DNA of 64,000 bases, taken from the NCBI RefSeq assembly GCF_001422485.1, contig NZ_LMNF01000001.1:1859375-1923374 (forward strand), given 5' to 3'. A program made the position numbers and the translations under genes. The DNA comes from Agreia sp. Leaf283. GTDB lineage: Bacteria; Actinomycetota; Actinomycetes; Actinomycetales; Microbacteriaceae. The notes beneath the pieces were generated by a model, which ran no database searches, was not told the origin of the DNA, and was given only the letters and a program-made list of their open reading frames with translations. Within the stretch, counting starts at the first letter, position 1, and every line of letters begins with the position of its first letter. This document shows positions 1-64,000 of this stretch, in pieces.

Positions 1-587
1 CCCCAGCCGATGCCGGCCGCCACGAGCGCACCCAGGATGAGCATGATGATCTGGGTGGTGACCGAATCGACTCCGTTGACGAGGAGCGCCCAGTGCACCA
101 GCGCCGGGATCACGACGAGGGCCAACGCCGCGTAGGCGAGACCCGGACGGGCGCGCACGACGAGCCACGCGGCGCCCAGGGCCAGGGGCAGCATCACGAA
201 GGCGTCCGCGAAGGTGAAGCCGATGAACACCGTGGCCGCGCCGAGGCCGGTGGTCAGGCGCACCGCCTGCAGGATGACCGTGAACAGCACGACCACCGCG
301 ACGATCGCACCGGCGATGGACCGGCGGGCCAGGGATGTCGGCGCGAAGAAGAGCCCGAGCAGCACCACCGCCACGGCGAAGAGCAACTGCAGCACCAGCA
401 GCGCCCCATACGACAGCTCGATGCGCATACCCGTGAACAGCTGGATGAACTGGCCTGCGAGGCTGAGCACCAGCAGGTACCCGCCGAGCGACACCGTGAC
501 GAGCGCGAGCAGCCACCGGGTCGAGACGAGCTGGGCCGGGGGAGCGGACGTGGCGGGTGTGAACGGCGTGTGCGGGGATTGCGACAT
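1..587 (-). CDS. Multi-pass membrane protein of unknown function (partial, C-terminus outside window)
   Basis: The reading frame is open from an ATG at 587 to the window edge, about 195 codons. After a Pro/Ser/Thr-rich cytoplasmic N-terminus of about 22 residues the translation is almost all hydrophobic, with runs such as LLALVTVSLGGYLLVL, ALLVLQLLFAVAVVLLGLFF and IIMLILGALVAAG, suggesting at least five or six membrane helices. I recognise no family motif. An in-frame ATG at 599 is an alternative start. No strong Shine-Dalgarno is visible, and the start lies beside a short C5/G5 inverted repeat. It points the same way as phoU, 131 bp downstream of it, but I see no functional link. Confidence 0.6.
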   Translation of the reverse strand, partial: MSQSPHTPFTPATSAPPAQLVSTRWLLALVTVSLGGYLLVLSLAGQFIQLFTGMRIELSYGALLVLQLLFAVAVVLLGLFFAPTSLARRSIAGAIVAVVVLFTVILQAVRLTTGLGAATVFIGFTFADAFVMLPLALGAAWLVVRARPGLAYAALALVVIPALVHWALLVNGVDSVTTQIIMLILGALVAAGIGW

Positions 588-718
588 GCCCCCCAGCATG
601 GGGGAGTCCGTCCACGCGGGCAAGAGGCCCCGCGGCATCGGCGACTCCGCCTGAAACGACGGAACGCGACCGGATCGCCCGAGGGCGTTCCGATCGCGTT
701 CCGCGAAGGCTGTGCGGA

Positions 719-1372
719 CTACTCAGCGGCGCCGGCCCAGTCGCCCGTGGCGAGGTACTGGACCTTCTTGGCGATCGCCACGGCGTGGTCGCCGAAGCGC
801 TCGTGGTAACGGCTGGCCAGGGTCACGTCGACGGTGTCGACAGCGCCGCCCTTCCACGTCTCGCCGAGCACGGCGTCGAACACGCTGACGTGCAGCTCGT
901 CGAGGGAGTCGTCGTCTTCGCGGATGACCTCGACCAGTGCGAGGTCTTCGTTCGTGAGCAGAACCGTGAGGTTCTTCGCCATGGCGACGTCGAGGCGGCC
1001 CATCTCGGTGAAGGTGCCGCGCAGGCTCTTCTTCACGACCTTGTCGGGGTAGCGGTAGCGGGCGAGCTGAGCGATGTGCTCTGCGAGGTCGCCCATGCGC
1101 TCGAGCGACGCGGAGATGCGCAGGGCGCTGACCACGATGCGCAGGTCGCGGGCGACCGGCTGCTGAAGGGCGAGGATGTTGATGGCCAGCTCATCGAGGC
1201 TCACGGCCAGGGCGTCGATCTTGTGGTCTTCTGCGATGACCGACTCGGCCAGGGCGACGTTCGATTCGTTGAAGGCGGTCGTGGCGTTGGTGATCGCCAC
1301 GGTCACGAGCGTCGAGATCTCGACCAGGCGGTCCTGTACCTCCCGCAGCTCCTGCTGGAAAACTTCGCGCAT
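719..1372 (-). CDS. phoU: Phosphate-specific transport system accessory protein PhoU
   Basis: This 217-residue protein has the PhoU size and the two tandem three-helix-bundle repeats of the family. Conserved stretches are visible near the N-terminus (MREVFQQELREVQDRL) and in the middle (RDLRIVVSALRISASLERMGD). PhoU proteins repress phosphate-starvation signalling by linking the Pst transporter to the SenX3/PhoR-type histidine kinase and also affect phosphate uptake. The start at 1372 is chosen because AAAGGA lies about 7 nt upstream and because further N-terminal sequence looks non-conserved. It is divergent from senX3-regX3 across about 200 bp, the usual actinobacterial arrangement. No pst genes are in the window. 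Confidence 0.95.
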   Translation of the reverse strand: MREVFQQELREVQDRLVEISTLVTVAITNATTAFNESNVALAESVIAEDHKIDALAVSLDELAINILALQQPVARDLRIVVSALRISASLERMGDLAEHIAQLARYRYPDKVVKKSLRGTFTEMGRLDVAMAKNLTVLLTNEDLALVEVIREDDDSLDELHVSVFDAVLGETWKGGAVDTVDVTLASRYHERFGDHAVAIAKKVQYLATGDWAGAAE

Positions 1373-1566
1373 GCGTAAAGGTCCTTTCACGGATTCGTCC
1401 CGACGCCGATGTGGCGGATTTTGTGCAGCGTCGAGGGTAGGGGCGCCTGCTGGCGCCCGGATCATTCTGCCGAGAACAGGTTAACGGAAGGTGCCGAAGA
1501 CCTGAACACTCGGGTAAGCGACGCCTGTTCGGGCATAGACGTGAATTGTGTCATGGGTCGAGTCGT

Positions 1567-1579
1567 TAGTGTGGGGTTC
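1567..1579 (+). promoter_or_regulatory. Putative leaderless promoter -10 of senX3
   Basis: TAGTGT at 1567-1572 fits the TANNNT actinobacterial -10, followed by 7 nt and the ATG at 1580, so transcription would begin at or next to the start codon. No Shine-Dalgarno is present. TTGTGT at 1546-1551 could act as a weak -35 (15-bp spacing). This is inferred from sequence only. Confidence 0.4.
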
Positions 1580-2734
1580 ATGGACTCAGGCTGGTTGGTG
1601 CTGCTTTCTGTGGCATTCGGCCTCCTCGTGGGTGCCGGCTTCATGGCGCTTCTTCACGCCGCGGAAAGACGCGGCAGTAACGCTGTCGACGTGGTCAATC
1701 CGGCGGTTCCCGACGGCGTCGAGCAGGTCATCAATGCACTCGACTCGGCCGGGGTCGTGCTCGACCCGTCGAACAACGTCGTCACGGCGTCTCCGGGGTC
1801 GATCGCATTCGGGCTCGTGGCCCAGCAGACACTCGTGCATCCCGAACTGATCGCGCTCGTCGACAAGGTCCGCTCGAGTGGCGAGCCCGTGACCACCACC
1901 GTCGAGCTTGCGCGGGGCCCCTTCGGAGACGCGAGCATCCACTTCCTCGTCCGTGTCGCGAGACTCGGTTCGAGGTACATCCTGCTCCTCGCCGAAGACC
2001 ATTCCGAGACCTACCGCCTCGAGGACGTGCGTCGCGACTTCATCGCCAATATCAGCCACGAGCTCAAGACCCCGATCGGAGCGATCTCGCTCCTCTCCGA
2101 GGCGCTCGACCCGGCCGCCGACGATCCCGAGCAGGTCCGCCGCTTCGCCAAGCGGCTGCACACCGAGGCCGCCAGGCTTACTCGTATCACCCAGGAGATC
2201 ATCGAACTGTCCCGCCTGCAGGCCGCCGACACGCTCCGGTCGGCCGAGCTGCTGAACGTCGACCATCTCATCGCGTCGGCCATGGACCAGAACCACGTGC
2301 AGGCCGAGCTGCGCGGAACGACCCTGGTCAAGGGCGGCGCCAAGCACGTCGAGGTCTACGGCGACGAGAGTCTGCTCGTCATGGCCATCCACAACCTCGT
2401 GGGCAACGCCATCCAGTACTCCCTCGAGAACTCGCGGGTGGGCATCGGTGTGCGCGTCGAAGACGGCGTCGTCGAGATCGCCGTCACCGACCAGGGACTG
2501 GGCATCGCGAGCGACGATCTCGACCGCGTCTTCGAGCGCTTCTTCAGAGTCGATCAGGCGCGCTCCCGTAACACCGGCGGCACGGGGCTCGGCCTCAGTA
2601 TCGTCAAGCACATCGTGGAGAACCACGGCGGCGATGTGCGGGTGTGGTCGCAGCTCGGCAGAGGTTCCACGTTCACGATCAGGCTTCCGGAGGCGACACC
2701 AGTCGCGTCCGCATCACAAGGAGATTCCCGATGA
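1580..2734 (+). CDS. senX3: Sensor histidine kinase SenX3 (phosphate sensing)
   Basis: This is a 384-residue membrane kinase. An N-terminal transmembrane helix (residues about 4-27) is followed by a PAS-like region (about 45-145). Next come a HisKA domain with the phospho-acceptor motif FIANISHELKTPIGAI (about 155) and a C-terminal HATPase with DQGLGIA and GTGLGLSIVKHI motifs. It would autophosphorylate and pass phosphate to RegX3 under phosphate limitation, with PhoU encoded divergently. The start at 1580 puts the TM helix directly at the N-terminus and sits 7 nt from a -10-like TAGTGT. In-frame ATG 1553 and GTG 1571 are alternatives. The stop overlaps the regX3 start (ATGA), indicating translational coupling. 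Confidence 0.93.
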   Translation: MDSGWLVLLSVAFGLLVGAGFMALLHAAERRGSNAVDVVNPAVPDGVEQVINALDSAGVVLDPSNNVVTASPGSIAFGLVAQQTLVHPELIALVDKVRSSGEPVTTTVELARGPFGDASIHFLVRVARLGSRYILLLAEDHSETYRLEDVRRDFIANISHELKTPIGAISLLSEALDPAADDPEQVRRFAKRLHTEAARLTRITQEIIELSRLQAADTLRSAELLNVDHLIASAMDQNHVQAELRGTTLVKGGAKHVEVYGDESLLVMAIHNLVGNAIQYSLENSRVGIGVRVEDGVVEIAVTDQGLGIASDDLDRVFERFFRVDQARSRNTGGTGLGLSIVKHIVENHGGDVRVWSQLGRGSTFTIRLPEATPVASASQGDSR

Positions 2735-3411
2735 CCCACATCCTTCTCGTCGAAGACGAAGACGCCCTGAGCGAGCCGCTCGCATACCTGCTGCGCCGTG
2801 AGGGCTACACGGTCACCGTGGCGCCCGACGGCCCGACCGCCATCGCCGAATTCGATCGGGGCGGCGTCGACCTGGTGCTGCTCGACCTGATGATCCCCGG
2901 GATCCCGGGAACCGAGGTGTGCCGTGAGATCCGCACCCGCAGCACGGTGCCCATCATCATGCTCACGGCCAAGGACTCCGAGATCGACATCGTGGTGGGG
3001 CTCGAGCTCGGGGCCGACGACTACGTCACCAAGCCGTACTCGACCCGGGAGCTGCTCGCACGCATCCGGGCGGTCATGCGCCGACAGAGCGAGCCGAGCG
3101 ATCTCGCCGAGCCCATCCTCGAGAGCGGGCCCGTGCAGATGGACATCGAGCGGCACACCGTTCGCGTGAACGGAATAGACACGGCCATGCCGCTGAAGGA
3201 GTTCGAGCTGCTCGAGCTGCTCCTGCGCAACGCAGGCCGCGTGCTCACCCGCGGACAGCTGATCGACCGGGTCTGGGGCTCCGACTACTTCGGCGACACA
3301 AAGACCCTCGACGTGCACATCAAGAGGATCCGGTCGAAGATCGAGGCCGTTCCCTCGGAGCCGACCCTGCTGGTCACCGTGAGGGGACTCGGGTACCGCT
3401 TCGAGGCGTGA
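2731..3411 (+). CDS. regX3: Two-component response regulator RegX3 (OmpR/PhoB family)
   Basis: This 226-residue OmpR-type regulator has a receiver domain (about 1-120) with the acidic pocket LLVEDED, the phospho-acceptor Asp in LVLLDLMIPG (about 52) and the conserved Lys in DDYVTKPYS. A winged-helix DNA-binding domain follows (about 130-224), ending in VTVRGLGYRFEA. It is the partner of SenX3. The ATG overlaps the senX3 stop by 4 nt, and AAGGAG (2718-2723) is well spaced from the start, so both coupling and its own ribosome site are available. The known role in actinobacteria is control of phosphate-starvation genes (pst, phoA-type). Confidence 0.95.
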   Translation: MTHILLVEDEDALSEPLAYLLRREGYTVTVAPDGPTAIAEFDRGGVDLVLLDLMIPGIPGTEVCREIRTRSTVPIIMLTAKDSEIDIVVGLELGADDYVTKPYSTRELLARIRAVMRRQSEPSDLAEPILESGPVQMDIERHTVRVNGIDTAMPLKEFELLELLLRNAGRVLTRGQLIDRVWGSDYFGDTKTLDVHIKRIRSKIEAVPSEPTLLVTVRGLGYRFEA

Positions 3412-3440
3412 CCGGATGCCCGGGGCCCGGGCGATGGCCG

Positions 3441-4013
3441 CTACGGAGCGGGTGTCGCCTCGGGCGTCGGCGTCTCTGAGACGTCGGTGGGCACCGGCGT
3501 CGTCGAGGGAGTGGATGTCGGCGTCGGCGTGACCGTGGGCAGCGGCGTCGGAGCGAGGCCGGTGTACTCGGCGAACTCCGTGGTGAGGATCGGAACGAGG
3601 AGCTGCTTGCCCTCGGCGTCGCCGTACTGGAAGTAGACCGGGAAGAGCGATCCGGCGGTGGCCTTGATGCCCCGCAGCACGATCTGGGTCTCGCCGTCGG
3701 CACCGAAGCTCGTGTTGCCGTCGCCGGCCACGGGGATGGTGAACTCGGTCTTGCCGGCGTCGCCCTCGTACTGAAGGGTGAGTGCCCGGCTCTCGGTGGC
3801 ACTGTTGTTGAAGGTGACCAGGAGGCTGGCGTCTTCGCCGTCGTCACTGATGAGCGTGGCGTTGCGGATGTCGACCGTGCCGACCCGACCGTTGACGCCG
3901 TTGGCCGTCTCGACCTCTTTCGTCGTCGCCTGCGGGGTGATGAATGCGCAGCCGGCCGTGCCGACCACAAGAAGGGCGGCCATGGCCAGTGCGGCCCCGA
4001 GTCGTGCTCTCAC
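3441..4013 (-). CDS. Secreted lipoprotein of unknown function with Pro/Thr-rich tail
   Basis: This is a 190-residue protein. The first 22 residues form a lipoprotein signal peptide (positive n-region MRAR, hydrophobic core, then VVGTAGC with the presumptive lipidated Cys). The mature part has a beta-rich look (residues about 40-130). The C-terminal 45 residues are a low-complexity P/T/E/S tail ending in PTPEATPAP, probably a cell-wall-spanning or disordered region. It converges with regX3 (29-bp gap) and is divergent from carD. Similar small lipoproteins occur beside carD in related genera. I cannot assign a function. Confidence 0.8.
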
Positions 4014-4182
4014 AAGTTCCTCCAGAGGTGGTTCGGCGCAGCCCCCTCGGGGAGCTGGACGCGGACTTTCCTAGCCTACCGAATGACGGGCCCTGCGATC
4101 GGTCGCTGCGTGCGTCGGAGGAGGTGTGCCGGAGGAGCATGGTGCGCGGTCGTGCGCGAGGGTTCGAAAAAATGCGCCGTGG

Positions 4183-4188
4183 TACTCT
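4183..4188 (+). promoter_or_regulatory. Putative -10 element of carD
   Basis: TACTCT fits TANNNT and lies 25 bp before the carD ATG. An A/G-rich stretch with a ribosome-binding-like GAAGGGAT (4199-4206) lies between them, so carD should have a short leadered mRNA. No convincing -35 is seen. Confidence 0.35.
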
Positions 4189-4213
4189 GGAGAGCGCTGA
4201 AGGGATTCCATCG

Positions 4214-4696
4214 ATGATTTTTGAAGTCGGCGAAACCGTTGTCTACCCGCACCACGGGGCGGCGACGATTTCCGAGGTCAAGACCCGCATCATCAAGGGT
4301 GAAGAGAAGACCTACCTCAAGCTCCGCGTCGCTCAGGGCGATCTCACCATCGAGGTGCCCGCCGAGAACGTCGAACTCGTCGGTGTTCGCGACGTCATCG
4401 GCAAAGAGGGCGTCGACCGCGTGTTCGACGTGCTTCGTGCTCCGTTCACCGAAGAGCCGACCAACTGGTCGCGCCGCTACAAGGCGAACCTCGAGAAGCT
4501 CGCGTCGGGCGATGTCATCAAGGTCAGCGAGGTCGTTCGCGATCTGTGGCGTCGAGACCAAGACAGAGGGCTCTCCGCGGGTGAGAAGCGCATGCTCGCC
4601 AAAGCCCGCCAGATCCTGATCTCCGAGTTGGCCCTCGCCGAGAAGACCGACGAAGAGAAGGCATCGCTTGTTCTCGACGAGGTTCTGGCCTCCTAG
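4214..4696 (+). CDS. carD: RNA polymerase-binding transcription factor CarD
   Basis: At 160 residues this is the normal CarD length. The N-terminal Tudor-like RNA-polymerase interaction domain (about 1-55) begins [17 protein letters not shown]. The helical C-terminal DNA-binding domain includes the conserved Trp in [13 protein letters not shown], which in mycobacterial CarD wedges into the upstream edge of the transcription bubble. CarD stabilises open complexes at many promoters, notably rRNA. The ATG at 4214 follows GAAGGGAT. The ispDF start is only 3 nt after the stop codon, so carD and ispDF are probably co-transcribed. Confidence 0.96.
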
Positions 4697-4699
4697 AGC

Positions 4700-5929
4700 G
4701 TGAGCCTTTCTGCGTCGACGCCCCGCGTCGCGATCATCGTCGTGGCCGCCGGCAGCGGAACCCGCCTGGGCGAGCCGCTCCCCAAAGCCTTCGTCGACCT
4801 CGACGGGCGCAGCATCCTGTCGAGGTCGCTCGATCCTCTCTTCGGCCTCGCCGAGCCGGCTCAGGTCATCGTGGTCGCCCCGTCGACGCACGTCTCAGAG
4901 GCGCGCGACATCGTCGGGCGGGCCGCGGGCCCGGTGTCGGATGCCTGCACCGTCGTCGTCGGGGGCGACTCGCGCCAGGCGTCGGTCGCCGCCGGACTGG
5001 CGGTGCTCGAGCCTTCGGTCGAGGTCGTGCTGGTGCACGACGCCGCCCGGGCGCTGGCCCCGCGTTCGCTGTTCGAGAGCATCATCGGTGCGGTCGATTC
5101 CTCCGGCCGGGGCGCGATCCCCGGACTCGCCGTGAGCGACACGATCAAGCGGGTCGACGCCTCGTCGACCGTGCTCGAGACCGTCGACCGGTCACAGCTC
5201 TCCGCGGTGCAGACGCCGCAGGCCTTTCCCCGCGCCGAGCTCGTGGCCGCGTACGCAGCGGCCGACAGGGAGTTCACCGACGACGCGGCGTTGATCCAGC
5301 ACGTGGGTGGTTCGGTCGCCATCGTCGCGGGAGATCCGCTGGCATTCAAGATCACCACCCCGTGGGATCTTCGCCGAGCCGCGCAGTTGCTGGCCGAGGG
5401 TTCCTCGTCGGGCCGGCCACAGGCATCCGCACCGGCGTTTCGCACCGGCGTCGGAATCGACGCGCACGCGCTCGACGAAGGCCAGCCGCTCTGGCTGGCG
5501 GGTCTCTTCTGGCCCGGCGAGGCCGGGCTTGCCGGCCACAGCGACGGCGACGCCGTGGCCCACGCGCTCTGCGACGCCCTGCTGTCGGCCGCCGGCCTCG
5601 CCGACATCGGAGGCATCTTCGGAGTCGACGATCCGCGACTCGAGGGTGCGCACGCAGACGTCTTCCTCGTCGAGACCCTGCGGCTCCTGCACGACTCGGG
5701 GTTCGCACCGGTCAATGCCTCCGTGCAGCTCGTCGGCAACCGACCGAGGTTCGCGCCGCGCAAGGCCGAGGCCCAGGAGCGCCTGACGGCGTTGCTCGGC
5801 TGCCCCGTCTCCGTGTCGGCGACCACGACCGATTCGCTGGGGTTCACCGGTCGGGGCGAGGGCATCGCGGCCATCGCGACCGCCCTCATCGCGCCGCTGC
5901 CGCGCCCGCAGGCTGGCGCGGGCACGTAA
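4700..5929 (+). CDS. ispDF: Bifunctional MEP cytidylyltransferase / MEcPP synthase IspDF
   Basis: This 409-residue fusion catalyses two steps of the non-mevalonate isoprenoid pathway. The IspD part (about 1-235) has the CTP-binding motif AAGSGTRLG with the catalytic Lys of PLPKAF, plus VLVHDAAR. The IspF part (about 250-405) starts RTGVGIDAHAL with the metal ligands Asp and His, contains AGHSDGDAVAHALCDALL with the third ligand, and ends with a typical SATTTDSLGFTGRGEGI. A short Ala/Ser linker joins the domains. GTG start 3 nt after the carD stop; there is no separate promoter in the gap. The IspD-IspF fusion and the position after carD are both common in Microbacteriaceae. Confidence 0.95.
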   Translation: MSLSASTPRVAIIVVAAGSGTRLGEPLPKAFVDLDGRSILSRSLDPLFGLAEPAQVIVVAPSTHVSEARDIVGRAAGPVSDACTVVVGGDSRQASVAAGLAVLEPSVEVVLVHDAARALAPRSLFESIIGAVDSSGRGAIPGLAVSDTIKRVDASSTVLETVDRSQLSAVQTPQAFPRAELVAAYAAADREFTDDAALIQHVGGSVAIVAGDPLAFKITTPWDLRRAAQLLAEGSSSGRPQASAPAFRTGVGIDAHALDEGQPLWLAGLFWPGEAGLAGHSDGDAVAHALCDALLSAAGLADIGGIFGVDDPRLEGAHADVFLVETLRLLHDSGFAPVNASVQLVGNRPRFAPRKAEAQERLTALLGCPVSVSATTTDSLGFTGRGEGIAAIATALIAPLPRPQAGAGT

Positions 5930-5947
5930 CACCCGCTGCGCCCCGCC

Positions 5948-5959
5948 TAAACTAGCTGG
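5948..5959 (+). promoter_or_regulatory. Putative leaderless promoter -10 of cysS
   Basis: TAAACT (5948-5953) lies 6 nt before the GTG start at 5960, with no Shine-Dalgarno between them. This suggests a transcript starting at the cysS initiation codon. Confidence 0.45.
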
Positions 5960-7378
5960 GTGGCGCTTAGACTGTATGACTCGAGAAGCCGGACCCTGTC
6001 CGACTTCGTCCCCCTCGTTCCAGACCAGGTGGGCATCTACGTCTGCGGACCCACGGTGCAGTCGTCGCCGCACATCGGCCACCTGCGCTCGGCGCTCGTC
6101 TACGACCAGCTGCGGCGGTGGCTGGCCTACTCCGGCCACCATGTCACGTTCGTGCGCAATGTCACCGACATCGACGACAAGGTGCTGGTGAACGCGGCCA
6201 GCAGCGACGAGCAGTGGTGGGCCCTCGCCTATCGCGTCGAACTCGAGTTCACGGCCGCCTACAACGCCATCGGCGTGCTGCCGCCCACCTATGAGCCGCG
6301 CGCCACGGCGAGCATCCCCGAGATGCACACGATCATCGGCCGCCTCATCGATGAGGGCTATGCGTACGCGGCCGACGACGAGTCGGGTGATGTGTACTTC
6401 GACGCGCGCGCCTGGCCGCACTACGGCGAGCTCACGCACCAGAGCCTCGACGACATGGCCCCGGCGACCGACTCCGACCCGCGCGGCAAAAAAGACGTTC
6501 GCGACTTCGCCCTCTGGAAGGGGCACAAGCCCGAGGAGCCCGAGTCCGCGTCGTGGAGCAGCCCCTGGGGCGCCGGACGCCCGGGCTGGCACATCGAGTG
6601 CTCCGCCATGTCGACCAAGTACCTGGGTCCCCAGTTCGACATCCACGGCGGCGGCATCGACCTGAGGTTCCCGCACCACGAGAACGAACTCGCGCAGTCG
6701 ACCGCGGCGGGAGATCCGTTCGCCAACTACTGGCTGCACAACGGGCTCGTCTCCGTATCGGGCCAGAAGATGTCAAAGTCGCTCGGCAACTCGATCTTCG
6801 CCTCTGAACTCATCGCGTCGGCGCGCCCGCTCGTGCTCCGCTACTACCTGGGAGCCGCGCACTACCGCTCCACCCTCGAGTTCCATGACGGCGCCCTCGC
6901 CGAGGCAGAGGCTGCACTCGGTCGCATCGAGGGCTTCCTCGAGCGGGCACAGCGTCGACTCGACGGCACGCGCTTCCTCTCTGACGCGGTGCAGGCACTG
7001 CCCGACGAGTTCGTCGAGGCCATGGACGACGACCTCGGAGTGCCCCAGGCACTCGGTGTCGTGCACGACACGGTGCGAGCGGGCAACGCGGCCCTCGACA
7101 ACGAAGACCTCGTCGAGGCGGCACACGCACTGGGCGCTGTCATCGCGATGACGAGCGTGCTCGGAATCAACCCCCTATCCAGCGAGTGGTCGACTGCGCA
7201 GGGCGGAGCGACCGATGTCGCGCTCGCCGCGCTCGTCGAACGACTGCTCGAAGACCGCCAGGCTGCCCGGGAAGGTCGCGACTTCGTCACGGCCGACCGA
7301 GTTCGTGATGAACTGAACGCAGCGGGCATCACTATTGAAGACGGTCCCTCGGGATCGCATTGGAGTCTCGATGGCTAA
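5960..7378 (+). CDS. cysS: Cysteinyl-tRNA synthetase
   Basis: This is a 472-residue class I aminoacyl-tRNA synthetase that charges tRNA-Cys. The Rossmann catalytic core has the first zinc-ligand Cys in YVCGPTVQ and the HIGH motif in [11 protein letters not shown]. It also has the zinc site Cys in [10 protein letters not shown] with [11 protein letters not shown], and the KMSKS loop in [12 protein letters not shown] helical anticodon-recognition region follows, ending in the [12 protein letters not shown] segment common to CysRS. The GTG start matches the usual N-terminus ([11 protein letters not shown]). The last 8 nt overlap rlmB, so the two are coupled. The larger MshC paralogue for mycothiol synthesis is not in this window. 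Confidence 0.96.
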
Positions 7379-8402
7379 ATCAGGAGCGAACAAGCCCACC
7401 AGGGCCGGCGCCGTACGCAAGGCGAGCCGCGGCAAGGCCGTGGGGTCGGGTGGCCAGGGCCGCCAGGCCCTCGAGGGCAAGAAGCCCACGCCCAAGGCGG
7501 AGGACCGCCCGTACCACCCCGCCGGAAAGGCCAAGGCCGCCAAGGAGCGCTTCATCGCGGCCGGCGGCAAGGGTGGTCGGAGCAGCAGCAGTCGCGGTGC
7601 GTCGCAGGACCCCAACCGCAAGCCCGCCCCGCGCCGCAGCGCCAAGAACGAGGAGTTCGAGGTCGTCACCGGCCGCAACTCCGTGGTCGAGGCCCTGCGG
7701 GCGAAGATCCCGGCGACCGCCCTCTACCTCGCAACGCGCATCGAGATGGATGAGCGGGTGAAAGAGGCCCTCGCCCTCGCGACCAACCGGGGCATCCCGA
7801 TTCTCGAGGTCATGCGCCCCGAGCTCGACCGCCTCACGAGCTTCGACTCTGTGCACCAGGGCCTCGCGCTGAAGGTGCCCGCGTACGAGTACGCGCATCC
7901 CGTCGACCTTCTCGACGAGGTCATCTCTCGCGGCGACACCCCGCTGTTCGTCGCGCTCGACGGCATCACCGACCCGCGCAACCTCGGCGCGATCATCCGA
8001 TCGACCTCCGCGTTCGGCGGCCAGGGCGTCATCGTGCCGCAACGCCGATCCGTCGGGGTCACGGCCTCCGCCTGGAAGACATCGGCGGGCGCCGCCGCTC
8101 GCACCCCCGTCGCCATGGCCTCGAACCTCACGGCCACGCTCAAGGCGTTCAAGCAGAAGGGCGTCTTCGTGATCGGCCTCGACGGGGGCGGCGACGTGTC
8201 GCTGCCCGGCCTGTCGTTCGCCGACGGCCCGGTGGTCATCGTCGTGGGCAGTGAAGGCAAGGGCCTGTCGCGCCTCGTCACCGAGACCTGCGACGCCGTC
8301 GTCTCGATCCCCATCACCGCCGCCACGGAGTCGCTCAACGCGGGTATCGCCGCGAGCGTCACCCTCTACGAGATCTCGCGGCTGCGCGCAGCGAAGAAGT
8401 AA
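7371..8402 (+). CDS. rlmB: 23S rRNA (guanosine-2'-O-)-methyltransferase RlmB (SpoU family)
   Basis: At 343 residues the protein is longer than enterobacterial RlmB because of a Lys/Arg/Gly-rich N-terminal extension (about 1-95) typical of actinobacterial homologues. The substrate-binding domain starts at [13 protein letters not shown]. The SPOUT catalytic domain shows motif 1 ([13 protein letters not shown]), motif 2 ([12 protein letters not shown]) and motif 3 ([17 protein letters not shown]), which build the SAM-binding knot. It would 2'-O-methylate a guanosine in 23S rRNA. ATG start at 7371 overlaps the end of cysS, matching the conserved cysS-rlmB pair. Confidence 0.94.
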
Positions 8403-8409
8403 CAGGGTC

Positions 8410-8440
8410 GGCTCAGGGAATGGTTTCGTTCCCTGGGCCC
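8410..8440. terminator. Bidirectional hairpin between rlmB and the DUF4032 gene
   Basis: An 11-bp stem pairs 8410-8420 with 8429-8439 around an 8-nt loop (one G-T pair). It lies between two convergent genes, so it probably terminates both. There is no T tract. The right arm, TTCCCTGGGCCCGTCGAAGG, is a variant of the dispersed repeat found near 27.9, 34.4 and 48.5 kb. Confidence 0.6.
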
Positions 8441-8454
8441 GTCGAAGGGCCTTC

Positions 8455-9762
8455 TCAGACCTTCAGGCGCCAGTCCTCGTCGTCATCGGCCTCGACGGGC
8501 ACCGACCCCGTCTGCACGTCTATCGGCAGCGTGATCGTTCCGGTCGGCGGGTCGATGACCGTCGCCTCGTCGCGGCGGTGACGGAGCACGTCGTTGATGT
8601 AGGCGTTGAGGGCCTCGGCGAGGGGAATGTCGCGCCCCTGCTGTTCGCTCATGAACCACCGGTGCTCCAGAAGCTGGTGGAAGAGCTCGGCCGGCTCGAG
8701 CTTGCGCTTGAGGTCGCGGGGAACGCTGCGCACGACGGGCTCGAAGACCTTGGCGACCCAGTCGTGGGCCATCATCTCTTCGTCGTAGTCGTCTTTGCTG
8801 TAGCGCGCACTGAAGTCGTCGAGGTCGTTGAGCAGGCGACGTGCCTGATTCTCCTGCGCGTCGACGCCGGTGAGACGCAGCAGCCTGCGCTGGTGGTGGC
8901 CCGCATCCACGACCTTCGGCTGGATGCGCACGGTCGTGCCCTCGTCGTCGGTCTTGATGTCGAGTTCCTCGATGTCGAAACCGAGCTCGTTGAGCCGGTC
9001 GACACGCTGGTTGATGCGCCAGCGCTCCGATGACGAGAACGACTCCTTGCCCGTCAGCTCAGACCACAGGGTGCGGTAGGCGGCGAGGATGCCGTTGCTC
9101 ACCTTGATGGGGTCGAGCTGGTCGTCGACACGGCCGCCGGCCTCGAGGTCCATGAGTTCGCCGGCGATGTTGACGCGGGCGATCTCGAGGTCGTTCTCGC
9201 GCTGGCCGTTCGACAGGCCGCCTGAGAAGAGCTTGCCCGTCTCGGCGTCGACGAGGTAGGCCGCGAAGGCGCCGGCGTCGCGTCGGAAGAGCGTGTTCGA
9301 GAGAGACACGTCTCCCCAGAAGAAGCCGATCACGTGCAGGCGCACGAGCAGCAGGGCGAGCGCGTCGACGAGACGGGTGGCGGTGTCGGGCCGCAGCTGC
9401 TGCGAGAACAGGGCGCGGTAGGGGAGGGAGAACTTGAGGTGCCGGGTGACGAGCACGCTGGGCAGGGGATCGCCGTCGGCGTTCGTGCGGTCGGTGATGA
9501 CGGCGAGCGGATCGACGCACGGGATCTCGAGGCTCTGCAGGGTGCGGAGCATCTTGTACTCGCCGCCGGCCATGTCCTCCGTGGTCTCCTTGATGGCGAT
9601 GACGTGCCCGCTGAGGTGGGCGAAGCGCACGAGGTGGCGAGAGAGGCCCTTCGGCAGTGCGGCGATGTACTGGTCTTCCCACTCGCCGAGGGGCACGTCC
9701 CAGGGCAGATCGAGCAGGGCGGGATCGGTGATGGCCGAAGTGATGTTGAGGGAACCCCTCAT
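8455..9762 (-). CDS. DUF4032 domain-containing protein (kinase-like fold candidate)
   Basis: This 435-residue protein is conserved in Actinobacteria. The N-terminal half (about 10-270) looks kinase-like. It has HVIAIKETTEDMAGGEY (a candidate ATP-binding Lys), then HVIGFFWGDVSLSNTLF, which resembles the catalytic loop of lipopolysaccharide/aminoglycoside-type kinases (Asp followed by Asn), and YLVDAETGKLF, resembling a DxE metal site. The C-terminal DUF4032 region follows. The function is not established. The start at 9762 has AAGGAG 7 nt upstream. Convergent with rlmB. The kinase comparison is my inference from motifs. Confidence 0.75.
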   Translation of the reverse strand: MRGSLNITSAITDPALLDLPWDVPLGEWEDQYIAALPKGLSRHLVRFAHLSGHVIAIKETTEDMAGGEYKMLRTLQSLEIPCVDPLAVITDRTNADGDPLPSVLVTRHLKFSLPYRALFSQQLRPDTATRLVDALALLLVRLHVIGFFWGDVSLSNTLFRRDAGAFAAYLVDAETGKLFSGGLSNGQRENDLEIARVNIAGELMDLEAGGRVDDQLDPIKVSNGILAAYRTLWSELTGKESFSSSERWRINQRVDRLNELGFDIEELDIKTDDEGTTVRIQPKVVDAGHHQRRLLRLTGVDAQENQARRLLNDLDDFSARYSKDDYDEEMMAHDWVAKVFEPVVRSVPRDLKRKLEPAELFHQLLEHRWFMSEQQGRDIPLAEALNAYINDVLRHRRDEATVIDPPTGTITLPIDVQTGSVPVEADDDEDWRLKV

Positions 9763-9841
9763 TGCTGCTCCTTGCTGGTGAGCCGGGTCGGCTTCCGTCG
9801 TCGACGGGCCGGGCGTGAACGAACCTGGTGGGACAAGCCTA

Positions 9842-9872
9842 GGCACAGACAAGTCATGGGCACAGACAAGTC
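9842..9872. repeat. 14-bp exact direct repeat upstream of the DUF4032 gene
   Basis: GGCACAGACAAGTC occurs at 9842-9855 and 9859-9872, a 17-bp period, 80-110 bp upstream of the DUF4032 start. It lies in the 185-bp gap to the convergently oriented end of the ABC ATPase gene upstream. Tandem sites of this kind often bind a regulator, but I recognise none. The rest of the gap holds nothing I can identify. Confidence 0.5.
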
Positions 9873-9947
9873 GAGCCCGCCGCCCGAGCACCGAGCCGTG
9901 GGGCCGATGCATCAAGCGACGAGCTCGACTGGTGTGTTTGTCAGGTA

Positions 9948-11051
9948 CTAGCTGGAGACGACTGCCTTGTTGCCGAGACGCTCGCCCGACTCGGTGTCGA
10001 ACACGTGAACGTGGCCGGGAGCCGCGGTCAGGTACACCGTGTCGCCGAGCGACGGGTGCGAACGGCCGTCGACGCGGGTGACGATGTCGGTGCGCTTGCC
10101 CTCGATCTCCGAGTGTCCGTAGAGGTAGCCGTCGGCGCCGAGCTCTTCGACCAGGTCGACCTCGACCGCGAGGCCCTGGCCCTGCGTGGTCGACACGACG
10201 ATGTCCTCGGGGCGCACACCGACGGTGACGCTCTTGGCGGTGGCCTGCGACAGCGTCTCGCGGTCGACCGGAACGACCGACGAACCGAAGGCGATGCCGC
10301 CGTCGACGATGTCGGCGTGGAACAGGTTCATCGCGGGGCTGCCGATGAAGCCGGCGACGAAGACGTTGTTCGGCTTCTCGTAGAGGTCGCGCGGGGTTCC
10401 GACCTGCTGCAGCAGGCCGTCCTTCAGCACGGCGATGCGGTCACCCATGGTGAGGGCCTCGGTCTGGTCGTGCGTGACGTAGACCGTGGTGACACCGAGG
10501 CGACGCTGGAGCGACGCGATCTGGGTGCGCGTCTGAACGCGGAGCTTGGCGTCGAGGTTCGACAGCGGCTCGTCCATGAGGAACACCTGGGGCTGGCGCA
10601 CGATGGCGCGACCCATGGCGACGCGCTGGCGCTGGCCACCGGAGAGTGCCTTGGGCTTGCGGCTGAGGTAGGGCTCGAGGTCGAGCAGCTTGGCGGCCTC
10701 GAGAACGCGGGTGGCGCGGTCTTCTTTGCCGACGCCCGCGATCTTGAGAGCGAAGCCCATGTTCTCGGCGACGGTCATGTGCGGGTAGAGCGCGTAGTTC
10801 TGGAAGACCATGGCGATGTCGCGGTCTTTCGGGGGCACGTCGGTGACGTCGCGGTCGCCGATGAGGATGCGACCTTCGTTGACCTCTTCGAGGCCGGCGA
10901 GCATGCGCAGCGTGGTGGACTTTCCGCAACCGGAGGGACCGACGAGCACGAGGAACTCGCCGTCGGCGACCTCGAGGTCGATCTTGTCGACCGAGGCGCG
11001 AGTGGCACCCGGGTAGATGCGGGTAGCTTTGTCAAAAGTGACAGATGCCAT
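9948..11051 (-). CDS. ABC transporter ATP-binding protein, UgpC/MsmK-type (sugar import)
   Basis: This 367-residue ATPase has Walker A GPSGCGKST, the Q-loop in VFQNYALYP, signature LSGGQRQRV, Walker B VFLMDEPLSNLD and the H-loop VYVTHDQTEA. The C-terminal TOBE/regulatory domain (about 240-367) is typical of the MalK/MsmK/UgpC group. Such ATPases energise one or several carbohydrate importers and in actinobacteria often stand alone and serve multiple permeases. No permease or binding-protein gene is adjacent here, consistent with a shared ATPase. GAAGGAG precedes the ATG at a good distance. Confidence 0.93.
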   Translation of the reverse strand: MASVTFDKATRIYPGATRASVDKIDLEVADGEFLVLVGPSGCGKSTTLRMLAGLEEVNEGRILIGDRDVTDVPPKDRDIAMVFQNYALYPHMTVAENMGFALKIAGVGKEDRATRVLEAAKLLDLEPYLSRKPKALSGGQRQRVAMGRAIVRQPQVFLMDEPLSNLDAKLRVQTRTQIASLQRRLGVTTVYVTHDQTEALTMGDRIAVLKDGLLQQVGTPRDLYEKPNNVFVAGFIGSPAMNLFHADIVDGGIAFGSSVVPVDRETLSQATAKSVTVGVRPEDIVVSTTQGQGLAVEVDLVEELGADGYLYGHSEIEGKRTDIVTRVDGRSHPSLGDTVYLTAAPGHVHVFDTESGERLGNKAVVSS

Positions 11052-11283
11052 GGGTGTTGATCTCCTTCACCGGCAGGTACGTGCCGGACGATCCGTTGTG
11101 ATGGATTGAACCGGACCGTCGACGGTGGCGGTCCATCGTCCAGTATGTCATGGTTCAGGGCCCCCGAATGAGGCACCTTGACTTCCTGTTTGGAGATTTC
11201 CCAGTCAAGCCCTCTACGCTGGGGTTTCCGGCCAGATTCGGCCCGGTCGCATTTTCTTCTCTCTCACCCGGAGTTCTACACGT

Positions 11284-12201
11284 ATGTCTTATGGCTCAGC
11301 CGGAGATGGTCGCCTCTCTAAGAACGACCGACGCGAAGCAGCCCGCGAAAAGGCCAAGGCCCTTCGTGAGCAGCAGCGAAAGAAAGACCTTCGAAACCGC
11401 ATCTTCCTCTTCGGAGGCCTCGGCGTCGTGGTCATCGCGATCGGAGTCGCGGTCACGCTGATCATCGTCAGCGCGATCAAGCCCGCCGGTCCCGGCCCCC
11501 AGAACATGGCCAGCGACGGCCTCACCGTGAGCCAGGGCTTCGTCGCCACGACCACGCCCTCGCAGGCGGCTGACGCCGAGCCGACGGCGCCGACCCCCGA
11601 CTACTCGACCGGTGTCGTCGACATCCAGGTCTACGTCGACTACCTGTGCCCCTACTGCGGCCAGTTCGAGGCGACGAACTCCGAGCAGATCGGCCAGTGG
11701 ATCGAATCCGGCGCCGCCACCCTCACCACGCACCCGCTCGCCATCCTCGACCGCGGATCCCTCGGAACGAAGTACTCGACCCGGTCGGCGAACGCCGCGG
11801 CCTGCGTCGCCAACTACTCGCCCGACAGCTTCTACGACTTCAGCGCCCTTCTCTTCAAGAACCAGCCGGCAGAGAACACCGAGGGTCTCGACAACGCCGC
11901 GCTCAAGGGCTATGTCACCGACGCCAAGGCAGACAAGGTGTCGCAGATCGAGAAGTGCATCGACGACACCCAGTTCAAAGACTGGGTGAGCGCCTCGACG
12001 GCCCGTGCCCTCAAGGGTCCGCTGCCGAACACCGATGTCGAGAAGGTCGAGGGCACGCCCACCGTCCTGGTCAACGGCCAGCAGTACTCCGGGTCGCTCA
12101 CCGACGCCGACGCGTTCTCCGCGTTCGTCCTCCAGGTCGCCAGCGAGGCGTACTCCACCGCGACGCCCACCCCGACGCCCGAGCCGACCGTCGCGCAGTA
12201 G
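11284..12201 (+). CDS. Membrane-anchored DsbA-like thioredoxin-fold protein
   Basis: This is a 305-residue protein with a charged cytoplasmic N-terminus (about 1-40, Lys/Arg/Glu-rich). One transmembrane helix follows (about 41-65, FLFGGLGVVVIAIGVAVTLI), then an extracellular thioredoxin-fold domain with the redox pair CPYC in YVDYLCPYCGQFEA and a cis-Pro candidate in EGTPTVLVNG. It ends with a Pro/Thr-rich tail. Such actinobacterial DsbA-family proteins probably introduce or exchange disulfides in exported proteins. Two further Cys (in AAACVAN and IEKCID) could form a structural disulfide. Start: ATG 11284, preceded by GGAG about 10 nt upstream. Divergent from the ABC ATPase gene. Confidence 0.88.
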   Translation: MSYGSAGDGRLSKNDRREAAREKAKALREQQRKKDLRNRIFLFGGLGVVVIAIGVAVTLIIVSAIKPAGPGPQNMASDGLTVSQGFVATTTPSQAADAEPTAPTPDYSTGVVDIQVYVDYLCPYCGQFEATNSEQIGQWIESGAATLTTHPLAILDRGSLGTKYSTRSANAAACVANYSPDSFYDFSALLFKNQPAENTEGLDNAALKGYVTDAKADKVSQIEKCIDDTQFKDWVSASTARALKGPLPNTDVEKVEGTPTVLVNGQQYSGSLTDADAFSAFVLQVASEAYSTATPTPTPEPTVAQ

Positions 12202-12242
12202 CGCGTCGTCTGGAACGCCTCATTCGGGCCGCGGCTCGTGGC

Positions 12243-12248
12243 TAGAAT
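12243..12248 (+). promoter_or_regulatory. Putative -10 of tRNA-Thr
   Basis: TAGAAT lies 15 bp before the mature 5' end of the tRNA, a suitable place for a -10 with a few nucleotides of leader. No clear -35 is seen. Confidence 0.45.
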
Positions 12249-12262
12249 GAGATGTTCCACCT

Positions 12263-12338
12263 GCCGGCGTGGCGCAATTGGTAGCGCACCGCTCTTGTAA
12301 AGCGGGGGTTACGGGTTCAAGTCCCGTCGCCGGCCCCA
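12263..12338 (+). tRNA. tRNA-Thr (anticodon TGT)
   Basis: A full cloverleaf can be drawn. It has a 7-bp acceptor stem (GCCGGCG/CGCCGGC), 4-bp D stem, anticodon stem CCGCT/AGCGG with loop CTTGTAA (anticodon TGT at 12296-12298), a 5-nt variable loop and T arm ACGGG-TTCAAGT-CCCGT. The CCA end is encoded at 12336-12338. It reads ACA codons and, with modification, other Thr codons. Confidence 0.97.
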
Positions 12339-12343
12339 CTCCT

Positions 12344-12383
12344 GAGAAGCCCGTCGGATCCATCGAGATCCGGCGGGCTTCTC
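12344..12383 (+). terminator. Strong hairpin terminator after tRNA-Thr
   Basis: A 17-bp stem (12344-12360 with 12367-12383, one G-T pair) closes a 6-nt loop 5 nt after the encoded CCA. There is no T run, which is common for actinobacterial hairpin terminators. Confidence 0.75.
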
Positions 12384-12436
12384 GCGTAAGCGATCGCACG
12401 GCATCGACTCTCTTCTCATAGGAAGAGGTGTTAGCC

Positions 12437-13021
12437 GTGTCGTTCCATAGATCACGCCGCGAGAGCCGGTCGGTGACGGTGCGCGTCGTTGTCGTGGCCG
12501 CGATCCTCGCCATTCTCGTGGGGGCGGGCGTCGCCGTCGCGGTCACGTCGATGTCTGTCGACGCTCAGCACGACCCGACGACTCTCAGGCCCACGCCCGG
12601 CGTCGAGGCCGTCGAGGCCGTCGACCCGCCTGTCGACCCGCAGCTGGCCGCGGCACGGGCCGAGGCCGCGACCACGGTCGGGCGAGTGCTCCCCATCGCC
12701 AACAACGCCGCGGGCCTGGCGTCTGCCGAATCCATCGCCGCGCTGCAGCGCGACGTGGCCGGCCTCGACACCGCATCGAGGGTCGGCTCGCAGTCCGATC
12801 TGGATGCGGCGGGATTCGCGGTGCAGGCATCCCTCGCCGCGTTCGGCACGAGCGCGGCCGAGACCTGCGAGGCCCAGCTCGCGGCCGGGGCCGGTGGCGC
12901 CCCGTGGGCGGCCGAGGCCACCGACCCGTGCGCTGCGGTGAGAGGCGCGCTGGATGCGAGTGCGGATGTCGTTCCTGCGCTCACCGAGCTCGAGGCCGTC
13001 GGCGCCCCGTCGGTGCCGTAG
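12437..13021 (+). CDS. Hypothetical membrane-anchored extracellular protein
   Basis: This is a 194-residue protein. A basic N-terminus (SFHRSRRESRS) is followed by one transmembrane helix (about 15-40) and an Ala/Asp/Val-rich exported region with a helical pattern (about 55-190). That region holds two Cys (ETCEAQL and DPCAAV) that could form a disulfide. No family recognised. The GTG at 12437 is chosen because GGAAGAGG lies 8 nt upstream; a GTG at 12428 is also in frame. The stop is 1 nt from the stop of the convergent MFS gene. Confidence 0.7.
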   Translation: MSFHRSRRESRSVTVRVVVVAAILAILVGAGVAVAVTSMSVDAQHDPTTLRPTPGVEAVEAVDPPVDPQLAAARAEAATTVGRVLPIANNAAGLASAESIAALQRDVAGLDTASRVGSQSDLDAAGFAVQASLAAFGTSAAETCEAQLAAGAGGAPWAAEATDPCAAVRGALDASADVVPALTELEAVGAPSVP

Positions 13022-13022
13022 C

Positions 13023-14324
13023 TCAGGCCCGAGAGGCGCTGCGGCGGTCGACGCCGAGTGAGACGAGCAGGATGGCCACGCCCACGATCGACAGGCCGAT
13101 TCCCACCCAGGCCGGCGCGATGTATCCGAAGCCCGCCGCGATGACGACGCCGCCCAGGAACGCGCCGAGGGAGTTGCCGAGGTTGAGGGCCGAGTGATTG
13201 AGGGCCGCGGCGATCGACTGGGAGTCGTGCGCGACATCCATCAGCCTGGCCTGGATCGTGGGTGACGCCGCCGACACGAACGCGCCGATGAAGAAGATCG
13301 AGATGAACAGGCCAGGAGCGCTGGCGGCGGTGAGGCCGAATGCGAGGCAGGCCAGGCCGATGCCCGGCATGAAGATGAGCAGCGAACGCGCCACAGACTT
13401 GTCTGCCGCCCAGCCACCGATGAAGTTTCCGATGGTCATGCCCACACCGAAGGTCACGAGCACGAGCGGCACGACCGCTGCGCCGAGGCCCGTCACATCG
13501 GTGACCACCGGCGCGATGTAGCTGTAGACGGCGAACATTCCGCCGAAGCCGATCGACGCCATGGCCAGGGTGAGCCAGATCTGCGGGCGGGAGAAGGCCT
13601 TGAGCTCGTTGCGGATCGTGCTCTCGGGGTTGCCGGCCTGGAACGGCACGGTCGCGATGATCGAGACCAGGGTGGCGGCGAAGATCACCGTCACGAGCCA
13701 GAACGCGCTGCGCCATCCGAAGTGCTGGCCGAGATAGGTGCCCACGGGAACGCCGACCACGTTCGCGATGGTGAGGCCCGACAGCACGAACGCGACGCCG
13801 CGGGCGCGTTTTCCGGGGCCCATCAGGGTGGCGGCGACCAGAGAGGCGATGCCGAAATAGGCGCCGTGCGGAAGGCCGGAGACGAAGCGGGCCGCGAGCA
13901 CCCAGCCGAACGAGGGCAGGATCGCCGTGGCGAGGTTGCCGATCACGAAGCAGGCGACGAGAACCGTGAGCAGGCGCTTGCGCGGCCAACGGGCGGCGGC
14001 CGCGGCGATGGTCGGAGCCCCGACGACGACACCGAGCGCGTACGCCGAGATCAGGTGGCCCGCCGTGGCGTTCGCATCGGCCGAATTCGCGGCGTACAGC
14101 CCGGGCAGCAGGTCTTGAGCGATGTTCGGCAGCAGACCCATCGAGACGAACTCGGTGACCCCGATTCCGAAGCCGCCCAGGGCCAGGGCGAGCAATGCCA
14201 TCCACCGGCGGGAGGGGGAGTAGCGCAGGTGGCCGACGGGCTGTGCGTCGTCTGCTCGGGTCGGCGGATTCTGCGCCGACACCTGTGGCCCTGTTGCGGG
14301 CGAGGTCACTCCGAGATCTGTCAC
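13023..14324 (-). CDS. MFS transporter of the AraJ/DHA1 type
   Basis: This 433-residue protein has about 12 predicted transmembrane helices after a 40-residue polar N-terminus. The family signature between helices 2 and 3 appears as AAAARWPRKRLL, and TEFVSMGLLPNIA in helix 1 is characteristic of AraJ/YdhP-like drug or sugar efflux proteins. Substrate cannot be told from sequence. The gene stands alone between the convergent hypothetical gene and the nitroreductase. Confidence 0.9.
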   Translation of the reverse strand: MTDLGVTSPATGPQVSAQNPPTRADDAQPVGHLRYSPSRRWMALLALALGGFGIGVTEFVSMGLLPNIAQDLLPGLYAANSADANATAGHLISAYALGVVVGAPTIAAAAARWPRKRLLTVLVACFVIGNLATAILPSFGWVLAARFVSGLPHGAYFGIASLVAATLMGPGKRARGVAFVLSGLTIANVVGVPVGTYLGQHFGWRSAFWLVTVIFAATLVSIIATVPFQAGNPESTIRNELKAFSRPQIWLTLAMASIGFGGMFAVYSYIAPVVTDVTGLGAAVVPLVLVTFGVGMTIGNFIGGWAADKSVARSLLIFMPGIGLACLAFGLTAASAPGLFISIFFIGAFVSAASPTIQARLMDVAHDSQSIAAALNHSALNLGNSLGAFLGGVVIAAGFGYIAPAWVGIGLSIVGVAILLVSLGVDRRSASRA

Positions 14325-14383
14325 AAGAATTCGATACTAGCCCGCAGAAGACCGGGCGTCGAATCGATTCGAGCGGCGTGCCG

Positions 14384-14932
14384 TCAGAGCGACGAGAGAT
14401 GCCGTCGCGGGTCGACCCGGGAGCGGCGCGACGTGCGTGGTCGCTCGGGGTATCGACCGACGTAGATCCACCCGAGCATCTGCTCGCCGGGCTCCAAGCG
14501 GTGCGCGAGCCGCACGGCATCGCTGCGGGTGTGGATGCCGGTGCGCCACATCGCGCCGTAGCCGCGCTCGTGCAGCAGCAGGTTGAGCGAATGGGCCACA
14601 CCGGATGCGACGGCCTCCTGCTCCCAGTACGGCACCTTGAAGCTGGGCCGGGGCGACACGATCACCGCGAGCAGCAGGGGTGCGCGATAGGCCTTGCGGA
14701 TGCTCTTGTCTGCGTCACGACCCTCCAGCCCCGCGGCAGCGGCGAGGCTCTCGCCGACGATGCGCCGGGAATCCCCGCGGATCTCGAGGATGCGCCAGGG
14801 TGTCATGCCCGAGTGGTCGGCGACCTGCCCGGCGGCGTCGATGAGCTCGAGGAGCTCGTCGTGGCTCGGCGCCTCGTCGGTGACCTTCGAACTCGAGCGG
14901 CGCTCCTGCATCGCCTCGAAGACGGATGCCAC
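14384..14932 (-). CDS. Nitroreductase-family FMN oxidoreductase
   Basis: This 182-residue protein fits the nitroreductase fold. It has an N-terminal FMN phosphate-binding ERRSSSK, an APSHDELLELI helix, the DHSGMTPWRILEI strand, a central AVASGVAHSLNLLLHERGYG helix, and GWIYVGRYPE near the C-terminus. Members reduce quinones, nitro compounds or unsaturated substrates with NAD(P)H. A basic tail (RRSRVDPRRH) follows. The GTG start is 4 nt after the msrB stop, so the two form an operon, consistent with a redox-protection role. Confidence 0.88.
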   Translation of the reverse strand: MASVFEAMQERRSSSKVTDEAPSHDELLELIDAAGQVADHSGMTPWRILEIRGDSRRIVGESLAAAAGLEGRDADKSIRKAYRAPLLLAVIVSPRPSFKVPYWEQEAVASGVAHSLNLLLHERGYGAMWRTGIHTRSDAVRLAHRLEPGEQMLGWIYVGRYPERPRTSRRSRVDPRRHLSSL

Positions 14933-14936
14933 GCCC

Positions 14937-15338
14937 TTACTCTGCCGGGTCGAACTCGAGCGAGATCGAGTTCATGCAGTACCGGTCGCCGGTGGGCGTC
15001 TGGGGAGCGTCGTCGAAGACGTGGCCCAGGTGGGAGCCACACGCGGCGCATCGCACCTCTGTGCGCACCATGCCGAGCGTGGAGTCGGTGATCAGCTCGA
15101 CGGCATCGGTCGACGACGGATCGTAGAAGCTCGGCCAGCCGCAGTGCGAGTCGAACTTCGTGGTGCTGCGGAAGAGTTCCGCGCTGCAGGCCTTGCACCG
15201 GTAGATGCCTTCACGGCCCTCGTCGAGCAGCTCGCCGGTCCACGGGCGCTCCGTCGCCGCCTGGCGCAGCACGGCGTACTCGTCGGCCGACAGCTCCGCC
15301 CGCCAGTCCTCATCGCTCTTCTGAACGTCGTAACTCAT
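14937..15338 (-). CDS. msrB: Peptide methionine-R-sulfoxide reductase MsrB
   Basis: This 133-residue enzyme reduces the R-epimer of methionine sulfoxide. It has two zinc CxxC pairs (YRCKACSAEL and RCAACGSHLGH), the family motif FDSHCGWPSF, and the catalytic Cys in GDRYCMNSISLEF near the C-terminus. The start at 15338 gives the usual N-terminus (VQKSDEDWRAEL). It leads a two-gene operon with the nitroreductase and is divergent from the acetyltransferase gene, with about 85 bp between. Confidence 0.95.
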   Translation of the reverse strand: MSYDVQKSDEDWRAELSADEYAVLRQAATERPWTGELLDEGREGIYRCKACSAELFRSTTKFDSHCGWPSFYDPSSTDAVELITDSTLGMVRTEVRCAACGSHLGHVFDDAPQTPTGDRYCMNSISLEFDPAE

Positions 15339-15409
15339 CGACAGGACACTCCTTCTCCGCCCCGCGATCGCGGCTCCGCGATCGACCAGGGCTTCCTCCA
15401 TCATCACAG

Positions 15410-15423
15410 TAAACTTGGCCACC
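15410..15423 (+). promoter_or_regulatory. Putative leaderless promoter -10 of the ElaA-like gene
   Basis: TAAACT (15410-15415) is followed after 8 nt by the GTG at 15424; there is no ribosome-binding site. This favours the GTG over the in-frame TTG at 15415, which lies at the edge of the -10. Confidence 0.4.
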
Positions 15424-15894
15424 GTGCCCCTCGAAACCGTACCCACGATCGTGCAGAAGAGCTGGAGCGAGCTGACCACGGAGGAGCTCTACGAGATCCT
15501 CAAGCTGCGCACCGACGTGTTCTACGTGGAGCAGAAGGTCGACGAGAGCGAGCTCGACCGCCGCGACAGAGAGCGCACGACCGACCACCTGTGGATCGCG
15601 GGGGAGGACGGCGACGTGGCGGCCTATCTCCGTGTGCTTCGCGACGAGGTCGCCGAATACGAAGACGCGCACCGGCTGCCGGGCCGCGTCGTCGTCGGCC
15701 CCGCATACCGGGGAAGGGGGCTCGCGCAGCTCCTCTTGGCCAGGGTCGTCGAGCTCTACGGCTCGGAATCTCTGCTCCTTCATTCGCAGAGCTACATCAC
15801 CAGCCTCTACGCCCCGTTCGGATTCGTCGCCGTGGGCGACGAGTTCATGGAGGCGGGCATCGCCCACCGAACCATGTACCGCGCCGGTCGCTAG
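15424..15894 (+). CDS. GNAT-family N-acetyltransferase, ElaA-like
   Basis: About 156 residues. The N-terminal LYEILKLRTDVFYVEQ is the ElaA hallmark. The acetyl-CoA pyrophosphate loop is seen as VGPAYRGRGLAQLLLARV, and LHSQSYITSLYAPFGFVAVG is the conserved C-terminal ElaA stretch. Substrate unknown; ElaA-like proteins are predicted small-molecule acetyltransferases. The start is uncertain (GTG 15424 preferred, TTG 15415 possible). Confidence 0.85.
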   Translation: MPLETVPTIVQKSWSELTTEELYEILKLRTDVFYVEQKVDESELDRRDRERTTDHLWIAGEDGDVAAYLRVLRDEVAEYEDAHRLPGRVVVGPAYRGRGLAQLLLARVVELYGSESLLLHSQSYITSLYAPFGFVAVGDEFMEAGIAHRTMYRAGR

Positions 15895-15998
15895 GCATCG
15901 CGGCATGCCCGCCTCATTCGGCTGATCCAGAGCATGCGGCCCATAGGATGTTGACGATCGGGGGGCCGGACGGCTCCCGGGCACGAAGTGGAGGCCAT

Positions 15999-16301
15999 GT
16001 GGGAGCCGCGAAAGATCTCGACGAGCAGCGCACGGGCGACGGCGTAGCGCCGGCCCTCGGTGCTCGCGACATCGCGATCCTGGCTTTCGAGCGCACCTGG
16101 TGGAGGCACGCCGGTGTCAAGGAGCAGGCCATTCGTGACGAATTCGGTCTCTCGGCCGCCCGCTACTATCAACTGCTGGGCGCGCTCATCGATTCGCCCT
16201 CCGCCCTCGCCCACGACCCCATGCTCATCAAGAGACTGCACCGAGTGCGGGATGCCAGGACGGACGCGCGATCAGTGCGCCTCACGTCCCTCGACGACTA
16301 G
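15999..16301 (+). CDS. DUF3263 domain protein (small helix-turn-helix-like)
   Basis: This 100-residue protein contains the DUF3263 signature: ALGARDIAILAFERTWWRH, then EQAIRDEFGLSAARYYQLL, which reads as a helix-turn-helix, and an Arg-rich end. It is a conserved actinobacterial small protein, often encoded just upstream of a LytR_C protein as here. The role is not known; DNA binding is suggested by the HTH-like segment. The GTG start has GGAGG 4 nt upstream (short spacing). The next gene starts 15 nt after the stop, so the two are one operon. Confidence 0.82.
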   Translation: MGAAKDLDEQRTGDGVAPALGARDIAILAFERTWWRHAGVKEQAIRDEFGLSAARYYQLLGALIDSPSALAHDPMLIKRLHRVRDARTDARSVRLTSLDD

Positions 16302-16316
16302 GACCCAGACCACACC

Positions 16317-16949
16317 ATGGCCAAGCCTGAATCCGACCGCTTCGACACCATCCCGGCAGACCTTCACCGCACGGGTGCCCACCGGGGCCCGCGCCGCAAG
16401 GGCCGCGGATGGATCGCGTTCGCCTGGGCTGCTCTCGCGACCGGAGTCATCGTCGCCGGAGGCGTGGTGGGCCTCGCCATCATCAACGACAACATCCAGT
16501 TCGGCGGCATTCTGGGTGGCACGACGGCCTCGACGCCCACCCCGACGCCCACCCCGACACCGACCATCACTCCCATCGTCGATGGGGCCGCCAGCGTCAC
16601 CATCCTGAACGGCACAGAGACCGTGGGCCTGGCCGCCAGCGTCGGCGACGCCATGCGCGAGGCCGGATGGGCGGGCGTCGGCTCCACCGCCAACGCGAGT
16701 GCCACCGACTTCAAGACGACCACGGTCTACTACGTCGATCCTGCGAACGAAGCCGCCGCACTCGGCCTCGCCGACTCCCTGTTCGCCAAGGCCACCGCCG
16801 ACGCGACGGCGAACGGTGTCGCGCTGTCGATCACCTCTGTGCGGGTCGAGCAGTCCGACCAGTTCCAGGGAGCGCAGCTCACCGTCGTGCTCGGTGCCGA
16901 CTTCGTCGAACCGTCTGCAGACGGCACGACCGACGAGCCCGTTCAGTAG
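16317..16949 (+). CDS. LytR C-terminal-domain protein, membrane-anchored
   Basis: This is a 210-residue protein: a basic cytoplasmic segment (about 1-35), one transmembrane helix (about 36-60), a short TPTPTPTP linker, then a LytR_C (PF13399-like) domain (about 85-195). The domain begins VTILNGTETVGLAASVGDAM and continues with TTVYYVDPANEAAA. The domain accompanies cell-wall glycopolymer ligases (LCP family), but this protein has only the C-terminal module. An envelope role is therefore likely but undefined. Operon partner of the DUF3263 gene. Confidence 0.88.
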   Translation: MAKPESDRFDTIPADLHRTGAHRGPRRKGRGWIAFAWAALATGVIVAGGVVGLAIINDNIQFGGILGGTTASTPTPTPTPTPTITPIVDGAASVTILNGTETVGLAASVGDAMREAGWAGVGSTANASATDFKTTTVYYVDPANEAAALGLADSLFAKATADATANGVALSITSVRVEQSDQFQGAQLTVVLGADFVEPSADGTTDEPVQ

Positions 16950-17065
16950 GGCGGGCGGAGGCCGCATTGCGGCCCCATATTTCGGTGATGTTTCCGTCGT
17001 GTTGAGATGCGGAAACGGATGCCCCGTTTTGCCGGGATCGCCCGCAATCCGGCGAATGCGCTGAT

Positions 17066-17071
17066 TAGTAT
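17066..17071 (+). promoter_or_regulatory. Putative -10 of the cold-shock gene
   Basis: TAGTAT lies 65 bp upstream of the ATG, implying a 5' leader of about 55-60 nt. Cold-shock mRNAs often carry a structured leader. No clear -35. Confidence 0.35.
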
Positions 17072-17135
17072 CGGCCTTGGTCATCCGTGGTTCTTCGGGT
17101 GTCCTGACGACACACATTCGGCAATGGGAGTAACA

Positions 17136-17339
17136 ATGGCGAACGGAACCGTGAAGTGGTTCAACGCTGAAAAGGGCTACGGCTTCATCACCGTCGACGA
17201 GGGAGGACAGGACGTGTTCGTCCACTACTCGGCGATCGAGATGGGCGGCTACAAGGTGCTCGAAGAGGGCCAGCAGGTCGTCTTCGAAGTGGGCACCGGA
17301 GCGAAGGGGCCGCAGGCCGAAGCCGTTCGGCTCGCCTGA
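17136..17339 (+). CDS. Cold-shock protein, CspA family
   Basis: This 67-residue single cold-shock domain has both RNA-binding motifs, RNP1 (KGYGFITV) and RNP2 (VFVHYSAI), and the conserved start [10 protein letters not shown]. It is an RNA chaperone or single-stranded nucleic-acid binder. The ATG follows GGGAG at 6 nt. It lies directly upstream of the CIRCE-controlled groEL but has its own promoter region. Confidence 0.95.
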
Positions 17340-17426
17340 CCCCTTACACACTCGACCGCATCGCGCCCGCGATGCTCGACACACTGAACGCCGTCCGCGA
17401 ACGCGGGCGGCGTTCGCTGTTGCAGC

Positions 17427-17458
17427 TTGCACTCGCCTGCCCTGAGTGCCAATATTGT
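17427..17458 (+). promoter_or_regulatory. Putative groEL promoter
   Basis: TTGCAC (17427-17432) and TATTGT (17453-17458) form a possible -35/-10 pair, with 20-bp spacing (longer than ideal). It ends 2 bp before the CIRCE operator, so bound HrcA would cover the start site. Confidence 0.4.
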
Positions 17459-17459
17459 C

Positions 17460-17486
17460 TTAGCACTCTCTCCAATGGAGTGCTAA
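17460..17486. promoter_or_regulatory. CIRCE operator (HrcA binding site)
   Basis: A perfect TTAGCACTC - 9 nt - GAGTGCTAA inverted repeat, identical to the CIRCE consensus, lies 36 bp upstream of groEL. HrcA represses chaperonin genes through this element and is inactivated by heat stress. The hrcA gene is not in this window. Confidence 0.97.
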
Positions 17487-17494
17487 TTCTTTGA

Positions 17495-19141
<1,647 letters not shown>

Positions 19142-19183
19142 GTCCCTCGTCTGAGCAGACTCAGGTCTGACTAGACAAGACAC

Positions 19184-19215
19184 AAGCGGGCGGCTCCTTC
19201 GGGAGTCGCCCGCTT
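19184..19215. terminator. Bidirectional terminator, groEL / WXG100 gene
   Basis: A 14-bp stem (19184-19197 with 19202-19215) capped by the very stable C(TTCG)G tetraloop. It lies between two convergent genes. Confidence 0.85.
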
Positions 19216-19223
19216 CGTCGTTT

Positions 19224-19514
19224 CTAGACGGCGAACATGCGCACGTTCTGCATCTCGACGTCGGCGTAGGTCTGCGCGGCCGCCGACAGCGCCTGGGTGA
19301 TCGAGGCCAGGCTCTCTTCGACCCGGGTCTGGGTGCCTCGCCAGTCGGTCACGACCGCCTGGAAGGCGACCGCCGCCTGGCCCGTCCAGCTGCCCTCGAG
19401 CGAGGTCAGCTGACCGTGCATGGCGGCGACATCGGCCTGGATGCGTTCGACGGTGCTGCGGATGGACGATGCACTGGCGCTGACGGCCTCGCTGTCGACC
19501 TGGTACTGGCTCAT
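19224..19514 (-). CDS. WXG100-family (ESAT-6-like) protein
   Basis: This 96-residue protein is the family length. It has two helices separated by the WXG turn seen as GSWTGQAAVAF, and no signal peptide. Members are usually exported as dimers by ESX/type VII systems. The C-terminal YxxxD/E-type signal can be read in TYADVEMQ. No second WXG100 gene or EccC ATPase is near, so partner and export machinery must be elsewhere. Confidence 0.9.
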   Translation of the reverse strand: MSQYQVDSEAVSASASSIRSTVERIQADVAAMHGQLTSLEGSWTGQAAVAFQAVVTDWRGTQTRVEESLASITQALSAAAQTYADVEMQNVRMFAV

Positions 19515-19598
19515 GATGGATGCCTGCTCTTTCGTCTGGCTGCGGTGGTGCCGACCGGTCGGTCGGCAGCTGCAACGGTAGACGCGCGAGCGAGCGTG

Positions 19599-21353
19599 TC
19601 AGGAGGCCGAGGCGGGGCCTGTGGATGACTCGGCGGGGGCCTGCTCGATGAGGAGGGGAAGAGAGACGCGGAACGTGGCTCCGCCGCCCTCGGTCTCGAG
19701 GGCCCGCACCGTTCCGCCGTGCGCCGCGACAATCGAGGACACGATGGCGAGGCCGAGGCCGCTGCCACCCGTCTCGCGTGTGCGGGAGCTGTCGGCTCGC
19801 CAGAAGCGCTGGAAGATCTTCTCGCGGATCTGGGGAGGGATTCCCTCGCCGTGGTCGATGACGTCGACCGTGGCCAGCCTGGCGGCCTCGTCGACGCTGA
19901 CCGCGAGTTCGATCGGGCTGTCGCTCGACGTGAACCGGAGCGCGTTGCCGATGAGGTTGGCGAGCACCTGCCGGATCTTGTTCTCCTCCGCCATCACCAG
20001 GGGCTGGATGGCGTTCTCGTCGTCGGTGTTCTCGAGCTCGAACGACGGAGTCACCGTGGCGGGCAGTACCACCGGGTCGGAGGAGGCGGAGTTCGGCTGC
20101 GTCGGGCGTGCACTGCGGCGACGGAGCCGGGCGAATGCCGACGAGAACGGGATCGATCCGGTGGCCGACTGATCGGGGGCGGCGGCCGGGTCACCGGCAT
20201 CCGGTTCGCCGTCGGTTGTCACGGCGACGGCCGGGTTGAAGGTGATGACCGGGTCTGACGGGCGCGAGGTCGAGACCCGGATGACCCGGCCCGGGCTGGA
20301 CGCGCGGGCGTCGAGCGCCGCGTCCATGGCGATGGGGGTCAGGTTCACCGGGCTGAGCTTCAAGGGCTTGGTCTCGTCGAGCCGGGCGAGTTCGAGCAGG
20401 TCCTCTACGAGGGAGCCCATGCGGATGGCCTCCTTCTCGATGCGATCCATGGCCTGGCTCACGTCGTCGGGCGTCTGGAGGGCGCCCATGCGGTAGAGCT
20501 CCGCGTAGCCGCGCACAGACACCAGGGGAGTGCGCAGCTCATGACTGGCGTCGCCGACGAACCGTCTCATCTGCTCGATGGTGCGGGCCCTGTCGTCGAA
20601 GGCGCGGTCGATGCGACTCAGCATGGTGTTGAGGGATCGGTTGAGCCTGCCGACTTCGGTATTGGGAGTCTCCACCGCCATCCGTTGGCTGAAGTCTCCG
20701 CCGTCGGCGATCGCGGCGGCGGTGCGCTCCACCTGGCGCAGAGGCGCGAACGTGCTCGTGACCAGAAGGCGGGTGAGCATGGCGCCCAGCACGACGACAC
20801 CGATTCCGAACGCGAGGAAGATCGACAGGTAGGTCGTGGTGGTGTCTTCGGTGCCCTCGAGCGACTGGGCGATCACGAGCGTGTTGTTCGTGCCGTAGTT
20901 GTCGACGGGCAGTACGAGGGCCACGGCGAGCCAGTGGGACGAGCCCTTGGTGCTGGTCACGTCGAAACGCTGCCCGGCGAGAGTTGTAGCCGTCGACATG
21001 TCGAGGCTGGTCAGCTTCGGTCCGGGCAGGCCCGTGCCGCTCCAGTTCGTGACGATCGGCTGCGCATCGGCGTCGAGCAGGGCCACGTAGTAGGTGGTGG
21101 GTGCGGAGAGCACGTCGTCGTAGTCGAAGCCGCGCTTATTGGCATCGGGCCCGAGAACCGAGGTGGGCTCGGTGTACGCGTTGATCAGTCGCGTGTCGAC
21201 CTGCTTGATCAGGTAGTCGCGCAGAACGGTCATGGTGCCGATACCCGACACGATGAGGCCGAAGGTGAGCATCAGCACGGTCACGCCGGTGATCTTGTTG
21301 CGCAAGGAGATCGCGTTCCAGCGCGTGAGTAATGAGTGCTGCATGTCGACCAT
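19599..21353 (-). CDS. HAMP-domain sensor histidine kinase
   Basis: About 584 residues. TM helix 1 (about 17-40), an extracytoplasmic sensor region, TM helix 2 (about 178-200), HAMP linker, then HisKA with FVGDASHELRTPLVSVRGYA. The HATPase contains NLIGNALRFT, DHGEGIP and GGSGLGLAIVSSIVAAHGG. Between the HisKA helices and the HATPase N-box lies an unusual insertion of roughly 80-90 residues rich in Pro, Ala, Ser and Asp. Organisation resembles actinobacterial TrcS/PrrB-like kinases. The stimulus is unknown. Operon partner of the regulator upstream (30-bp gap). Met at 21344 is an alternative start. Confidence 0.9.
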   Translation of the reverse strand: MVDMQHSLLTRWNAISLRNKITGVTVLMLTFGLIVSGIGTMTVLRDYLIKQVDTRLINAYTEPTSVLGPDANKRGFDYDDVLSAPTTYYVALLDADAQPIVTNWSGTGLPGPKLTSLDMSTATTLAGQRFDVTSTKGSSHWLAVALVLPVDNYGTNNTLVIAQSLEGTEDTTTTYLSIFLAFGIGVVVLGAMLTRLLVTSTFAPLRQVERTAAAIADGGDFSQRMAVETPNTEVGRLNRSLNTMLSRIDRAFDDRARTIEQMRRFVGDASHELRTPLVSVRGYAELYRMGALQTPDDVSQAMDRIEKEAIRMGSLVEDLLELARLDETKPLKLSPVNLTPIAMDAALDARASSPGRVIRVSTSRPSDPVITFNPAVAVTTDGEPDAGDPAAAPDQSATGSIPFSSAFARLRRRSARPTQPNSASSDPVVLPATVTPSFELENTDDENAIQPLVMAEENKIRQVLANLIGNALRFTSSDSPIELAVSVDEAARLATVDVIDHGEGIPPQIREKIFQRFWRADSSRTRETGGSGLGLAIVSSIVAAHGGTVRALETEGGGATFRVSLPLLIEQAPAESSTGPASAS

Positions 21354-21383
21354 CAGGTTACGCGAACCTGCTGGAGATGCGCC

Positions 21384-22073
21384 TTATGCCTTGGAGACCT
21401 TCAGCATGTACCCGAAACCGCGCTTCGTCTGGATGAGCGACTCCTCGGAGTGGGCGTCGAGCTTGCGTCGGAGGTACGAGATGTAGCTCTCGACGATGCC
21501 AGCGTCGCCGTTGAAGTCGTACTCCCACACGTGATCGAGGATCTGGGCCTTCGACAGCACGCGGTTGGGGTTCAGCATGAGGTAGCGCAGCAGCTTGAAC
21601 TCGGTGGGGCTCAGCTCGATGGCCGAGTCGCCGACGTAGACCTCGTGCGTGTCCTGGTCCATGGTGAGCTCGCCGGCGCGGATGATCGCGTCTTCGTCTG
21701 CCTGCATCGTGCGTCGCAGGATGGCCTTGATGCGGGCGACGATCTCGTCGAGGCTGAAGGGCTTGGTGACATAGTCGTCGCCGCCGACGGTGAGGCCGGT
21801 GATCTTGTCTTCGGTGTCGTCCTTCGCCGTGAGGAACAGGATCGGCGCGGTGTAGCCGGATGCCCGGAGGCGCTTGGTGACGCCGAAGCCGTTCATGTCG
21901 GGCAGCATGACGTCGAGGATGATCAGGTCGGGTTCTTCTTCGAGAACGGCCGAGATGGTCTGGGCGCCGTTCGAGACGGCTCGCACGGCGAAGCCGGCGA
22001 AGCGAAGGCTCGTGGTGAGCAGATCGCGGATGTTGGGTTCGTCGTCGACGATCAGGATGCGTGGGCCAGTCAT
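21384..22073 (-). CDS. OmpR-family response regulator
   Basis: This 229-residue protein has a receiver domain (about 1-120) with VDDEPN, phospho-acceptor Asp in LIILDVMLPDMNG and Lys in DDYVTKPFS. The winged-helix output domain (about 135-227) ends TKRGFGYMLKV. It pairs with the HAMP kinase encoded 30 bp downstream. The start at 22073 gives the standard N-terminus (GPRILIVDDE). A short inverted repeat (CAGGTT/AACCTG, about 21355-21372) lies in the gap between the two genes and could modulate kinase expression. Confidence 0.93.
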   Translation of the reverse strand: MTGPRILIVDDEPNIRDLLTTSLRFAGFAVRAVSNGAQTISAVLEEEPDLIILDVMLPDMNGFGVTKRLRASGYTAPILFLTAKDDTEDKITGLTVGGDDYVTKPFSLDEIVARIKAILRRTMQADEDAIIRAGELTMDQDTHEVYVGDSAIELSPTEFKLLRYLMLNPNRVLSKAQILDHVWEYDFNGDAGIVESYISYLRRKLDAHSEESLIQTKRGFGYMLKVSKA

Positions 22074-22182
22074 AGGCTCAATTATCTGCGGGTTGTCTGG
22101 GCGTTGTCTGGGAGTGGTTGGGGAACAAAAGTCAACTTTCCTGTGAGCCCGAATGCCGGTGATTGCCACCTCAGGCGCGCAC

Positions 22183-22194
22183 TACGATCGTGCG
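22183..22194 (+). promoter_or_regulatory. Putative leaderless promoter -10 of the RimJ-like gene
   Basis: TACGAT (22183-22188) precedes the GTG at 22195 by 6 nt and no ribosome-binding site is present. Confidence 0.4.
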
Positions 22195-22734
22195 GTGACT
22201 TTCTCTACTCCTCTCGCTGACGACATCATTCTCCGGCTTGCGAAGAAAGGGGATGCGGAGGCGATTGCGGATGCCTACGTGCGCAACCGCCAGCATCTCG
22301 CCGAGTGGGAGCCCGTGCGCTCGGACGCTTTCTTCACCGCCGCTCACCAGACGACTGTTGTGTCCACCCAACTCGGGCAGCACGCGACAGGCGGGTGTCT
22401 GCCTCTCGTGCTCTGCCAGGGCAGAAGCGTCGTCGGGCGCATCAATGTGTCCAACATCGTGCGCGGCCCGTTTCTGAGTGGGAGCGTCGGCTACTGGGTT
22501 GACGGGTCGTTCACGGGCCGGGGCCTGGCCTCGGCGGCGCTCCAGGCCGTCGTCGCACACAGCCGCGATGAACTCGGGCTGCATCGGCTCGAAGCAAGCG
22601 TGCTTCCTCGCAACGCGGCCTCACGGCGCGTGCTCGCTCGAGCCGGGTTCGAGTCGATCGGAGTGGCTCCTGCTTACTTGAAGATCGCCGGCGAGTGGCA
22701 GGATCACCTCCTGACCCAGCGCATCCTGCTCTGA
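22195..22734 (+). CDS. GNAT acetyltransferase, RimJ/RimL-like
   Basis: About 179 residues. The typical RimJ/RimL pattern is visible: LRLAKKGDAEAIADAYVRNR, then GSVGYWVDGSFTGRGLASAALQAVV (acetyl-CoA loop), HRLEASVLPRNAASRRVLARAGF, and a C-terminal WQDHLLTQRIL. Such enzymes acetylate N-termini of ribosomal proteins or small amines. GTG 22195 is preferred; an in-frame ATG at 22153 would add 14 residues with no conserved look. It is divergent from the response-regulator gene. Confidence 0.85.
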   Translation: MTFSTPLADDIILRLAKKGDAEAIADAYVRNRQHLAEWEPVRSDAFFTAAHQTTVVSTQLGQHATGGCLPLVLCQGRSVVGRINVSNIVRGPFLSGSVGYWVDGSFTGRGLASAALQAVVAHSRDELGLHRLEASVLPRNAASRRVLARAGFESIGVAPAYLKIAGEWQDHLLTQRILL

Positions 22735-22930
22735 CGTATGCCCGTCTCGACGGGCCAGCCGTCATCGACTCTCCTCACAAGCACCGACACCGCGCGGATG
22801 AGGTGCATATGCGTCGGATGGATGCGGCGATCGCCTTCGAGTCGGCGCAGATGCACCTTCGTCGTCGGTTTTGCGTGCGTTTGTGGCGAGTCGGTGCGTG
22901 GTCGGGCAGGTAGGGGGAGAGGGGTGCGAG
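22735..22930. other. Gap between convergent genes; no gene supported
   Basis: This 196-bp stretch separates the acetyltransferase and the convergent XPB helicase. I see no conserved frame. A weak inverted repeat (GAGGTGCAT near 22800 and ATGCACCTT near 22853) is the only structure noted. Confidence 0.4.
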
Positions 22931-24583
22931 TCAGCGGGCGGGCTGCGGGCTGAGCTCGTCGGCGTCGAGGATCGTGTAGCTGTAGCCCTGCTCGGCCAAG
23001 AACCGCTGGCGGTTCTGCGCGAAGTCCTGGTCGACGGTGTCGCGCGCGACGAGCGTGTAGAAGTTGGCCGACAGTCCCGACTCCTTCGGGCGCAGCAGAC
23101 GGCCCAGGCGCTGGGCCTCCTCCTGGCGCGATCCGAAAGACCCCGACACCTGGATGGCCACGCTCGCCTCGGGCAGGTCGACCGAGAAGTTCGCGACCTT
23201 GCTCACCACGAGGATGGGCTCGGTGCCGTCGCGGAACGCCTCGTAGAGCCGCTCGCGCTCGGCGACGGGAGTGGCTCCCGTGAGCGAGGGCACGCCCAGC
23301 TCGGTCTCGAGCTGCTGCAGCTGGTCGAGGTACTGCCCGATCACCAGGATGCGCTCGCCGGAGTGCTTCTCGATGAGCCGCTTGACGACATCCAGTTTCG
23401 CGGGGGCCGTGGCGGCGAGGCGGTACCGCTCGTCGTCGGCCGACGCCGCGTACTCGAGCCTCTCGTTCTGGGGAAGGTCGATGCGCACCTCGAAGCACTC
23501 GGCGGGGGAGATGAAGCCCTGGGCCTCGATCTCCTTCCACGGGGCGTCGAAGCGCTTGGGGCCGATGAGGCTGAACACGTCGCCCTCGCGTCCGTCTTCG
23601 CGCACCAGCGTGGCGGTGAGGCCGAGTCGGCGGCGGGCCTGGAGCTCGGCCGTGAGCTTGAAGACCGGCGCGGGAAGCAGGTGCACCTCGTCGTAGACCA
23701 CGAGTCCCCAGTCGAGCGCGTCGAGCAGCTCGAGGTGCGCGTACGCACCTTTCCGCTTGGCGGTGAGGATCTGATAGGTCGCGATGGTCACGGGCTTGAC
23801 CTCTTTGAGCTGGCCCGAGTATTCGCCGATCTCGTCTTCCGTGAGGGTCGTGCGCTTGAGCAGCTCGCTGCGCCACTGCCGGGCGGAGACGGTGTTGGTC
23901 ACGAGGATGAGCGTGTTCGTCTTCGCCGTGGCCATGGCTCCCGCGCCGACCAGAGTCTTGCCGGCGCCGCAGGGCAGCACGACGACGCCCGAGCCGCGCT
24001 CGAAGAAGTTGCTGACCGCGAGCTTCTGGTAGTCGCGCAGGGCCCAGCCGTCTTCCTGAAGGGCGATCTCGTGAGGAGTGCCCGGCGTGTAGCCGGCGCG
24101 GTCGTCAGCGGGCCAGCCGAGCTTGGTCAGCTCCTGCTTGAGCTGGCCGCGCGCCCATGGCGCGACGGCATAGGTGTCGGGGGCGCGGCGCTCGACCAGC
24201 AGGGGGGCGATCTTCTTGCCGGATGCGATCTGGCTGAGCACCGCGGAATCGGTGGCGCGCAGCAGCAGCCCGCCCTCGTCGTCGCGCTCGATGACGAGGC
24301 GGCCGTAGCGCGCGATCGTCTCCTCGATGTCGATGGAGACGGCCTGCGGGATCGAGAATTTCGAGTAGCGCTCCAGCGTGCCCAGGATCTCGGCGGCCTC
24401 ATGGCCGGCCGCGCGGGCGTTCCAGAGCCCGAGGCGGGTGATGCGGTAGGTGTGGATGTGCTCGGGGGCGCGTTCGAGTTCGGCGAACACGGCGAGCTCA
24501 TGGCGCGCGTTCTCGGCATCGGGGTGCGCGACTTCGAGAAGCACGGTGCGGTCGCTTTGGACGATCAATGGGCCAGACGGCAT
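22931..24583 (-). CDS. XPB/ERCC3-type DNA repair helicase
   Basis: This 550-residue SF2 helicase is close to the bacterial XPB. Motifs: RDYQKLAVSNFF (Q-like), Walker A LPCGAGKTLVGAG, Walker B/DEAH-type YDEVHLLPA, motif III LGLTATLVREDG, and motifs V and VI in VSKVANFSVDLPEA and RQEEAQRLGRLLRPK. A damage-recognition-like N-terminal region (about 1-170) precedes the motor. Bacterial XPB unwinds DNA 3'-5' in a repair context. The downstream neighbour in the transcript's 5' direction encodes the XPB N-terminal-type helper, a conserved actinobacterial pair. Confidence 0.94.
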   Translation of the reverse strand: MPSGPLIVQSDRTVLLEVAHPDAENARHELAVFAELERAPEHIHTYRITRLGLWNARAAGHEAAEILGTLERYSKFSIPQAVSIDIEETIARYGRLVIERDDEGGLLLRATDSAVLSQIASGKKIAPLLVERRAPDTYAVAPWARGQLKQELTKLGWPADDRAGYTPGTPHEIALQEDGWALRDYQKLAVSNFFERGSGVVVLPCGAGKTLVGAGAMATAKTNTLILVTNTVSARQWRSELLKRTTLTEDEIGEYSGQLKEVKPVTIATYQILTAKRKGAYAHLELLDALDWGLVVYDEVHLLPAPVFKLTAELQARRRLGLTATLVREDGREGDVFSLIGPKRFDAPWKEIEAQGFISPAECFEVRIDLPQNERLEYAASADDERYRLAATAPAKLDVVKRLIEKHSGERILVIGQYLDQLQQLETELGVPSLTGATPVAERERLYEAFRDGTEPILVVSKVANFSVDLPEASVAIQVSGSFGSRQEEAQRLGRLLRPKESGLSANFYTLVARDTVDQDFAQNRQRFLAEQGYSYTILDADELSPQPAR

Positions 24584-24642
24584 AACGTACGATCCTACCC
24601 GCTGAACGGGGTGTCACGCCCGTGGCGGCGGGGGCTTGCGCG

Positions 24643-26427
24643 TTACGGCGCTGGTGCGACGGCGGTGATGTTGCGCAGGGGAAGGGTGCGCTCGACTCCC
24701 GCCTTCTCGTCGATCGCCCGCAGTCGACCCGCAGCAAGCGACAGCGGGGTCACGAGGAACACCGTGGTCTTGTCGTCGGGCATGCCCACGCTCACCGCGA
24801 GGGGGCTCTTGGCCTTGATGGCGACGTCGAGCTGGCGCGCGATCCACGCCTCGGGCGCATCGCCGGCCGCGTGCGCGGACTCGCGCAGACGTGCGACGAG
24901 GTCGACGAAGGGGGTGGGGGTCGGCGCGGCCTTGCGTGGTGCGGTGCGCGTGCGAACAGGGGCGAAGGTGGCGCCGGATGCCCGCTCCGCCACGACGGGG
25001 TAGCGCGCGTCGGAGATCATCCAGAACATCGTGTCGAACGGGAACCGGCTGGTGAGGCGGTCTGCGCCATCGTGCTCGAGCCCGAGCGAGGCGAGGCCGT
25101 GGTCGACGGCGAGCGTGCTGAGCAGCGAATCGTCGTCGCTGCGCACATAGCTCGCGATGCCGCGTGCCTCGTCGTCGGGGCTGCCCGCTCCCACCCGCAG
25201 TCGGCCGTAGCGGGAGCTGGCCTCGGTGACGAGGTACTCCACGGGCTGGGGAACACCGGTGAGCGAGACGGAACGGAAGAACGAGAGGATGCCCTCGGCG
25301 GTCTCTCCCTCGGCCAGGGCGCGGGTCACGCTAGCGGCCGAGATGCGATACGTGGATGCGAGGCCGCGGCCCTCGATGTCGGCCAGCGTTCTCAGCCGCA
25401 CGTCGACATCCGGAGTCAGCGGACCGGGCGCGATGACCGTGAGGTCGTGCTGCAGGTACACATTGGAGACCTCTGCGGGCAGGAGTGCCGCGGCCACGCT
25501 CGACAGCGGCTCCGTGGTGTTGTCGAGCAGGGCCCGTGCGGCGGCACCGGGATAGCCGTTCGCGGTGATGCCCAGGTATTCGGCGCTGTCGAGCACGAAG
25601 GCCACGCGACCGCGGAGGGCGTCTCCGCCTGCCGGATAGAGGTAGGCGATGGTGCGCTGCGCGTCTGCGCCCCACGGTCGGCGGCTGCGCGAGCGCAGAA
25701 CCCCTCCGATGTCGTCGGCGAGGGCGTCGAGCCACGAGGTCGCCAGGGCGACCCATCGATCGGCAGACCCCTTCAGGAGCCAGGGGAGCGCCTCTTCGGT
25801 CGTCGACCAGAGAAGGTCGTCGAGCGTCACGAGGCCGGCGCGGCGGGCGATGCGCAGAAGCGCGTCGAGGTCGTTGGGCGCGATGGCGAGCGAGGCCAGG
25901 AGCCGCTTGGCGTCGGGTGCGGCCACGCCGCCCTTGGCCAGTTCGCGCACGGGCATCGTGCGCAGTTCGTGGATGAGCTCCGCGATGCCGGCGGTCGCCG
26001 TGAACGCGCGCTCCGCGGCCATCCGGTCGCTCGTGTCGCGCTGCTGGGCACGGTCGGTGTCGGCAGGCGGGGGCTCGGTGGCGAGCTGCTCGGGCGACGG
26101 AAGACCGCGGTCTGGCCACGATTCGACAACCCGGGTGACGGCATCCAGAGCGTGCCCCGGCGTCTCGCCGTCGGTGAGGAAGAGGCGCGCTGCCGGCTCG
26201 AGGTCTGCCGGGTCGGTGTCGGGCGATGGATGTGCGAGGGCCGCGAGGGTGCGGCGGGGCAGGGCGGCGAGCGCCGCGTCGATCGACGCGGGGTCGAGGA
26301 GCCTGTCGGCGAGGTCGAAGAAGTCCTTGATGCCGCGGGCGTCGTGCAGCCTCAGCGAGGCGAGCGCGACCAGATGGTCGTCGTCCAGGAGCTGGAGTCG
26401 ACCGGCGAGAGCGAGAGTGTCGCTCAT
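24643..26427 (-). CDS. Helicase-associated protein with XPB/Ssl2 N-terminal-like domain
   Basis: This is a 594-residue protein without helicase motifs. The C-terminal part (about 340-590) has LGLEHDGADRLTSRFPFDTMFWM and the pattern of the XPB/Ssl2 N-terminal (Helicase_C_3) domain. The N-terminal half is mainly helical and Ala/Leu/Asp-rich, with winged-helix-like stretches (LLWSTTEEALPWLL). It is always found next to XPB in actinobacteria, so a regulatory or DNA-binding partner role is likely. It lies 59 bp upstream of the XPB gene in the same direction and overlaps the next upstream gene by 4 nt, so all three form one operon. Confidence 0.87.
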   Translation of the reverse strand: MSDTLALAGRLQLLDDDHLVALASLRLHDARGIKDFFDLADRLLDPASIDAALAALPRRTLAALAHPSPDTDPADLEPAARLFLTDGETPGHALDAVTRVVESWPDRGLPSPEQLATEPPPADTDRAQQRDTSDRMAAERAFTATAGIAELIHELRTMPVRELAKGGVAAPDAKRLLASLAIAPNDLDALLRIARRAGLVTLDDLLWSTTEEALPWLLKGSADRWVALATSWLDALADDIGGVLRSRSRRPWGADAQRTIAYLYPAGGDALRGRVAFVLDSAEYLGITANGYPGAAARALLDNTTEPLSSVAAALLPAEVSNVYLQHDLTVIAPGPLTPDVDVRLRTLADIEGRGLASTYRISAASVTRALAEGETAEGILSFFRSVSLTGVPQPVEYLVTEASSRYGRLRVGAGSPDDEARGIASYVRSDDDSLLSTLAVDHGLASLGLEHDGADRLTSRFPFDTMFWMISDARYPVVAERASGATFAPVRTRTAPRKAAPTPTPFVDLVARLRESAHAAGDAPEAWIARQLDVAIKAKSPLAVSVGMPDDKTTVFLVTPLSLAAGRLRAIDEKAGVERTLPLRNITAVAPAP

Positions 26428-26693
26428 CGAGGCTTCGGTGCCTCCTTGGCGCGGCGGCGGAGATTCGTGAAGAGCAGCACGAGGATCAGCACGAGGCCGA
26501 TGGGAAGGCCGATCAGGGGGAAGATCACCACAGCCGGCCAGACGCCCTGCGACAGTGCCTCGCCGCGCACTCCTGCGAGGGAGGCGATGAGGAACGCCGC
26601 GAAGCAGAGCAGCGACGCCCCGATGATGCCGGCGATCATGTACGCGAGGATGCGCTCGCTTGAGCGAACCGGCGGTGTCTGCTTGTCTGTCAC
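26424..26693 (-). CDS. Small two-helix membrane protein
   Basis: This 89-residue protein has two hydrophobic helices (about 16-40 and 50-75) and a basic C-terminus (LRRRAKEAPKPR). It belongs to a small conserved group in Microbacteriaceae. It is the first gene of the XPB operon (4-nt overlap with the following gene). No function known. Confidence 0.8.
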   Translation of the reverse strand: MTDKQTPPVRSSERILAYMIAGIIGASLLCFAAFLIASLAGVRGEALSQGVWPAVVIFPLIGLPIGLVLILVLLFTNLRRRAKEAPKPR

Positions 26694-26726
26694 AGCTCCA
26701 AGGATACGGTCTCAGCGCGGGGCCGT

Positions 26727-26732
26727 TAGGCT
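26727..26732 (+). promoter_or_regulatory. Putative -10 of the cold-shock/DUF3027 operon
   Basis: TAGGCT lies 55 bp upstream of the cold-shock ATG, with a strong AAGGAG at 26775-26780 near the start. Confidence 0.35.
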
Positions 26733-26786
26733 ATCGTGTGCCCGCTAGCCACTTAGCGAGCCGAATTCACACAAGGAGATCCGCGA

Positions 26787-27167
26787 ATGCCTACCGGCAA
26801 GGTCAAGTTCTACGACGACGAGAAGGGCTTCGGCTTCATCAGTTCCGATGACGGCTCAGAGGTCTTCCTGCATGCGTCAGCCCTGCCCGCAGGTACGACG
26901 GTCAAGGCCGGCACCAAGCTCGAGTTCGGCATCGCCGACGGCAAGCGCGGCGCTCAGGCCCTCTCGGTGCGCGTGCTCGAAGCCCCGCCCAGCCTCGTGA
27001 AGCTCAGCCGCAAGCCGGCCGACGACATGTCGATCATCGTCGAAGACCTCGTGAAGGTGCTCGACGGAATCGGCACGAACCTCAAGCGGGGTCGTTACCC
27101 CGACACGGCGCACAGCCGCAAGATCGCTGCGCTGCTGCGCAAGGTCGCCGACGAATTGGACGCGTAG
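26787..27167 (+). CDS. Cold-shock-domain protein with conserved helical C-terminal extension
   Basis: This is a 126-residue protein. The cold-shock domain (1-66) carries RNP1 (KGFGFISS) and RNP2 (VFLHASAL). The extension (about 70-126) has LSRKPADDMSIIVEDLVKVLDG and HSRKIAALLRKVADELDA, two amphipathic helices. This longer cold-shock type is widespread in actinobacteria, where it is usually followed by a DUF3027 gene, as here 7 nt downstream. Strong ribosome site AAGGAG. Probably an RNA- or DNA-binding partner of the DUF3027 protein (inference from conserved pairing). Confidence 0.92.
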   Translation: MPTGKVKFYDDEKGFGFISSDDGSEVFLHASALPAGTTVKAGTKLEFGIADGKRGAQALSVRVLEAPPSLVKLSRKPADDMSIIVEDLVKVLDGIGTNLKRGRYPDTAHSRKIAALLRKVADELDA

Positions 27168-27173
27168 ACACCG

Positions 27174-27911
27174 GTGCAGCACTCCGATCCGACCCCTGAC
27201 GGCTCGTCCGACGCAGAGGTCGAGCCCGAGACCGAGACTGTCGAAGCCGACACCGTCGAGGCGTCTGTGCAGTTCGAGGCAGACCCCGTGCTGCTCGCCG
27301 CTGTCGATCAGGCGCGCGCTGCGCTGCTCGAGATCACGCCCGCGTCGACCATCGGCGCGGTCGTGGGGCACACCACCCACGACGAGCACGTGCTCAGCCT
27401 GCATTTCGCCTCGCTGATGCCCGGGTACCCCGACTGGCACTGGACGGCGACGCTCTCGCGCATCGACGGCGAGAGCGAGCCCAACGTGCTCGAGACCGAG
27501 TTGCTTCCCGGCGAGGGCGCTGTGCTCTCTCCGGAGTGGACCCCGTGGTCTGAACGGCTCGAGGACTACAAGCTTGCCCAGGACGCGGCCGCGCTCGCGG
27601 AGGACGACGATGATGAGGACTTCGACGACGAAGCAGATGTCGACTCCGACGACGAGGACATCGACGACGAGCTCGACCTCGACGACCACATCCTCGACGA
27701 CGACATTCTCGACGACGCCGTGCACGAGCATGCCGAGGCTGCCGTTCTCGACGCGTCGGTTCTCGTTCGCGGCGACGACGCGCCTCGCGAGGCCTCGCCC
27801 GAGCAGACCGTCGACGTCGACGAAGAGGGCCTCACGGTCGTCGAGCTCGACGACTCCGAGCCCCGCTCGAGTGTCTACTACGACGAAGACGCGCCAGAAG
27901 ACCTCCGCTGA
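27174..27911 (+). CDS. DUF3027 family protein with acidic Asp-rich region
   Basis: 245 residues. The DUF3027 core (about 40-150) includes LLAAVDQARAALLEI, GYPDWHWTATLSR and the motif EWTPWSERLEDYK. The region after it (about 140-190) is extremely acidic, with runs of Asp and Glu, followed by more acidic sequence to the C-terminus. The acidic tail could mimic nucleic acid or act as a disordered chaperone-like segment. Function unknown. GTG start 7 nt after the cold-shock gene, so the two are co-translated. The gene ends at the start of a repeat-rich region. Confidence 0.85.
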   Translation: MQHSDPTPDGSSDAEVEPETETVEADTVEASVQFEADPVLLAAVDQARAALLEITPASTIGAVVGHTTHDEHVLSLHFASLMPGYPDWHWTATLSRIDGESEPNVLETELLPGEGAVLSPEWTPWSERLEDYKLAQDAAALAEDDDDEDFDDEADVDSDDEDIDDELDLDDHILDDDILDDAVHEHAEAAVLDASVLVRGDDAPREASPEQTVDVDEEGLTVVELDDSEPRSSVYYDEDAPEDLR

Positions 27912-27924
27912 GAAGCGCCTGTCC

Positions 27925-28013
27925 GCTCCCAGAGCCTGTCGAAGGGCTCCGCGTTCCGTTCCCTGAGCCTGTCGAAGGGCTCCGCGTTCCGTTCCCTGAG
28001 CCTGTCGAAGGGC
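27925..28013. repeat. 33-bp tandem repeat (dispersed GTTCCCTGAGCCTGTCGAAGG family)
   Basis: About 2.7 tandem units with a 33-bp period (starting 27925, 27958 and 27991). Units 2 and 3 share GTTCCCTGAGCCTGTCGAAGG exactly and unit 1 differs at a few positions. Related copies occur at 8429-8450, 34381-34403 and, on the other strand, 48510-48577. Located just after the DUF3027 gene. Confidence 0.85.
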
Positions 28014-28036
28014 CACTTCCGGCGAGACCGAACTGA

Positions 28037-28208
28037 AACGGGAGGAAATCTGACAATCCGACGCGCTATTTGCGACGGAAGTGCAGATCTCCTCCCGTTC
28101 TGTGCGTTCAGAACGGCGCCGGTCGAGTAGCGGAGGCCGCCCGCGGCCGCAGCGTATCGAGACCATCGGATGCGGGTCTCGATACGGCCGCGGGCGGTCT
28201 ACTCGACC
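28037..28208. repeat. Composite palindromic repeat, unit 1
   Basis: Two hairpins in a row. Hairpin A (28037-28099) has arms AACGGGAGG/CCTCCCGTT and an inner CCGACGC/GCGACGG stem around GCTATTT. Hairpin B (28121-28208) runs from GGTCGAGTAG to CTACTCGACC with inner arms GTATCGAGACC/GGTCTCGATAC and GGCCGCCCGCGG/CCGCGGGCGG. The unit is repeated 194 bp further on. No coding frame is supported here. Confidence 0.85.
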
Positions 28209-28230
28209 AACGAGGGGGTAGGCACGCCGA

Positions 28231-28402
28231 AACGGGCGGAGATCTGACAATCCGACGCGCTATTAGCGTCGGATGTGCGAATCTCCGCCCGTTCTCTGCG
28301 TTCAGAGCTGCGCCGGTCGAGTAGCGGAGGCCGCCCGCGGCCGGAGCGTATCGAGACCATCGGATGCGGGTCTCGATACGGCCGCGGGCGGCTTACTCGA
28401 CC
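28231..28402. repeat. Composite palindromic repeat, unit 2
   Basis: Same arrangement as unit 1, shifted exactly 194 bp: hairpin A at 28231-28293 (63 nt) and hairpin B at 28315-28402 (88 nt). Hairpin A has arms AACGGGCGG/CCGCCCGTT, so an A-T pair of unit 1 is a C-G pair here, and its inner stem is perfect (ATCCGACGC/GCGTCGGAT). It ends 20 bp before the serC stop codon and may double as the serC terminator. Confidence 0.85.
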
Positions 28403-28422
28403 AGCGTCGGGGCGCGCGAGCG

Positions 28423-29580
<1,158 letters not shown>

Positions 29581-29623
29581 TTATGGTGGAGGCGTACGTG
29601 CGCAACTTCCTAAGGAGTGATCG

Positions 29624-30316
29624 TTGGCCGATCTCATTGACACCACGGAGATGTATCTCCGCACGATCCTCGAACTGGAGGAGGAGAACATCATTCCGCT
29701 GCGCGCTCGGATCTCGGAGCGCCTCGGCCACTCCGGCCCCACCGTCTCTCAGACGGTCGGCCGCATGGAGCGCGACGGCCTCGTTGTGGTCTCCGGCGAT
29801 CGTCACCTCGAGCTCACCGGCATCGGCCGCACCAAGGCCGTTCACGTGATGCGCAAGCACCGCCTCGCCGAGCGCCTGCTCAGCGACGTCATCGGGCTCG
29901 ACTGGGAGTACGTGCACGAAGAGGCATGCCGCTGGGAGCATGTCATGAGCGAGCAGGTCGAACGCCGCATCATCGAGATGCTCGATCACCCCACCGAGTC
30001 TCCCTACGGCAACCCCATTCCCGGCCTCGACGAGTTCGGCGACGCGGCAGCGGTGCCGTTCACCCGCGGCGTGGTCAATCTGCTCAGCCTCGTTCACGGT
30101 GCCGTGGGCCCGCAGACCAAGACCATCCGCCGCCTCGGCGAGCCGGCACAGGTCGACCCCGAGCTTCTGCTGCAGCTCAAGCAGTTCGGCGTCGTTCCCG
30201 GCAACAAGGCCGCGTTCTCGCAGGTCGGCTCGTACATCCTCGTCGAGGTCGAGGGCTTCCCCGAGGGACTCGAACTGCCCAACGAGGTCGCGGGTCACAT
30301 CTTCGTCGGCATCTGA
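29624..30316 (+). CDS. DtxR/IdeR-family metal-dependent regulator
   Basis: This is a 230-residue protein. The N-terminal winged helix (about 1-73) has RISERLGHSGPTVSQTVGRM as recognition region. The metal-binding dimerisation domain keeps the DtxR ligands: Met10 in TEMYLRTI, His and Glu in MRKHRLAERLL, and His, Cys, Glu and His in VHEEACRWEHVM. A C-terminal SH3-like domain follows (about 150-230). With all ligands present it is a plausible Fe(II)- or Mn(II)-activated repressor of metal uptake. TTG start with AAGGAG at good spacing. Divergent from serC. Confidence 0.92.
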   Translation: MADLIDTTEMYLRTILELEEENIIPLRARISERLGHSGPTVSQTVGRMERDGLVVVSGDRHLELTGIGRTKAVHVMRKHRLAERLLSDVIGLDWEYVHEEACRWEHVMSEQVERRIIEMLDHPTESPYGNPIPGLDEFGDAAAVPFTRGVVNLLSLVHGAVGPQTKTIRRLGEPAQVDPELLLQLKQFGVVPGNKAAFSQVGSYILVEVEGFPEGLELPNEVAGHIFVGI

Positions 30317-30546
30317 CCGAAGGGCGCGCATTCTGTCTGCGCGCTGGTCGCGGCCTGACAGCTGGCCGGGCCAGAGTGACAGATGAGGGAGATTCGCATA
30401 CCCTCGAACAGTTCCCCCGCTCGTTCGGGCGGCGGAGCGCCGGATCAGGATGCGCCTCCGACTGTCTCCTGCACTACCCGGTCCCGTTCTGCGCCCAGAC
30501 GGTCGGACATGTCTGCCATTGATGGCGTCGAAGGATCTCAAGCCCC

Positions 30547-32310
30547 GTGGTCGAACCCGCTGAATCGCACAAGAGCGTCGAGCATCCTCGACGACGACGC
30601 GATTCACGCACGGCCCCGCCCGCCGCTCCGCTGAGCCGCCGCCAACTGCGCGATCGGGAACAGGCCGAAGCCGAGGCGGAGGCGCAGCACCGCGCCGGCG
30701 CAGCCCAGGCCTCAGCCGGGCTGAGTCGACGCGAGCGGCGCGAGCGCGAGCTCGACGAGCGCTACTCCGAGCGGCCCGCCGTCGTCGATGGGGGTCCGGA
30801 TGCCGCGGCCCAGCCAGGCGCGCCCGTCGCGCCGGAGCCCGTGGTCGAGCCGATTCCGGCTGTCGAGCCGGACCCGCGGGCTGAGGTCGATACGGTTCCC
30901 GAGCCCGACCCGGAGCCTGTGGTCGACCCGGTTCCCGTCGTCGAGCCGGAGCCTGTGCTGGAGCCGGCGATAGAGTCGGAGCCCGAGCCCGACCCGGAGC
31001 CCGTTGTCGTCGAGACTGCGCCGCCGAAGACCGAGCCTGCCGCCGACGCCCCGATCTCTCGTCGTGGACGCCGCGCCCGCGCCGGTGCCCCCATCGACGT
31101 CGACCCGACGGTGACGCCCGAGCCGTCCGCCGAGACGACGCCGGAGCCGGCGTCCGAGCCAGCCGCTGAGGCAACGGCCGAGCCCTCCGTAGAGACAACG
31201 GCCGAGCAGACTCCCGAGCCCGCCGTCGACGAGCGGATGCTCGCGGTCGCCAATCTCGAGACGGTGCCTCTCGAGATCGAACTGGTGGCGCAGCATCCGG
31301 TGGTCGAGGGCGAGACCGCCGAGCACATCGCCGCGGAGACGGTGCTGAGCGCCGAGGTCGACTTCGCCGAACCCCACGTGGCACCCGAGCCGTTCTCGGC
31401 GCTGGCCACGTCTGGAGCCGATGAGGCACCACGGCCGGTGCCCATCGCCTCGCCGCGCGTGAGACGCTCCGTGCCCGTCGCCGAGCTCATGTCGTCGTCG
31501 AGCGGAACGTTCGTGTCGCACGCCCGCTCGCAGCCGATCAAGCGCCGCGTTCTAGCCGGCTTCGTGATGATGATCGCCGCTCTGTTCGTGGTGTCGCTGT
31601 CGATCCCATCGCTGGGCTTCGCGACCCCCTCCGACTTCCAAGCGGTGCAGGGCGTCGGCGACGTCACCGACAGCCAGAACCTCTCCGTGGGAGAGGGGCC
31701 GGCGCTCAACGCGGTTCGCGACGACTTCTACGCGGAGGGTGCCCCCGGCTCCCTCTATTCCACGACGAACAGCTACGTGTCGAAGGAATCGCAGAAGCTC
31801 GCCCAGGAGCTGATGGCGGCCGTCGCGACCGGCAGGCTCAAGGGGTCGGTGCCCGATCACATCCCCGAGATCCAGGCCCTGGCCGACGGCGTGGTGAAGC
31901 CCGACTGCGGGATCGACCTGCGCATCCTGCAGGTGATGGTGATCGCCGTGCGCTCGTTCAACACCGTGGCGGTGAGCGACATCAACCGCAAGTGCACGGG
32001 CCAGATCGAGGGCGGCGGTACGAGCTCGTCGCACTACACCAACGGTGGCGGGCATGCCGTGGACTTCTACCTGATCAACGGAGCCTCCGTTCCGGGCGCC
32101 GACGCGAACACGGTGAAGTTCGCCGAGATCCTCGATCCGATCATGCCGCCCGGCTCGAACCTGGGCCAGGGAGAGTGCCGGTCGTCGGCCGGAATCTCGT
32201 TGAATCTGCAGAACTTCAGGGAGTTCAGCGACTCGTGCACCCACATGCATATCGATGTGGGAAACGCGACCGAGGGGCTCAACGTGAACCTCGACACCGA
32301 CTTCAAGTAG
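30547..32310 (+). CDS. Membrane-anchored protein with Pro/Glu repeats and a D,D-peptidase-like C-terminus
   Basis: This 587-residue protein has three parts. Residues 1-330 are cytoplasmic and disordered: Arg/Glu-rich, then long PEPVVEPDP-like runs and Ala/Thr/Glu repeats. One transmembrane helix follows (about 336-358). The exported domain (about 365-587) has SSHYTNGGGHAVDF (about 495) and DSCTHMHIDVG (about 563), matching the SxHxxGxAxD and HxH metal-site patterns of M15/Hedgehog-type zinc peptidases, although spacing in the first motif is altered. A cell-wall peptide-cleaving or -binding role is inferred. GTG start with GAAGGA about 12 nt upstream. It precedes the NlpC/P60 gene. Confidence 0.72.
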   Translation: MVEPAESHKSVEHPRRRRDSRTAPPAAPLSRRQLRDREQAEAEAEAQHRAGAAQASAGLSRRERRERELDERYSERPAVVDGGPDAAAQPGAPVAPEPVVEPIPAVEPDPRAEVDTVPEPDPEPVVDPVPVVEPEPVLEPAIESEPEPDPEPVVVETAPPKTEPAADAPISRRGRRARAGAPIDVDPTVTPEPSAETTPEPASEPAAEATAEPSVETTAEQTPEPAVDERMLAVANLETVPLEIELVAQHPVVEGETAEHIAAETVLSAEVDFAEPHVAPEPFSALATSGADEAPRPVPIASPRVRRSVPVAELMSSSSGTFVSHARSQPIKRRVLAGFVMMIAALFVVSLSIPSLGFATPSDFQAVQGVGDVTDSQNLSVGEGPALNAVRDDFYAEGAPGSLYSTTNSYVSKESQKLAQELMAAVATGRLKGSVPDHIPEIQALADGVVKPDCGIDLRILQVMVIAVRSFNTVAVSDINRKCTGQIEGGGTSSSHYTNGGGHAVDFYLINGASVPGADANTVKFAEILDPIMPPGSNLGQGECRSSAGISLNLQNFREFSDSCTHMHIDVGNATEGLNVNLDTDFK

Positions 32311-32341
32311 CCGTTTCTGCTGAGGTTCATTCATCTTTCCC

Positions 32342-32400
32342 GTTACCGATTCGTTAAAAATGTCTTCTGGAAGGTGACAAAACGGTAACGCTCCCGTACC
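32342..32400. promoter_or_regulatory. Candidate MtrA-like sites upstream of the NlpC/P60 gene
   Basis: GTTAC-N6-GTTAA (32342-32357) and GTAAC-N6-GTACC (32385-32400) are two direct-repeat half-site pairs with identical 6-nt spacing, in opposite orientation. GTAAC-N6 repeats resemble sites bound by MtrA, which controls NlpC/P60 hydrolases in other actinobacteria. The assignment is an inference from pattern only. The remaining leader (32401-32547) is about 150 nt and can fold, but I recognise no riboswitch. Confidence 0.35.
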
Positions 32401-32547
32401 ATCGGACGAGTCCAGACGGCCAGATCGCGGCCTTGGACGGCGCCGAGACACCTCTTTCCCCCGTCTCTCGGTGAGCGTGACCCGCAGACAATTCAGTGGG
32501 ACGGGGCGGCACCCTAGATGCTGCGAGAGGTGCCGGAGGTATAGATC

Positions 32548-33507
32548 TTGACCGAACTTCGTGAGCCGCTGGACGCCCCGAACGACCAGCAGAACCCGAA
32601 CACCTCGATCGACACCCCTGCCGGTGTGAGCCACACGGCTGCCGCGCCAGGATCGCGCCGCGAGCGTCGCGAGTCGGAGTCAGACATCGTTCCGTCTGTG
32701 CCGCGACCCACCACCGTGGTGACCCGCTCGGCGACGTCGGTGATCGCGGCGCCCCGCGCATCCGCACCCGTCGCCAAGGCGACCGTGCAGACCGCCCCGC
32801 CGCGCCGCCTGAAGATGCCGACCCGCCGCAACGTCGCAGGCGGAGTCGTCATGACCTTCGCCCTGGGTCTCATCGCGACGATGGCCCTTCCTGCCTACGC
32901 GTTCGGCAACGGCACCGCGGGTTTCGACGCGAACAACTCCGCCGACCTGGCCGGGGCCGCGCAGAGCATCACGGTCGACGACACCGCTGCCGCGCTGGCC
33001 GTCAGCCGCGACGCCTACACCGCTCCTACGCGTGAAGAACTGCAGGCAGCGCGCGACGCCGCCGCAGCCGCGGTCGCCGCCACCGAAGCCAGCACCGCCG
33101 CAGCCTCGGCTGCCTCCGCCGAAGCACCCGCCGCCGGCACCTTCGCCGTGAACCCGCCCTCGGGCGCCTACAGCGGCCAGGCCGTCGTCGACTACGCCGA
33201 GCAGTTCGTCGGCGTCGTTCCCTACAGCGCCGGCGCCACACCCGAGGCCGGTTTCGGATGCGACGGGCTCACCCAGTACGTGTTCGGCCAGTTCGGCATC
33301 TACCTGCCGCGCATCGTCGGAAACCAGGCGGCCATGGGCATCCGCGTCTCGCCCGAAGACGCCCAGCCGGGCGACCTCGTGGTGTGGCCGATGTACCACA
33401 TCGGCATCTACGACGGTGCCGGCGGAGTGATCGACTCGCCCGACTGGGGCCGTATGGTCGAGCACCGTGCACTGTGGGGCAGCTACTACTTCGTGCGCAT
33501 CGTCTAG
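32548..33507 (+). CDS. NlpC/P60-family cell-wall endopeptidase
   Basis: 319 residues. A disordered basic cytoplasmic segment (about 1-95) precedes a membrane/signal helix (about 98-122, GGVVMTFALGLIATMALPAYA). An Ala-rich helical stalk (about 165-205) and the NlpC/P60 domain (about 210-319) follow. Catalytic Cys is in FGCDGLTQYVFGQ and His in MYHIGIYDGAGG; QPGDLVVW is typical. It would cut peptide cross-bridges during growth or division. TTG start with GGAGG 10 nt upstream. The cytoplasmic segment plus helix is shared in style with the preceding gene. Terminated by the hairpin at 33555-33590. Confidence 0.9.
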   Translation: MTELREPLDAPNDQQNPNTSIDTPAGVSHTAAAPGSRRERRESESDIVPSVPRPTTVVTRSATSVIAAPRASAPVAKATVQTAPPRRLKMPTRRNVAGGVVMTFALGLIATMALPAYAFGNGTAGFDANNSADLAGAAQSITVDDTAAALAVSRDAYTAPTREELQAARDAAAAAVAATEASTAAASAASAEAPAAGTFAVNPPSGAYSGQAVVDYAEQFVGVVPYSAGATPEAGFGCDGLTQYVFGQFGIYLPRIVGNQAAMGIRVSPEDAQPGDLVVWPMYHIGIYDGAGGVIDSPDWGRMVEHRALWGSYYFVRIV

Positions 33508-33554
33508 ACAGAATCGTCGCTGGCCGGTTTGTGAACAATCGGTTACAGCTCACC

Positions 33555-33590
33555 CGAACGGCGTGCCACGAATTTGTGGTACGCCGTTCG
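33555..33590 (+). terminator. Hairpin terminator of the NlpC/P60 gene
   Basis: A 15-bp stem (33555-33569 with 33576-33590, one G-T pair) with loop GAATTT, 48 bp after the stop codon. Confidence 0.75.
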
Positions 33591-33592
33591 TG

Positions 33593-33605
33593 GGTTAGCC
33601 TTACT
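33593..33605. promoter_or_regulatory. DtxR-box-like sequence over a possible -10
   Basis: GGTTAGCCTTACT matches 11 of 13 positions of the DtxR/IdeR core GGTTAGSCTAACC and includes TAGCCT, a possible -10 for the short transcript that follows. A DtxR-family regulator is encoded 3.3 kb upstream. The flanks of the 19-bp box match poorly, so this is tentative. Confidence 0.3.
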
Positions 33606-33635
33606 GCAATTATTCGAGCCTTTAGAGGAGACCTC

Positions 33636-33734
33636 GTGATATCTGGCAGGAGCATCCGCACCACGGGTTGCCGCCTGCTGAGTGTCAGGAGGCACACGAG
33701 TGGACGTTGTCTGAGCCGGGTTCGGCTCAGTTAG
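33636..33734 (+). CDS. Possible 32-residue Arg/Ser-rich leader peptide
   Basis: A GTG at 33636 has a near-perfect ribosome site (AGAGGAG, 5 nt upstream) and opens a 32-codon frame rich in Arg (8) and Ser (6) with two Cys. Its 3' end lies within a hairpin (33711-33730), and its stop codon abuts the intrinsic terminator at 33734. This is the layout of an attenuator leader or of a short sRNA-like transcript. No similarity is recognised. It may instead be a non-coding RNA. Confidence 0.4.
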   Translation: MISGRSIRTTGCRLLSVRRHTSGRCLSRVRLS

Positions 33735-33765
33735 GGTGCTGTCATTTCGACGGTGCCCTTTTTTT
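33711..33765 (+). terminator. Hairpin plus rho-independent terminator upstream of the HNH gene
   Basis: The first hairpin pairs CTGAGCCG (33711-33718) with CGGCTCAG (33723-33730). The second has a 10-bp stem (33734-33743 with 33749-33758, several G-T pairs) followed by seven T (33759-33765). It is the only classic T-tract terminator noticed in the window. The HNH start codon is 90 bp further on. Confidence 0.75.
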
Positions 33766-33854
33766 GTGTCCATTTGCTCTTGTAATCGCTTGAAAATCGA
33801 TGGGTGACACATCGGGTCCCTGCAAGCCGTGCAGGGCAATTCGAAAGGGCAACA

Positions 33855-34352
33855 ATGCGAACACTTGTTTTGAACGCGGGATACGAGCCACTCGGAGTGG
33901 TCTCGTTCAAGCGCGCCATCGTTCTCGTGATGAACGAGAAGGCGACCATCATCGAGAGCGATGTCGAGCATCCGGTCTGGGCCACCTCTGGCCTGTTCGA
34001 CCGGCCGAGCGTGATCATCCTCACCCGCTACGTGCGCATCCCGTCGACCAGGCTCATGCCCGTGTCGCGCAGGGGAGTGCTGCGCCGCGACGGCATGCGC
34101 TGCCTGTACTGCGGGGGAGCGGCCACGACCATCGACCACGTGCAGCCCAAGTCGCGCGGAGGCAAGGACACGTGGGAGAACCTCGTGGCCTGCTGCCTGC
34201 GCTGCAACAACATCAAGAGCGACCGCACTCCGGCCGAGATGGGCTGGACTCTGCGGGCCACGCCCAAGATGCCGCACCAGTCGGGCTGGACGGTCCGCGG
34301 AGCGGAGCGCGCCGAGCCGGCCTGGGAGGGCTACATCGAGAGCGCGGCGTAG
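33855..34352 (+). CDS. HNH endonuclease-domain protein
   Basis: 165 residues. The conserved N-terminal part starts MRTLVLNAGYEPLGVVSFKRA. The HNH/zinc-finger domain (about 80-135) has CLYCGG, the catalytic TIDHVQPKSRGGKDTWENLV and CCLRCNN, so the four Cys of the zinc knuckles and the His/Asn/His-type residues are present. This solo HNH type is universal in actinobacteria; its cellular role is unclear. ATG at 33855 with a weak AAAGGG site. Confidence 0.88.
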   Translation: MRTLVLNAGYEPLGVVSFKRAIVLVMNEKATIIESDVEHPVWATSGLFDRPSVIILTRYVRIPSTRLMPVSRRGVLRRDGMRCLYCGGAATTIDHVQPKSRGGKDTWENLVACCLRCNNIKSDRTPAEMGWTLRATPKMPHQSGWTVRGAERAEPAWEGYIESAA

Positions 34353-34380
34353 CCGCCGCCGCTCCCTGAGCCCGCCCCCC

Positions 34381-34403
34381 GTTCCCTGAGCTTGTCGAAG
34401 GGC
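34381..34403. repeat. Copy of the GTTCCCTGAGC-type dispersed repeat
   Basis: GTTCCCTGAGCTTGTCGAAG matches the 27.9-kb repeat with one change (C to T). A partial copy (GCTCCCTGAGC) lies just before it at 34361. It sits between the HNH gene and tRNA-Arg. Confidence 0.8.
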
Positions 34404-34475
34404 TCGCGTCGCCATCGAACGGCTTCGCCGTGCCGTATTACGGGGCTGCTTCGCCGCGGGCACTTTTGATGCGCC

Positions 34476-34510
34476 GGTCGAGTAGGTCGCTCAGCGACCG
34501 TATCGAGACC
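34476..34510. repeat. Short form of the GGTCGAGTAG/TATCGAGACC palindromic repeat
   Basis: This has the same ends as hairpin B at 28.1-28.4 kb (GGTCGAGTAG ... GTATCGAGACC), but its core is replaced by GGTCGCTCAGCGACC, itself a hairpin. Confidence 0.75.
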
Positions 34511-34530
34511 ACCCGCCCTTCCCTCTAAGC

Positions 34531-34536
34531 TAAACT
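34531..34536 (+). promoter_or_regulatory. Putative -10 of tRNA-Arg
   Basis: TAAACT, 12 bp before the mature 5' end of the tRNA. Confidence 0.4.
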
Positions 34537-34547
34537 CCTAAAGGCCA

Positions 34548-34622
34548 GCCTCTGTAGCTCAATGGAAGAGCAATTCCGTCCTAAGGAACAGGTTGGGGGT
34601 TCGAGTCCCTCCAGGGGCACCA
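34548..34622 (+). tRNA. tRNA-Arg (anticodon CCT)
   Basis: Acceptor stem GCCTCTG/CAGGGGC (one G-T), D arm GCTC-AATGGAA-GAGC, anticodon loop GTCCTAA with anticodon CCT, T arm GGGGG-TTCGAGT-CCCTC, discriminator A and encoded CCA. The bottom pair of the anticodon stem is A-C. It reads the rare AGG codon. Confidence 0.94.
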
Positions 34623-34651
34623 GCTCAGCCTCAAGCCCGTGCCGGGCCAGC

Positions 34652-35431
34652 TCAGGCGAGTATCTCTTCGAAGAACGCTTCCATCGCCCTCCAGCTGCGG
34701 GCGTCTGCTTTCGGCCTGTAGCTCGGGAGCATCGGTTGGGTGAATGCGTGCGGGGCTCCGCTGTAGCTCACGATCTGCCAGTCCAGTTCTGGCGCAGTGC
34801 GCAGTTCATTCTCGAAGGCGACGACGGCCTCGTCTGGTACGACCGGGTCGTCGGCGCCGGTGAGCACGAGCAGGGGCGCGCGGAGGTTCGCGACATCCGC
34901 GGGCTCATGGGTGATGAGTCCCCCGTGGAAGGAGACCGCGCCCGCGATAGGCGCTCCCGTGCGCGCGAACTCGAGGGTGGCCGACCCGCCGAAGCAGTAG
35001 CCGATCACCGCGATGCGGTCGGGGTCGACTCGGGAATCCGAGCGCAGGCGATCGAAGCCCGCTTGGACCCGGGCGCGAAGCAGCTGCTTGTCGGCGTAGA
35101 ACGTGCCGGCCACGGCGGGTGCCTCATCACCCTGGGGGCGCACTCCGGCTCCGTAGATGTCGGCGGCGAAAGCCACATACCCGAGGCGGGCAAGCATGTG
35201 GGCCCGGGCGTGCACGTATTCCCCCTCCCCGAACCAGTCGTGGATGACGAGCACTCCAGGCTGCGGTCCGGCGGCGGAGGAGTCCCAGGCGAGGTAACCC
35301 TCGAGGGAGGAACCATCGTGTTTGTATGAGATGCGCTCCGACTGGATCGAACTGCCGTCACGGAGAGGGACGCTCTTGATCAGGGCCTCGTGTTGGGGGC
35401 TGAAGGCTGGGGTCGGGTCGATAGTCGTCAT
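34652..35431 (-). CDS. Dienelactone hydrolase-family protein
   Basis: This 259-residue alpha/beta hydrolase has the dienelactone hydrolase nucleophile motif IGYCFGGSATLEFA (Cys), acid residue in LTGADDPVVP and His in YSGAPHAFTQP. The oxyanion region is VLVIHDWFGEGEYV. Classic members open dienelactone in chlorocatechol degradation; genomic single copies like this have broader, undefined ester substrates. It stands between tRNA-Arg and the carboxymuconolactone decarboxylase-like gene, in the same direction as the latter. Confidence 0.9.
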   Translation of the reverse strand: MTTIDPTPAFSPQHEALIKSVPLRDGSSIQSERISYKHDGSSLEGYLAWDSSAAGPQPGVLVIHDWFGEGEYVHARAHMLARLGYVAFAADIYGAGVRPQGDEAPAVAGTFYADKQLLRARVQAGFDRLRSDSRVDPDRIAVIGYCFGGSATLEFARTGAPIAGAVSFHGGLITHEPADVANLRAPLLVLTGADDPVVPDEAVVAFENELRTAPELDWQIVSYSGAPHAFTQPMLPSYRPKADARSWRAMEAFFEEILA

Positions 35432-35520
35432 GAGGCCGATCTTCTCTCTGATTGATCTTGTCGGACGTACAGGTGGCTGACGTTCTCCAGTTCAACATGG
35501 TCACCCCTCGCACGCGAGAG

Positions 35521-36090
35521 CTACAGCGTGTCGACCAGCGCCGAGCGAAGCGGCTCGCTGAGCCCTGACGGAACATCCACCTCGACGCCGAGCGCGTGAA
35601 GCGCGCGGCTGTAGTAGTTGCGGGCCGCAGCCGCGAGGGCGATGTCGACGATCTCGCGGTCGGTGAAGCCGTATTCGCGCAGGGTCGTGCTGTCGGCATC
35701 CGTCATCGCGGCCGAGTCGGTGCTGAGCTTCTCGGCGAAATCCATCATCGCGACCTCTGCGGCCGACAGACCGGCGTCGTGATAGTCGCGGGCGATGCGG
35801 ACGAGCTCGTCTTCGGAGATGTACTGCAGGGACTTCTTTCCGTGCGCGAGGCGGCAGGCCTTCGAGCGCAGCGCCCCCGCGGCCGCGAGCGTGATCAGTT
35901 CGTAGCGCCGCTTGTCCATGGGGCGCGCGATAGCGCCGATGAGGTTCTCCCAGGCGCGATAGGCCTCGGGGTTGGTTGCCATCACCCGCGTATGGCTGGG
36001 CACGTAGCCCATGTCTGCAATGTCCTCCGCATAGATCTCTGCGACCTCGCCGGTCGCCTCGCCCGGTTCAGGCGTCACGATGATGCTCAT
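35521..36090 (-). CDS. AhpD-like / carboxymuconolactone decarboxylase-family peroxidase-related protein
   Basis: 189 residues. The AhpD-like core is seen as RRYELITLAAAGALRSKACRLAHGKKSL. Only one Cys is present (CRLAH), so the CxxC redox pair of true AhpD is replaced by a Cys-x3-His pair, as in the uncharacterised peroxidase-related subgroup. The C-terminal half contains AEVAMMDFAEKLS and FTDREIVDIALAAAARNYYSRAL. Expected to act in thiol-based peroxide or substrate reduction, unproven. The start at 36090 is chosen because the sequence upstream is non-conserved. Confidence 0.82.
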   Translation of the reverse strand: MSIIVTPEPGEATGEVAEIYAEDIADMGYVPSHTRVMATNPEAYRAWENLIGAIARPMDKRRYELITLAAAGALRSKACRLAHGKKSLQYISEDELVRIARDYHDAGLSAAEVAMMDFAEKLSTDSAAMTDADSTTLREYGFTDREIVDIALAAAARNYYSRALHALGVEVDVPSGLSEPLRSALVDTL

Positions 36091-36139
36091 GCCGACATCG
36101 TGCCACCGACTCAGCGCGACATCTACCGCCAATCCAGTC

Positions 36140-36436
36140 TTAGCCAGCAGCACGCACGATGAGGTCGGCGATCTTCTTCTCCACCGCGGCCGTCACCGAG
36201 ATCACCGCGAACGACGTCGGCCATATCTCCCCGTCGTCGAGCGCCGCGTCCTCGCTGAAGCCCAACGTGCAGTACCGCGTCTTGAACTTCGCGGCGCTCT
36301 CCACGAACAGGATGACCTTGCCCTCCTTGTTCGCGTAGGCGGGCTGGCTGTACCAGGTCTTCGGAGTCAGCTGGGGCGCGTGTTCCGCGACCAGTTCGTG
36401 GATGCGGCCCGCGATAGCGGCATCCGATTCGGGCAT
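36140..36436 (-). pseudogene. 5'-truncated copy of the DUF1801-like gene at 38130
   Basis: The 98 codons match residues 48-143 of the intact gene at 38130-38567 nearly throughout (for example PKTWYSQPAYANKEGKVILF in both), with most changes near the 3' end. Similarity stops exactly after the ATG of MPESDAAIAG, and the 47 N-terminal codons are missing. No ribosome site precedes this ATG. It is either a remnant or an expressed short version. The two copies bracket the ECF sigma module. Confidence 0.75.
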
Positions 36437-36460
36437 CTGGATCGAGCGGCGCTACCTGCG

Positions 36461-36488
36461 CCGCCGGCGTTGTCCTGGACGCCGGCGG
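36461..36488. terminator. Hairpin downstream of the ECF module
   Basis: A perfect 10-bp stem CCGCCGGCGT/ACGCCGGCGG with an 8-nt loop, lying 112 bp beyond the stop of the secreted-domain gene and 25 bp from the truncated DUF1801 copy. A T-rich TTTATT follows on the plus strand. The stem may stop the minus-strand module transcript. Confidence 0.55.
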
Positions 36489-36599
36489 TTTATTCCGTCA
36501 GCAGTCGCTCAGCGAACAGACTCTCGTTTGCTGCATCCCATCGCCCAGAAACATTGTGGCGCGCCGCTGGTCAGGCGAGGGTGAGCGGTGCATTGGCGG

Positions 36600-37424
36600 T
36601 CACGCTGGGCAGCGCTCGGAGGGCACGGTCTTGACGCTGTTGTTTTCGTACGGAATGAGGGACTCGTTGGCGATCTGTATCACCCCCACGGTGTCGTTGA
36701 TGATGGCGAAGACGATCCACCCACCGTTGCCGTCGGAGAGACCGTAGTAGGAGTTTTCGTCGCCCTGATACATCCCTGTCTTCTCAATGCCGGGGTAGGT
36801 CGACAGCAGTTCTTCCTTCGTCGAATCGATGCCGATGCCTTCGGCTGTCTTCGGGGTGGTCGCTCGATCGTCGATGACGGGCGAACCGCCATCGCCGAAC
36901 GTGATCGCCGCCGTCGTGTTTGGCCGGTCCGGTGATCCGATGAAGCGAATGGCGAATCCGGTTGGAGCCTGGAGATCCACATTGAAACCGACGCACACCG
37001 TGTCGGTGAAGTCTGTGAAGGCGGGAAGCGTCTGTTGTTGTTCTTCGAACGAGGAACCGAGCTTGACCGGGCCGACCCCATCAAAACCGATGACCCAGGT
37101 GCTGGGATCGTTGAGGTCGATCGTGGGCGCCGCTGGGGTTGGAGGCGTTGTCGGTATGGGAGTAGGGGTGGCGGGGGCCGGCGTAGGAGTCTGGCTCGGG
37201 GTCGGAGTGACGCTGGCTACAGGGCTCGGGTCGAGGATGCCCGTGCTCAACGCATAGACGACTCCGCTCGAGATGCCGAGCGCCAGCACCACCAACGTGG
37301 CGACTCCGGCTACTCGCATGCCGCGACCGCGTCGGGATCTCGATGTCGACGTTCGCGCGGATGTGACGATGAGATCGCGGATCGCACTCTTGCGCCGCGG
37401 GTCGAAAGTCGGTTCGTTGTTCAT
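36600..37424 (-). CDS. Membrane protein with extracellular domain, partner of the ECF sigma factor (candidate anti-sigma)
   Basis: 274 residues. A basic cytoplasmic N-terminus (about 1-45, FDPRRKSAIRDLIV) is followed by one TM helix (about 38-60), a TPTPSQTPTPAP linker (about 72-105) and a compact exported domain (about 110-274) with two Cys. It overlaps the sigma gene by 4 nt (ATGA) and has GGAGG before its ATG, so it is made together with the sigma factor. The position is that of an anti-sigma factor, but the HxxxCxxC zinc motif of ZAS anti-sigma proteins is absent. I infer a sensor/anti-sigma role. Confidence 0.72.
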   Translation of the reverse strand: MNNEPTFDPRRKSAIRDLIVTSARTSTSRSRRGRGMRVAGVATLVVLALGISSGVVYALSTGILDPSPVASVTPTPSQTPTPAPATPTPIPTTPPTPAAPTIDLNDPSTWVIGFDGVGPVKLGSSFEEQQQTLPAFTDFTDTVCVGFNVDLQAPTGFAIRFIGSPDRPNTTAAITFGDGGSPVIDDRATTPKTAEGIGIDSTKEELLSTYPGIEKTGMYQGDENSYYGLSDGNGGWIVFAIINDTVGVIQIANESLIPYENNSVKTVPSERCPA

Positions 37425-38005
37425 CGCTCGCCTCCCATCGAAGTCAAATCTGGTTGTCGCAAAAGTTCGCTGAGTCGCACCTTTGCGCGGGAAAGGCGGG
37501 ACTTCACCGTTCCCGGGGCTATGCCGAGCGCCTCGGCTGCCTCGGCGGTGCTGAGCTCCTCGAGGAGGCACAGCGTGAGGACGTCCTGGTCTCGGCGTGG
37601 AAGCTGAGCTAGTGCCTCTCGGAGAGCGACCCGGCGGGCATCCAGATCGAGCCGCTCGTCTGTCGCTTCCGCGTGATCGGGGGTGTCCTCGGGCAGCGGG
37701 AGATGTTCGAGAGCAACGCGATAACGCCGCGAAGAGCGGGCAAAGTTGCGGAACACATAGTTGGTCGTCACCAGCAGCCAGGCAATCGTCGACCCGTCTG
37801 TGACCCGCATTGAGGTTCTGCGGCGCCATGACTCGAGAAACACGACGGCGGTGATGTCTTCGGCATCGTGCACTGATGCGGTCAGGCGCAATGCATGCCG
37901 GAAGACTCGATCGTGATGCAAATCAAAAAGCAACCCGAACGCGTCTGCGTCGCCCGCATTGACGCGCTCGAGAACGCGCCACTCCTCGATTTCATTTGCG
38001 CCCAT
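37421..38005 (-). CDS. ECF-type RNA polymerase sigma factor
   Basis: 194 residues. Region 2 (about 25-95) has FGLLFDLHHDRVFRHALRL and DAEDITAVVFLESWRR. Region 4 (about 125-185) has REALAQLPRRDQDVLTL, then the helix-turn-helix EELSTAEAAEALGIAPGTVKSRLSRA. It should direct polymerase to a small regulon under control of the coupled membrane protein. A CACTAT hexamer ends 6 nt before its ATG on the minus strand, a possible leaderless promoter. The sigma-membrane pair sits between two copies of a DUF1801-like gene. Confidence 0.92.
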   Translation of the reverse strand: MGANEIEEWRVLERVNAGDADAFGLLFDLHHDRVFRHALRLTASVHDAEDITAVVFLESWRRRTSMRVTDGSTIAWLLVTTNYVFRNFARSSRRYRVALEHLPLPEDTPDHAEATDERLDLDARRVALREALAQLPRRDQDVLTLCLLEELSTAEAAEALGIAPGTVKSRLSRAKVRLSELLRQPDLTSMGGER

Positions 38006-38129
38006 ATACCTATAGTGTCCGCTCGGGTCGCAGCGGTTCCCAATGCAGGCTTTTCGGCGTCAATCCATTCAGGAGATGTCGTCAGAGGTTCTCGGAGCCG
38101 CTGCCTCTGGCGCCGCCTGTGGGCATGAT

Positions 38130-38567
38130 CTACCTGCCAGACGCCCGCACGATCAACTCCGTGATCGCATTCTCGACGCTGGGCGTCACCGCGGTCACCG
38201 CGAATGACGTCGGCCATATCTCTCCGTCGTCGAGCGCCGCGTCCTCGCTGAAGCCCAGTGTGCAGTACCGCGTCTTGAACTTCGCGGCGCTCTGTACGAA
38301 CAGGATGACCTTGCCTTCTTTGTTCGCGTAGGCGGGCTGGCTGTACCAGGTCTTGGGTGTGAGCTGCGGCGCGTGTTCCGCGACCAGTTCGTGGATACGA
38401 CCCGCGATAGCGGCATCCGATTCGGGCATCTCGGCGATCGCCTTCGCCACGGCCTTCTCGCCCGTCTCGCGGTTCTTGCCCGCCTTGGCCTCTTCCCGCA
38501 GTTCTTTCGCGCGATCCTTGACCGCGTCGCGTTCTTCTTTCGACAGTCCTTCGGCAGCTGCGGCCAT
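38130..38567 (-). CDS. DUF1801-like protein (intact copy)
   Basis: 145 residues. A charged helical N-terminus (EGLSKEERDAVKDRAKELRE, about 6-45) precedes a DUF1801-type domain (about 48-143) with TWYSQPAYANKEGKVILF and RYCTLGFSEDAALDDGEIWP. DUF1801 proteins are small and of uncertain function (one member, YdhG, is called an iron chaperone). The start has GAAGGAG at good spacing. A truncated near-copy lies at 36140-36436. Confidence 0.82.
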   Translation of the reverse strand: MAAAAEGLSKEERDAVKDRAKELREEAKAGKNRETGEKAVAKAIAEMPESDAAIAGRIHELVAEHAPQLTPKTWYSQPAYANKEGKVILFVQSAAKFKTRYCTLGFSEDAALDDGEIWPTSFAVTAVTPSVENAITELIVRASGR

Positions 38568-38710
38568 GGTGGTCTCCTTCGGTCATACATGAACGGGGGC
38601 GCCGCGGCGTATGCGGCGTCGACTTCAGACTAGGGATGCCCGCCAGCCACGCGCTTCTCCGATCCTGACCGATCTTGATCGGCGAGCCGCACCGTGCGAC
38701 CCTGAGGCGC

Positions 38711-39091
38711 ATGACAGAGAAGTTCACCTCGGTCGACGAGTACATCGACTCGTTCCCCGCCGAGCGGCAGCAGATCCTGCGCGAGATCAGGCGCACGCTG
38801 CTCGAGGCGGTGCCTGGTGGCGAAGAGAAGTACCGCTACGACATGCCCGCCGTGATGCTCGGCGGCCGCTACGGACTGCACTACGCTGCCTGGAAGAAGT
38901 TCATCGGCCTCTATCCGATCGCGAGACTCGACGACGGCGAGTCGACCGAGCACGACGCCCTCGAAGCAGAGATAGCGCCGTTCCGCGCCGGCAAAGACTC
39001 CGTCAACTTTCCGTACTCGAAACCCATCCCGTACGACCTCATCGGGCGGGTGGCCGCGGCGCTCGCGCAGCGGCACGCGGAAGGCGGCTAA
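38711..39091 (+). CDS. DUF1801 / YdhG-like protein
   Basis: This 126-residue protein has the canonical DUF1801 pattern: SVDEYIDSFPAERQQILREI, YRYDMPAVMLGGRYGLHYAAWKKFIGLYP, and the end GKDSVNFPYSKPIPYDLIGR. It is distinct from the two neighbouring DUF1801-like genes. Function unknown. The ATG at 38711 follows a weak GAGG. The stop overlaps the convergent next gene by 4 bp. Confidence 0.87.
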   Translation: MTEKFTSVDEYIDSFPAERQQILREIRRTLLEAVPGGEEKYRYDMPAVMLGGRYGLHYAAWKKFIGLYPIARLDDGESTEHDALEAEIAPFRAGKDSVNFPYSKPIPYDLIGRVAAALAQRHAEGG

Positions 39092-39438
39092 GAGGCGACA
39101 GTCGCGAGGCCGCGGGCCACGGCGAGCACCACGATCGGCGTCGCCGCCCACAGAACGATCGTCGCAATGGCCAGGACCTTGCGTGGTTCGCGCTTTACCA
39201 GCGACGTGATGGCGAAACCGAGTCCGATCGTGCTCACCGGAATCGCGATGAATCCTGCCGCGATCGGGAACACGAGCGACTCGTTCACGCCCATGTCGCT
39301 GGGGAGCACGTCGTAGAAAGTGATGCCGAGAATGACTCCGACGATGAACAGAGCAACGGCTCCGGCCCACAGCCAAAAGCCCACGAGGGCTCGTCGTGAG
39401 GTGACGGGCATGGCCATGGGATGCGGTGCGAAAGTCAT
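39088..39438 (-). CDS. Small three-helix membrane protein
   Basis: 116 residues with three or four hydrophobic helices (about 18-42, 58-80, 88-110) and short polar loops. The pattern resembles DUF4190/DUF6463-like small membrane proteins, but no motif is decisive. Convergent with the DUF1801 gene (4-bp overlap of stop codons). Confidence 0.65.
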   Translation of the reverse strand: MTFAPHPMAMPVTSRRALVGFWLWAGAVALFIVGVILGITFYDVLPSDMGVNESLVFPIAAGFIAIPVSTIGLGFAITSLVKREPRKVLAIATIVLWAATPIVVLAVARGLATVAS

Positions 39439-39598
39439 GCGGGTCTGCTCCTGATCTCAGCGGGCCCGATCGAACAGCCTCGTCCCGAGTATCGCAGAAG
39501 GCGCATCCGGCGCCCCGCGCAACCCAACGCACACCACCGTTGGCCCTGCGTTCATCTCGTCGCTCCGGCTGGTTCACCATTCGGATGCCGCCGGCTCT

Positions 39599-39637
39599 TA
39601 GCGTCACATCATGAATCGACGGCCGGCACTCGCATGA
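39599..39637 (+). promoter_or_regulatory. Leaderless 8-codon cistron feeding into the GH92 gene
   Basis: TAGCGT (39599-39604) is a -10-like hexamer. Six nt later an ATG (39611) opens an 8-codon frame (MNRRPALA) whose TGA (39635-39637) overlaps the GH92 ATG (39634) as ATGA. The GH92 ATG has no ribosome-binding site, so re-initiation from this mini-cistron is the simplest reading. Inferred from sequence only. Confidence 0.5.
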
Positions 39638-41871
39638 TCGGGCACGTCGACCCCTTCATCGGGTCGGAGCCCACCGCCCTGACCCCGCAGACCGGACTCG
39701 CCGCGACCTGGTGGTGGCCGAAGCCCCAGATCGGCAACACGCATCCGGGCGCCACCTACCCGCTCGGCATGGTCTCGGCCTGCGCCTATTCCGGCGCCTA
39801 TCCGACCGGCTACGGCCGCTACGACCTGAGTCTCGAGGGCGTTCCCTCGACCCTGCACGAGAAGCCCACGGCATCCGGATTCACGCACTTTCAGCAGTCG
39901 GGCACCGGCGCCATTCGCAAGTACTACAACTACTTCCGCGTCACGCCCATGGTCGAGCCACTGGATGCGTTGGGCCGGCTGTGGGATCTCACGGACGAGA
40001 CCGCAGAACCCGGCTTCTACTCCGCCACGCTCGACTCCGGTGTGCGAGCAGAACTGACCGTCGGACCGAAGAGCGCCGTGCACCGGTACACGTTCCCCGA
40101 CGACCCGCGGGCGCGTGTGGTGATCGACTTCTCGCTCGGCGGGCTGTCGATTCCCTATGGCGCGACCATCCCGTTGCGCGCCCACCTCGAGACCCTCGAG
40201 CCGGGCGTCGCGCAGGGCGAGATCGTGGTCGAGGGCACGCCGATCGCCGTGTACATCGAGTGCGACACCCCGCAGTGGCGGCAGATGCTGTTCTACGACC
40301 GCCGCCTGATGCCGGGCGGCAAGCGGCTCGACTTCGACCACATCCGGCCCACGACCCTGAGGCCGTTCGGGCTCATGTGGGCGGGGCCGTCGAAGGCGGG
40401 CGAGACCATCGAGCTGCGCATCGGGTTCTCGCTGCGCGGAGTGGAGCAGGCCCGGCGCAACCTGCGAGACGACTGCGGCGACGGGCCAGCCCGGTTCGAT
40501 CCGCGGCGGGAGAAGACGAAGCGCACGTGGCGCAAGCAGCTCAAGTCGGTCGCCGTCAAGACGAGCTCAGCCGAGCGGCAGACCGTGTTCTCGACGGCGC
40601 TCTACCACTCGCTGATCAAGCCCTGCCTGGCCCCGTCGGAGAGCCCCTTCTGGCCCAGCGACGGACCCTTCGCGTTCGACATCAGCACCATGTGGGACAT
40701 CTACCGCACGCAGCTTCCACTGCTCACCGCACTCATGCCCGAGCGCGCCGTCGAACTGGCCAATGCTCTGCTCACTATCTGCGAGGAGGAGGGCAACTTT
40801 CCCATCGGCTACCGCATGGCCCGGGGGAGCGACCGCTTCTCGCGGCAGGGCAGCGCGCTCGCGCACACCTTCCTCGCCGATCTGTGCCAGCTCGGACTGC
40901 CCGGCATCGACTGGGAATGGGCGCTCGTGCACATGTCCGACGACCTGCGCCGCACCTACGGCGAGGAATTCCTGCTGCACGGCGAGGCGCATCCGATCAG
41001 CCACACCCTCGACCTCGCCTTCGGGTACTGGGCCACGGCGAAGGTCGCACGCCGGGTGGGCGACACGGCGCTCGCGGAGCAGTTCGAGGCGCTCGCCGAA
41101 CGCTGGGTGAACGCCTTCGACCCGTCGAGCGGGTTGCTGAAGGACTCCACGTACTACGAGGGCAGTCGCTACAACTACTCGTTCCGGCTGCTGCACGACA
41201 TGGCCTCGCGCATCGAGCTCAGCGGCGGGGCCGACGCCTTCGTCACACAGCTCGACGAGTTCTTCGGCTTCGGCGCTCCCGCCGTGACGCAGCCGGGCAA
41301 CAAGCCCGGCGTCGTCGAGATGCTCGCCGGCTACGAGCTCGGACGTTTCGAGGGCCTCAACAACGAGCCCGACATGGAGGCTCCCTGGGCGTACCACTAC
41401 GCCGGGCGCCCCGACCGCACCGCCGAGATCGTGCACAACGTTTTGCTGCAGCAGTTCGGAACCGGCCGCGGCGGCCTGCCCGGCAACGACGACTCCGGCG
41501 GGCTCAGCTCGTGGAACGTCTGGGCCTCGCTCGGCCTGTTCCCCGTCGCAGGCCAGAACGTCGTTCTCGTGAACGCGCCGCTCTTCGCGAGCGCGACCAT
41601 CGCTGTGGGCGACGAGAGCTTCCGCATCCGCACCCGCAATTTCGTCGAACCCGTGCATGGCGGCCCGGTGCAGTACGTGCAGTCGATGCAGCTGAACGGC
41701 GCCCCGCTCGACCGCAGCTGGATCAGCGGATCCGAGCTGCATCGCGGCGGCGAGCTGCTGGTCGACCTCGGCCCCGAACCCAGCGACTGGGCCACGACGA
41801 AACTTCCTCCATCGCGTCCCGGCCCGGTACGCGAACCCTCCATTTCACCAATCCAGGGAGTACAGCCATGA
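39634..41871 (+). CDS. GH92-family alpha-mannosidase
   Basis: This is a 745-residue glycoside hydrolase. Family 92 features: an N-terminal beta-sandwich beginning HVDPFIGSEP, TPTGYGRYD-like substrate loops, the (alpha/alpha)6 barrel with FDISTMWDIYRTQLPLLT, and the catalytic/calcium motif GNDDSGGLSSWNVWASLG (about 617). GH92 enzymes are Ca-dependent exo-mannosidases (alpha-1,2/1,3/1,6). There is no signal peptide, so the substrate must be cytoplasmic, such as an imported or endogenous mannoconjugate. Overlaps the GT4 gene by 4 nt. The ATG itself lacks a ribosome site. Confidence 0.92.
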   Translation: MIGHVDPFIGSEPTALTPQTGLAATWWWPKPQIGNTHPGATYPLGMVSACAYSGAYPTGYGRYDLSLEGVPSTLHEKPTASGFTHFQQSGTGAIRKYYNYFRVTPMVEPLDALGRLWDLTDETAEPGFYSATLDSGVRAELTVGPKSAVHRYTFPDDPRARVVIDFSLGGLSIPYGATIPLRAHLETLEPGVAQGEIVVEGTPIAVYIECDTPQWRQMLFYDRRLMPGGKRLDFDHIRPTTLRPFGLMWAGPSKAGETIELRIGFSLRGVEQARRNLRDDCGDGPARFDPRREKTKRTWRKQLKSVAVKTSSAERQTVFSTALYHSLIKPCLAPSESPFWPSDGPFAFDISTMWDIYRTQLPLLTALMPERAVELANALLTICEEEGNFPIGYRMARGSDRFSRQGSALAHTFLADLCQLGLPGIDWEWALVHMSDDLRRTYGEEFLLHGEAHPISHTLDLAFGYWATAKVARRVGDTALAEQFEALAERWVNAFDPSSGLLKDSTYYEGSRYNYSFRLLHDMASRIELSGGADAFVTQLDEFFGFGAPAVTQPGNKPGVVEMLAGYELGRFEGLNNEPDMEAPWAYHYAGRPDRTAEIVHNVLLQQFGTGRGGLPGNDDSGGLSSWNVWASLGLFPVAGQNVVLVNAPLFASATIAVGDESFRIRTRNFVEPVHGGPVQYVQSMQLNGAPLDRSWISGSELHRGGELLVDLGPEPSDWATTKLPPSRPGPVREPSISPIQGVQP

Positions 41872-43154
41872 CCACCATCGACAACCGTCTCGTGATCATC
41901 GTGCGAGCCGATCCGGTCATCTGCGGCCACTCCGTGGAGGCCCGCAACCTGGCCGAGACCGCCCTCGAGCGTGGCTTCGACGAGGTGCGCATCATCACCT
42001 GGCCCATCGACGTGCTCGAGCGCGCGGGTCTGCCGCTCAAGCCGCTCGACTCGGTTCTGCCCTACAGCGACGGCATCATCGTCGAGCGCCCGGAACCGGT
42101 CGGCGACTACAAGGTGCCCGATGGCCGCCACCTCGCCGGCATCACCGGACGCCTCGTCGAGCTCTTCACCGACGGCGTTCCCACCGTGTGCCTCTCGCTC
42201 TACCTGAGCCCGCACACCATCGCCGCGGCCGACGCCGTTCGCGCCGCGGAAGGAACCGGCCTGCCGGTGAACGTCACCACCATTGCCGAGGCCGTGGGCT
42301 CCGACGTCACCAACGTGGTGCGCACCGCCGTGGAGGAGGGCAGGCTCGGCGCCGCGGCCCACATCCTCACGAGCTACCTCAGCCAGGACTACTGCGTTGC
42401 CGTCTCGGACTACACCCGCCAGCTCATCATCAGCGAGGCCGAGCGCGTCGACGAACAGCACGGAACCCGCTTCGCCGAGCAGTGCCGCGCCAAGATCCGC
42501 GTCTCGTACCCCGCCATCGACGCCGACGCCTACGTCGATCTCGACGACGGACTGCTGAACGAGGTGCTCGCTGCCCGCGGACTCGAGCGCGACGGCTACG
42601 TGCTGTTCCTCTCGCGACTCACCCACGCCAAGGGCGTCGAGGAGCTCATCGAGGGCTTCGAGCGGAGCGGCGTGCACCGCGACAAGACCCTGGTCATCGC
42701 CGGCCGGGGCCCGCAGGCCGACGCATTCCGCGCGGCCGCCGCGGCATCCGGGGTCTCGTCGCGCATCCGGTTTCTCGATGACGTGGGAGACGCCGAGAAG
42801 CCGTACCTGATGAAGGGATGCGCGGCCTTCGTTCTGCCCAGCAAGCCGCGGCCCGAATTCGTCGAGACGTTCGGCATCGCCCTCGCCGAGAAGATGCTCG
42901 CCGGAGGCGGCCCGATCATCACGACCCTCACCGGCGGAATCGGCGAGGCGATCGGCGACCACGCGATCGTCGTTCCCGTCGAAGACCCGGATGCGATCGC
43001 CCGGGCCCTCGTGCGGGCTCTCGTCGAGACCACGGCCGACGAACGCGAGGAGTGGGCGGCACGCGCCCGCGAGTACGCCCTGCAGTTCGACCGCCGCGTG
43101 GTCTTCGACCGCATGTTCGAGCCGGTCGTGCGTCGGGCCGTTCCGGTGAGCTAG
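41868..43154 (+). CDS. GT4-family glycosyltransferase
   Basis: 428 residues, GT-B fold. The N-terminal acceptor domain contains GHSVEARNLAETALERGF. The C-terminal donor domain has VLFLSRLTHAKGVEELIEGF, LVIAGRGPQ and the nucleotide-sugar motif EFVETFGIALAEKMLAGGGPI with the E-x7-E glutamates. Probably retaining, with an NDP- or GDP-sugar donor. It overlaps the GH92 gene (ATGA) and also has a GGGAG site. With the acyltransferase 3 nt downstream it suggests building or turnover of an acylated glycoside; the acceptor is unknown. Confidence 0.88.
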   Translation: MTTIDNRLVIIVRADPVICGHSVEARNLAETALERGFDEVRIITWPIDVLERAGLPLKPLDSVLPYSDGIIVERPEPVGDYKVPDGRHLAGITGRLVELFTDGVPTVCLSLYLSPHTIAAADAVRAAEGTGLPVNVTTIAEAVGSDVTNVVRTAVEEGRLGAAAHILTSYLSQDYCVAVSDYTRQLIISEAERVDEQHGTRFAEQCRAKIRVSYPAIDADAYVDLDDGLLNEVLAARGLERDGYVLFLSRLTHAKGVEELIEGFERSGVHRDKTLVIAGRGPQADAFRAAAAASGVSSRIRFLDDVGDAEKPYLMKGCAAFVLPSKPRPEFVETFGIALAEKMLAGGGPIITTLTGGIGEAIGDHAIVVPVEDPDAIARALVRALVETTADEREEWAARAREYALQFDRRVVFDRMFEPVVRRAVPVS

Positions 43155-43157
43155 CGG

Positions 43158-44210
43158 GTGGGTGCTCGGCTCGCGTGGGTGGATGCCGCGCGCGGCGTCT
43201 GCGTGCTGCTGGTCGTTCTGCTGCACGTGCGCATCTTCGTGTACGCGCCACTGACGCCTGCCACGAACGGCGTCGAGATCTGGACGCAGCTCACCGAGTT
43301 CTTCGGGGCGTTCCGGCTTCCCCTGCTGTTCGTGGTGTCGGGGCTCGTCGCCTCGAAGCGCGTGCGCGCCGGATGGAGCGACCGACGCACGCTTCTGCGC
43401 GCGGTCTCGCTGTACTGGCTCTACCTCGTGTGGCTCACGGTGTACGCGCTGCTGTCGATCGTCGTGATCTCGCCGGGCATTCCCTTTCGCATCATGACGT
43501 TCGGGCACTACGCCGCGCAGCTCGTGGTGCCCGACTCGATGCTGTGGTTCATCTTCGCGCTCGCGGCCTACGTGGTGCTGCTCACCAGTCTTCATCGGGT
43601 GCGGCCGGCCGTGATGCTCGCCGTGCTCGCGATCATCTCCGTCGCGACGGGAGCCGCGCCCGTGACGAGGGATGAGGCGCTCTGGCTGCACGTCGTCTAC
43701 TACGCGGTGTTCTTCGCGGTCGGCGTCTACCTCGCGCCCGCGCTGCGGGCGCTCGCCGCGAACAGAGCGCGCTGGCGCGTGCCCCTGGCCGTCGGCGCAT
43801 TCATGGCATGCCAGCTGCTGTGGCAGCAGAGCGTCGAGGGCACCGTGCTCGAGAGCGCTCTGCGGCTGCTGCGAGACGGCTCTGCCGTCGTGCTGTCGAT
43901 CATCGTGATCGCCCTGCTCGTGCGCTGGCAGCCGTTCGCCGCGACGGCCTCGGCGATCGGCAGGCGCACGCTGCCCATCTTCGTGCTGCAGCTGCCGCTG
44001 ATCTGGCTGCTGTACCTGCTGCCTCCGGTCGAGTGGTCGCTCGGCGTCGCATGGATCCGCCATTTGGCGCCGCTGCTCTTCACGGCGCTGATCGTCGTGG
44101 CGAGCCTGGGCATCCACTCGCTGGTGATGCGCGGATCGGGGCGCGTGCTCTTCGGGCTGCCGCAGGCGTGGCGCCGACGAATTCTGCAGAGGGTCGCATC
44201 CGAGGCATAG
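43158..44210 (+). CDS. Acyltransferase-3-family membrane protein
   Basis: 350 residues with about ten TM helices. The start LAWVDAARGVCVLLVVLLHV is the acyltransferase-3/OafA signature with the catalytic His in LLHVRIF, and FRLPLLFVVSGLVAS follows. Members O-acetylate or O-acylate surface sugars, or are involved in opine-like export. GTG start 3 nt after the GT4 stop, third gene of the GH92 operon. Confidence 0.87.
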   Translation: MGARLAWVDAARGVCVLLVVLLHVRIFVYAPLTPATNGVEIWTQLTEFFGAFRLPLLFVVSGLVASKRVRAGWSDRRTLLRAVSLYWLYLVWLTVYALLSIVVISPGIPFRIMTFGHYAAQLVVPDSMLWFIFALAAYVVLLTSLHRVRPAVMLAVLAIISVATGAAPVTRDEALWLHVVYYAVFFAVGVYLAPALRALAANRARWRVPLAVGAFMACQLLWQQSVEGTVLESALRLLRDGSAVVLSIIVIALLVRWQPFAATASAIGRRTLPIFVLQLPLIWLLYLLPPVEWSLGVAWIRHLAPLLFTALIVVASLGIHSLVMRGSGRVLFGLPQAWRRRILQRVASEA

Positions 44211-44304
44211 GGCGGGCCCAGCGCCTGCACGTCGCGAACGTACGGTACGGTATGGGCGTTCCGCACGACGATCACGATTCATTTCACCGATGGAGAACTC
44301 ACCG

Positions 44305-44595
44305 ATGACCACCCCTTCGTACACCCCCGCGCCGGCCGCCTCGAGCAAGAAGACCCTCGCGATCCTGTCGCTCGTCTTCGGCATCGTGAGCATCGTCTTC
44401 TGCCTGTTCCTGCCCATCATCTGGATTCTCCTGGCCATCGCCGGCGTGATCCTCGGCTTCATGTCTCGCAAGCGTGAGCCGCAGGCCCGCACCCTGTCCC
44501 TCGCCGGAATCATCCTGAGCTTCGTGGGTATCGCCGCGAACATCGTGTCGATGATCATCGGTGCCATGCTCGCGGTCTCGATGATGCAGAGCTGA
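44305..44595 (+). CDS. DUF4190-type two-helix membrane protein
   Basis: 96 residues: a Pro/Ala/Ser-rich N-terminus followed by two TM segments (about 18-48 and 60-90) with the Gly-rich pattern of DUF4190, including IAGVILGFMSRKREPQA between them. Common, uncharacterised in actinobacteria. ATG at 44305 is chosen because GGAG lies 9 nt upstream; an ATG at 44290 would remove that site. Followed by a long hairpin. Confidence 0.78.
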   Translation: MTTPSYTPAPAASSKKTLAILSLVFGIVSIVFCLFLPIIWILLAIAGVILGFMSRKREPQARTLSLAGIILSFVGIAANIVSMIIGAMLAVSMMQS

Positions 44596-44610
44596 CACTC
44601 TCTCTCGTGC

Positions 44611-44656
44611 GAACGGGCCGAACCCCGCCGAATTGTCGGCGGGGCGCGGCCCGTTC
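44611..44656 (+). terminator. Hairpin terminator after the DUF4190 gene
   Basis: Arms GAACGGGCCG (44611-44620) and CGGCCCGTTC pair, with an inner CCCCGCCGA/TCGGCGGGG stem and loop ATTG. Confidence 0.75.
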
Positions 44657-44743
44657 CTGGTTAAAGGGGTATGCGTCGGCAGGCCGTCGGTGTCAGGCTG
44701 GTGAGACGTGAGGGCGGCCCGCTCTCACGGGGAGGAGACGACC

Positions 44744-45373
44744 ATGGACTGGAACCCGTTCCGGCGCAGGTCCGATCCCGAACGAGCGCCGCTGCCGTCG
44801 TCTGAAAATCGGCCGCAGTCACCCGACGATGCCGTCGCCGCGCGCTGGCGCGAGCTCGCCGCCCTGCTGACTCCGGATGCCGGGCTCGCCGAGGTCGTAC
44901 TGCTGGCCCACGGCTCGCCCGCCGACTACCTGCGCCTCCACGTCGCTGAGGCCGAGAACCGCGGCCTCGAAGACGACGACGTCGACCCGTGGTTCGCCCT
45001 GATCGACTGGCTGATCGAGAACGAGCTCGCGCACGAACTCGACTGGAAGGAGAACGCGGCCGAACTCGCCTGGGGACTCAGCCGCATGAGCGCCGTTCTC
45101 TCGAGCGGCGTCGACCTGCAGTCGGTCGACGACCCCGACGCGCACCTCACCTTCGGCATGCTGCGCGCAAACGAGATCCTCGCGCCGGCCGGGCTCGAAC
45201 TCGTGGTCTTCGATATCGACTCCGACTCCTTTCCCGTCGTGCTCGTCGAGACGTCGACGCGCGATCGCATCGTGGCGCTCGCGGAAGAGCTGGGGCATCG
45301 CGTCGATGTGATGACGCTCGAGCGGGCCCGGCACGAGGGCGGACGCGACTACACGGGCGAGATCGAGCTCTGA
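44744..45373 (+). CDS. Hypothetical protein, DUF6630-like
   Basis: 209 residues, acidic and soluble. After a short basic N-terminus (MDWNPFRRRSDPER), the body has DVDPWFALIDWLIENELAHELDWKENAAELAW, which resembles DUF6630 proteins, and a C-terminal half of alternating beta/alpha character. No catalytic motif is recognised. ATG with GGGGAGGAG upstream. The stop is 4 nt from the stop of the convergent monooxygenase gene. Confidence 0.65.
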   Translation: MDWNPFRRRSDPERAPLPSSENRPQSPDDAVAARWRELAALLTPDAGLAEVVLLAHGSPADYLRLHVAEAENRGLEDDDVDPWFALIDWLIENELAHELDWKENAAELAWGLSRMSAVLSSGVDLQSVDDPDAHLTFGMLRANEILAPAGLELVVFDIDSDSFPVVLVETSTRDRIVALAEELGHRVDVMTLERARHEGGRDYTGEIEL

Positions 45374-45376
45374 GGC

Positions 45377-47371
45377 TCAGACCACCGAATAGTTCTCGGG
45401 GTCGAAGCGCGAGAGGCGTCGCTGGAAGGCGTAGGCGAAGTCGGGCCACAGCAGTGTGAGCCGCCCGCTGCGCTCGTCGACGTACCAGCTCTCGCAGCCG
45501 CCGGTGAGCCACACCGACGACGCGGCCTTCGCGTCGATCTCGTGGGTGTAGTCGTCTTGAGCCTCGAGAGACACGTCGAGGGCGTCGATGCCCTCCTCGC
45601 TGCGATGCTCGAGGGCCGCGAGCACGTAGTCGAGCTGCGCCTCGATCATCACGACGGCCGAGTTGTGGCCGAGGCTCGCATTCGGACCGTCGAGCACGAA
45701 CATGTTGGGGAAGCCGTGCACGGTCGTCGAGGCGTGCGCCCGCATTCCGGTGTTCCAGGCATCGGCGAGACGGATGCCGTCGGTTCCGAACGTGCGCGCG
45801 GCGAACGGCGGGCGGGTCGACTCGAAGCCGGTGGCGAAGACCAGCACGTCGAGCTCGACGCTCCGGCCGTCGGCCGACGTCGCGACGCTGCCCGAGACGG
45901 AGCGGAGCGCCGACGGTTCGAGCGTCACGGCGGGGGAGGCGAGCGCCGGGTAGTAGTCGTTCGAGATGATGACGCGCTTGCAACCGATCTCGTAGTCCGG
46001 CGTCGCAACGGCTTGCAGTGCGGGATCGGCGAGTTGCGCCTCGAGGTGACCGAGCGCGCGGTCGCGCAGCCGATCGATGTAGCCGGGCAGGCGCATCCGC
46101 TCGGCGAATGCCGTCTCGGCGCCCCAGAAGAGGTCGTCGCGCATCGCCGTCTGCGACGCCGGATCGGCCGCGAAGCCGGCCTGCTCGTCGGGCGAGTAGT
46201 TCCGGTCGGGCCGCGGCACCACATAGGGCGCGCTGCGCTGGAACACCACCACGCTCGCCGCGGTCTGCGCGAGCCGCGGAATGAGCTGCGCCGCCGACGC
46301 TCCCGTGCCGACCACTCCGACGCGCCGACCCTCGAGAGCCACGGAGTCGTCCCACGCCGAGGAGTGCATCACCGGTCCGGGGAACGAGTCGAGTCCGGGC
46401 ATGTCGGGCATGCGCGCATCCGACAGGCGGCCCGCGGCGACGATCAGCGTGCGGCACACGTAGTCGCCCGCGCCGGTGCGCACTTGCCAGCGACGATCGT
46501 CGGCGATCCAGCGCATCTCGAGCACCTCGGAGCCGAGCCGCAGGTGGCGCTCGAGGCCCTCGGTGCGCGCGGCATCGCGCAGGTAGCCATGGATCTCGGG
46601 GCCGCTCGCGAAGAAGCCCGACCAGTCGGGCTTGGGCAAGAACGAGAAGGAGTACAGGTGCGAGGGGATGTCGCACGCCACGCCGGGGTACACGTTGTCG
46701 CGCCAGGTGCCGCCCACGTCGTCGGCGCGCTCGAGGATCACGAAGGATTCCTCGCCGCGACGCGCCAGCCGGATGCCCGCGCCGAGCCCTGCGAACCCGG
46801 CGCCGACGATCACCGTGTCGACCTCGATCGTGCCGTCGAGCGAGGTGCGTGGGGCGGCGTTCCGGATGCATGTGGCAGCGACAGTCGACCGGGCCGTCTC
46901 CGGCGCGCGGTCGATTCCGGTGCCATCGATGAACTGTTCGATGAGGCTCAGGATTCGGGCCGGTTGGTCGCGCAGCGTGCGACGGTCGGCGCCGGTGGAC
47001 AGCATGAGAACGCGCGACGCGTCGATGCCGTTCGCACCCGCGTCGGCGGGCCCGGGATCGATGAGCACGATGCGCCCGACGAGCGAACCGTGGTGGCGTG
47101 CCGCTCTGATCGCCTCGAAAGAATGACCACCGATCGCCACGACAGTGGCGTCTCCGACGGTGTCAGCCAGACACTCGTTCCAGTCGATGGCGCGGCGGCC
47201 GGCGGGGTCGGGCACACGAATCGAGAGCACGTCGCGGGTGCGCGCCAGCATCGGCCGGAGGAAGTCGAACTCCTCGGTCGCTCCGCCACCCGGCCCGTGC
47301 AACAGCACGACGGCGGAACCCGACGTAGCGCTCGTAGCCCTCGCCGTGCGCGCCTCGTCGTGCAGAGTCAT
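45377..47371 (-). CDS. Fused alpha/beta-hydrolase-like and Baeyer-Villiger-type FAD monooxygenase
   Basis: 664 residues in two parts. Residues about 15-150 resemble a shortened alpha/beta-hydrolase (LLHGPGGGATEEFDF, then IGGHSFEAIRA), but the nucleophile elbow GxSxG is incomplete and no cap or catalytic His is apparent. Residues about 180-664 are a class B flavin monooxygenase. FAD site is VIVGAGFAGLGAGIRL, the Baeyer-Villiger fingerprint FPGPVMHSSAWD (FxGxxxHxxxW) is intact, and the NADPH site is VGVVGTGASAAQLIP. It would oxygenate a ketone, aldehyde or heteroatom using O2 and NADPH. Its ATG overlaps the fbiC stop (ATGA), so it is made with FbiC. Confidence 0.87.
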   Translation of the reverse strand: MTLHDEARTARATSATSGSAVVLLHGPGGGATEEFDFLRPMLARTRDVLSIRVPDPAGRRAIDWNECLADTVGDATVVAIGGHSFEAIRAARHHGSLVGRIVLIDPGPADAGANGIDASRVLMLSTGADRRTLRDQPARILSLIEQFIDGTGIDRAPETARSTVAATCIRNAAPRTSLDGTIEVDTVIVGAGFAGLGAGIRLARRGEESFVILERADDVGGTWRDNVYPGVACDIPSHLYSFSFLPKPDWSGFFASGPEIHGYLRDAARTEGLERHLRLGSEVLEMRWIADDRRWQVRTGAGDYVCRTLIVAAGRLSDARMPDMPGLDSFPGPVMHSSAWDDSVALEGRRVGVVGTGASAAQLIPRLAQTAASVVVFQRSAPYVVPRPDRNYSPDEQAGFAADPASQTAMRDDLFWGAETAFAERMRLPGYIDRLRDRALGHLEAQLADPALQAVATPDYEIGCKRVIISNDYYPALASPAVTLEPSALRSVSGSVATSADGRSVELDVLVFATGFESTRPPFAARTFGTDGIRLADAWNTGMRAHASTTVHGFPNMFVLDGPNASLGHNSAVVMIEAQLDYVLAALEHRSEEGIDALDVSLEAQDDYTHEIDAKAASSVWLTGGCESWYVDERSGRLTLLWPDFAYAFQRRLSRFDPENYSVV

Positions 47372-49839
47372 CGCCCGGCGGGCTCGAGCAGACTGCGCCG
47401 CTCTGAGATCGGCAGCTGCAGCCTCGAGGCAGGCGGCGCGTCGGCCCGGCGCGCGAACGCCAGCTGCTCGGTCGTCGGGGATCCGTAGCCTGTGGTGCGC
47501 TGACGTACACCGCGCCCGATCTCGGCGGCCGTGCGCTCGAGGTCGGCGATCGTGAGCGAGCGGTGCGCCTCGGCTCCTGCTTCGGGCCTGGCCGTTCCGT
47601 CGAGCAGCAGCCCGCCGAGGTCGTCGGCGCCGCCGCTCAGCACCGACTGGCTCTCGGCGAGTCCCAGCTTCGTCCACGCCGCCTGCACGTGGTCGATGCG
47701 GCCGTGCAGCATCAGTCGCGCCACGGCGTGCACCGCGCGTGACTGTCGTGCGTCCGGACCGGGCCCGGCGACCCGCGCGACCTGCGCCGGGGCATCCAGT
47801 CGCACGTAGGGCATCGGAATGAACTCGGTGAAGCCGCCGGTCTCGTCGTGCAGGCGCGCGAGCGATCGCAGGTGGGCGAGCTGCTGCCCGGGCGTCTCGA
47901 CATGGCCGTAGATCATGGTCGCCGTCGAACGCAGGCCCGCGCGATGCGCGGCCGTCATCGCGGCGATCCACTGGGACGCGGGCGGGTCGCCGCCCTCGCT
48001 GAGGATGCGCCGCACGTCGTCGTCGAGGATGCGCGCACCCGTGCCCGGCACGCTGTCGACCCCGGCGTCGCGGAGCGCAGACAGGTACTCGTCGAGCGGC
48101 AGCCCGAGGCGCCGGGCCCCGTCGGCGATCTCGGTCGGACGGTAGGCGTGCAGGTGCAGGCCCGGCTGGCGCGACCGGATGGCACGCACGATGTCGAGAT
48201 ATGCCGTGGCCGGCATGTGGGCGGGCACCGCGCCCTGGATGCACAGCTCTGTCGCTCCGAGCGCCGACGCCTCGTCGGCGAGATCGCCGATCTGGTCGAG
48301 GGTCAGGCTGTTCACCGTGTCGACTCCGTAGAGCGAGGAGTCGATGTTGCGGTTGATCACGAAGGTCACGTCGTCGCCGACTGTGTCGTGCCGGATGTCG
48401 TCGGCCAGGGAGGCGAGCGCGTCGAGTTCTTCGCCGCTCGCCTGGAGGAGGTCGAGGTAGTGGGCGTCGGAGAGGGCCGCGGGGGTGGTCGAGGCGGCGA
48501 GGAGGGCTGGGCCCATCGACGGGCTCAGGGAACGACTGCTCAGGGAACGGGGGCCCTTCGACAGGCTCAGGGAACGACGGGGCCACGGGCGGCCGACGAC
48601 GGGAGCGTCTTCCTGGGCGAGTCCGTTCGGCGCGGCCAGCGCCTCGACGTGGGGGCGGATGCGGACGTCGATCCACTGATCGGGGTCGCCGATGAACTGC
48701 GGATGCGCGGTGAGCCGCTCGCGCAGCTCGAATCCGGCGTCTCGCGTGAGCGCGGCGAGGGTGTCGAGCTCCGGCCAAGGGCGTTCCGGGTTCACGTGAT
48801 CGGCGGTGAGCGGGCTCACTCCGCCCCAGTCGTCGATGCCGGCGCGCAGCAGAAGGCCGAGCTCGTGCGCGTCGGTGAGGTTCGGCGGCGCCTGGATCGT
48901 GGCATGCGGCCCCATCACGACGCGGGCGACGGCCACGGCCGCGACGTACTCCTGCAGGGCCAGGTCGACCTCGTTCTGCATCGCCGTGCGCGGCTTGGCG
49001 CGGAAGTTCTGAACGATCGTCTCCTGGATGTGACCGTGCCGCTCGTGCGAGGCGCGGATCTCGAAGAGCGCCTCGGCGCGTTCGGCGTTGTTCTCGCCGA
49101 TGCCGAGCAGCACACCCGTGGTGAACGGAACCTTCGATCGGCCGGCGTCGTCGAGCACGCGCAGGCGCAGCGCCGGGTCCTTGTCGGGGGAGCCGTAGTG
49201 CACGCCGCCCTTCTCCGACCAGAGCCTGGTCGCGGTGGTCTCGAGCATCATGCCCATGGAGGGGGCGACGGGCCGAAGCGCCTGCAGCTCGCTCCACGAC
49301 ATCACACCGGGATTCAGGTGCGGCAGCAGCCCCGTCTCCTCGAGCACGAGAATCGCCATGGCCCTGATGTAGTCGATTGTCGACGAATAGCCGTGGGCAT
49401 CCAGCCATTCGCGCGCGACCGGCCAGCGGTTCTCGGGGCGGTCGCCCAGGGTGAACAGCGCCTCCTTGCAGCCGAGGGCCGCGCCCGCCCTGGCCACCTC
49501 GAGGATCTCGTCCGGCGACATGTAGATGGGCTTGCCCTTGGTGGCGAGCTTGTTGGGCGTCTCGACGAAGATGCAGTAGTGGCACCTGTCCTGGCAGAGG
49601 TGCGTGACCGGAATGAACACCTTCTTCGAGTAGGTGATGACGCCCGTGCGGCCGGAAGCGTCGAGACCCTCGTCGCGCAGCCGTGACGACACGGCGAGCA
49701 GCCGGTCGAGCTCGCCGCCGCGGGCCGAGAAGAGCAGCTCGGCGTCGGCCTGCGTGACCGTGTCGCCGCGCTCGACGCGCCCCAGCGCATCCTGGATCTC
49801 GTGCACGTCAGGAACGGAGGAGTCGTCGATCATCGGCAT
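47368..49839 (-). CDS. fbiC: FbiC-like CofG-CofH fusion with a degenerate CofH half
   Basis: 823 residues, aligned by eye with actinobacterial FbiC (7,8-didemethyl-8-hydroxy-5-deazariboflavin synthase, F420 pathway). The CofG half (about 65-410) keeps the radical-SAM Cys82-x3-Cys86-x2-Cys89 (LCQDRCHYC) and MLETTATRLW. The CofH half (about 455-810) is recognisable by GATELCIQG, PGTGARILDDDVRRIL, MIYGHVETP and LMLHGRIDHVQAAW. The segment that should hold its own CxxxCxxC is replaced by NRNIDSSLYGVDTVNSLTLD, about 14 residues shorter and without Cys. The linker (about 421-443) is encoded by a genomic repeat. The frame is intact. The second half therefore cannot bind its usual cluster. Confidence 0.88.
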   Translation of the reverse strand: MPMIDDSSVPDVHEIQDALGRVERGDTVTQADAELLFSARGGELDRLLAVSSRLRDEGLDASGRTGVITYSKKVFIPVTHLCQDRCHYCIFVETPNKLATKGKPIYMSPDEILEVARAGAALGCKEALFTLGDRPENRWPVAREWLDAHGYSSTIDYIRAMAILVLEETGLLPHLNPGVMSWSELQALRPVAPSMGMMLETTATRLWSEKGGVHYGSPDKDPALRLRVLDDAGRSKVPFTTGVLLGIGENNAERAEALFEIRASHERHGHIQETIVQNFRAKPRTAMQNEVDLALQEYVAAVAVARVVMGPHATIQAPPNLTDAHELGLLLRAGIDDWGGVSPLTADHVNPERPWPELDTLAALTRDAGFELRERLTAHPQFIGDPDQWIDVRIRPHVEALAAPNGLAQEDAPVVGRPWPRRSLSLSKGPRSLSSRSLSPSMGPALLAASTTPAALSDAHYLDLLQASGEELDALASLADDIRHDTVGDDVTFVINRNIDSSLYGVDTVNSLTLDQIGDLADEASALGATELCIQGAVPAHMPATAYLDIVRAIRSRQPGLHLHAYRPTEIADGARRLGLPLDEYLSALRDAGVDSVPGTGARILDDDVRRILSEGGDPPASQWIAAMTAAHRAGLRSTATMIYGHVETPGQQLAHLRSLARLHDETGGFTEFIPMPYVRLDAPAQVARVAGPGPDARQSRAVHAVARLMLHGRIDHVQAAWTKLGLAESQSVLSGGADDLGGLLLDGTARPEAGAEAHRSLTIADLERTAAEIGRGVRQRTTGYGSPTTEQLAFARRADAPPASRLQLPISERRSLLEPAGR
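48510..48577 (-). repeat. Dispersed repeat inside the fbiC linker
   Basis: On the minus strand GTTCCCTGAGCCTGTCGAAG is exact, preceded by CG rather than the usual context, and followed by a short and then a diverged copy (ending CCCGTCGATGGGCC). Translation gives a Ser/Leu-rich linker (RSLSLSKGPRSLSSRSLS). The same element is intergenic at 8.4, 27.9 and 34.4 kb. Confidence 0.85.
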
Positions 49840-50045
49840 CTTTCGTCGCGGGGGGAGTGATGGCTGGTACTCGACAGAGGACCGTTGAGCCCAAATCCAG
49901 GCCCGCGTGCTGATTGCGTTCCACTATACGCGCGGCTCGATTTCGGATGCCCCGCTCGGACCGTCATGCGGCGTCACGGAATTTATCGGGCGGCTCGGGC
50001 GCTGGCTACTGTGGACACTTCCGCCCACAGCAAAGGACTACCCCC

Positions 50046-50876
50046 GTGAAACGCGCCACCTCTCTTGTCGGACTCCTCTCCATCGCCGCCGCGACCGCGC
50101 TCGTCCTCGGCGCGTGCGCGAGCCCGGCATCGACATCCGACGACGGGGCGAGCGGCAGCAAGCTGAAGGCGAACTCGCTCGCGGCCATCCAGGAGGCCGG
50201 TGTTCTGACGGTCGGCACCGAGGGAACCTACAAGCCGTTCAGCTACCACGAAGACGGAACCGGCGACCTCACGGGCTACGACGTCGAGATCATCACCGCC
50301 GTCGCCGACAAGCTCGGCGTCGACGTGAAGTTCGAGGAGACTCAGTGGGACGCCATCTTCGCCGGCCTCGAGGCGGGTCGCTTCGACGTGATCGCGAACC
50401 AGGTGTCGATCAACGACGAGCGCACCGCCAAGTACGACTTCTCCGAGCCGTACACGGTGAGCCCGGGCGTGATCGTCGTGAAGGACGACAACACCGACAT
50501 CACCTCGTTCGCCGACCTGGCAGGCAAGACCACCGCCCAGTCGCTCACGAGCAACTGGTACGAGCTGGCGCAGGAGAACGGCGCCAACGTCGAGGCCGTC
50601 GAAGGATGGGCCCAGGCCGTGGCGCTGCTCGAGCAGGGGCGCGTCGACGCCACCGTCAACGACAACCTCACTTTCCTCGACTACGAGAAGCAGAAGGGCG
50701 ACACCGGACTGAAGATCGCGGCCGAGACCGACGACCCGTCGCTCAACGCCTTCGTCTTCACCAAGGGCAACACCGAGCTGCAGCAGGCCGTCGACAAGGC
50801 GCTCGACGAGCTGCGCACCGACGGAACCCTCGCGGAGATCTCCGACAAGTACTTCGGAAGCGACGTCACGCAGTAG
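50046..50876 (+). CDS. Amino-acid ABC transporter substrate-binding lipoprotein
   Basis: 276 residues. Lipoprotein signal (MKRATSLVG..., lipobox LVLGAC with Cys about 23) followed by a family-3 binding protein: GVLTVGTEGTYKPFSYH, TGYDVEIITAVADKLGV, FDVIANQVSINDERTAKYDF, and a C-terminal ISDKYFG. Probably binds a polar amino acid or cystine. GTG start with AAAGGA about 8 nt upstream. It leads an operon with the permease and ATPase that follow. Divergent from fbiC across about 200 bp. Confidence 0.93.
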   Translation: MKRATSLVGLLSIAAATALVLGACASPASTSDDGASGSKLKANSLAAIQEAGVLTVGTEGTYKPFSYHEDGTGDLTGYDVEIITAVADKLGVDVKFEETQWDAIFAGLEAGRFDVIANQVSINDERTAKYDFSEPYTVSPGVIVVKDDNTDITSFADLAGKTTAQSLTSNWYELAQENGANVEAVEGWAQAVALLEQGRVDATVNDNLTFLDYEKQKGDTGLKIAAETDDPSLNAFVFTKGNTELQQAVDKALDELRTDGTLAEISDKYFGSDVTQ

Positions 50877-50930
50877 CGCGGCTGCGCAGTAGGGTCGATC
50901 GATGACACCCCCGTGGGCGAGGATTGACGC

Positions 50931-51599
50931 ATGAACGAATCGCTGTGGGATCTGCTGCTGCGGTCGTTCCTGCCCATCGTCGGCGGGGCTGTCACCGGCA
51001 CCATCCCTCTGGCCCTGCTGTCGTTCGCCCTGGGCCTGGTCATCGCCCTCGGCATCGCCCTGATGCGCCTCTCGCGCATCTTTGTCGTGTCGGGCATCGC
51101 GCGGGTGTACATCTCGATCATCCGGGGCACCCCGCTGCTGGTGCAGCTGTTCGTGATCTTCTACGGACTGCCGTCGATCGGCATCCTCGTCGATCCGTGG
51201 CCGAGCGCCATCATCGCGTTCTCGCTCAACGTGGGCGGCTACGCGGCCGAGGTCATCAGGGCGGCGATCCTGTCGGTGCCCAAGGGCCAATGGGAGGCGG
51301 GCTACACGATCGGCATGTCGCGCGGTCAGACGCTCGTGCGGGTGATCCTGCCGCAGGCCGCGCGGGTCTCCGTTCCTCCGCTGTCGAACACCTTCATCAG
51401 CCTGGTCAAAGACACATCGCTCGCCTCGCTCATCCTGGTCACCGAGCTCTTCAGGCAGGCGCAGGAGATCGCGGCGTTCAGTCAGGAGTTCATGGCGCTG
51501 TACATCGAGGCCGCCGTCGTCTACTGGGTGATCTGCCTCGTGCTCTCGAGCGCCCAGTCCGTGCTCGAGAAGAGACTGGACCGCTATGTCGCCCACTGA
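50931..51599 (+). CDS. Amino-acid ABC transporter permease
   Basis: 222 residues, about five TM helices, HEQRO/HisM-type permease. The start GGAVTGTIPLALLSFALGL and the EAA coupling loop EAGYTIGMSRGQTLVRVILPQA are typical. It forms the homodimeric channel for the binding protein encoded upstream. It overlaps the ATPase gene by 14 nt. Confidence 0.93.
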   Translation: MNESLWDLLLRSFLPIVGGAVTGTIPLALLSFALGLVIALGIALMRLSRIFVVSGIARVYISIIRGTPLLVQLFVIFYGLPSIGILVDPWPSAIIAFSLNVGGYAAEVIRAAILSVPKGQWEAGYTIGMSRGQTLVRVILPQAARVSVPPLSNTFISLVKDTSLASLILVTELFRQAQEIAAFSQEFMALYIEAAVVYWVICLVLSSAQSVLEKRLDRYVAH

Positions 51600-52386
51600 C
51601 CCCCTCGCGCCCGCGCCGCTCGACGCGCCCATCGAGGCGCCGCTGCTCGTGGCCCGCGGAATCCGCAAGAGCTTCGGCGAGGTCGAGGTTCTCAAGTCGA
51701 TCGACCTCACCGTGCCGCGCGGCGACGTCGTGGCCCTGATAGGGCCGTCGGGCTCGGGCAAGACCACCGTGCTGCGCTCCCTCAACGGCCTCGAGGTTCC
51801 CGAGGCGGGCACGGTCGCGTTCGCCGGCGGCGACGTGGTCGACTTCGCCGAGCGTCCTACCAAGAGGCAGCTCGCGTCGCTGCGCGACCGCTCCGCCATG
51901 GTCTTCCAGCAGTTCAACCTGTTCCCTCACCGCACGGTTCTCGAGAACGTCATCGAGGGCCCGGTGCAGGTGCAGAAACGGCCGAAGGCCGAGGCGATAG
52001 CGGATGCTCGTGCGCTGCTCGAGCGCGTCGGTCTCGGCGCGAAGGCCGACGCGTACCCGTTCGAACTCTCGGGCGGCCAGCAGCAGCGGGTGGGCATCGT
52101 TCGCGCCCTGGCGCTGAAGCCTCAGCTGCTGCTCTTCGACGAGCCCACCTCGGCGCTCGACCCCGAGCTCGTGGGCGACGTGCTCGACGTGATCCGCGAA
52201 CTCGCGACCGAGGGCTGGACCATGGTGCTCGTGACACACGAGCTCACCTTCGCCACCCACGTGGCCGACACGATCGTCTTCATGGACGGCGGCGTGGTCG
52301 TGGAATCGGGGCCGCCGTCCGAGGTACTGCAGAATCCGCGTGAGCCGCGCACGAAGCAGTTCCTGCACCGCCTCCTCGACAGGTAG
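51586..52386 (+). CDS. Amino-acid ABC transporter ATP-binding protein
   Basis: 266 residues: an Ala/Pro-rich N-terminal extension (about 1-20), then an ATPase with Walker A GPSGSGKTTVLRSLN, Q-loop VFQQFNLFPHRT, signature ELSGGQQQRVGIVRAL, Walker B LLLFDEPTSALDPE and H-loop VLVTHELTFA. This is the GlnQ/HisP type that pairs with the permease upstream. Starts within the permease gene (14-nt overlap), so it is translationally coupled. Confidence 0.95.
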   Translation: MSPTDPLAPAPLDAPIEAPLLVARGIRKSFGEVEVLKSIDLTVPRGDVVALIGPSGSGKTTVLRSLNGLEVPEAGTVAFAGGDVVDFAERPTKRQLASLRDRSAMVFQQFNLFPHRTVLENVIEGPVQVQKRPKAEAIADARALLERVGLGAKADAYPFELSGGQQQRVGIVRALALKPQLLLFDEPTSALDPELVGDVLDVIRELATEGWTMVLVTHELTFATHVADTIVFMDGGVVVESGPPSEVLQNPREPRTKQFLHRLLDR

Positions 52387-52479
52387 CCGCCCTCCTCGTC
52401 CGTCTCCCGGCGACATCTCTGGCGAAACGAACGGAAGTTCTGACATACTGGGCGCCGTTGGGGGAGTACAGGAGCTGAC

Positions 52480-53232
52480 ATGGCGTCTCCCCATGACGAA
52501 CGATGGAACACCCATCTGCAGAACTATCGCACTTTCGTACGCGTCCACGGGCGCCATCCTCGACGTCCGTCCGTCGATCTCCTCGAGGCGAGGCTCTCGG
52601 AGTGGGCGCACGAGCAGCGACGCCTCTACCGCGGCCAGCGTTCTCAGTCGCTGCGGCCCGACCGCAAGATCGCGCTCGAGACGGTCGAGGGCTGGGAGTG
52701 GAATCCGCGACGCGGGCCGAGTCCGCGATCCGACCACTGGGAGAACCAGCGCGCGGCCGTCGAGCGTCACTTCGCGGAGCATGGACGGTACCCGCGCCTG
52801 ACGGCCGACGATCCGCACGAGCGGCGCCTCGCCGGCTGGGTCAAGAACCAGGTCGAGCGTCTCCCCAGTCGAGACGACGAGCTCGGCCGCAGTCGCTACG
52901 ACGCCGTGCTGGCGACCCCGGGCTGGCCGTCTCGTCGAGAGCAGACCTGGCTGCAGATGATCCAGCTGCTCGAGCAGTTCGTCGCTACGCACGGCAGGCT
53001 TCCGAGGCGCACTCCGGCCCGCACGGCCGACGTCTCCGACGACGACCGGCACGAGCACATGCTCTCGATGTGGTGCGCGAACCAGCGTCGATTCGAACGC
53101 ATCGCGACTGCAGACAAGCCGTATCCCGAGGAGCGCAGGGCCCGCCTCGACAGGGTGGCCGGCTGGAGCTGGTCGAAGCGTGTCGAGCGCGTCAGGCGCG
53201 TCAAGCGGTCAATGATTTCTTACGCTGCTTGA
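52480..53232 (+). CDS. Protein of tandem helicase-associated (HA) domains
   Basis: 250 residues made of three HA-domain repeats (PF03457-like), each with a Trp near the start, a central histidine-glycine, and a second conserved Trp. Examples are RWNTHLQNYRTFVRVHGRHP, HWENQRAAVERHFAEHGRYP and TWLQMIQLLEQFVATHGRLP, with later LSEWAHEQRR, LAGWVKNQVER and LSMWCANQRRF. HA domains occur next to helicases and are thought to bind nucleic acid, but no helicase is linked here. Very basic. Its 3' end overlaps the convergent DUF817 gene by 32 bp. Confidence 0.85.
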   Translation: MASPHDERWNTHLQNYRTFVRVHGRHPRRPSVDLLEARLSEWAHEQRRLYRGQRSQSLRPDRKIALETVEGWEWNPRRGPSPRSDHWENQRAAVERHFAEHGRYPRLTADDPHERRLAGWVKNQVERLPSRDDELGRSRYDAVLATPGWPSRREQTWLQMIQLLEQFVATHGRLPRRTPARTADVSDDDRHEHMLSMWCANQRRFERIATADKPYPEERRARLDRVAGWSWSKRVERVRRVKRSMISYAA

Positions 53233-53986
53233 ACCAGAGCACGAGCATAAAACTGAAGATCACCAGCACGGTCCACGATCCGATCTTGCTCGCGTGAACG
53301 AACGTCCAGCCCGCCTCCTGGTCGGGATAGCTCCACGCGCCCAGCCGCGTGGCGATGTTCTCGGCGAACCAGATGAAGAAACCGATGAGAACGAACGACA
53401 CGAGAAGAGGCATGCGGTAGATCGTTCGGCGCACCCTGAAGCGCACCCAGGTGCGCCGAAGGATGACGGCGGCCACGACGAGCAGCAGCCATCGCACGTC
53501 GGGCAGCCAGTGGTTCGTGAAGAAGTTCACGTAGAAGAGCACGGCCGTGATCATCGTCGGAACCATGGGAACCGGGTCGATGTCCAGATCGAAACGGCGC
53601 CACGCCTGACAGATGTAGCTCGCGACGGCCGCGTACATGAAGCCACTGTAGATGGGCACGTCGCCGATGCGCAGCAGGCCGGCATCGGGATAACTCCACG
53701 ACCCCACCGAGACCTTGAACAGCTCGAGGCCCAGGCCGAGCACGTGGAACAGACAGATCACGAGCAGCTCGTCGCGCGTCTCGATCTTCGTTGCGACGAG
53801 CACGATCTGCACGATGATGCAGTACACGAGCATCGCGTCGTAGCGGGCCACCCCGACATCGACGAAGTGGGTGATCGCGAGCCCCAGCACGATCGAGAAG
53901 GCGAAAAGGCACGACAGGGCCTGCTTCCAGCCGAAGTCGAGCAGGTCGAGCAGCAGGGAGCCGGCCCGCGAGGTCGTCGAGGTCAT
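53201..53986 (-). CDS. DUF817 integral membrane protein
   Basis: 261 residues with about seven TM helices. Characteristic DUF817 stretches are HVLGLGLELFKVSVGSWSYP, IPIYSGFMYAAVASYICQAW and FAENIATRLGAWSYPDQ, with repeated Gly-x-Trp-Ser-Tyr-Pro segments in both halves. The family is widespread but uncharacterised. Start at 53986. It ends inside the 3' end of the HA-domain gene. Confidence 0.9.
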   Translation of the reverse strand: MTSTTSRAGSLLLDLLDFGWKQALSCLFAFSIVLGLAITHFVDVGVARYDAMLVYCIIVQIVLVATKIETRDELLVICLFHVLGLGLELFKVSVGSWSYPDAGLLRIGDVPIYSGFMYAAVASYICQAWRRFDLDIDPVPMVPTMITAVLFYVNFFTNHWLPDVRWLLLVVAAVILRRTWVRFRVRRTIYRMPLLVSFVLIGFFIWFAENIATRLGAWSYPDQEAGWTFVHASKIGSWTVLVIFSFMLVLWFKQRKKSLTA

Positions 53987-54046
53987 CGCCGGAGCATATC
54001 GTGCACCGATGGCCGCCGCTCGGGGCCGAGGCGCAGCATCCGGAGC

Positions 54047-54058
54047 CATAATGTCTGA
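54047..54058 (+). promoter_or_regulatory. Putative leaderless promoter -10
   Basis: CATAAT (54047-54052) is followed by 6 nt and the ATG at 54059, with no ribosome-binding site. Confidence 0.4.
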
Positions 54059-54505
54059 ATGATCACCGTCGAACTCGCCCGATCGCTGCGCGCTGCCGGA
54101 CTGATCTGGAAGCCCGCGTCGGGCGATCGATTCTCGATCGACACCCCGGCGTTCGACCCAGAGGCCCTCGACGCCGAGGTCTTCACGGTGAGTGACATGA
54201 CCATCGAGGCGCAGCACTATCCCACCGGCACGATCCTCGGATTCAACGGCACCACCGAGTGGGCGCTCGACTCCGTCGACCTGCACGAGGCCCTGTGGCT
54301 GCCGCGCGAAGACCAGCTGCGGGACATGCTGCGGGGTGCGTTCCGTTCGCTCGTCCGGCTCGAGACATCCGAGGATTCGGCACCGGAGTACAGGGTCGAC
54401 ATCGTCTTCAGGGGCGAGCCGTCGAGCCACGTCGCGGCCGAGCCCGCAGAGGCATACGGCCGGGCCGTGCTCATGCTCGTGTCGGCGTCCACCGCCGCGG
54501 CCTGA
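54059..54505 (+). CDS. Conserved hypothetical protein
   Basis: 148 residues, acidic, soluble. MITVELARSLRAAGLIWKP and a central EALWLPREDQLRDMLRG are features seen in a small actinobacterial family sometimes mislabelled as pilus-assembly proteins. I see no catalytic or binding motif. Probably leaderless. Confidence 0.72.
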   Translation: MITVELARSLRAAGLIWKPASGDRFSIDTPAFDPEALDAEVFTVSDMTIEAQHYPTGTILGFNGTTEWALDSVDLHEALWLPREDQLRDMLRGAFRSLVRLETSEDSAPEYRVDIVFRGEPSSHVAAEPAEAYGRAVLMLVSASTAAA

Positions 54506-54620
54506 GCGCCGACTGCACGTTTTCCCGGCCCGTGCCGAGGGGTGGACGCGGGGCGGAGCGATCCGGGAAACTGTGGTGAACCGGGAACCGTTTCCGGAGT
54601 CGACAAAGGGGTTAGATTCC

Positions 54621-54845
54621 ATGGCTGACACGTATCGCGCACTGCTTCAATCGGGCGGACTCTCCGAAGGCAAGGAGACCGTCGAGAACTTCGTCGACGG
54701 AAAGCCCCGAGAGACCATCACCGAGACCTTCGACGTCGAAGGCGAATCGCAGGAGCGGGTGTGGCGGCTCGTTCGTCCCGTCACCCCCGAGCCCGTCTCC
54801 TACGAGCTCGTCGGCGACGCTCCCGGCGAGGAGATTCCCAACTGA
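54621..54845 (+). CDS. Small conserved hypothetical protein
   Basis: 74 residues, acidic, with a pattern of short beta-strands (ETVENFVDGKPRETITETF and VWRLVRPVTPEP). No family recognised. The ATG has AAGGGG 9 nt upstream. It precedes csbD in the same direction. Confidence 0.65.
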   Translation: MADTYRALLQSGGLSEGKETVENFVDGKPRETITETFDVEGESQERVWRLVRPVTPEPVSYELVGDAPGEEIPN

Positions 54846-54967
54846 CCCGCTTGTCCGTAACCGATCGTCCGGGGCATCACAAGCCCCAGACCCGGAGCAT
54901 GCGCGAGGCGTAGGTTCGAAGGCGAACCGGAACTCACAAGGACTCCGGCGAACGAAAGGTGGATGCC

Positions 54968-55141
54968 ATGGGACTCGACGACAAGGTCAAGAACGCTGCA
55001 GCCGACGTGGCCGGCAAGGCGAAAGAAGCCACCGGCAAGCTCACGGACAACGAGCGACTCGAAGCCGAAGGCAAGGCCGACCAGGTGGGCGCAGACGCCC
55101 GCAAGGCCGGAGAGAACGTCAAAGACGCTTTCAAGCACTGA
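54968..55141 (+). CDS. CsbD-family stress protein
   Basis: 57 residues: MGLDDKVKNAAADVAGKAKE, TGKLTDNERLEAEGKADQVG and an Ala/Lys/Asp-rich end. This is the CsbD signature. Family members are small, highly charged and induced by general stress; function unknown. AAAGGTGGA lies upstream. Followed by an 11-bp-stem terminator. Confidence 0.93.
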   Translation: MGLDDKVKNAAADVAGKAKEATGKLTDNERLEAEGKADQVGADARKAGENVKDAFKH

Positions 55142-55180
55142 CGACGCACGCGCAGCCAGAGGCTGACGCGTCATCGACAG

Positions 55181-55213
55181 GAATGCCGGGGTACCGCAGG
55201 TGCCCCGGCATTC
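55181..55213 (+). terminator. Hairpin terminator after csbD
   Basis: GAATGCCGGGG (55181-55191) pairs with CCCCGGCATTC (55203-55213), an 11-bp stem extended by A-T and G-T pairs around a 9-nt loop. Confidence 0.75.
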
Positions 55214-55264
55214 GTGTCGAATCGGGCAGTCACCAGACCTTCACGCCGAGCAGGGAGTTTTTCG

Positions 55265-56266
55265 ATGGATGAAGCCGAGCGCGTCGATTCGTGGGCCGAG
55301 AAGGTGGCCGAGGTCGACGGTGACGCGCATCGGGCCGTCGCCCTCGCGATCCAGCTGGGGCGGAGCGCGCCGCGTCCCGGCGGCGGTGACACTCCGGCAC
55401 TGTTCGAGCTGCTCACCGCGTTGGGTCGCTCCGATCTGACGGCAGCGCGCGTGGTCGAGGCGCATCTGGATGCTCGCGCGATCCTCGGCGAGGCGGGTCT
55501 CGATCCGCAGGCGGGCGCGTGGGGCGTCTTCGCCGCGGAGGCGCCTGCGGTTCGACTCGACGCACGCGAGGTCGATGGAGAATTCGTGCTCTCGGGAACC
55601 AAGCCCTGGTGCTCGGTGGCCGGGGTTCTCGACCGGGCGCTCGTGACAGCGCACACCGACGGTGGCCATCGACGACTGTTCGAGGTGGATCTGCGGGCTC
55701 CCGGTGTGGAGGTGCGGTCGGGCGAGTGGGTCGCGTTGGGCCTGCAGGGAGTTCCGAGCGGCTCTGTCGACTTCTCGCAGGTCGCCGCCTCGCCGGTGGG
55801 CGCCGACGGCTGGTACCTCGACAGGCCGGGATTCGCCTGGGGCGGCATCGGCGTGGCCGCATGCTGGCTGGGCGGAGCGGAGGGTCTCGCTCGCCGGCTG
55901 TGGTCTGCCGCGCAGTCGGCGAATCGGGAGCCCGACCAGATCGCCCTGATGCACCTCGGCGCCGTCGACGCGCAGCTGTTCGCGGCGCGAGTGGTGCTGG
56001 CGGACGCCGGCCGACGCATCGACGAGGGCCGTGCCGTGGGTGCGGAGGGCAAGCTGCTCGCCGCGCGCACGCGCATCGTCGTCGCCGACGTCGTCGAAGA
56101 CGTGCTCCGCCGCGCCGCACACTCTCTCGGACCCGCGCCCCTGGCCCTCGACTCCGAGCACGCGCGCCGCGTCGCCGACCTCGAACTCTATGTGCGTCAG
56201 CACCACGCGGAACGCGACGAGGCATGGCTGGGTCGTCGACTGCTCGAGGGCGAGCGACCGTGGTGA
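55265..56266 (+). CDS. Acyl-CoA dehydrogenase-like flavoprotein
   Basis: 333 residues, shorter than the usual 380. The middle beta-domain is visible (VFAAEAPAVRLDAREVDGEFVL, GTKPWCSVAGVLDRALV, VPSGSVDFSQV), as is the C-terminal helical bundle (AQLFAARVVLADAGRRIDEG, AAHSLGPAPLALDSEHAR). FAD-binding features are present only in outline and I cannot identify the catalytic Glu, so it may have an altered chemistry. ATG at 55265. It overlaps the next gene by 4 nt (GTGA), first gene of a three-gene operon with a PIG-L/methyltransferase fusion and a GT2 enzyme. Confidence 0.78.
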   Translation: MDEAERVDSWAEKVAEVDGDAHRAVALAIQLGRSAPRPGGGDTPALFELLTALGRSDLTAARVVEAHLDARAILGEAGLDPQAGAWGVFAAEAPAVRLDAREVDGEFVLSGTKPWCSVAGVLDRALVTAHTDGGHRRLFEVDLRAPGVEVRSGEWVALGLQGVPSGSVDFSQVAASPVGADGWYLDRPGFAWGGIGVAACWLGGAEGLARRLWSAAQSANREPDQIALMHLGAVDAQLFAARVVLADAGRRIDEGRAVGAEGKLLAARTRIVVADVVEDVLRRAAHSLGPAPLALDSEHARRVADLELYVRQHHAERDEAWLGRRLLEGERPW

Positions 56267-57642
56267 GCTTCGATCATCGAGACGAGGGAACGACGAACGC
56301 GACCTGGCTCGCCGCCGATGCGTGGGACGAGGCCTCGGAGCTGACCCTCGACGGCGTGACTCTGCTCGTGGTCGTCGCCGCGCATCCAGACGACGAGACC
56401 CTCGGGGCGGGTGGCTTGATGGCAACGGCGCACGCCGCCGGCATTCCCGTGACCGTGATCGTCGCCACCCTGGGCGAGCACTCGCATCCGGATTCGCCCA
56501 CCGTCTCGGCGGCCGAGCTGGCGGCGCTCCGCCGGGTCGAGGTCGTGCGGGCGATCGACGAGCTGGCTCCCGGGTCGGCGGTGCACCTGCTCGGACTCCG
56601 CGACGGGGGCCTCCGCGAGCACACCGAACCTCTTCGGCACGCCATCGCGGCGGCCATCGACGGCCGCACCGGGGTGCTGGTCGTCTCGCCCTGGCGCGGC
56701 GACGGGCATCCGGATCACACCGCCGCGGGCGACGCCGCAGCCGCGGCGGCCGAGACCCGGGGCGCCGAGCATCTCGAGTACCCGATCTGGGGCTGGCATC
56801 GGTCGACACCCGACTCGCCGGAGTGGCCGTGGGCGCGCGTGCGGACCCTTCCCCTCAGCCCGAACGAGGTCGCACGCAAGGTCGCGGCGCTCGAGCTGCA
56901 CCGAAGCCAGACGGAGCCGCTGTCGGGGATGCCGGGCGACGAGGCCATCGTGTCGCCGACGTTCTCCGAGCACTTCCAACGCGACTTCGAGACCTTCTTC
57001 GTGAGCGCGGTCGAGGCAACGTCGCCGGGCCGTTCGCACACCTCACTGGCCCAGGGCTACTTCGACGACTTCTATGAGGGCCGCGCCGATCCGTGGGGCT
57101 TCGAGACACGCTGGTACGAGCGCCGCAAGCGCGCGCTCACCCTCGCCGCGCTTCCCCGCCGGCGGTACGTCTCGGCCCTCGAGGTGGGCTGCTCGATCGG
57201 GGTGACGACCGCCGAGCTCGCCCCCCGAGTCGACCGGCTCCTGGCCATCGACATCGCCGAGGCTCCGCTGGCTGTGGCGCGGGAGCGTCTGGCGGGGCAG
57301 CCCGGGGTGCGCTTCGAACGGCGCACGCTCCCTCAGGAGTGGCCGGACGAGACATTCGACCTGATCGTCGTGTCGGAGGTCGGCTACTACCTGTCGCTCG
57401 ACGGCCTCGAACAGCTCGTGCGGCGGGTCGCGGCCGGTCTGCGCGACGGTGGCGCCGTGATCGTGTGTCACTGGCGGCATCCGGTGACCGACTACCCGCT
57501 GCGCGGAGACCAGGTGCACGACGCTTTCCGGCACAGCGACGATCTCGTTCGCGTCGGCGGCTACGACGATGCGGACTTTCTGCTTGACGTCTTCGGCGTT
57601 CCGGGAACCGCCTCGGTCGCCGCAGAGGAAGGACTCGTGTGA
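56263..57642 (+). CDS. PIG-L deacetylase fused to a SAM-dependent methyltransferase
   Basis: 459 residues. The N-terminal PIG-L/LmbE domain (about 25-235) has the zinc motif VAAHPDDETLGAGG and the second motif GDGHPDHTAAGD, as in N-acetylglucosamine deacetylases (MshB, Bca). The C-terminal class I methyltransferase (about 265-455, NodS-like) has ALEVGCSIGVTTAELA for SAM binding and FDLIVVSEVGYYLSLDGL. NodS N-methylates a deacetylated glucosamine, so deacetylate-then-methylate on one amino sugar is an attractive reading of the fusion (inference). GTG start overlaps the upstream stop; its own stop overlaps the GT2 start. Confidence 0.87.
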   Translation: MSFDHRDEGTTNATWLAADAWDEASELTLDGVTLLVVVAAHPDDETLGAGGLMATAHAAGIPVTVIVATLGEHSHPDSPTVSAAELAALRRVEVVRAIDELAPGSAVHLLGLRDGGLREHTEPLRHAIAAAIDGRTGVLVVSPWRGDGHPDHTAAGDAAAAAAETRGAEHLEYPIWGWHRSTPDSPEWPWARVRTLPLSPNEVARKVAALELHRSQTEPLSGMPGDEAIVSPTFSEHFQRDFETFFVSAVEATSPGRSHTSLAQGYFDDFYEGRADPWGFETRWYERRKRALTLAALPRRRYVSALEVGCSIGVTTAELAPRVDRLLAIDIAEAPLAVARERLAGQPGVRFERRTLPQEWPDETFDLIVVSEVGYYLSLDGLEQLVRRVAAGLRDGGAVIVCHWRHPVTDYPLRGDQVHDAFRHSDDLVRVGGYDDADFLLDVFGVPGTASVAAEEGLV

Positions 57643-58343
57643 CGAAGCGCATCCGGAACATCGCCGTCGTGGTTCCCGCCCGAGACGAGCAACGCTCGAT
57701 CGGCCGTTGCCTCGACGCCCTCGACGCCGCCGCAGAGGCGCTCCGGCAGGCGCGTCCGGTCGATGGCCCCCACGTGCGCATCGTCGTCGTGCTCGACAGG
57801 TGCCTGGATGACACGGCCGAGATCGTGGCCGGCCGGTCGACGGTCGAATCCGTCGTCAGCTCGGCCGGCAGGGTGGGCGAGGCGCGCGCGCTGGGAGTGG
57901 AACGGGCGCTCGCGGCCGGAGACGCGGAGCCGCACGAGACCTGGATCGCGAACACCGATGCCGACTCGGCGGTGCCCGTGGACTGGCTGACGGTGCAGCT
58001 GGAGGCGGCCGAGGCAGGGCATGCCGCCCTGCTCGGCGCGGTCCGGCCGGATGAGGAGGGGCTCGACGCGGAGCAGCTCGCGCACTACCTGCTGCGCCAC
58101 CCGCTGCGCGAGAGCCATCGCAATGTGCACGGAGCCAACCTGGGGGTTCGGGCCGACCACTACCTCGCCGCCGGCGGGTTCGAACCGCTCACGACCGGCG
58201 AGGACGTGAGGCTGGTCGCATCGCTCGAACAGCTCGGGCTGTCGGTCGCGAGCACGGGTCGAGCCGCCGTGCTCACGTCGTCGCGACTGCTCGGTCGCGC
58301 GCCGGAGGGGTACTCCGACGTGGTGCGTGCCATCGCGGGGTAG
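57639..58343 (+). CDS. GT2-family glycosyltransferase
   Basis: 234 residues, GT-A fold: IAVVVPARDEQRSIGRCLDAL at the N-terminus, IVVVLDRCLDDT, the metal-binding acidic motif in IANTDADSAVPVDWL, and a TTGEDVRLVASLEQLG catalytic-base region. Donor and acceptor unknown. It starts within the stop of the PIG-L/methyltransferase gene (GTGA). No membrane helix, so it acts in the cytoplasm or at the membrane face. Confidence 0.87.
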   Translation: MTKRIRNIAVVVPARDEQRSIGRCLDALDAAAEALRQARPVDGPHVRIVVVLDRCLDDTAEIVAGRSTVESVVSSAGRVGEARALGVERALAAGDAEPHETWIANTDADSAVPVDWLTVQLEAAEAGHAALLGAVRPDEEGLDAEQLAHYLLRHPLRESHRNVHGANLGVRADHYLAAGGFEPLTTGEDVRLVASLEQLGLSVASTGRAAVLTSSRLLGRAPEGYSDVVRAIAG

Positions 58344-58370
58344 TCGAGCCGGGGTCGGCCCCGCCCCGAC

Positions 58371-59450
58371 TCAGCCCCGCTGCTGTGCGAGAAGCTCGAG
58401 GGTGCGTTCTGCTGCCACGCCGACCTTCGCGTCGTGACCTTCGTGGTCGCTTGCGACAGGTGACACCATGACCTCGTCGACCCCGTACTTCGCGGCGAGC
58501 GCGGTGACCTGCGACCAGGCCGCCTCGGGGGTGTCGATGATCCAGCGGGCGGACTGGTCGGCGACGAGATCCTCCTCCATGGGGCTCAGCGTCACCGCCT
58601 GCGCCTGCTCGACCGTCATGCGCGGGCCGAGGGCGCCGCCCGAGCGGAGCCGCGCCATGGTGATCAGCTGGGGGAGGGCGAGAGCGGACGCCTCCTCGAG
58701 CGTGTCCGCGACCACGGCGTTGACCGTGAGGAACGTCATGGGCTCTGCGAGGGCTGGCGACGGCTGGAACTCACGGCGATACAGGGCGAGGGCGTCGTCG
58801 ATTCCCGACTGCCCGAAGTGGTGGGCGTACACGAAGGCGAGACCCTCGCGGGCGGCCAGTCGGGCGCTGTAGGTGCTGGAGCCGAGCAGCCACACGGAGG
58901 GAGACGACGACGTTCGCGGCGTCGACCTCAGCGTGTAGTCCTGGCCTCGAAGCGGAATCGTGACCGAGGGCTGCGACACGGCGTCGAAAGGATCGGAGAT
59001 CGGCGTGTCGTACGAACCGAGGAGTCCTGCCACCAGCTCGACGTCGCCCGGGAAGGAGTCCGCGCCGGTCTCCTCGGCGCGCGGGCCGCGCAGCATGTAG
59101 GCGGTTACCGGGTCGGAGCCCGGGGCCCGCCCTATTCCGAGATCGATGCGACCCGGATGCATGGCCTCGAGCAGCGAGAACTGCTCGGCCACCGTGAGCG
59201 GTGCGTGGTTCGGCAGCATGACGCCGCCCGACCCGACCCGGATTCGGCGGGTGTTCGCCGCCAGATGGGCGATCAGCACGGCCGGAGAGGTCGCCGCGAC
59301 GGCCTCCATGTTGTGGTGCTCCGCCACCCAGAAGCGTGTGAAGCCGAGGTCGTCGGCCCGGCGGGCGAGCGATACGGCGGCCGCAACGGAGTCGGCCGTG
59401 CTCTGGTCGGTACGAACGGGCAGGAGGTCGAGAACGGAGAGATTCAGCAT
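58371..59450 (-). CDS. Luciferase-like LLM-class flavin oxidoreductase (MsnO8-type)
   Basis: 359 residues, TIM-barrel bacterial-luciferase-like monooxygenase. Features: LSVLDLLPVRTDQS at the start, RFWVAEHHNMEAVA, VGSGGVMLPNHAPLTVAEQF and RIDLGIGRAPGSDP. These mark the FMN-dependent MsnO8 subgroup rather than the F420-dependent G6PDH-like subgroup, so it need not require F420. Substrate unknown. Met 59450 is chosen; in-frame starts at 59459 and 59468 exist. It converges with the GT2 gene and is divergent from the large helicase-like gene. Confidence 0.87.
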   Translation of the reverse strand: MLNLSVLDLLPVRTDQSTADSVAAAVSLARRADDLGFTRFWVAEHHNMEAVAATSPAVLIAHLAANTRRIRVGSGGVMLPNHAPLTVAEQFSLLEAMHPGRIDLGIGRAPGSDPVTAYMLRGPRAEETGADSFPGDVELVAGLLGSYDTPISDPFDAVSQPSVTIPLRGQDYTLRSTPRTSSSPSVWLLGSSTYSARLAAREGLAFVYAHHFGQSGIDDALALYRREFQPSPALAEPMTFLTVNAVVADTLEEASALALPQLITMARLRSGGALGPRMTVEQAQAVTLSPMEEDLVADQSARWIIDTPEAAWSQVTALAAKYGVDEVMVSPVASDHEGHDAKVGVAAERTLELLAQQRG

Positions 59451-59592
59451 CGATTGCATCAACGTCACGGATGGCCGCCGCTATTCCGAAGCGACGACTG
59501 GAGCGACCACCGAAGGGGCCCAAACCCGACTAATGCGACGAAACCCCTTGCAGATGCCGCGTTTTCGGGCGTGGCGAGCTTAAGGTAACCGT

Positions 59593-62500
59593 GTGTGGCG
59601 CGCCGATAAGAAACTAGATGCAGACGGACTTCCGACTGTCGCCGACGACGACTCGTCGGCGTGGGGTAGCCAGACCGCGCCTGAAAAGGGCGGTCGACCT
59701 CTGACGAACCTCACCAGTGAGAGTCGGGTGGAGCCGAATCGAGAACGCTGGCGACACGAGCTCAGTCGGGTGGGTGGAGCATCGCCGCTCATCCACTTCG
59801 ACGACTCCCCGCGCAACCGCATCGACCTCTCCGCGACGCATCCGGGCGGGCTCGCCCAGTTCATCACGGGTAACGCCACCCTCCTCAGCAGCCTCATCCG
59901 CGACGAGCTCGCCCTGCGCACGGCCCGCCTCGCGGCGGCCGCGATCACAGACAAGGGCGTCGAGCTCCGCAGCGTGCGCGGCATCGACGCCGTCAACCTC
60001 GGCATCGGCTTCGCCGAATGGCGCGTCGAGCAGGAGTCGTTCAGCGCCCCCGTGCTGCTGCGCCCTGTGTCGGTGCGACGCTACGGTCGAGACTTCGAGC
60101 TGAAGCTGCGGGGTGGGCCCGTGGTCAACCCCGAGCTCGTGCGCGCCCTGTCCGACCAGTTCCAGATCGAGCTCGATGCCGACGCGCTCGTGGCGCTCGC
60201 CATCAACAACGGCGTCTTCAAGCCGCAGCCCGTCATCGACCAGCTTCGCGGCCTCACCTCGCAGCTCGCGTGGTTCAGCGTCAGCCCCCGGCTCGCCGTC
60301 TCGACCTTCGCCGATGTGAGCCAGGCGCTGGTCGACGACGCCGACGACCTCGCGCATCCGGTTCTCGACGCGCTCGCGGGCAACGTCACGGCGCGCCGCG
60401 GCGTGCAAGACGCCTACCACCCGGTCGACGCCACTCCCCAAGATCAGCGACCGCCGGCCACCGACACGCTCCTCCTCGACGCCGATCCCGAGCAGGAGAA
60501 TGTCATCGCCCAGATCGGCGCCGGCAACTCCCTCGTCGTGAAGACGCTGCCGGGCACCGGCGGAACACAGACGATCGTCAACGCGGTCGGAGCCCTGATC
60601 GCGCAGAACAAGCGCGTTCTCGTCGTGAGCCCTCGCCGCCTCAGCCTGCGGGGAATCGCCAGGCGCCTCACCGATGTCGGCCTGCCCGGCGTCGCCGTGT
60701 CGCCCCGAACCCTGCGCCGTGACCTCATCCAGTCGATCGGCCGAAACGAGAAGGCCCGCCAGCCCCATGTCGCCGACGTCGACGAGGCCCTCGTGCGCCT
60801 GCGCGGCGTGCTGCTCGACTACCGCTCGTCGCTCGGCCGGGTCGACCCGGTTCTCAAGGTCTCGGTTCTGGATGCGCTGCGCGAACTCGCGCGCCTCGAA
60901 CTGCTGCAGACGCCTCCCTCCACCAAGGCGCGCCTCGACCGCCATGCCCTCGAGGGGCTCGCATCCGGTCGTGTTCAGGCCGCGAAGACGCTCAGCAAGG
61001 CGGCGGCTCTCGGCGAGTTCCGCTACGGACCCGACGACTCGCCCTGGTACGGCGCCGCGTTCGCCACGTCGGACGACGCGCACAGCGCCCACCAGCTCGC
61101 GAAGAAGCTGCACAAGACCGACCTGCCGAACCTGCTGTCGGGCGCCTGGGAGCTCATCGGCCAGACCCGCATGCGGCCCTTCGCCACGCTGACCGAGCTC
61201 GGCGTTTACCTGCGTCTGCTGCTCGACCTGCGCGAGACGCTCGACAAGTTCCAGCCCGTGGTCTTCGACCGGTCGCTGACCGAGCTCATCGCCGCCACGT
61301 CGAACCGTCGCGACTCGCCGCAGCTCTCGTCGACGAGCCGTCGCCGGCTGCGCAGCCTCGCCCGCGAGTACGTGCGTCCGGGCGTGCACATCGGTGACCT
61401 CAACGAGGCCCTCAAGCACATCCAGCAGCAGCGCACGCTGTGGTACCGCTTCGCCGCCGCGGGCATTCCGCCGGAGATCCCGATCGGCATCGCCGATGTG
61501 CAAGTCGCCTACCAGCGCGTCACCGAAGACCTCGCCCAGCTCGACCTGCCCCTGGGGTCTGTCGGCACGGCGCGCCAGCTGTCGAGCCTGCCCATCGAGG
61601 AGCTCGTGTCGCTGGTCGAGGGTCTGGCCGCCGACTCCGAGGTGCTGGCGAACCTGCAGGAGCGCACGGCGCTTCTCGACACGCTTCGCGAGCACTCGCT
61701 CGACCCCCTGCTCACCGACCTGTCACAGAGGCACGTGCCCGAGAGCGCCGTCGCCGACGAGCTCGAGCTCGCCTGGTGGCAGTCGGTGCTCGAGCTGATG
61801 CTGGCCAACGACCGTGCCCTGCTCGGCGCGAACACCTCGGTGCTCGATCGACTCGAGGCCGACTTCAGGCTGGTCGACGAGGCGCACGCCTCGGCCAGCG
61901 GCGCCTTGCTGGCCTGGCAGCTGGCCGAGACGTGGAGCGTCGGGCTCGTCGACTACCCGGAAGAGGCGGCCGCGCTCAAGAACATCCTGCGCACCGACGG
62001 CGTCGATTCGCAGGCGCTGCACGAGGCCGCGCCGCATCTGGGCCGCGTCCTTGCGCCGGTCTGGCTCGCCTCGCCGTACGAGATCGCAGAGATCTCCGAC
62101 TCCCTGCACTTCGACACCGTGATTCTGGTCGATGCCGGGGCGACCACCCTGGCCGAGAACGTCGGAGCCATCCGCCGCGGGCGCCAGGTCGTGGCCTTCG
62201 GCGACCCGGTCACGCAGACGCCGTCTCGATTCGACATCGCCATCGCCGCGACTCCCGACTCGTCGAACCGCGCCCAGCCGGAGCAGTCGGTCGAAGAACT
62301 GCACGCCGAGTCGGCCCTCGCACGACTCGCCGAACTCGTTCCCACGCTGCAGCTGACCCGCAGTTACCGGGCCGGCGGCGAAGACCTCGCCGAACTCGTG
62401 AACCACCGCTTCTACGGCGGCAAGATCGACTCGCTGCCCTGGGCCGGCACCTTCCTCGGCCACGGCAGCCTCGCGCTGCACTACGTCGAGGGTCGCGGCG

Positions 62501-63381
62501 GCATGCCCGACGCCGAGACCGGAGCGGTCGAGAGCGTCGACGACGAGGTGGATCGCGTCGTGGCCCTCGTGCTCGACCACGCCATCCACTACCCGGGCGA
62601 ATCGCTCATGGTCATCACGGCCAGCCCGCGCCACGCCGTGCGCGTGCAGCAGGCCGTGCTCTCTGCATTCGCGAAGCGCAGCGATCTCAGCGACTTCATT
62701 CTGAAGGACCGTGCCGAGCCGTTCATGGTCGCCACCCTCGACCAGTCCGTCGCGCAGAGTCGCGATCGGGTGATCTTCTCGGTGGGCTACGGAAAGACGA
62801 CGCACGGCCGCGTGCTCACGAACTTCGGCGCACTGGGCCGACCGGGCGGCGAGCGACTGCTGGCCGTCGGCATGACCCGCGCGCGCCGGTCGATGGACAT
62901 CGTCAGCTGCTTCCACCCGCACGACATCGACGAGGAGCGCATGGCCCACGGCATCGTGGCGCTGCGGCAGATCCTCACCGAGGTCGAGTCCGGCCCCACA
63001 CCCGACACGTTCTCGAGCCCGGGCGACGCGCTGCTCATCGACCTTGCACGCCGACTCGGAGCCCGCGGCCTCGACGTGGCATTCGAACACCGAGGCAAGC
63101 TCACCCTGGTGGCCTCGCACGACGGTCGGGCCATCGCCATCGAGACGGATTCGGTCGTGCACGCGTCGAGCCTCCGCGAGTCGCTGCGCCTGCGCCCCGA
63201 CATGCTCAGGAGGCTGGGCTGGCACTACCTCCGGGTGCACAGCTTCGAGCTGTTCAGCGACCCCGAGGCTGTCGCAGCGCGCATCGCCCAGGTCATCGGG
63301 GTGCGCGAGCTCAAGGCCGTCGACCGGCCGGCCATCTCGCACAGTTCCGACGAGACGGCGCCGCTCCCGTTCTCCCGGTAG
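59593..63381 (+). CDS. Large SF1 helicase-like protein with degenerate Walker motifs
   Basis: 1262 residues. The fold is that of an UPF1/DNA2-like (AAA_11/AAA_12) SF1 helicase, but key residues are changed. The P-loop reads LPGTGGTQT (about 319), without the Lys of GKT/S. Walker B reads FDTVILVDAGA (about 840), with Ala in place of the catalytic Glu. Motif III survives as VVAFGDPVTQTPSRF, motif IV as LTRSYRAGGEDLAELVNHRFYGG, motif VI as LLAVGMTRARRSMDIV. The N-terminal 290 residues and a C-terminal nuclease-like region (about 1145-1240) flank it. It may be an ATP-independent scaffold. GTG start 59593 (GTG 59591 is out of frame). Confidence 0.82.
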   Translation: MWRADKKLDADGLPTVADDDSSAWGSQTAPEKGGRPLTNLTSESRVEPNRERWRHELSRVGGASPLIHFDDSPRNRIDLSATHPGGLAQFITGNATLLSSLIRDELALRTARLAAAAITDKGVELRSVRGIDAVNLGIGFAEWRVEQESFSAPVLLRPVSVRRYGRDFELKLRGGPVVNPELVRALSDQFQIELDADALVALAINNGVFKPQPVIDQLRGLTSQLAWFSVSPRLAVSTFADVSQALVDDADDLAHPVLDALAGNVTARRGVQDAYHPVDATPQDQRPPATDTLLLDADPEQENVIAQIGAGNSLVVKTLPGTGGTQTIVNAVGALIAQNKRVLVVSPRRLSLRGIARRLTDVGLPGVAVSPRTLRRDLIQSIGRNEKARQPHVADVDEALVRLRGVLLDYRSSLGRVDPVLKVSVLDALRELARLELLQTPPSTKARLDRHALEGLASGRVQAAKTLSKAAALGEFRYGPDDSPWYGAAFATSDDAHSAHQLAKKLHKTDLPNLLSGAWELIGQTRMRPFATLTELGVYLRLLLDLRETLDKFQPVVFDRSLTELIAATSNRRDSPQLSSTSRRRLRSLAREYVRPGVHIGDLNEALKHIQQQRTLWYRFAAAGIPPEIPIGIADVQVAYQRVTEDLAQLDLPLGSVGTARQLSSLPIEELVSLVEGLAADSEVLANLQERTALLDTLREHSLDPLLTDLSQRHVPESAVADELELAWWQSVLELMLANDRALLGANTSVLDRLEADFRLVDEAHASASGALLAWQLAETWSVGLVDYPEEAAALKNILRTDGVDSQALHEAAPHLGRVLAPVWLASPYEIAEISDSLHFDTVILVDAGATTLAENVGAIRRGRQVVAFGDPVTQTPSRFDIAIAATPDSSNRAQPEQSVEELHAESALARLAELVPTLQLTRSYRAGGEDLAELVNHRFYGGKIDSLPWAGTFLGHGSLALHYVEGRGGMPDAETGAVESVDDEVDRVVALVLDHAIHYPGESLMVITASPRHAVRVQQAVLSAFAKRSDLSDFILKDRAEPFMVATLDQSVAQSRDRVIFSVGYGKTTHGRVLTNFGALGRPGGERLLAVGMTRARRSMDIVSCFHPHDIDEERMAHGIVALRQILTEVESGPTPDTFSSPGDALLIDLARRLGARGLDVAFEHRGKLTLVASHDGRAIAIETDSVVHASSLRESLRLRPDMLRRLGWHYLRVHSFELFSDPEAVAARIAQVIGVRELKAVDRPAISHSSDETAPLPFSR

Positions 63382-63390
63382 GCTCCCGAG

Positions 63391-63630
63391 GTGCCGAAAG
63401 AGACTCACGACCCCGCTGCGGCGCTCCCTCATCCGCCGATTCGGCGTACGGGGCGCCGTCGGGTCACAACGGATGCCGTGGCCGGCTCCGACCCGACGCC
63501 CCAGCGTGCAGATGGTTCGGCCGTCGAGAAGGCCGACGAAGACACGGATGCGTCGTGGGGTGCCCCTTCACCGCGCGGCAGCGACAGGAACGACGACAGG
63601 TTGAAGCTGGAGAAGCCGCCTCACTGGTGA
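63391..63630 (+). CDS. Small conserved hypothetical protein
   Basis: 79 residues, charged and disordered-looking, with a conserved-looking C-terminus (RNDDRLKLEKPPHW) found at the end of many small Microbacteriaceae proteins. GTG start 10 nt after the helicase-like gene's stop, suggesting co-transcription. Function unknown. Confidence 0.7.
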   Translation: MPKETHDPAAALPHPPIRRTGRRRVTTDAVAGSDPTPQRADGSAVEKADEDTDASWGAPSPRGSDRNDDRLKLEKPPHW

Positions 63631-63652
63631 GCGGGCCCTGCCTCTGAACCGG

Positions 63653-64000
63653 TCAGGCGTCGTGCTGAGTGCCCGACGACGTCTGCTGCTTGGCGAGCAG
63701 ATCGCGGATCTCGGTGAGCAGCTCGGCCTCGGTCGGGGGAGTCCTGACCGTCTCGGCGGGGGTCGGCTGCTGCTTCTTGATGAAGGCCACCTTCTTGAGG
63801 TGGTTGATCGGAAGCACGAACGCGAAGTACACGACCACTGCCACGATGAGGAACTGGATGATCGCGGCGAGCACGGAGCCCAGCTGGATCGCGCTGTCTC
63901 CGATGGGAATCGGGAACGCGCCCACCAGGTCTTCGGCCTTGAATGCCGCCGCGATGACGGGGTTGAAGACATTCTCGACGATCGAGTTCACGACCGAGGT
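63653..64000 (-). CDS. mscL: Large-conductance mechanosensitive channel MscL (partial, N-terminus outside window)
   Basis: The frame is open to the window edge, so about 115 codons are seen. The part present holds VVNSIVENVFNPVIAAAF (periplasmic-loop start), the second TM helix (LAAIIQFLIVAVVVYFAFVL) and the C-terminal cytoplasmic helix (EAELLTEIRDLLAKQQ). TM helix 1, with the gating pore, lies beyond 64000. MscL opens under membrane tension to release solutes during osmotic downshock. Convergent with the small hypothetical gene (22-bp gap). Confidence 0.92.
   Translation of the reverse strand, partial: TSVVNSIVENVFNPVIAAAFKAEDLVGAFPIPIGDSAIQLGSVLAAIIQFLIVAVVVYFAFVLPINHLKKVAFIKKQQPTPAETVRTPPTEAELLTEIRDLLAKQQTSSGTQHDA

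Follow-up and report, generated by a model that had tools for sequence, protein, structure and literature searches.

A cysteine-less CofH half of FbiC and an adjoining Baeyer-Villiger-type monooxygenase gene in Agreia and other actinobacteria: a possible oxygen-dependent variant of Fo synthesis

The stretch of DNA analysed here (64,000 nucleotides of Agreia sp. Leaf283, referred to as the window) contains an fbiC-like gene and its downstream partner, and both genes lie on the minus strand. The fbiC-like gene (47368-49839) encodes a protein of 823 amino acids in which a CofG half is fused to a CofH half lacking the radical-SAM cysteines. Its frame is uninterrupted from the ATG through the stop codon, and the whole protein passes the NCBIfam FbiC/CofGH model NF006687 (1067 bits, cut-off 1018), in agreement with the preliminary description of this locus, which had called the gene complete and in frame. 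The CofG half (48580-49839, residues 1-420, the border being approximate) meets the equivalog model TIGR03550 with 475 bits against a cut-off of 213. It has retained its CxxxCxxC cluster, as had also been claimed; the motif reads CQDRCHYC at 49573-49596. The linker between the two halves (48490-48579, with approximate borders) contains in-frame copies of a genome-wide repeat: the short sequence TTCGACAGGCTCAGGGA occurs in 247 copies in the genome, compared with 0 for the reversed control, and the copies at 48515-48533 and 48557-48575 are translated within the linker. Further copies in the window are located at 8428, 27925-28009, and 34381.

The Cys-less CofH half (47371-48489, residues 451-823) contains a CofH_C domain (PF19288, 39 bits, cut-off 27) and misses the CofH equivalog model TIGR03551, scoring 357 bits against a cut-off of 374. 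The place where CxxxCxxC should be is occupied by NRNIDSSLYGVDTVNSLT (48301-48354, residues 496-513), which has no cysteine and, in an alignment with intact relatives, is about 14 residues shorter than the same segment of those proteins. Both observations had been made in the preliminary description, whose range of residues 493-510 pointed to the right stretch with a numbering off by about 3, the NRN of this stretch starting at residue 496. It had also allowed for an intact triad elsewhere in the CofH half; there is none, C533 being the sole cysteine across residues 451-823. The FbiC of Agreia sp. Leaf283 therefore lacks the CxxxCxxC that a radical-SAM CofH requires, and it has only one of the two functional radical-SAM sites by which FbiC is defined. 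In the AF2 model of the Cys-less half (mean pLDDT 89) the radical-SAM barrel fold is predicted to be kept, the best match in PDB being MqnE with a TM score of 0.76.

The partner gene (45377-47371) encodes 664 amino acids, comprising a hydrolase-like N-terminal part and a Baeyer-Villiger-type flavin monooxygenase (FMO). The stop codon of fbiC and the start codon of the partner gene overlap in the sequence ATGA (47368-47371), which suggests translational coupling of the two genes. The N-terminal part (46838-47371, approximately residues 1-178) is degenerate and alpha/beta-hydrolase-like, with no match to any Pfam family. The FMO domain (45380-46837, from about residue 180) has its nearest relatives among the steroid, cyclohexanone, and phenylacetone monooxygenases. 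The hallmarks of type I Baeyer-Villiger enzymes are the dinucleotide-binding motifs, the FxGxxxHxxxW fingerprint, and an active-site arginine. In 23 aligned partners these motifs and the active-site arginine are invariant or nearly so, and the motifs were also checked by alignment of the window FMO to steroid monooxygenase. By these motifs, the partner is a Baeyer-Villiger-type monooxygenase, predicted to oxidize a ketone to an ester.

The same loss of cysteines was found in five congeneric genomes, where FbiC is 80-94% identical, and in named Agreia genomes; thus a read or assembly error, for which the preliminary description had left room, is ruled out in practice, and a sequencing artefact was rejected on the same grounds. 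Among 299 genomes searched in the family Microbacteriaceae, an FbiC match is present in 69, and the protein is full-length in 64 of them. By a CX3CX2C regular expression applied to the aligned segment, the CofH cysteines are absent from 47 of the 64 proteins and intact in 17, and the CX3CX2C of CofG is kept in all 47 proteins of the Cys-less type. The five remaining FbiC-positive genomes, with FbiC in pieces, were excluded: in G155 and G099 the CofH is Cys-less and the FMO gene adjoins it, and in G054, G198, and G177 the CofH type was left unclassified. A profile search of genome_contigs with the Cys-less CofH confirmed 215 relatives, of which the best 80 were kept. All 80 are Cys-less (six of them, undecided by the regular expression, were settled separately), a count that says little about frequency because these are the best 80 of 215 to a Cys-less profile. 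By name, the same best 80 of 215 loci belong to 11 actinobacterial families, apart from four unplaced records and one that is labelled Acidobacteriaceae; Agreia pratensis and Subtercola boreus are among the carriers. Of these, 40 of the 80 named loci belong to Microbacteriaceae and overlap with the genomes of the family survey, and the two counts are thus not additive. The contig labelled Acidobacteriaceae (L139), which carries a Cys-less FbiC and an FMO, looks like misbinned actinobacterial DNA. Finally, a class sample of 40 loci was hand-picked for spread from 203 of 296 matching genomes, a few of the loci being picked because a short frame hinted at the loss; it contains 5 Cys-less loci, three from one genus and one from Microbacteriaceae, and 35 intact ones. 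The loop that replaces the cysteines is hypervariable, from a few to about 50 residues, and the Cys-less CofH half is alignable throughout, with a mean column identity of 51% and 53% in two alignments. Hence the Cys-less CofH is an old and widespread family, neither an accident nor an error, and the loss is found in many soil and plant bacteria.

In the tree of 94 CofH domains, constructed with the loop columns removed, one branch (SH-aLRT 100) parts 52 Cys-less from 42 intact rows, and the family-only tree of 64 rows, with the loop columns retained, has the same split with support 100/100. The CofH and FMO trees are unrooted and have no outgroup, and the 94-domain and FMO trees are based on hand-picked subsets; since the cysteines define radical-SAM enzymes, we read the split as a cysteine loss that happened once. 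Comparison of the 42 intact and 52 Cys-less rows revealed 64 CofH positions common to both types (conserved in at least 95% of the intact and 90% of the Cys-less rows), and 42 positions conserved in intact CofH and lost in the Cys-less rows, mostly in or near the cluster loop. The GGIHP stretch, which by analogy with other radical-SAM enzymes we take to be SAM-binding, is largely lost, with G96, I97, and P99 gone. At ten positions the Cys-less CofH has changed to a different conserved residue; among these positions, S126 has become R and D206 has become E in all 52 rows, E306 is replaced by G in 96%, and R310 by P in 92%. Such newly fixed residues argue for a new job rather than decay.

The pattern of selection was estimated by comparison of Agreia sp. 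Leaf283 with the five congeners, the segment borders being approximate by a few codons. The dN/dS ratio is 0.04-0.13 for CofG and 0.12-0.28 for the Cys-less CofH, the latter similar to that of the partner FMO (0.13-0.29). It amounts to 0.29-0.66 for the hydrolase-like part of the partner gene, 0.14-0.67 for the 19-codon loop replacing the cysteines, and 0.4-1.4 for the linker (19-27 codons). Thus the Cys-less CofH half is under purifying selection: its scaffold is retained, the radical machinery is lost, and something new is fixed.

The FMO gene is a constant companion of this form of CofH. Neighbours were counted by tblastn, since gene calls from the GC content of codon positions missed some genes. 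In 46 of the 47 Cys-less family loci the FMO gene comes next after fbiC in the same orientation, at a distance of 0 to 1.2 kb from the match to fbiC, and the wider gaps contain a hydrolase-like stretch in the loci inspected. At the 47th locus (G116) the contig ends 79 bases past the fbiC match, and the FMO of this genome (L292 in the tree), encoded from base 305 onwards on a different contig, groups with the linked FMOs. The FMO is likewise next downstream in all 80 of the best 80 of 215 Cys-less relatives and in all five Cys-less loci of the hand-picked class sample. It is found beside none of 53 intact loci (17 from the family, 35 from the class, and one from Nocardia aurantiaca), 48 of which have 1.5 kb or more of sequence on the downstream side; the intact locus L227 of the metagenome bin G304 has no FMO within its 1.5 kb. 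The FMO as an ordinary neighbour of any fbiC was therefore rejected. In the FMO tree, one branch (SH-aLRT 100) separates 73 linked rows from 19 unlinked rows, the latter being the higher-scoring ones among the unlinked FMOs. No one-frame fusion of CofH and FMO was detected among 110 loci scanned by motif.

Ester-making Baeyer-Villiger enzymes often follow an alpha/beta-hydrolase gene. A separate gene between fbiC and FMO matches Pfam Abhydrolase in one locus (L093), and a hydrolase gene in the same place was read by eye in three others (L092, L094, and L065). In the three unlinked loci inspected (L273, L281, and L283), which encode close relatives of the FMO, the FMO gene follows an alpha/beta-hydrolase gene, identified by Pfam for the first two, as expected of enzymes making esters. 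Near the FMO of L273 and L281 there are also genes, some of them identified by eye, for a cyclase-like protein and a short-chain dehydrogenase; the genomes of all three FMOs have no FbiC match. The substrates of these three enzymes might hint at the substrate of the CofH-linked FMO.

Outside Microbacteriaceae, 21 genomes were searched whole with an intact FbiC as the query. CofG is a separate gene in seven of them (two of Kineococcus, two of Pseudonocardia, and one each of Saccharopolyspora, Actinoplanes, and Williamsia) and lies on another contig in four of the seven; the Cys-less CofH still adjoins the FMO. In Williamsia and Kineococcus, CofG is on the far side of the FMO. The 19 CofG stretches that were checked, including both fused and separate ones, all retain their cysteines. 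The FMO belongs with CofH rather than with CofG, and their association appears to reflect one ancient event with long retention through rearrangements. At that, all Cys-less rows group together, so that the co-occurrence does not represent many independent tests. Two of the 21 genomes, N. aurantiaca and the bin G304, have an intact CofH as well. Each combines an intact FbiC with a stand-alone Cys-less CofH that has an FMO (L203 is intact and L159 Cys-less in N. aurantiaca; L227 and L192, respectively, in G304, a bin that may be mixed). No intact CofH was seen in the other 19 genomes, a few of which, such as Actinoplanes, gave additional weak matches.

The genome of Agreia sp. Leaf283 is nearly complete (99.97%, 4 contigs). 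The preliminary description had suggested that a separate CofH or second FbiC might exist in it, or that the strain has lost F420. No second CofH or FbiC was found in the genome: there is a single FbiC match and a single CofH_C match, the latter being the window gene, and the other PF04055 matches with E 0.001 or better were read by eye as MoaA, MiaB, HemW, LipA, and an Rv2578c/SplB-like protein. Loss of F420 is unlikely, as FbiA, FbiB (the CofE part), and FbiD, for which a search had been suggested, are all present above their cut-offs within 4.3 kb on another contig. An LLM oxidoreductase encoded in the same 4.3 kb passes the F420 family TIGR03557; its score with an FMN-named family is higher but stays below the cut-off of that family. 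No gene of this genome scores above the family cut-off for an F420-dependent NADP reductase.

A match to FbiA is present in 46 of the 47 Cys-less family genomes and in 67 of the 69 FbiC-positive ones, and in three loci (L101, L050, and L075) fbiC and the FMO gene are clustered with FbiA and an FbiB-like gene, FbiB being identified by eye. However, 64 of the 131 FbiA-positive family genomes, for example G006, G016, G025, and G040, have no match to FbiC, CofG, or CofH at E 0.001. At two loci of such genomes (L119 and L121) an FbiD-like gene, named by eye, still adjoins FbiA. The FbiA-positive, FbiC-free genomes look like Fo auxotrophs fed by neighbours or owners of an unknown Fo synthase; Fo crosses membranes, according to excerpts of a 2021 review (PMC8498797). 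Fo uptake is thus possible in the family, which weakens the argument from FbiA alone. The FMO as an explanation of these genomes was rejected, since only eight of the 64 reach E 1e-90 or better with the FMO profile; three of the eight (G119, G232, and G283) fall in the unlinked FMO group, and the other five score below 400 bits.

In the ordinary pathway, as outlined in the same excerpts, CofH cleaves tyrosine by means of a SAM radical and the p-hydroxybenzyl moiety joins 5-amino-6-ribitylaminouracil, and then CofG performs the ring closure to Fo (PMC8498797). A CofH without the cysteine loop should make no SAM radical, and the FMO probably supplies the missing chemistry. With moderate confidence we propose that the Cys-less CofH acts as a cluster-free scaffold and that the FMO replaces the CofH step in a variant Fo synthase; we infer that the product of the gene pair is Fo. 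If the FMO takes over the supply of the 4-hydroxybenzyl unit, Fo requires one radical-SAM step, not two. The broader proposition, namely that a second, O2-dependent route to Fo has been assembled from a Baeyer-Villiger monooxygenase and a retired radical-SAM domain, with one origin and a present distribution over many actinobacterial families, seems to us evenly poised between right and wrong. Repurposing, one of the options of the preliminary description, comes nearest to this reading, though both the old widespread family and the flavin monooxygenase link had been missed. Its premise that both clusters are needed for Fo is the textbook rule, which the Cys-less family seems to break.

The chemistry might proceed as follows. 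The Cys-less CofH would bind 5-amino-6-ribitylaminouracil and receive an activated aromatic unit with no radical involved, and the coupled FMO would provide this unit using O2 and NADPH. The candidate substrate of the FMO is a ketone or aldehyde that carries a 4-hydroxyphenyl group and derives from tyrosine, the first guess being 4-hydroxyphenylpyruvate. Baeyer-Villiger insertion of oxygen next to the benzyl carbon would yield a 4-hydroxybenzyl ester, which could collapse to a p-quinone methide; as an electrophile, the latter is equivalent to the p-hydroxybenzyl radical made by ordinary CofH. Guided by the Cys-less CofH, the p-quinone methide would add to C5 of the uracil; CofG, a normal radical-SAM enzyme, would close the ring to Fo, and FbiD, FbiA, and FbiB would convert Fo to F420. 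Benzyl acetate is formed by a like logic in the case of phenylacetone monooxygenase, which is among the nearest relatives of the FMO with a solved structure. This exact choice of substrate and reactions is doubtful and is offered as a tentative scheme, and no paper that connects 4-hydroxyphenylpyruvate in this way with a Baeyer-Villiger enzyme was found in the part of the open-licence literature available to us.

Several observations do not fit easily with the replacement of the CofH step by the FMO. An intact FbiC beside the variant would be redundant in N. aurantiaca and G304, the window has a degenerate form of the hydrolase part, and the many FbiA-positive family genomes that have no FbiC match indicate that some relatives seem to get Fo by another route or do without it. 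The failure to find an F420-dependent NADP reductase above its cut-off in this genome and the higher score of the LLM gene with an FMN-named family also count against the proposal. The presence of both CofH types in N. aurantiaca and G304, as if their products differed, together with the new invariant residues of the Cys-less CofH, would agree with a different deazaflavin: the FMO and the Cys-less CofH would attach another or a further oxidized aromatic unit, CofG would cyclize it, and FbiA and FbiB would convert the resulting modified Fo to an analogue of F420. A precedent is the distinct 3PG-F420 known in other bacteria, mentioned in the excerpted review (PMC8498797). We consider this rather unlikely, for CofG, FbiA, FbiB, and FbiD pass the ordinary family models, and in 19 of the 21 outside genomes no intact CofH is seen beside the variant.

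It is also conceivable, at a somewhat lower level of belief, that the locus has left F420 metabolism altogether, so that CofG, the Cys-less CofH, and the FMO serve the synthesis of some other metabolite and Fo is obtained from neighbours. The 64 FbiC-free genomes with FbiA and the membrane permeability of Fo (PMC8498797, in excerpts) speak for such a possibility, whereas the occurrence of FbiA in nearly all (46 of 47) Cys-less genomes, the clustering of the pair with FbiA and an FbiB-like gene in L101, L050, and L075, and the strong conservation of CofG, evident from its dN/dS, speak against it. A very improbable alternative is that CofH is an inert scaffold, the FMO an unrelated neighbour, and the CofH product is made by another radical-SAM protein: further radical-SAM proteins are indeed encoded in the genome, but by eye these belong to the MoaA, MiaB, HemW, LipA, and Rv2578c/SplB-like groups, and an unrelated neighbour would hardly be adjacent in all of the best 80 of 215 loci, from 11 named families. 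There is virtually no chance that the gene is a decaying pseudogene or that the deletion arose in sequencing or assembly, given that the cysteines are missing from 47 of the 64 full-length FbiC proteins of the family and from 80 of the best 80 of 215 relatives; the pseudogene was rejected in view of the open frames and the purifying selection seen in dN/dS.

Synthesis of Fo by a universal mechanism with two radical-SAM domains in all studied F420 producers is described in the excerpts of the 2021 review (PMC8498797). We found neither a cluster-less CofH nor an O2-dependent Fo synthase described in the open-licence literature, as far as its text was available. If replacement of the CofH step by the FMO is the true reading, the Cys-less family would be, to our knowledge, the first known exception to two-radical-SAM Fo synthesis. 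It would also show a radical-SAM enzyme retired yet kept as a scaffold, with a flavoprotein doing the chemistry, and might give a more air-tolerant start to the production of F420, for which low titres (PMC11917521, in part) and oxygen-sensitive Fo synthases (PMC8498797, in excerpts) are known problems. Genomes annotated with FbiC are not all alike in this respect, and N. aurantiaca and G304, which have both CofH types, provide a natural test for identity of the product.

The window gene resembles the known actinobacterial FbiC in the domain order, the fusion, the CofG site, the 64 shared CofH positions, and the company of FbiA, FbiB, and FbiD. It differs in that the CofH half lacks CxxxCxxC and most of GGIHP and falls below the equivalog cut-off, and the Cys-less form is paired with an FMO gene. 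The partner shares with type I Baeyer-Villiger enzymes the dinucleotide-binding motifs, FxGxxxHxxxW, GTWxxxxYPG, and the conserved arginine in GCKR, but forms its own group tied to the Cys-less CofH, and its FMO domain has about 485 amino acids compared with 537-573 in the majority of its PDB relatives of the Baeyer-Villiger type. Of the enzymes of the futalosine menaquinone pathway, MqnE has the closest solved fold, and the C-terminal domain is of the CofH/MqnC kind; however, MqnE and MqnC use their cluster, whereas the Cys-less CofH has no cysteines to hold one. Finally, HemF and HemN are O2-dependent and O2-independent enzymes for one and the same step. Under the proposed scheme the Cys-less CofH and its FMO would be a similar case, in which an oxygen-using enzyme replaces a radical-SAM one, with the difference that here the old radical-SAM domain stays on, cluster-free, as a partner.
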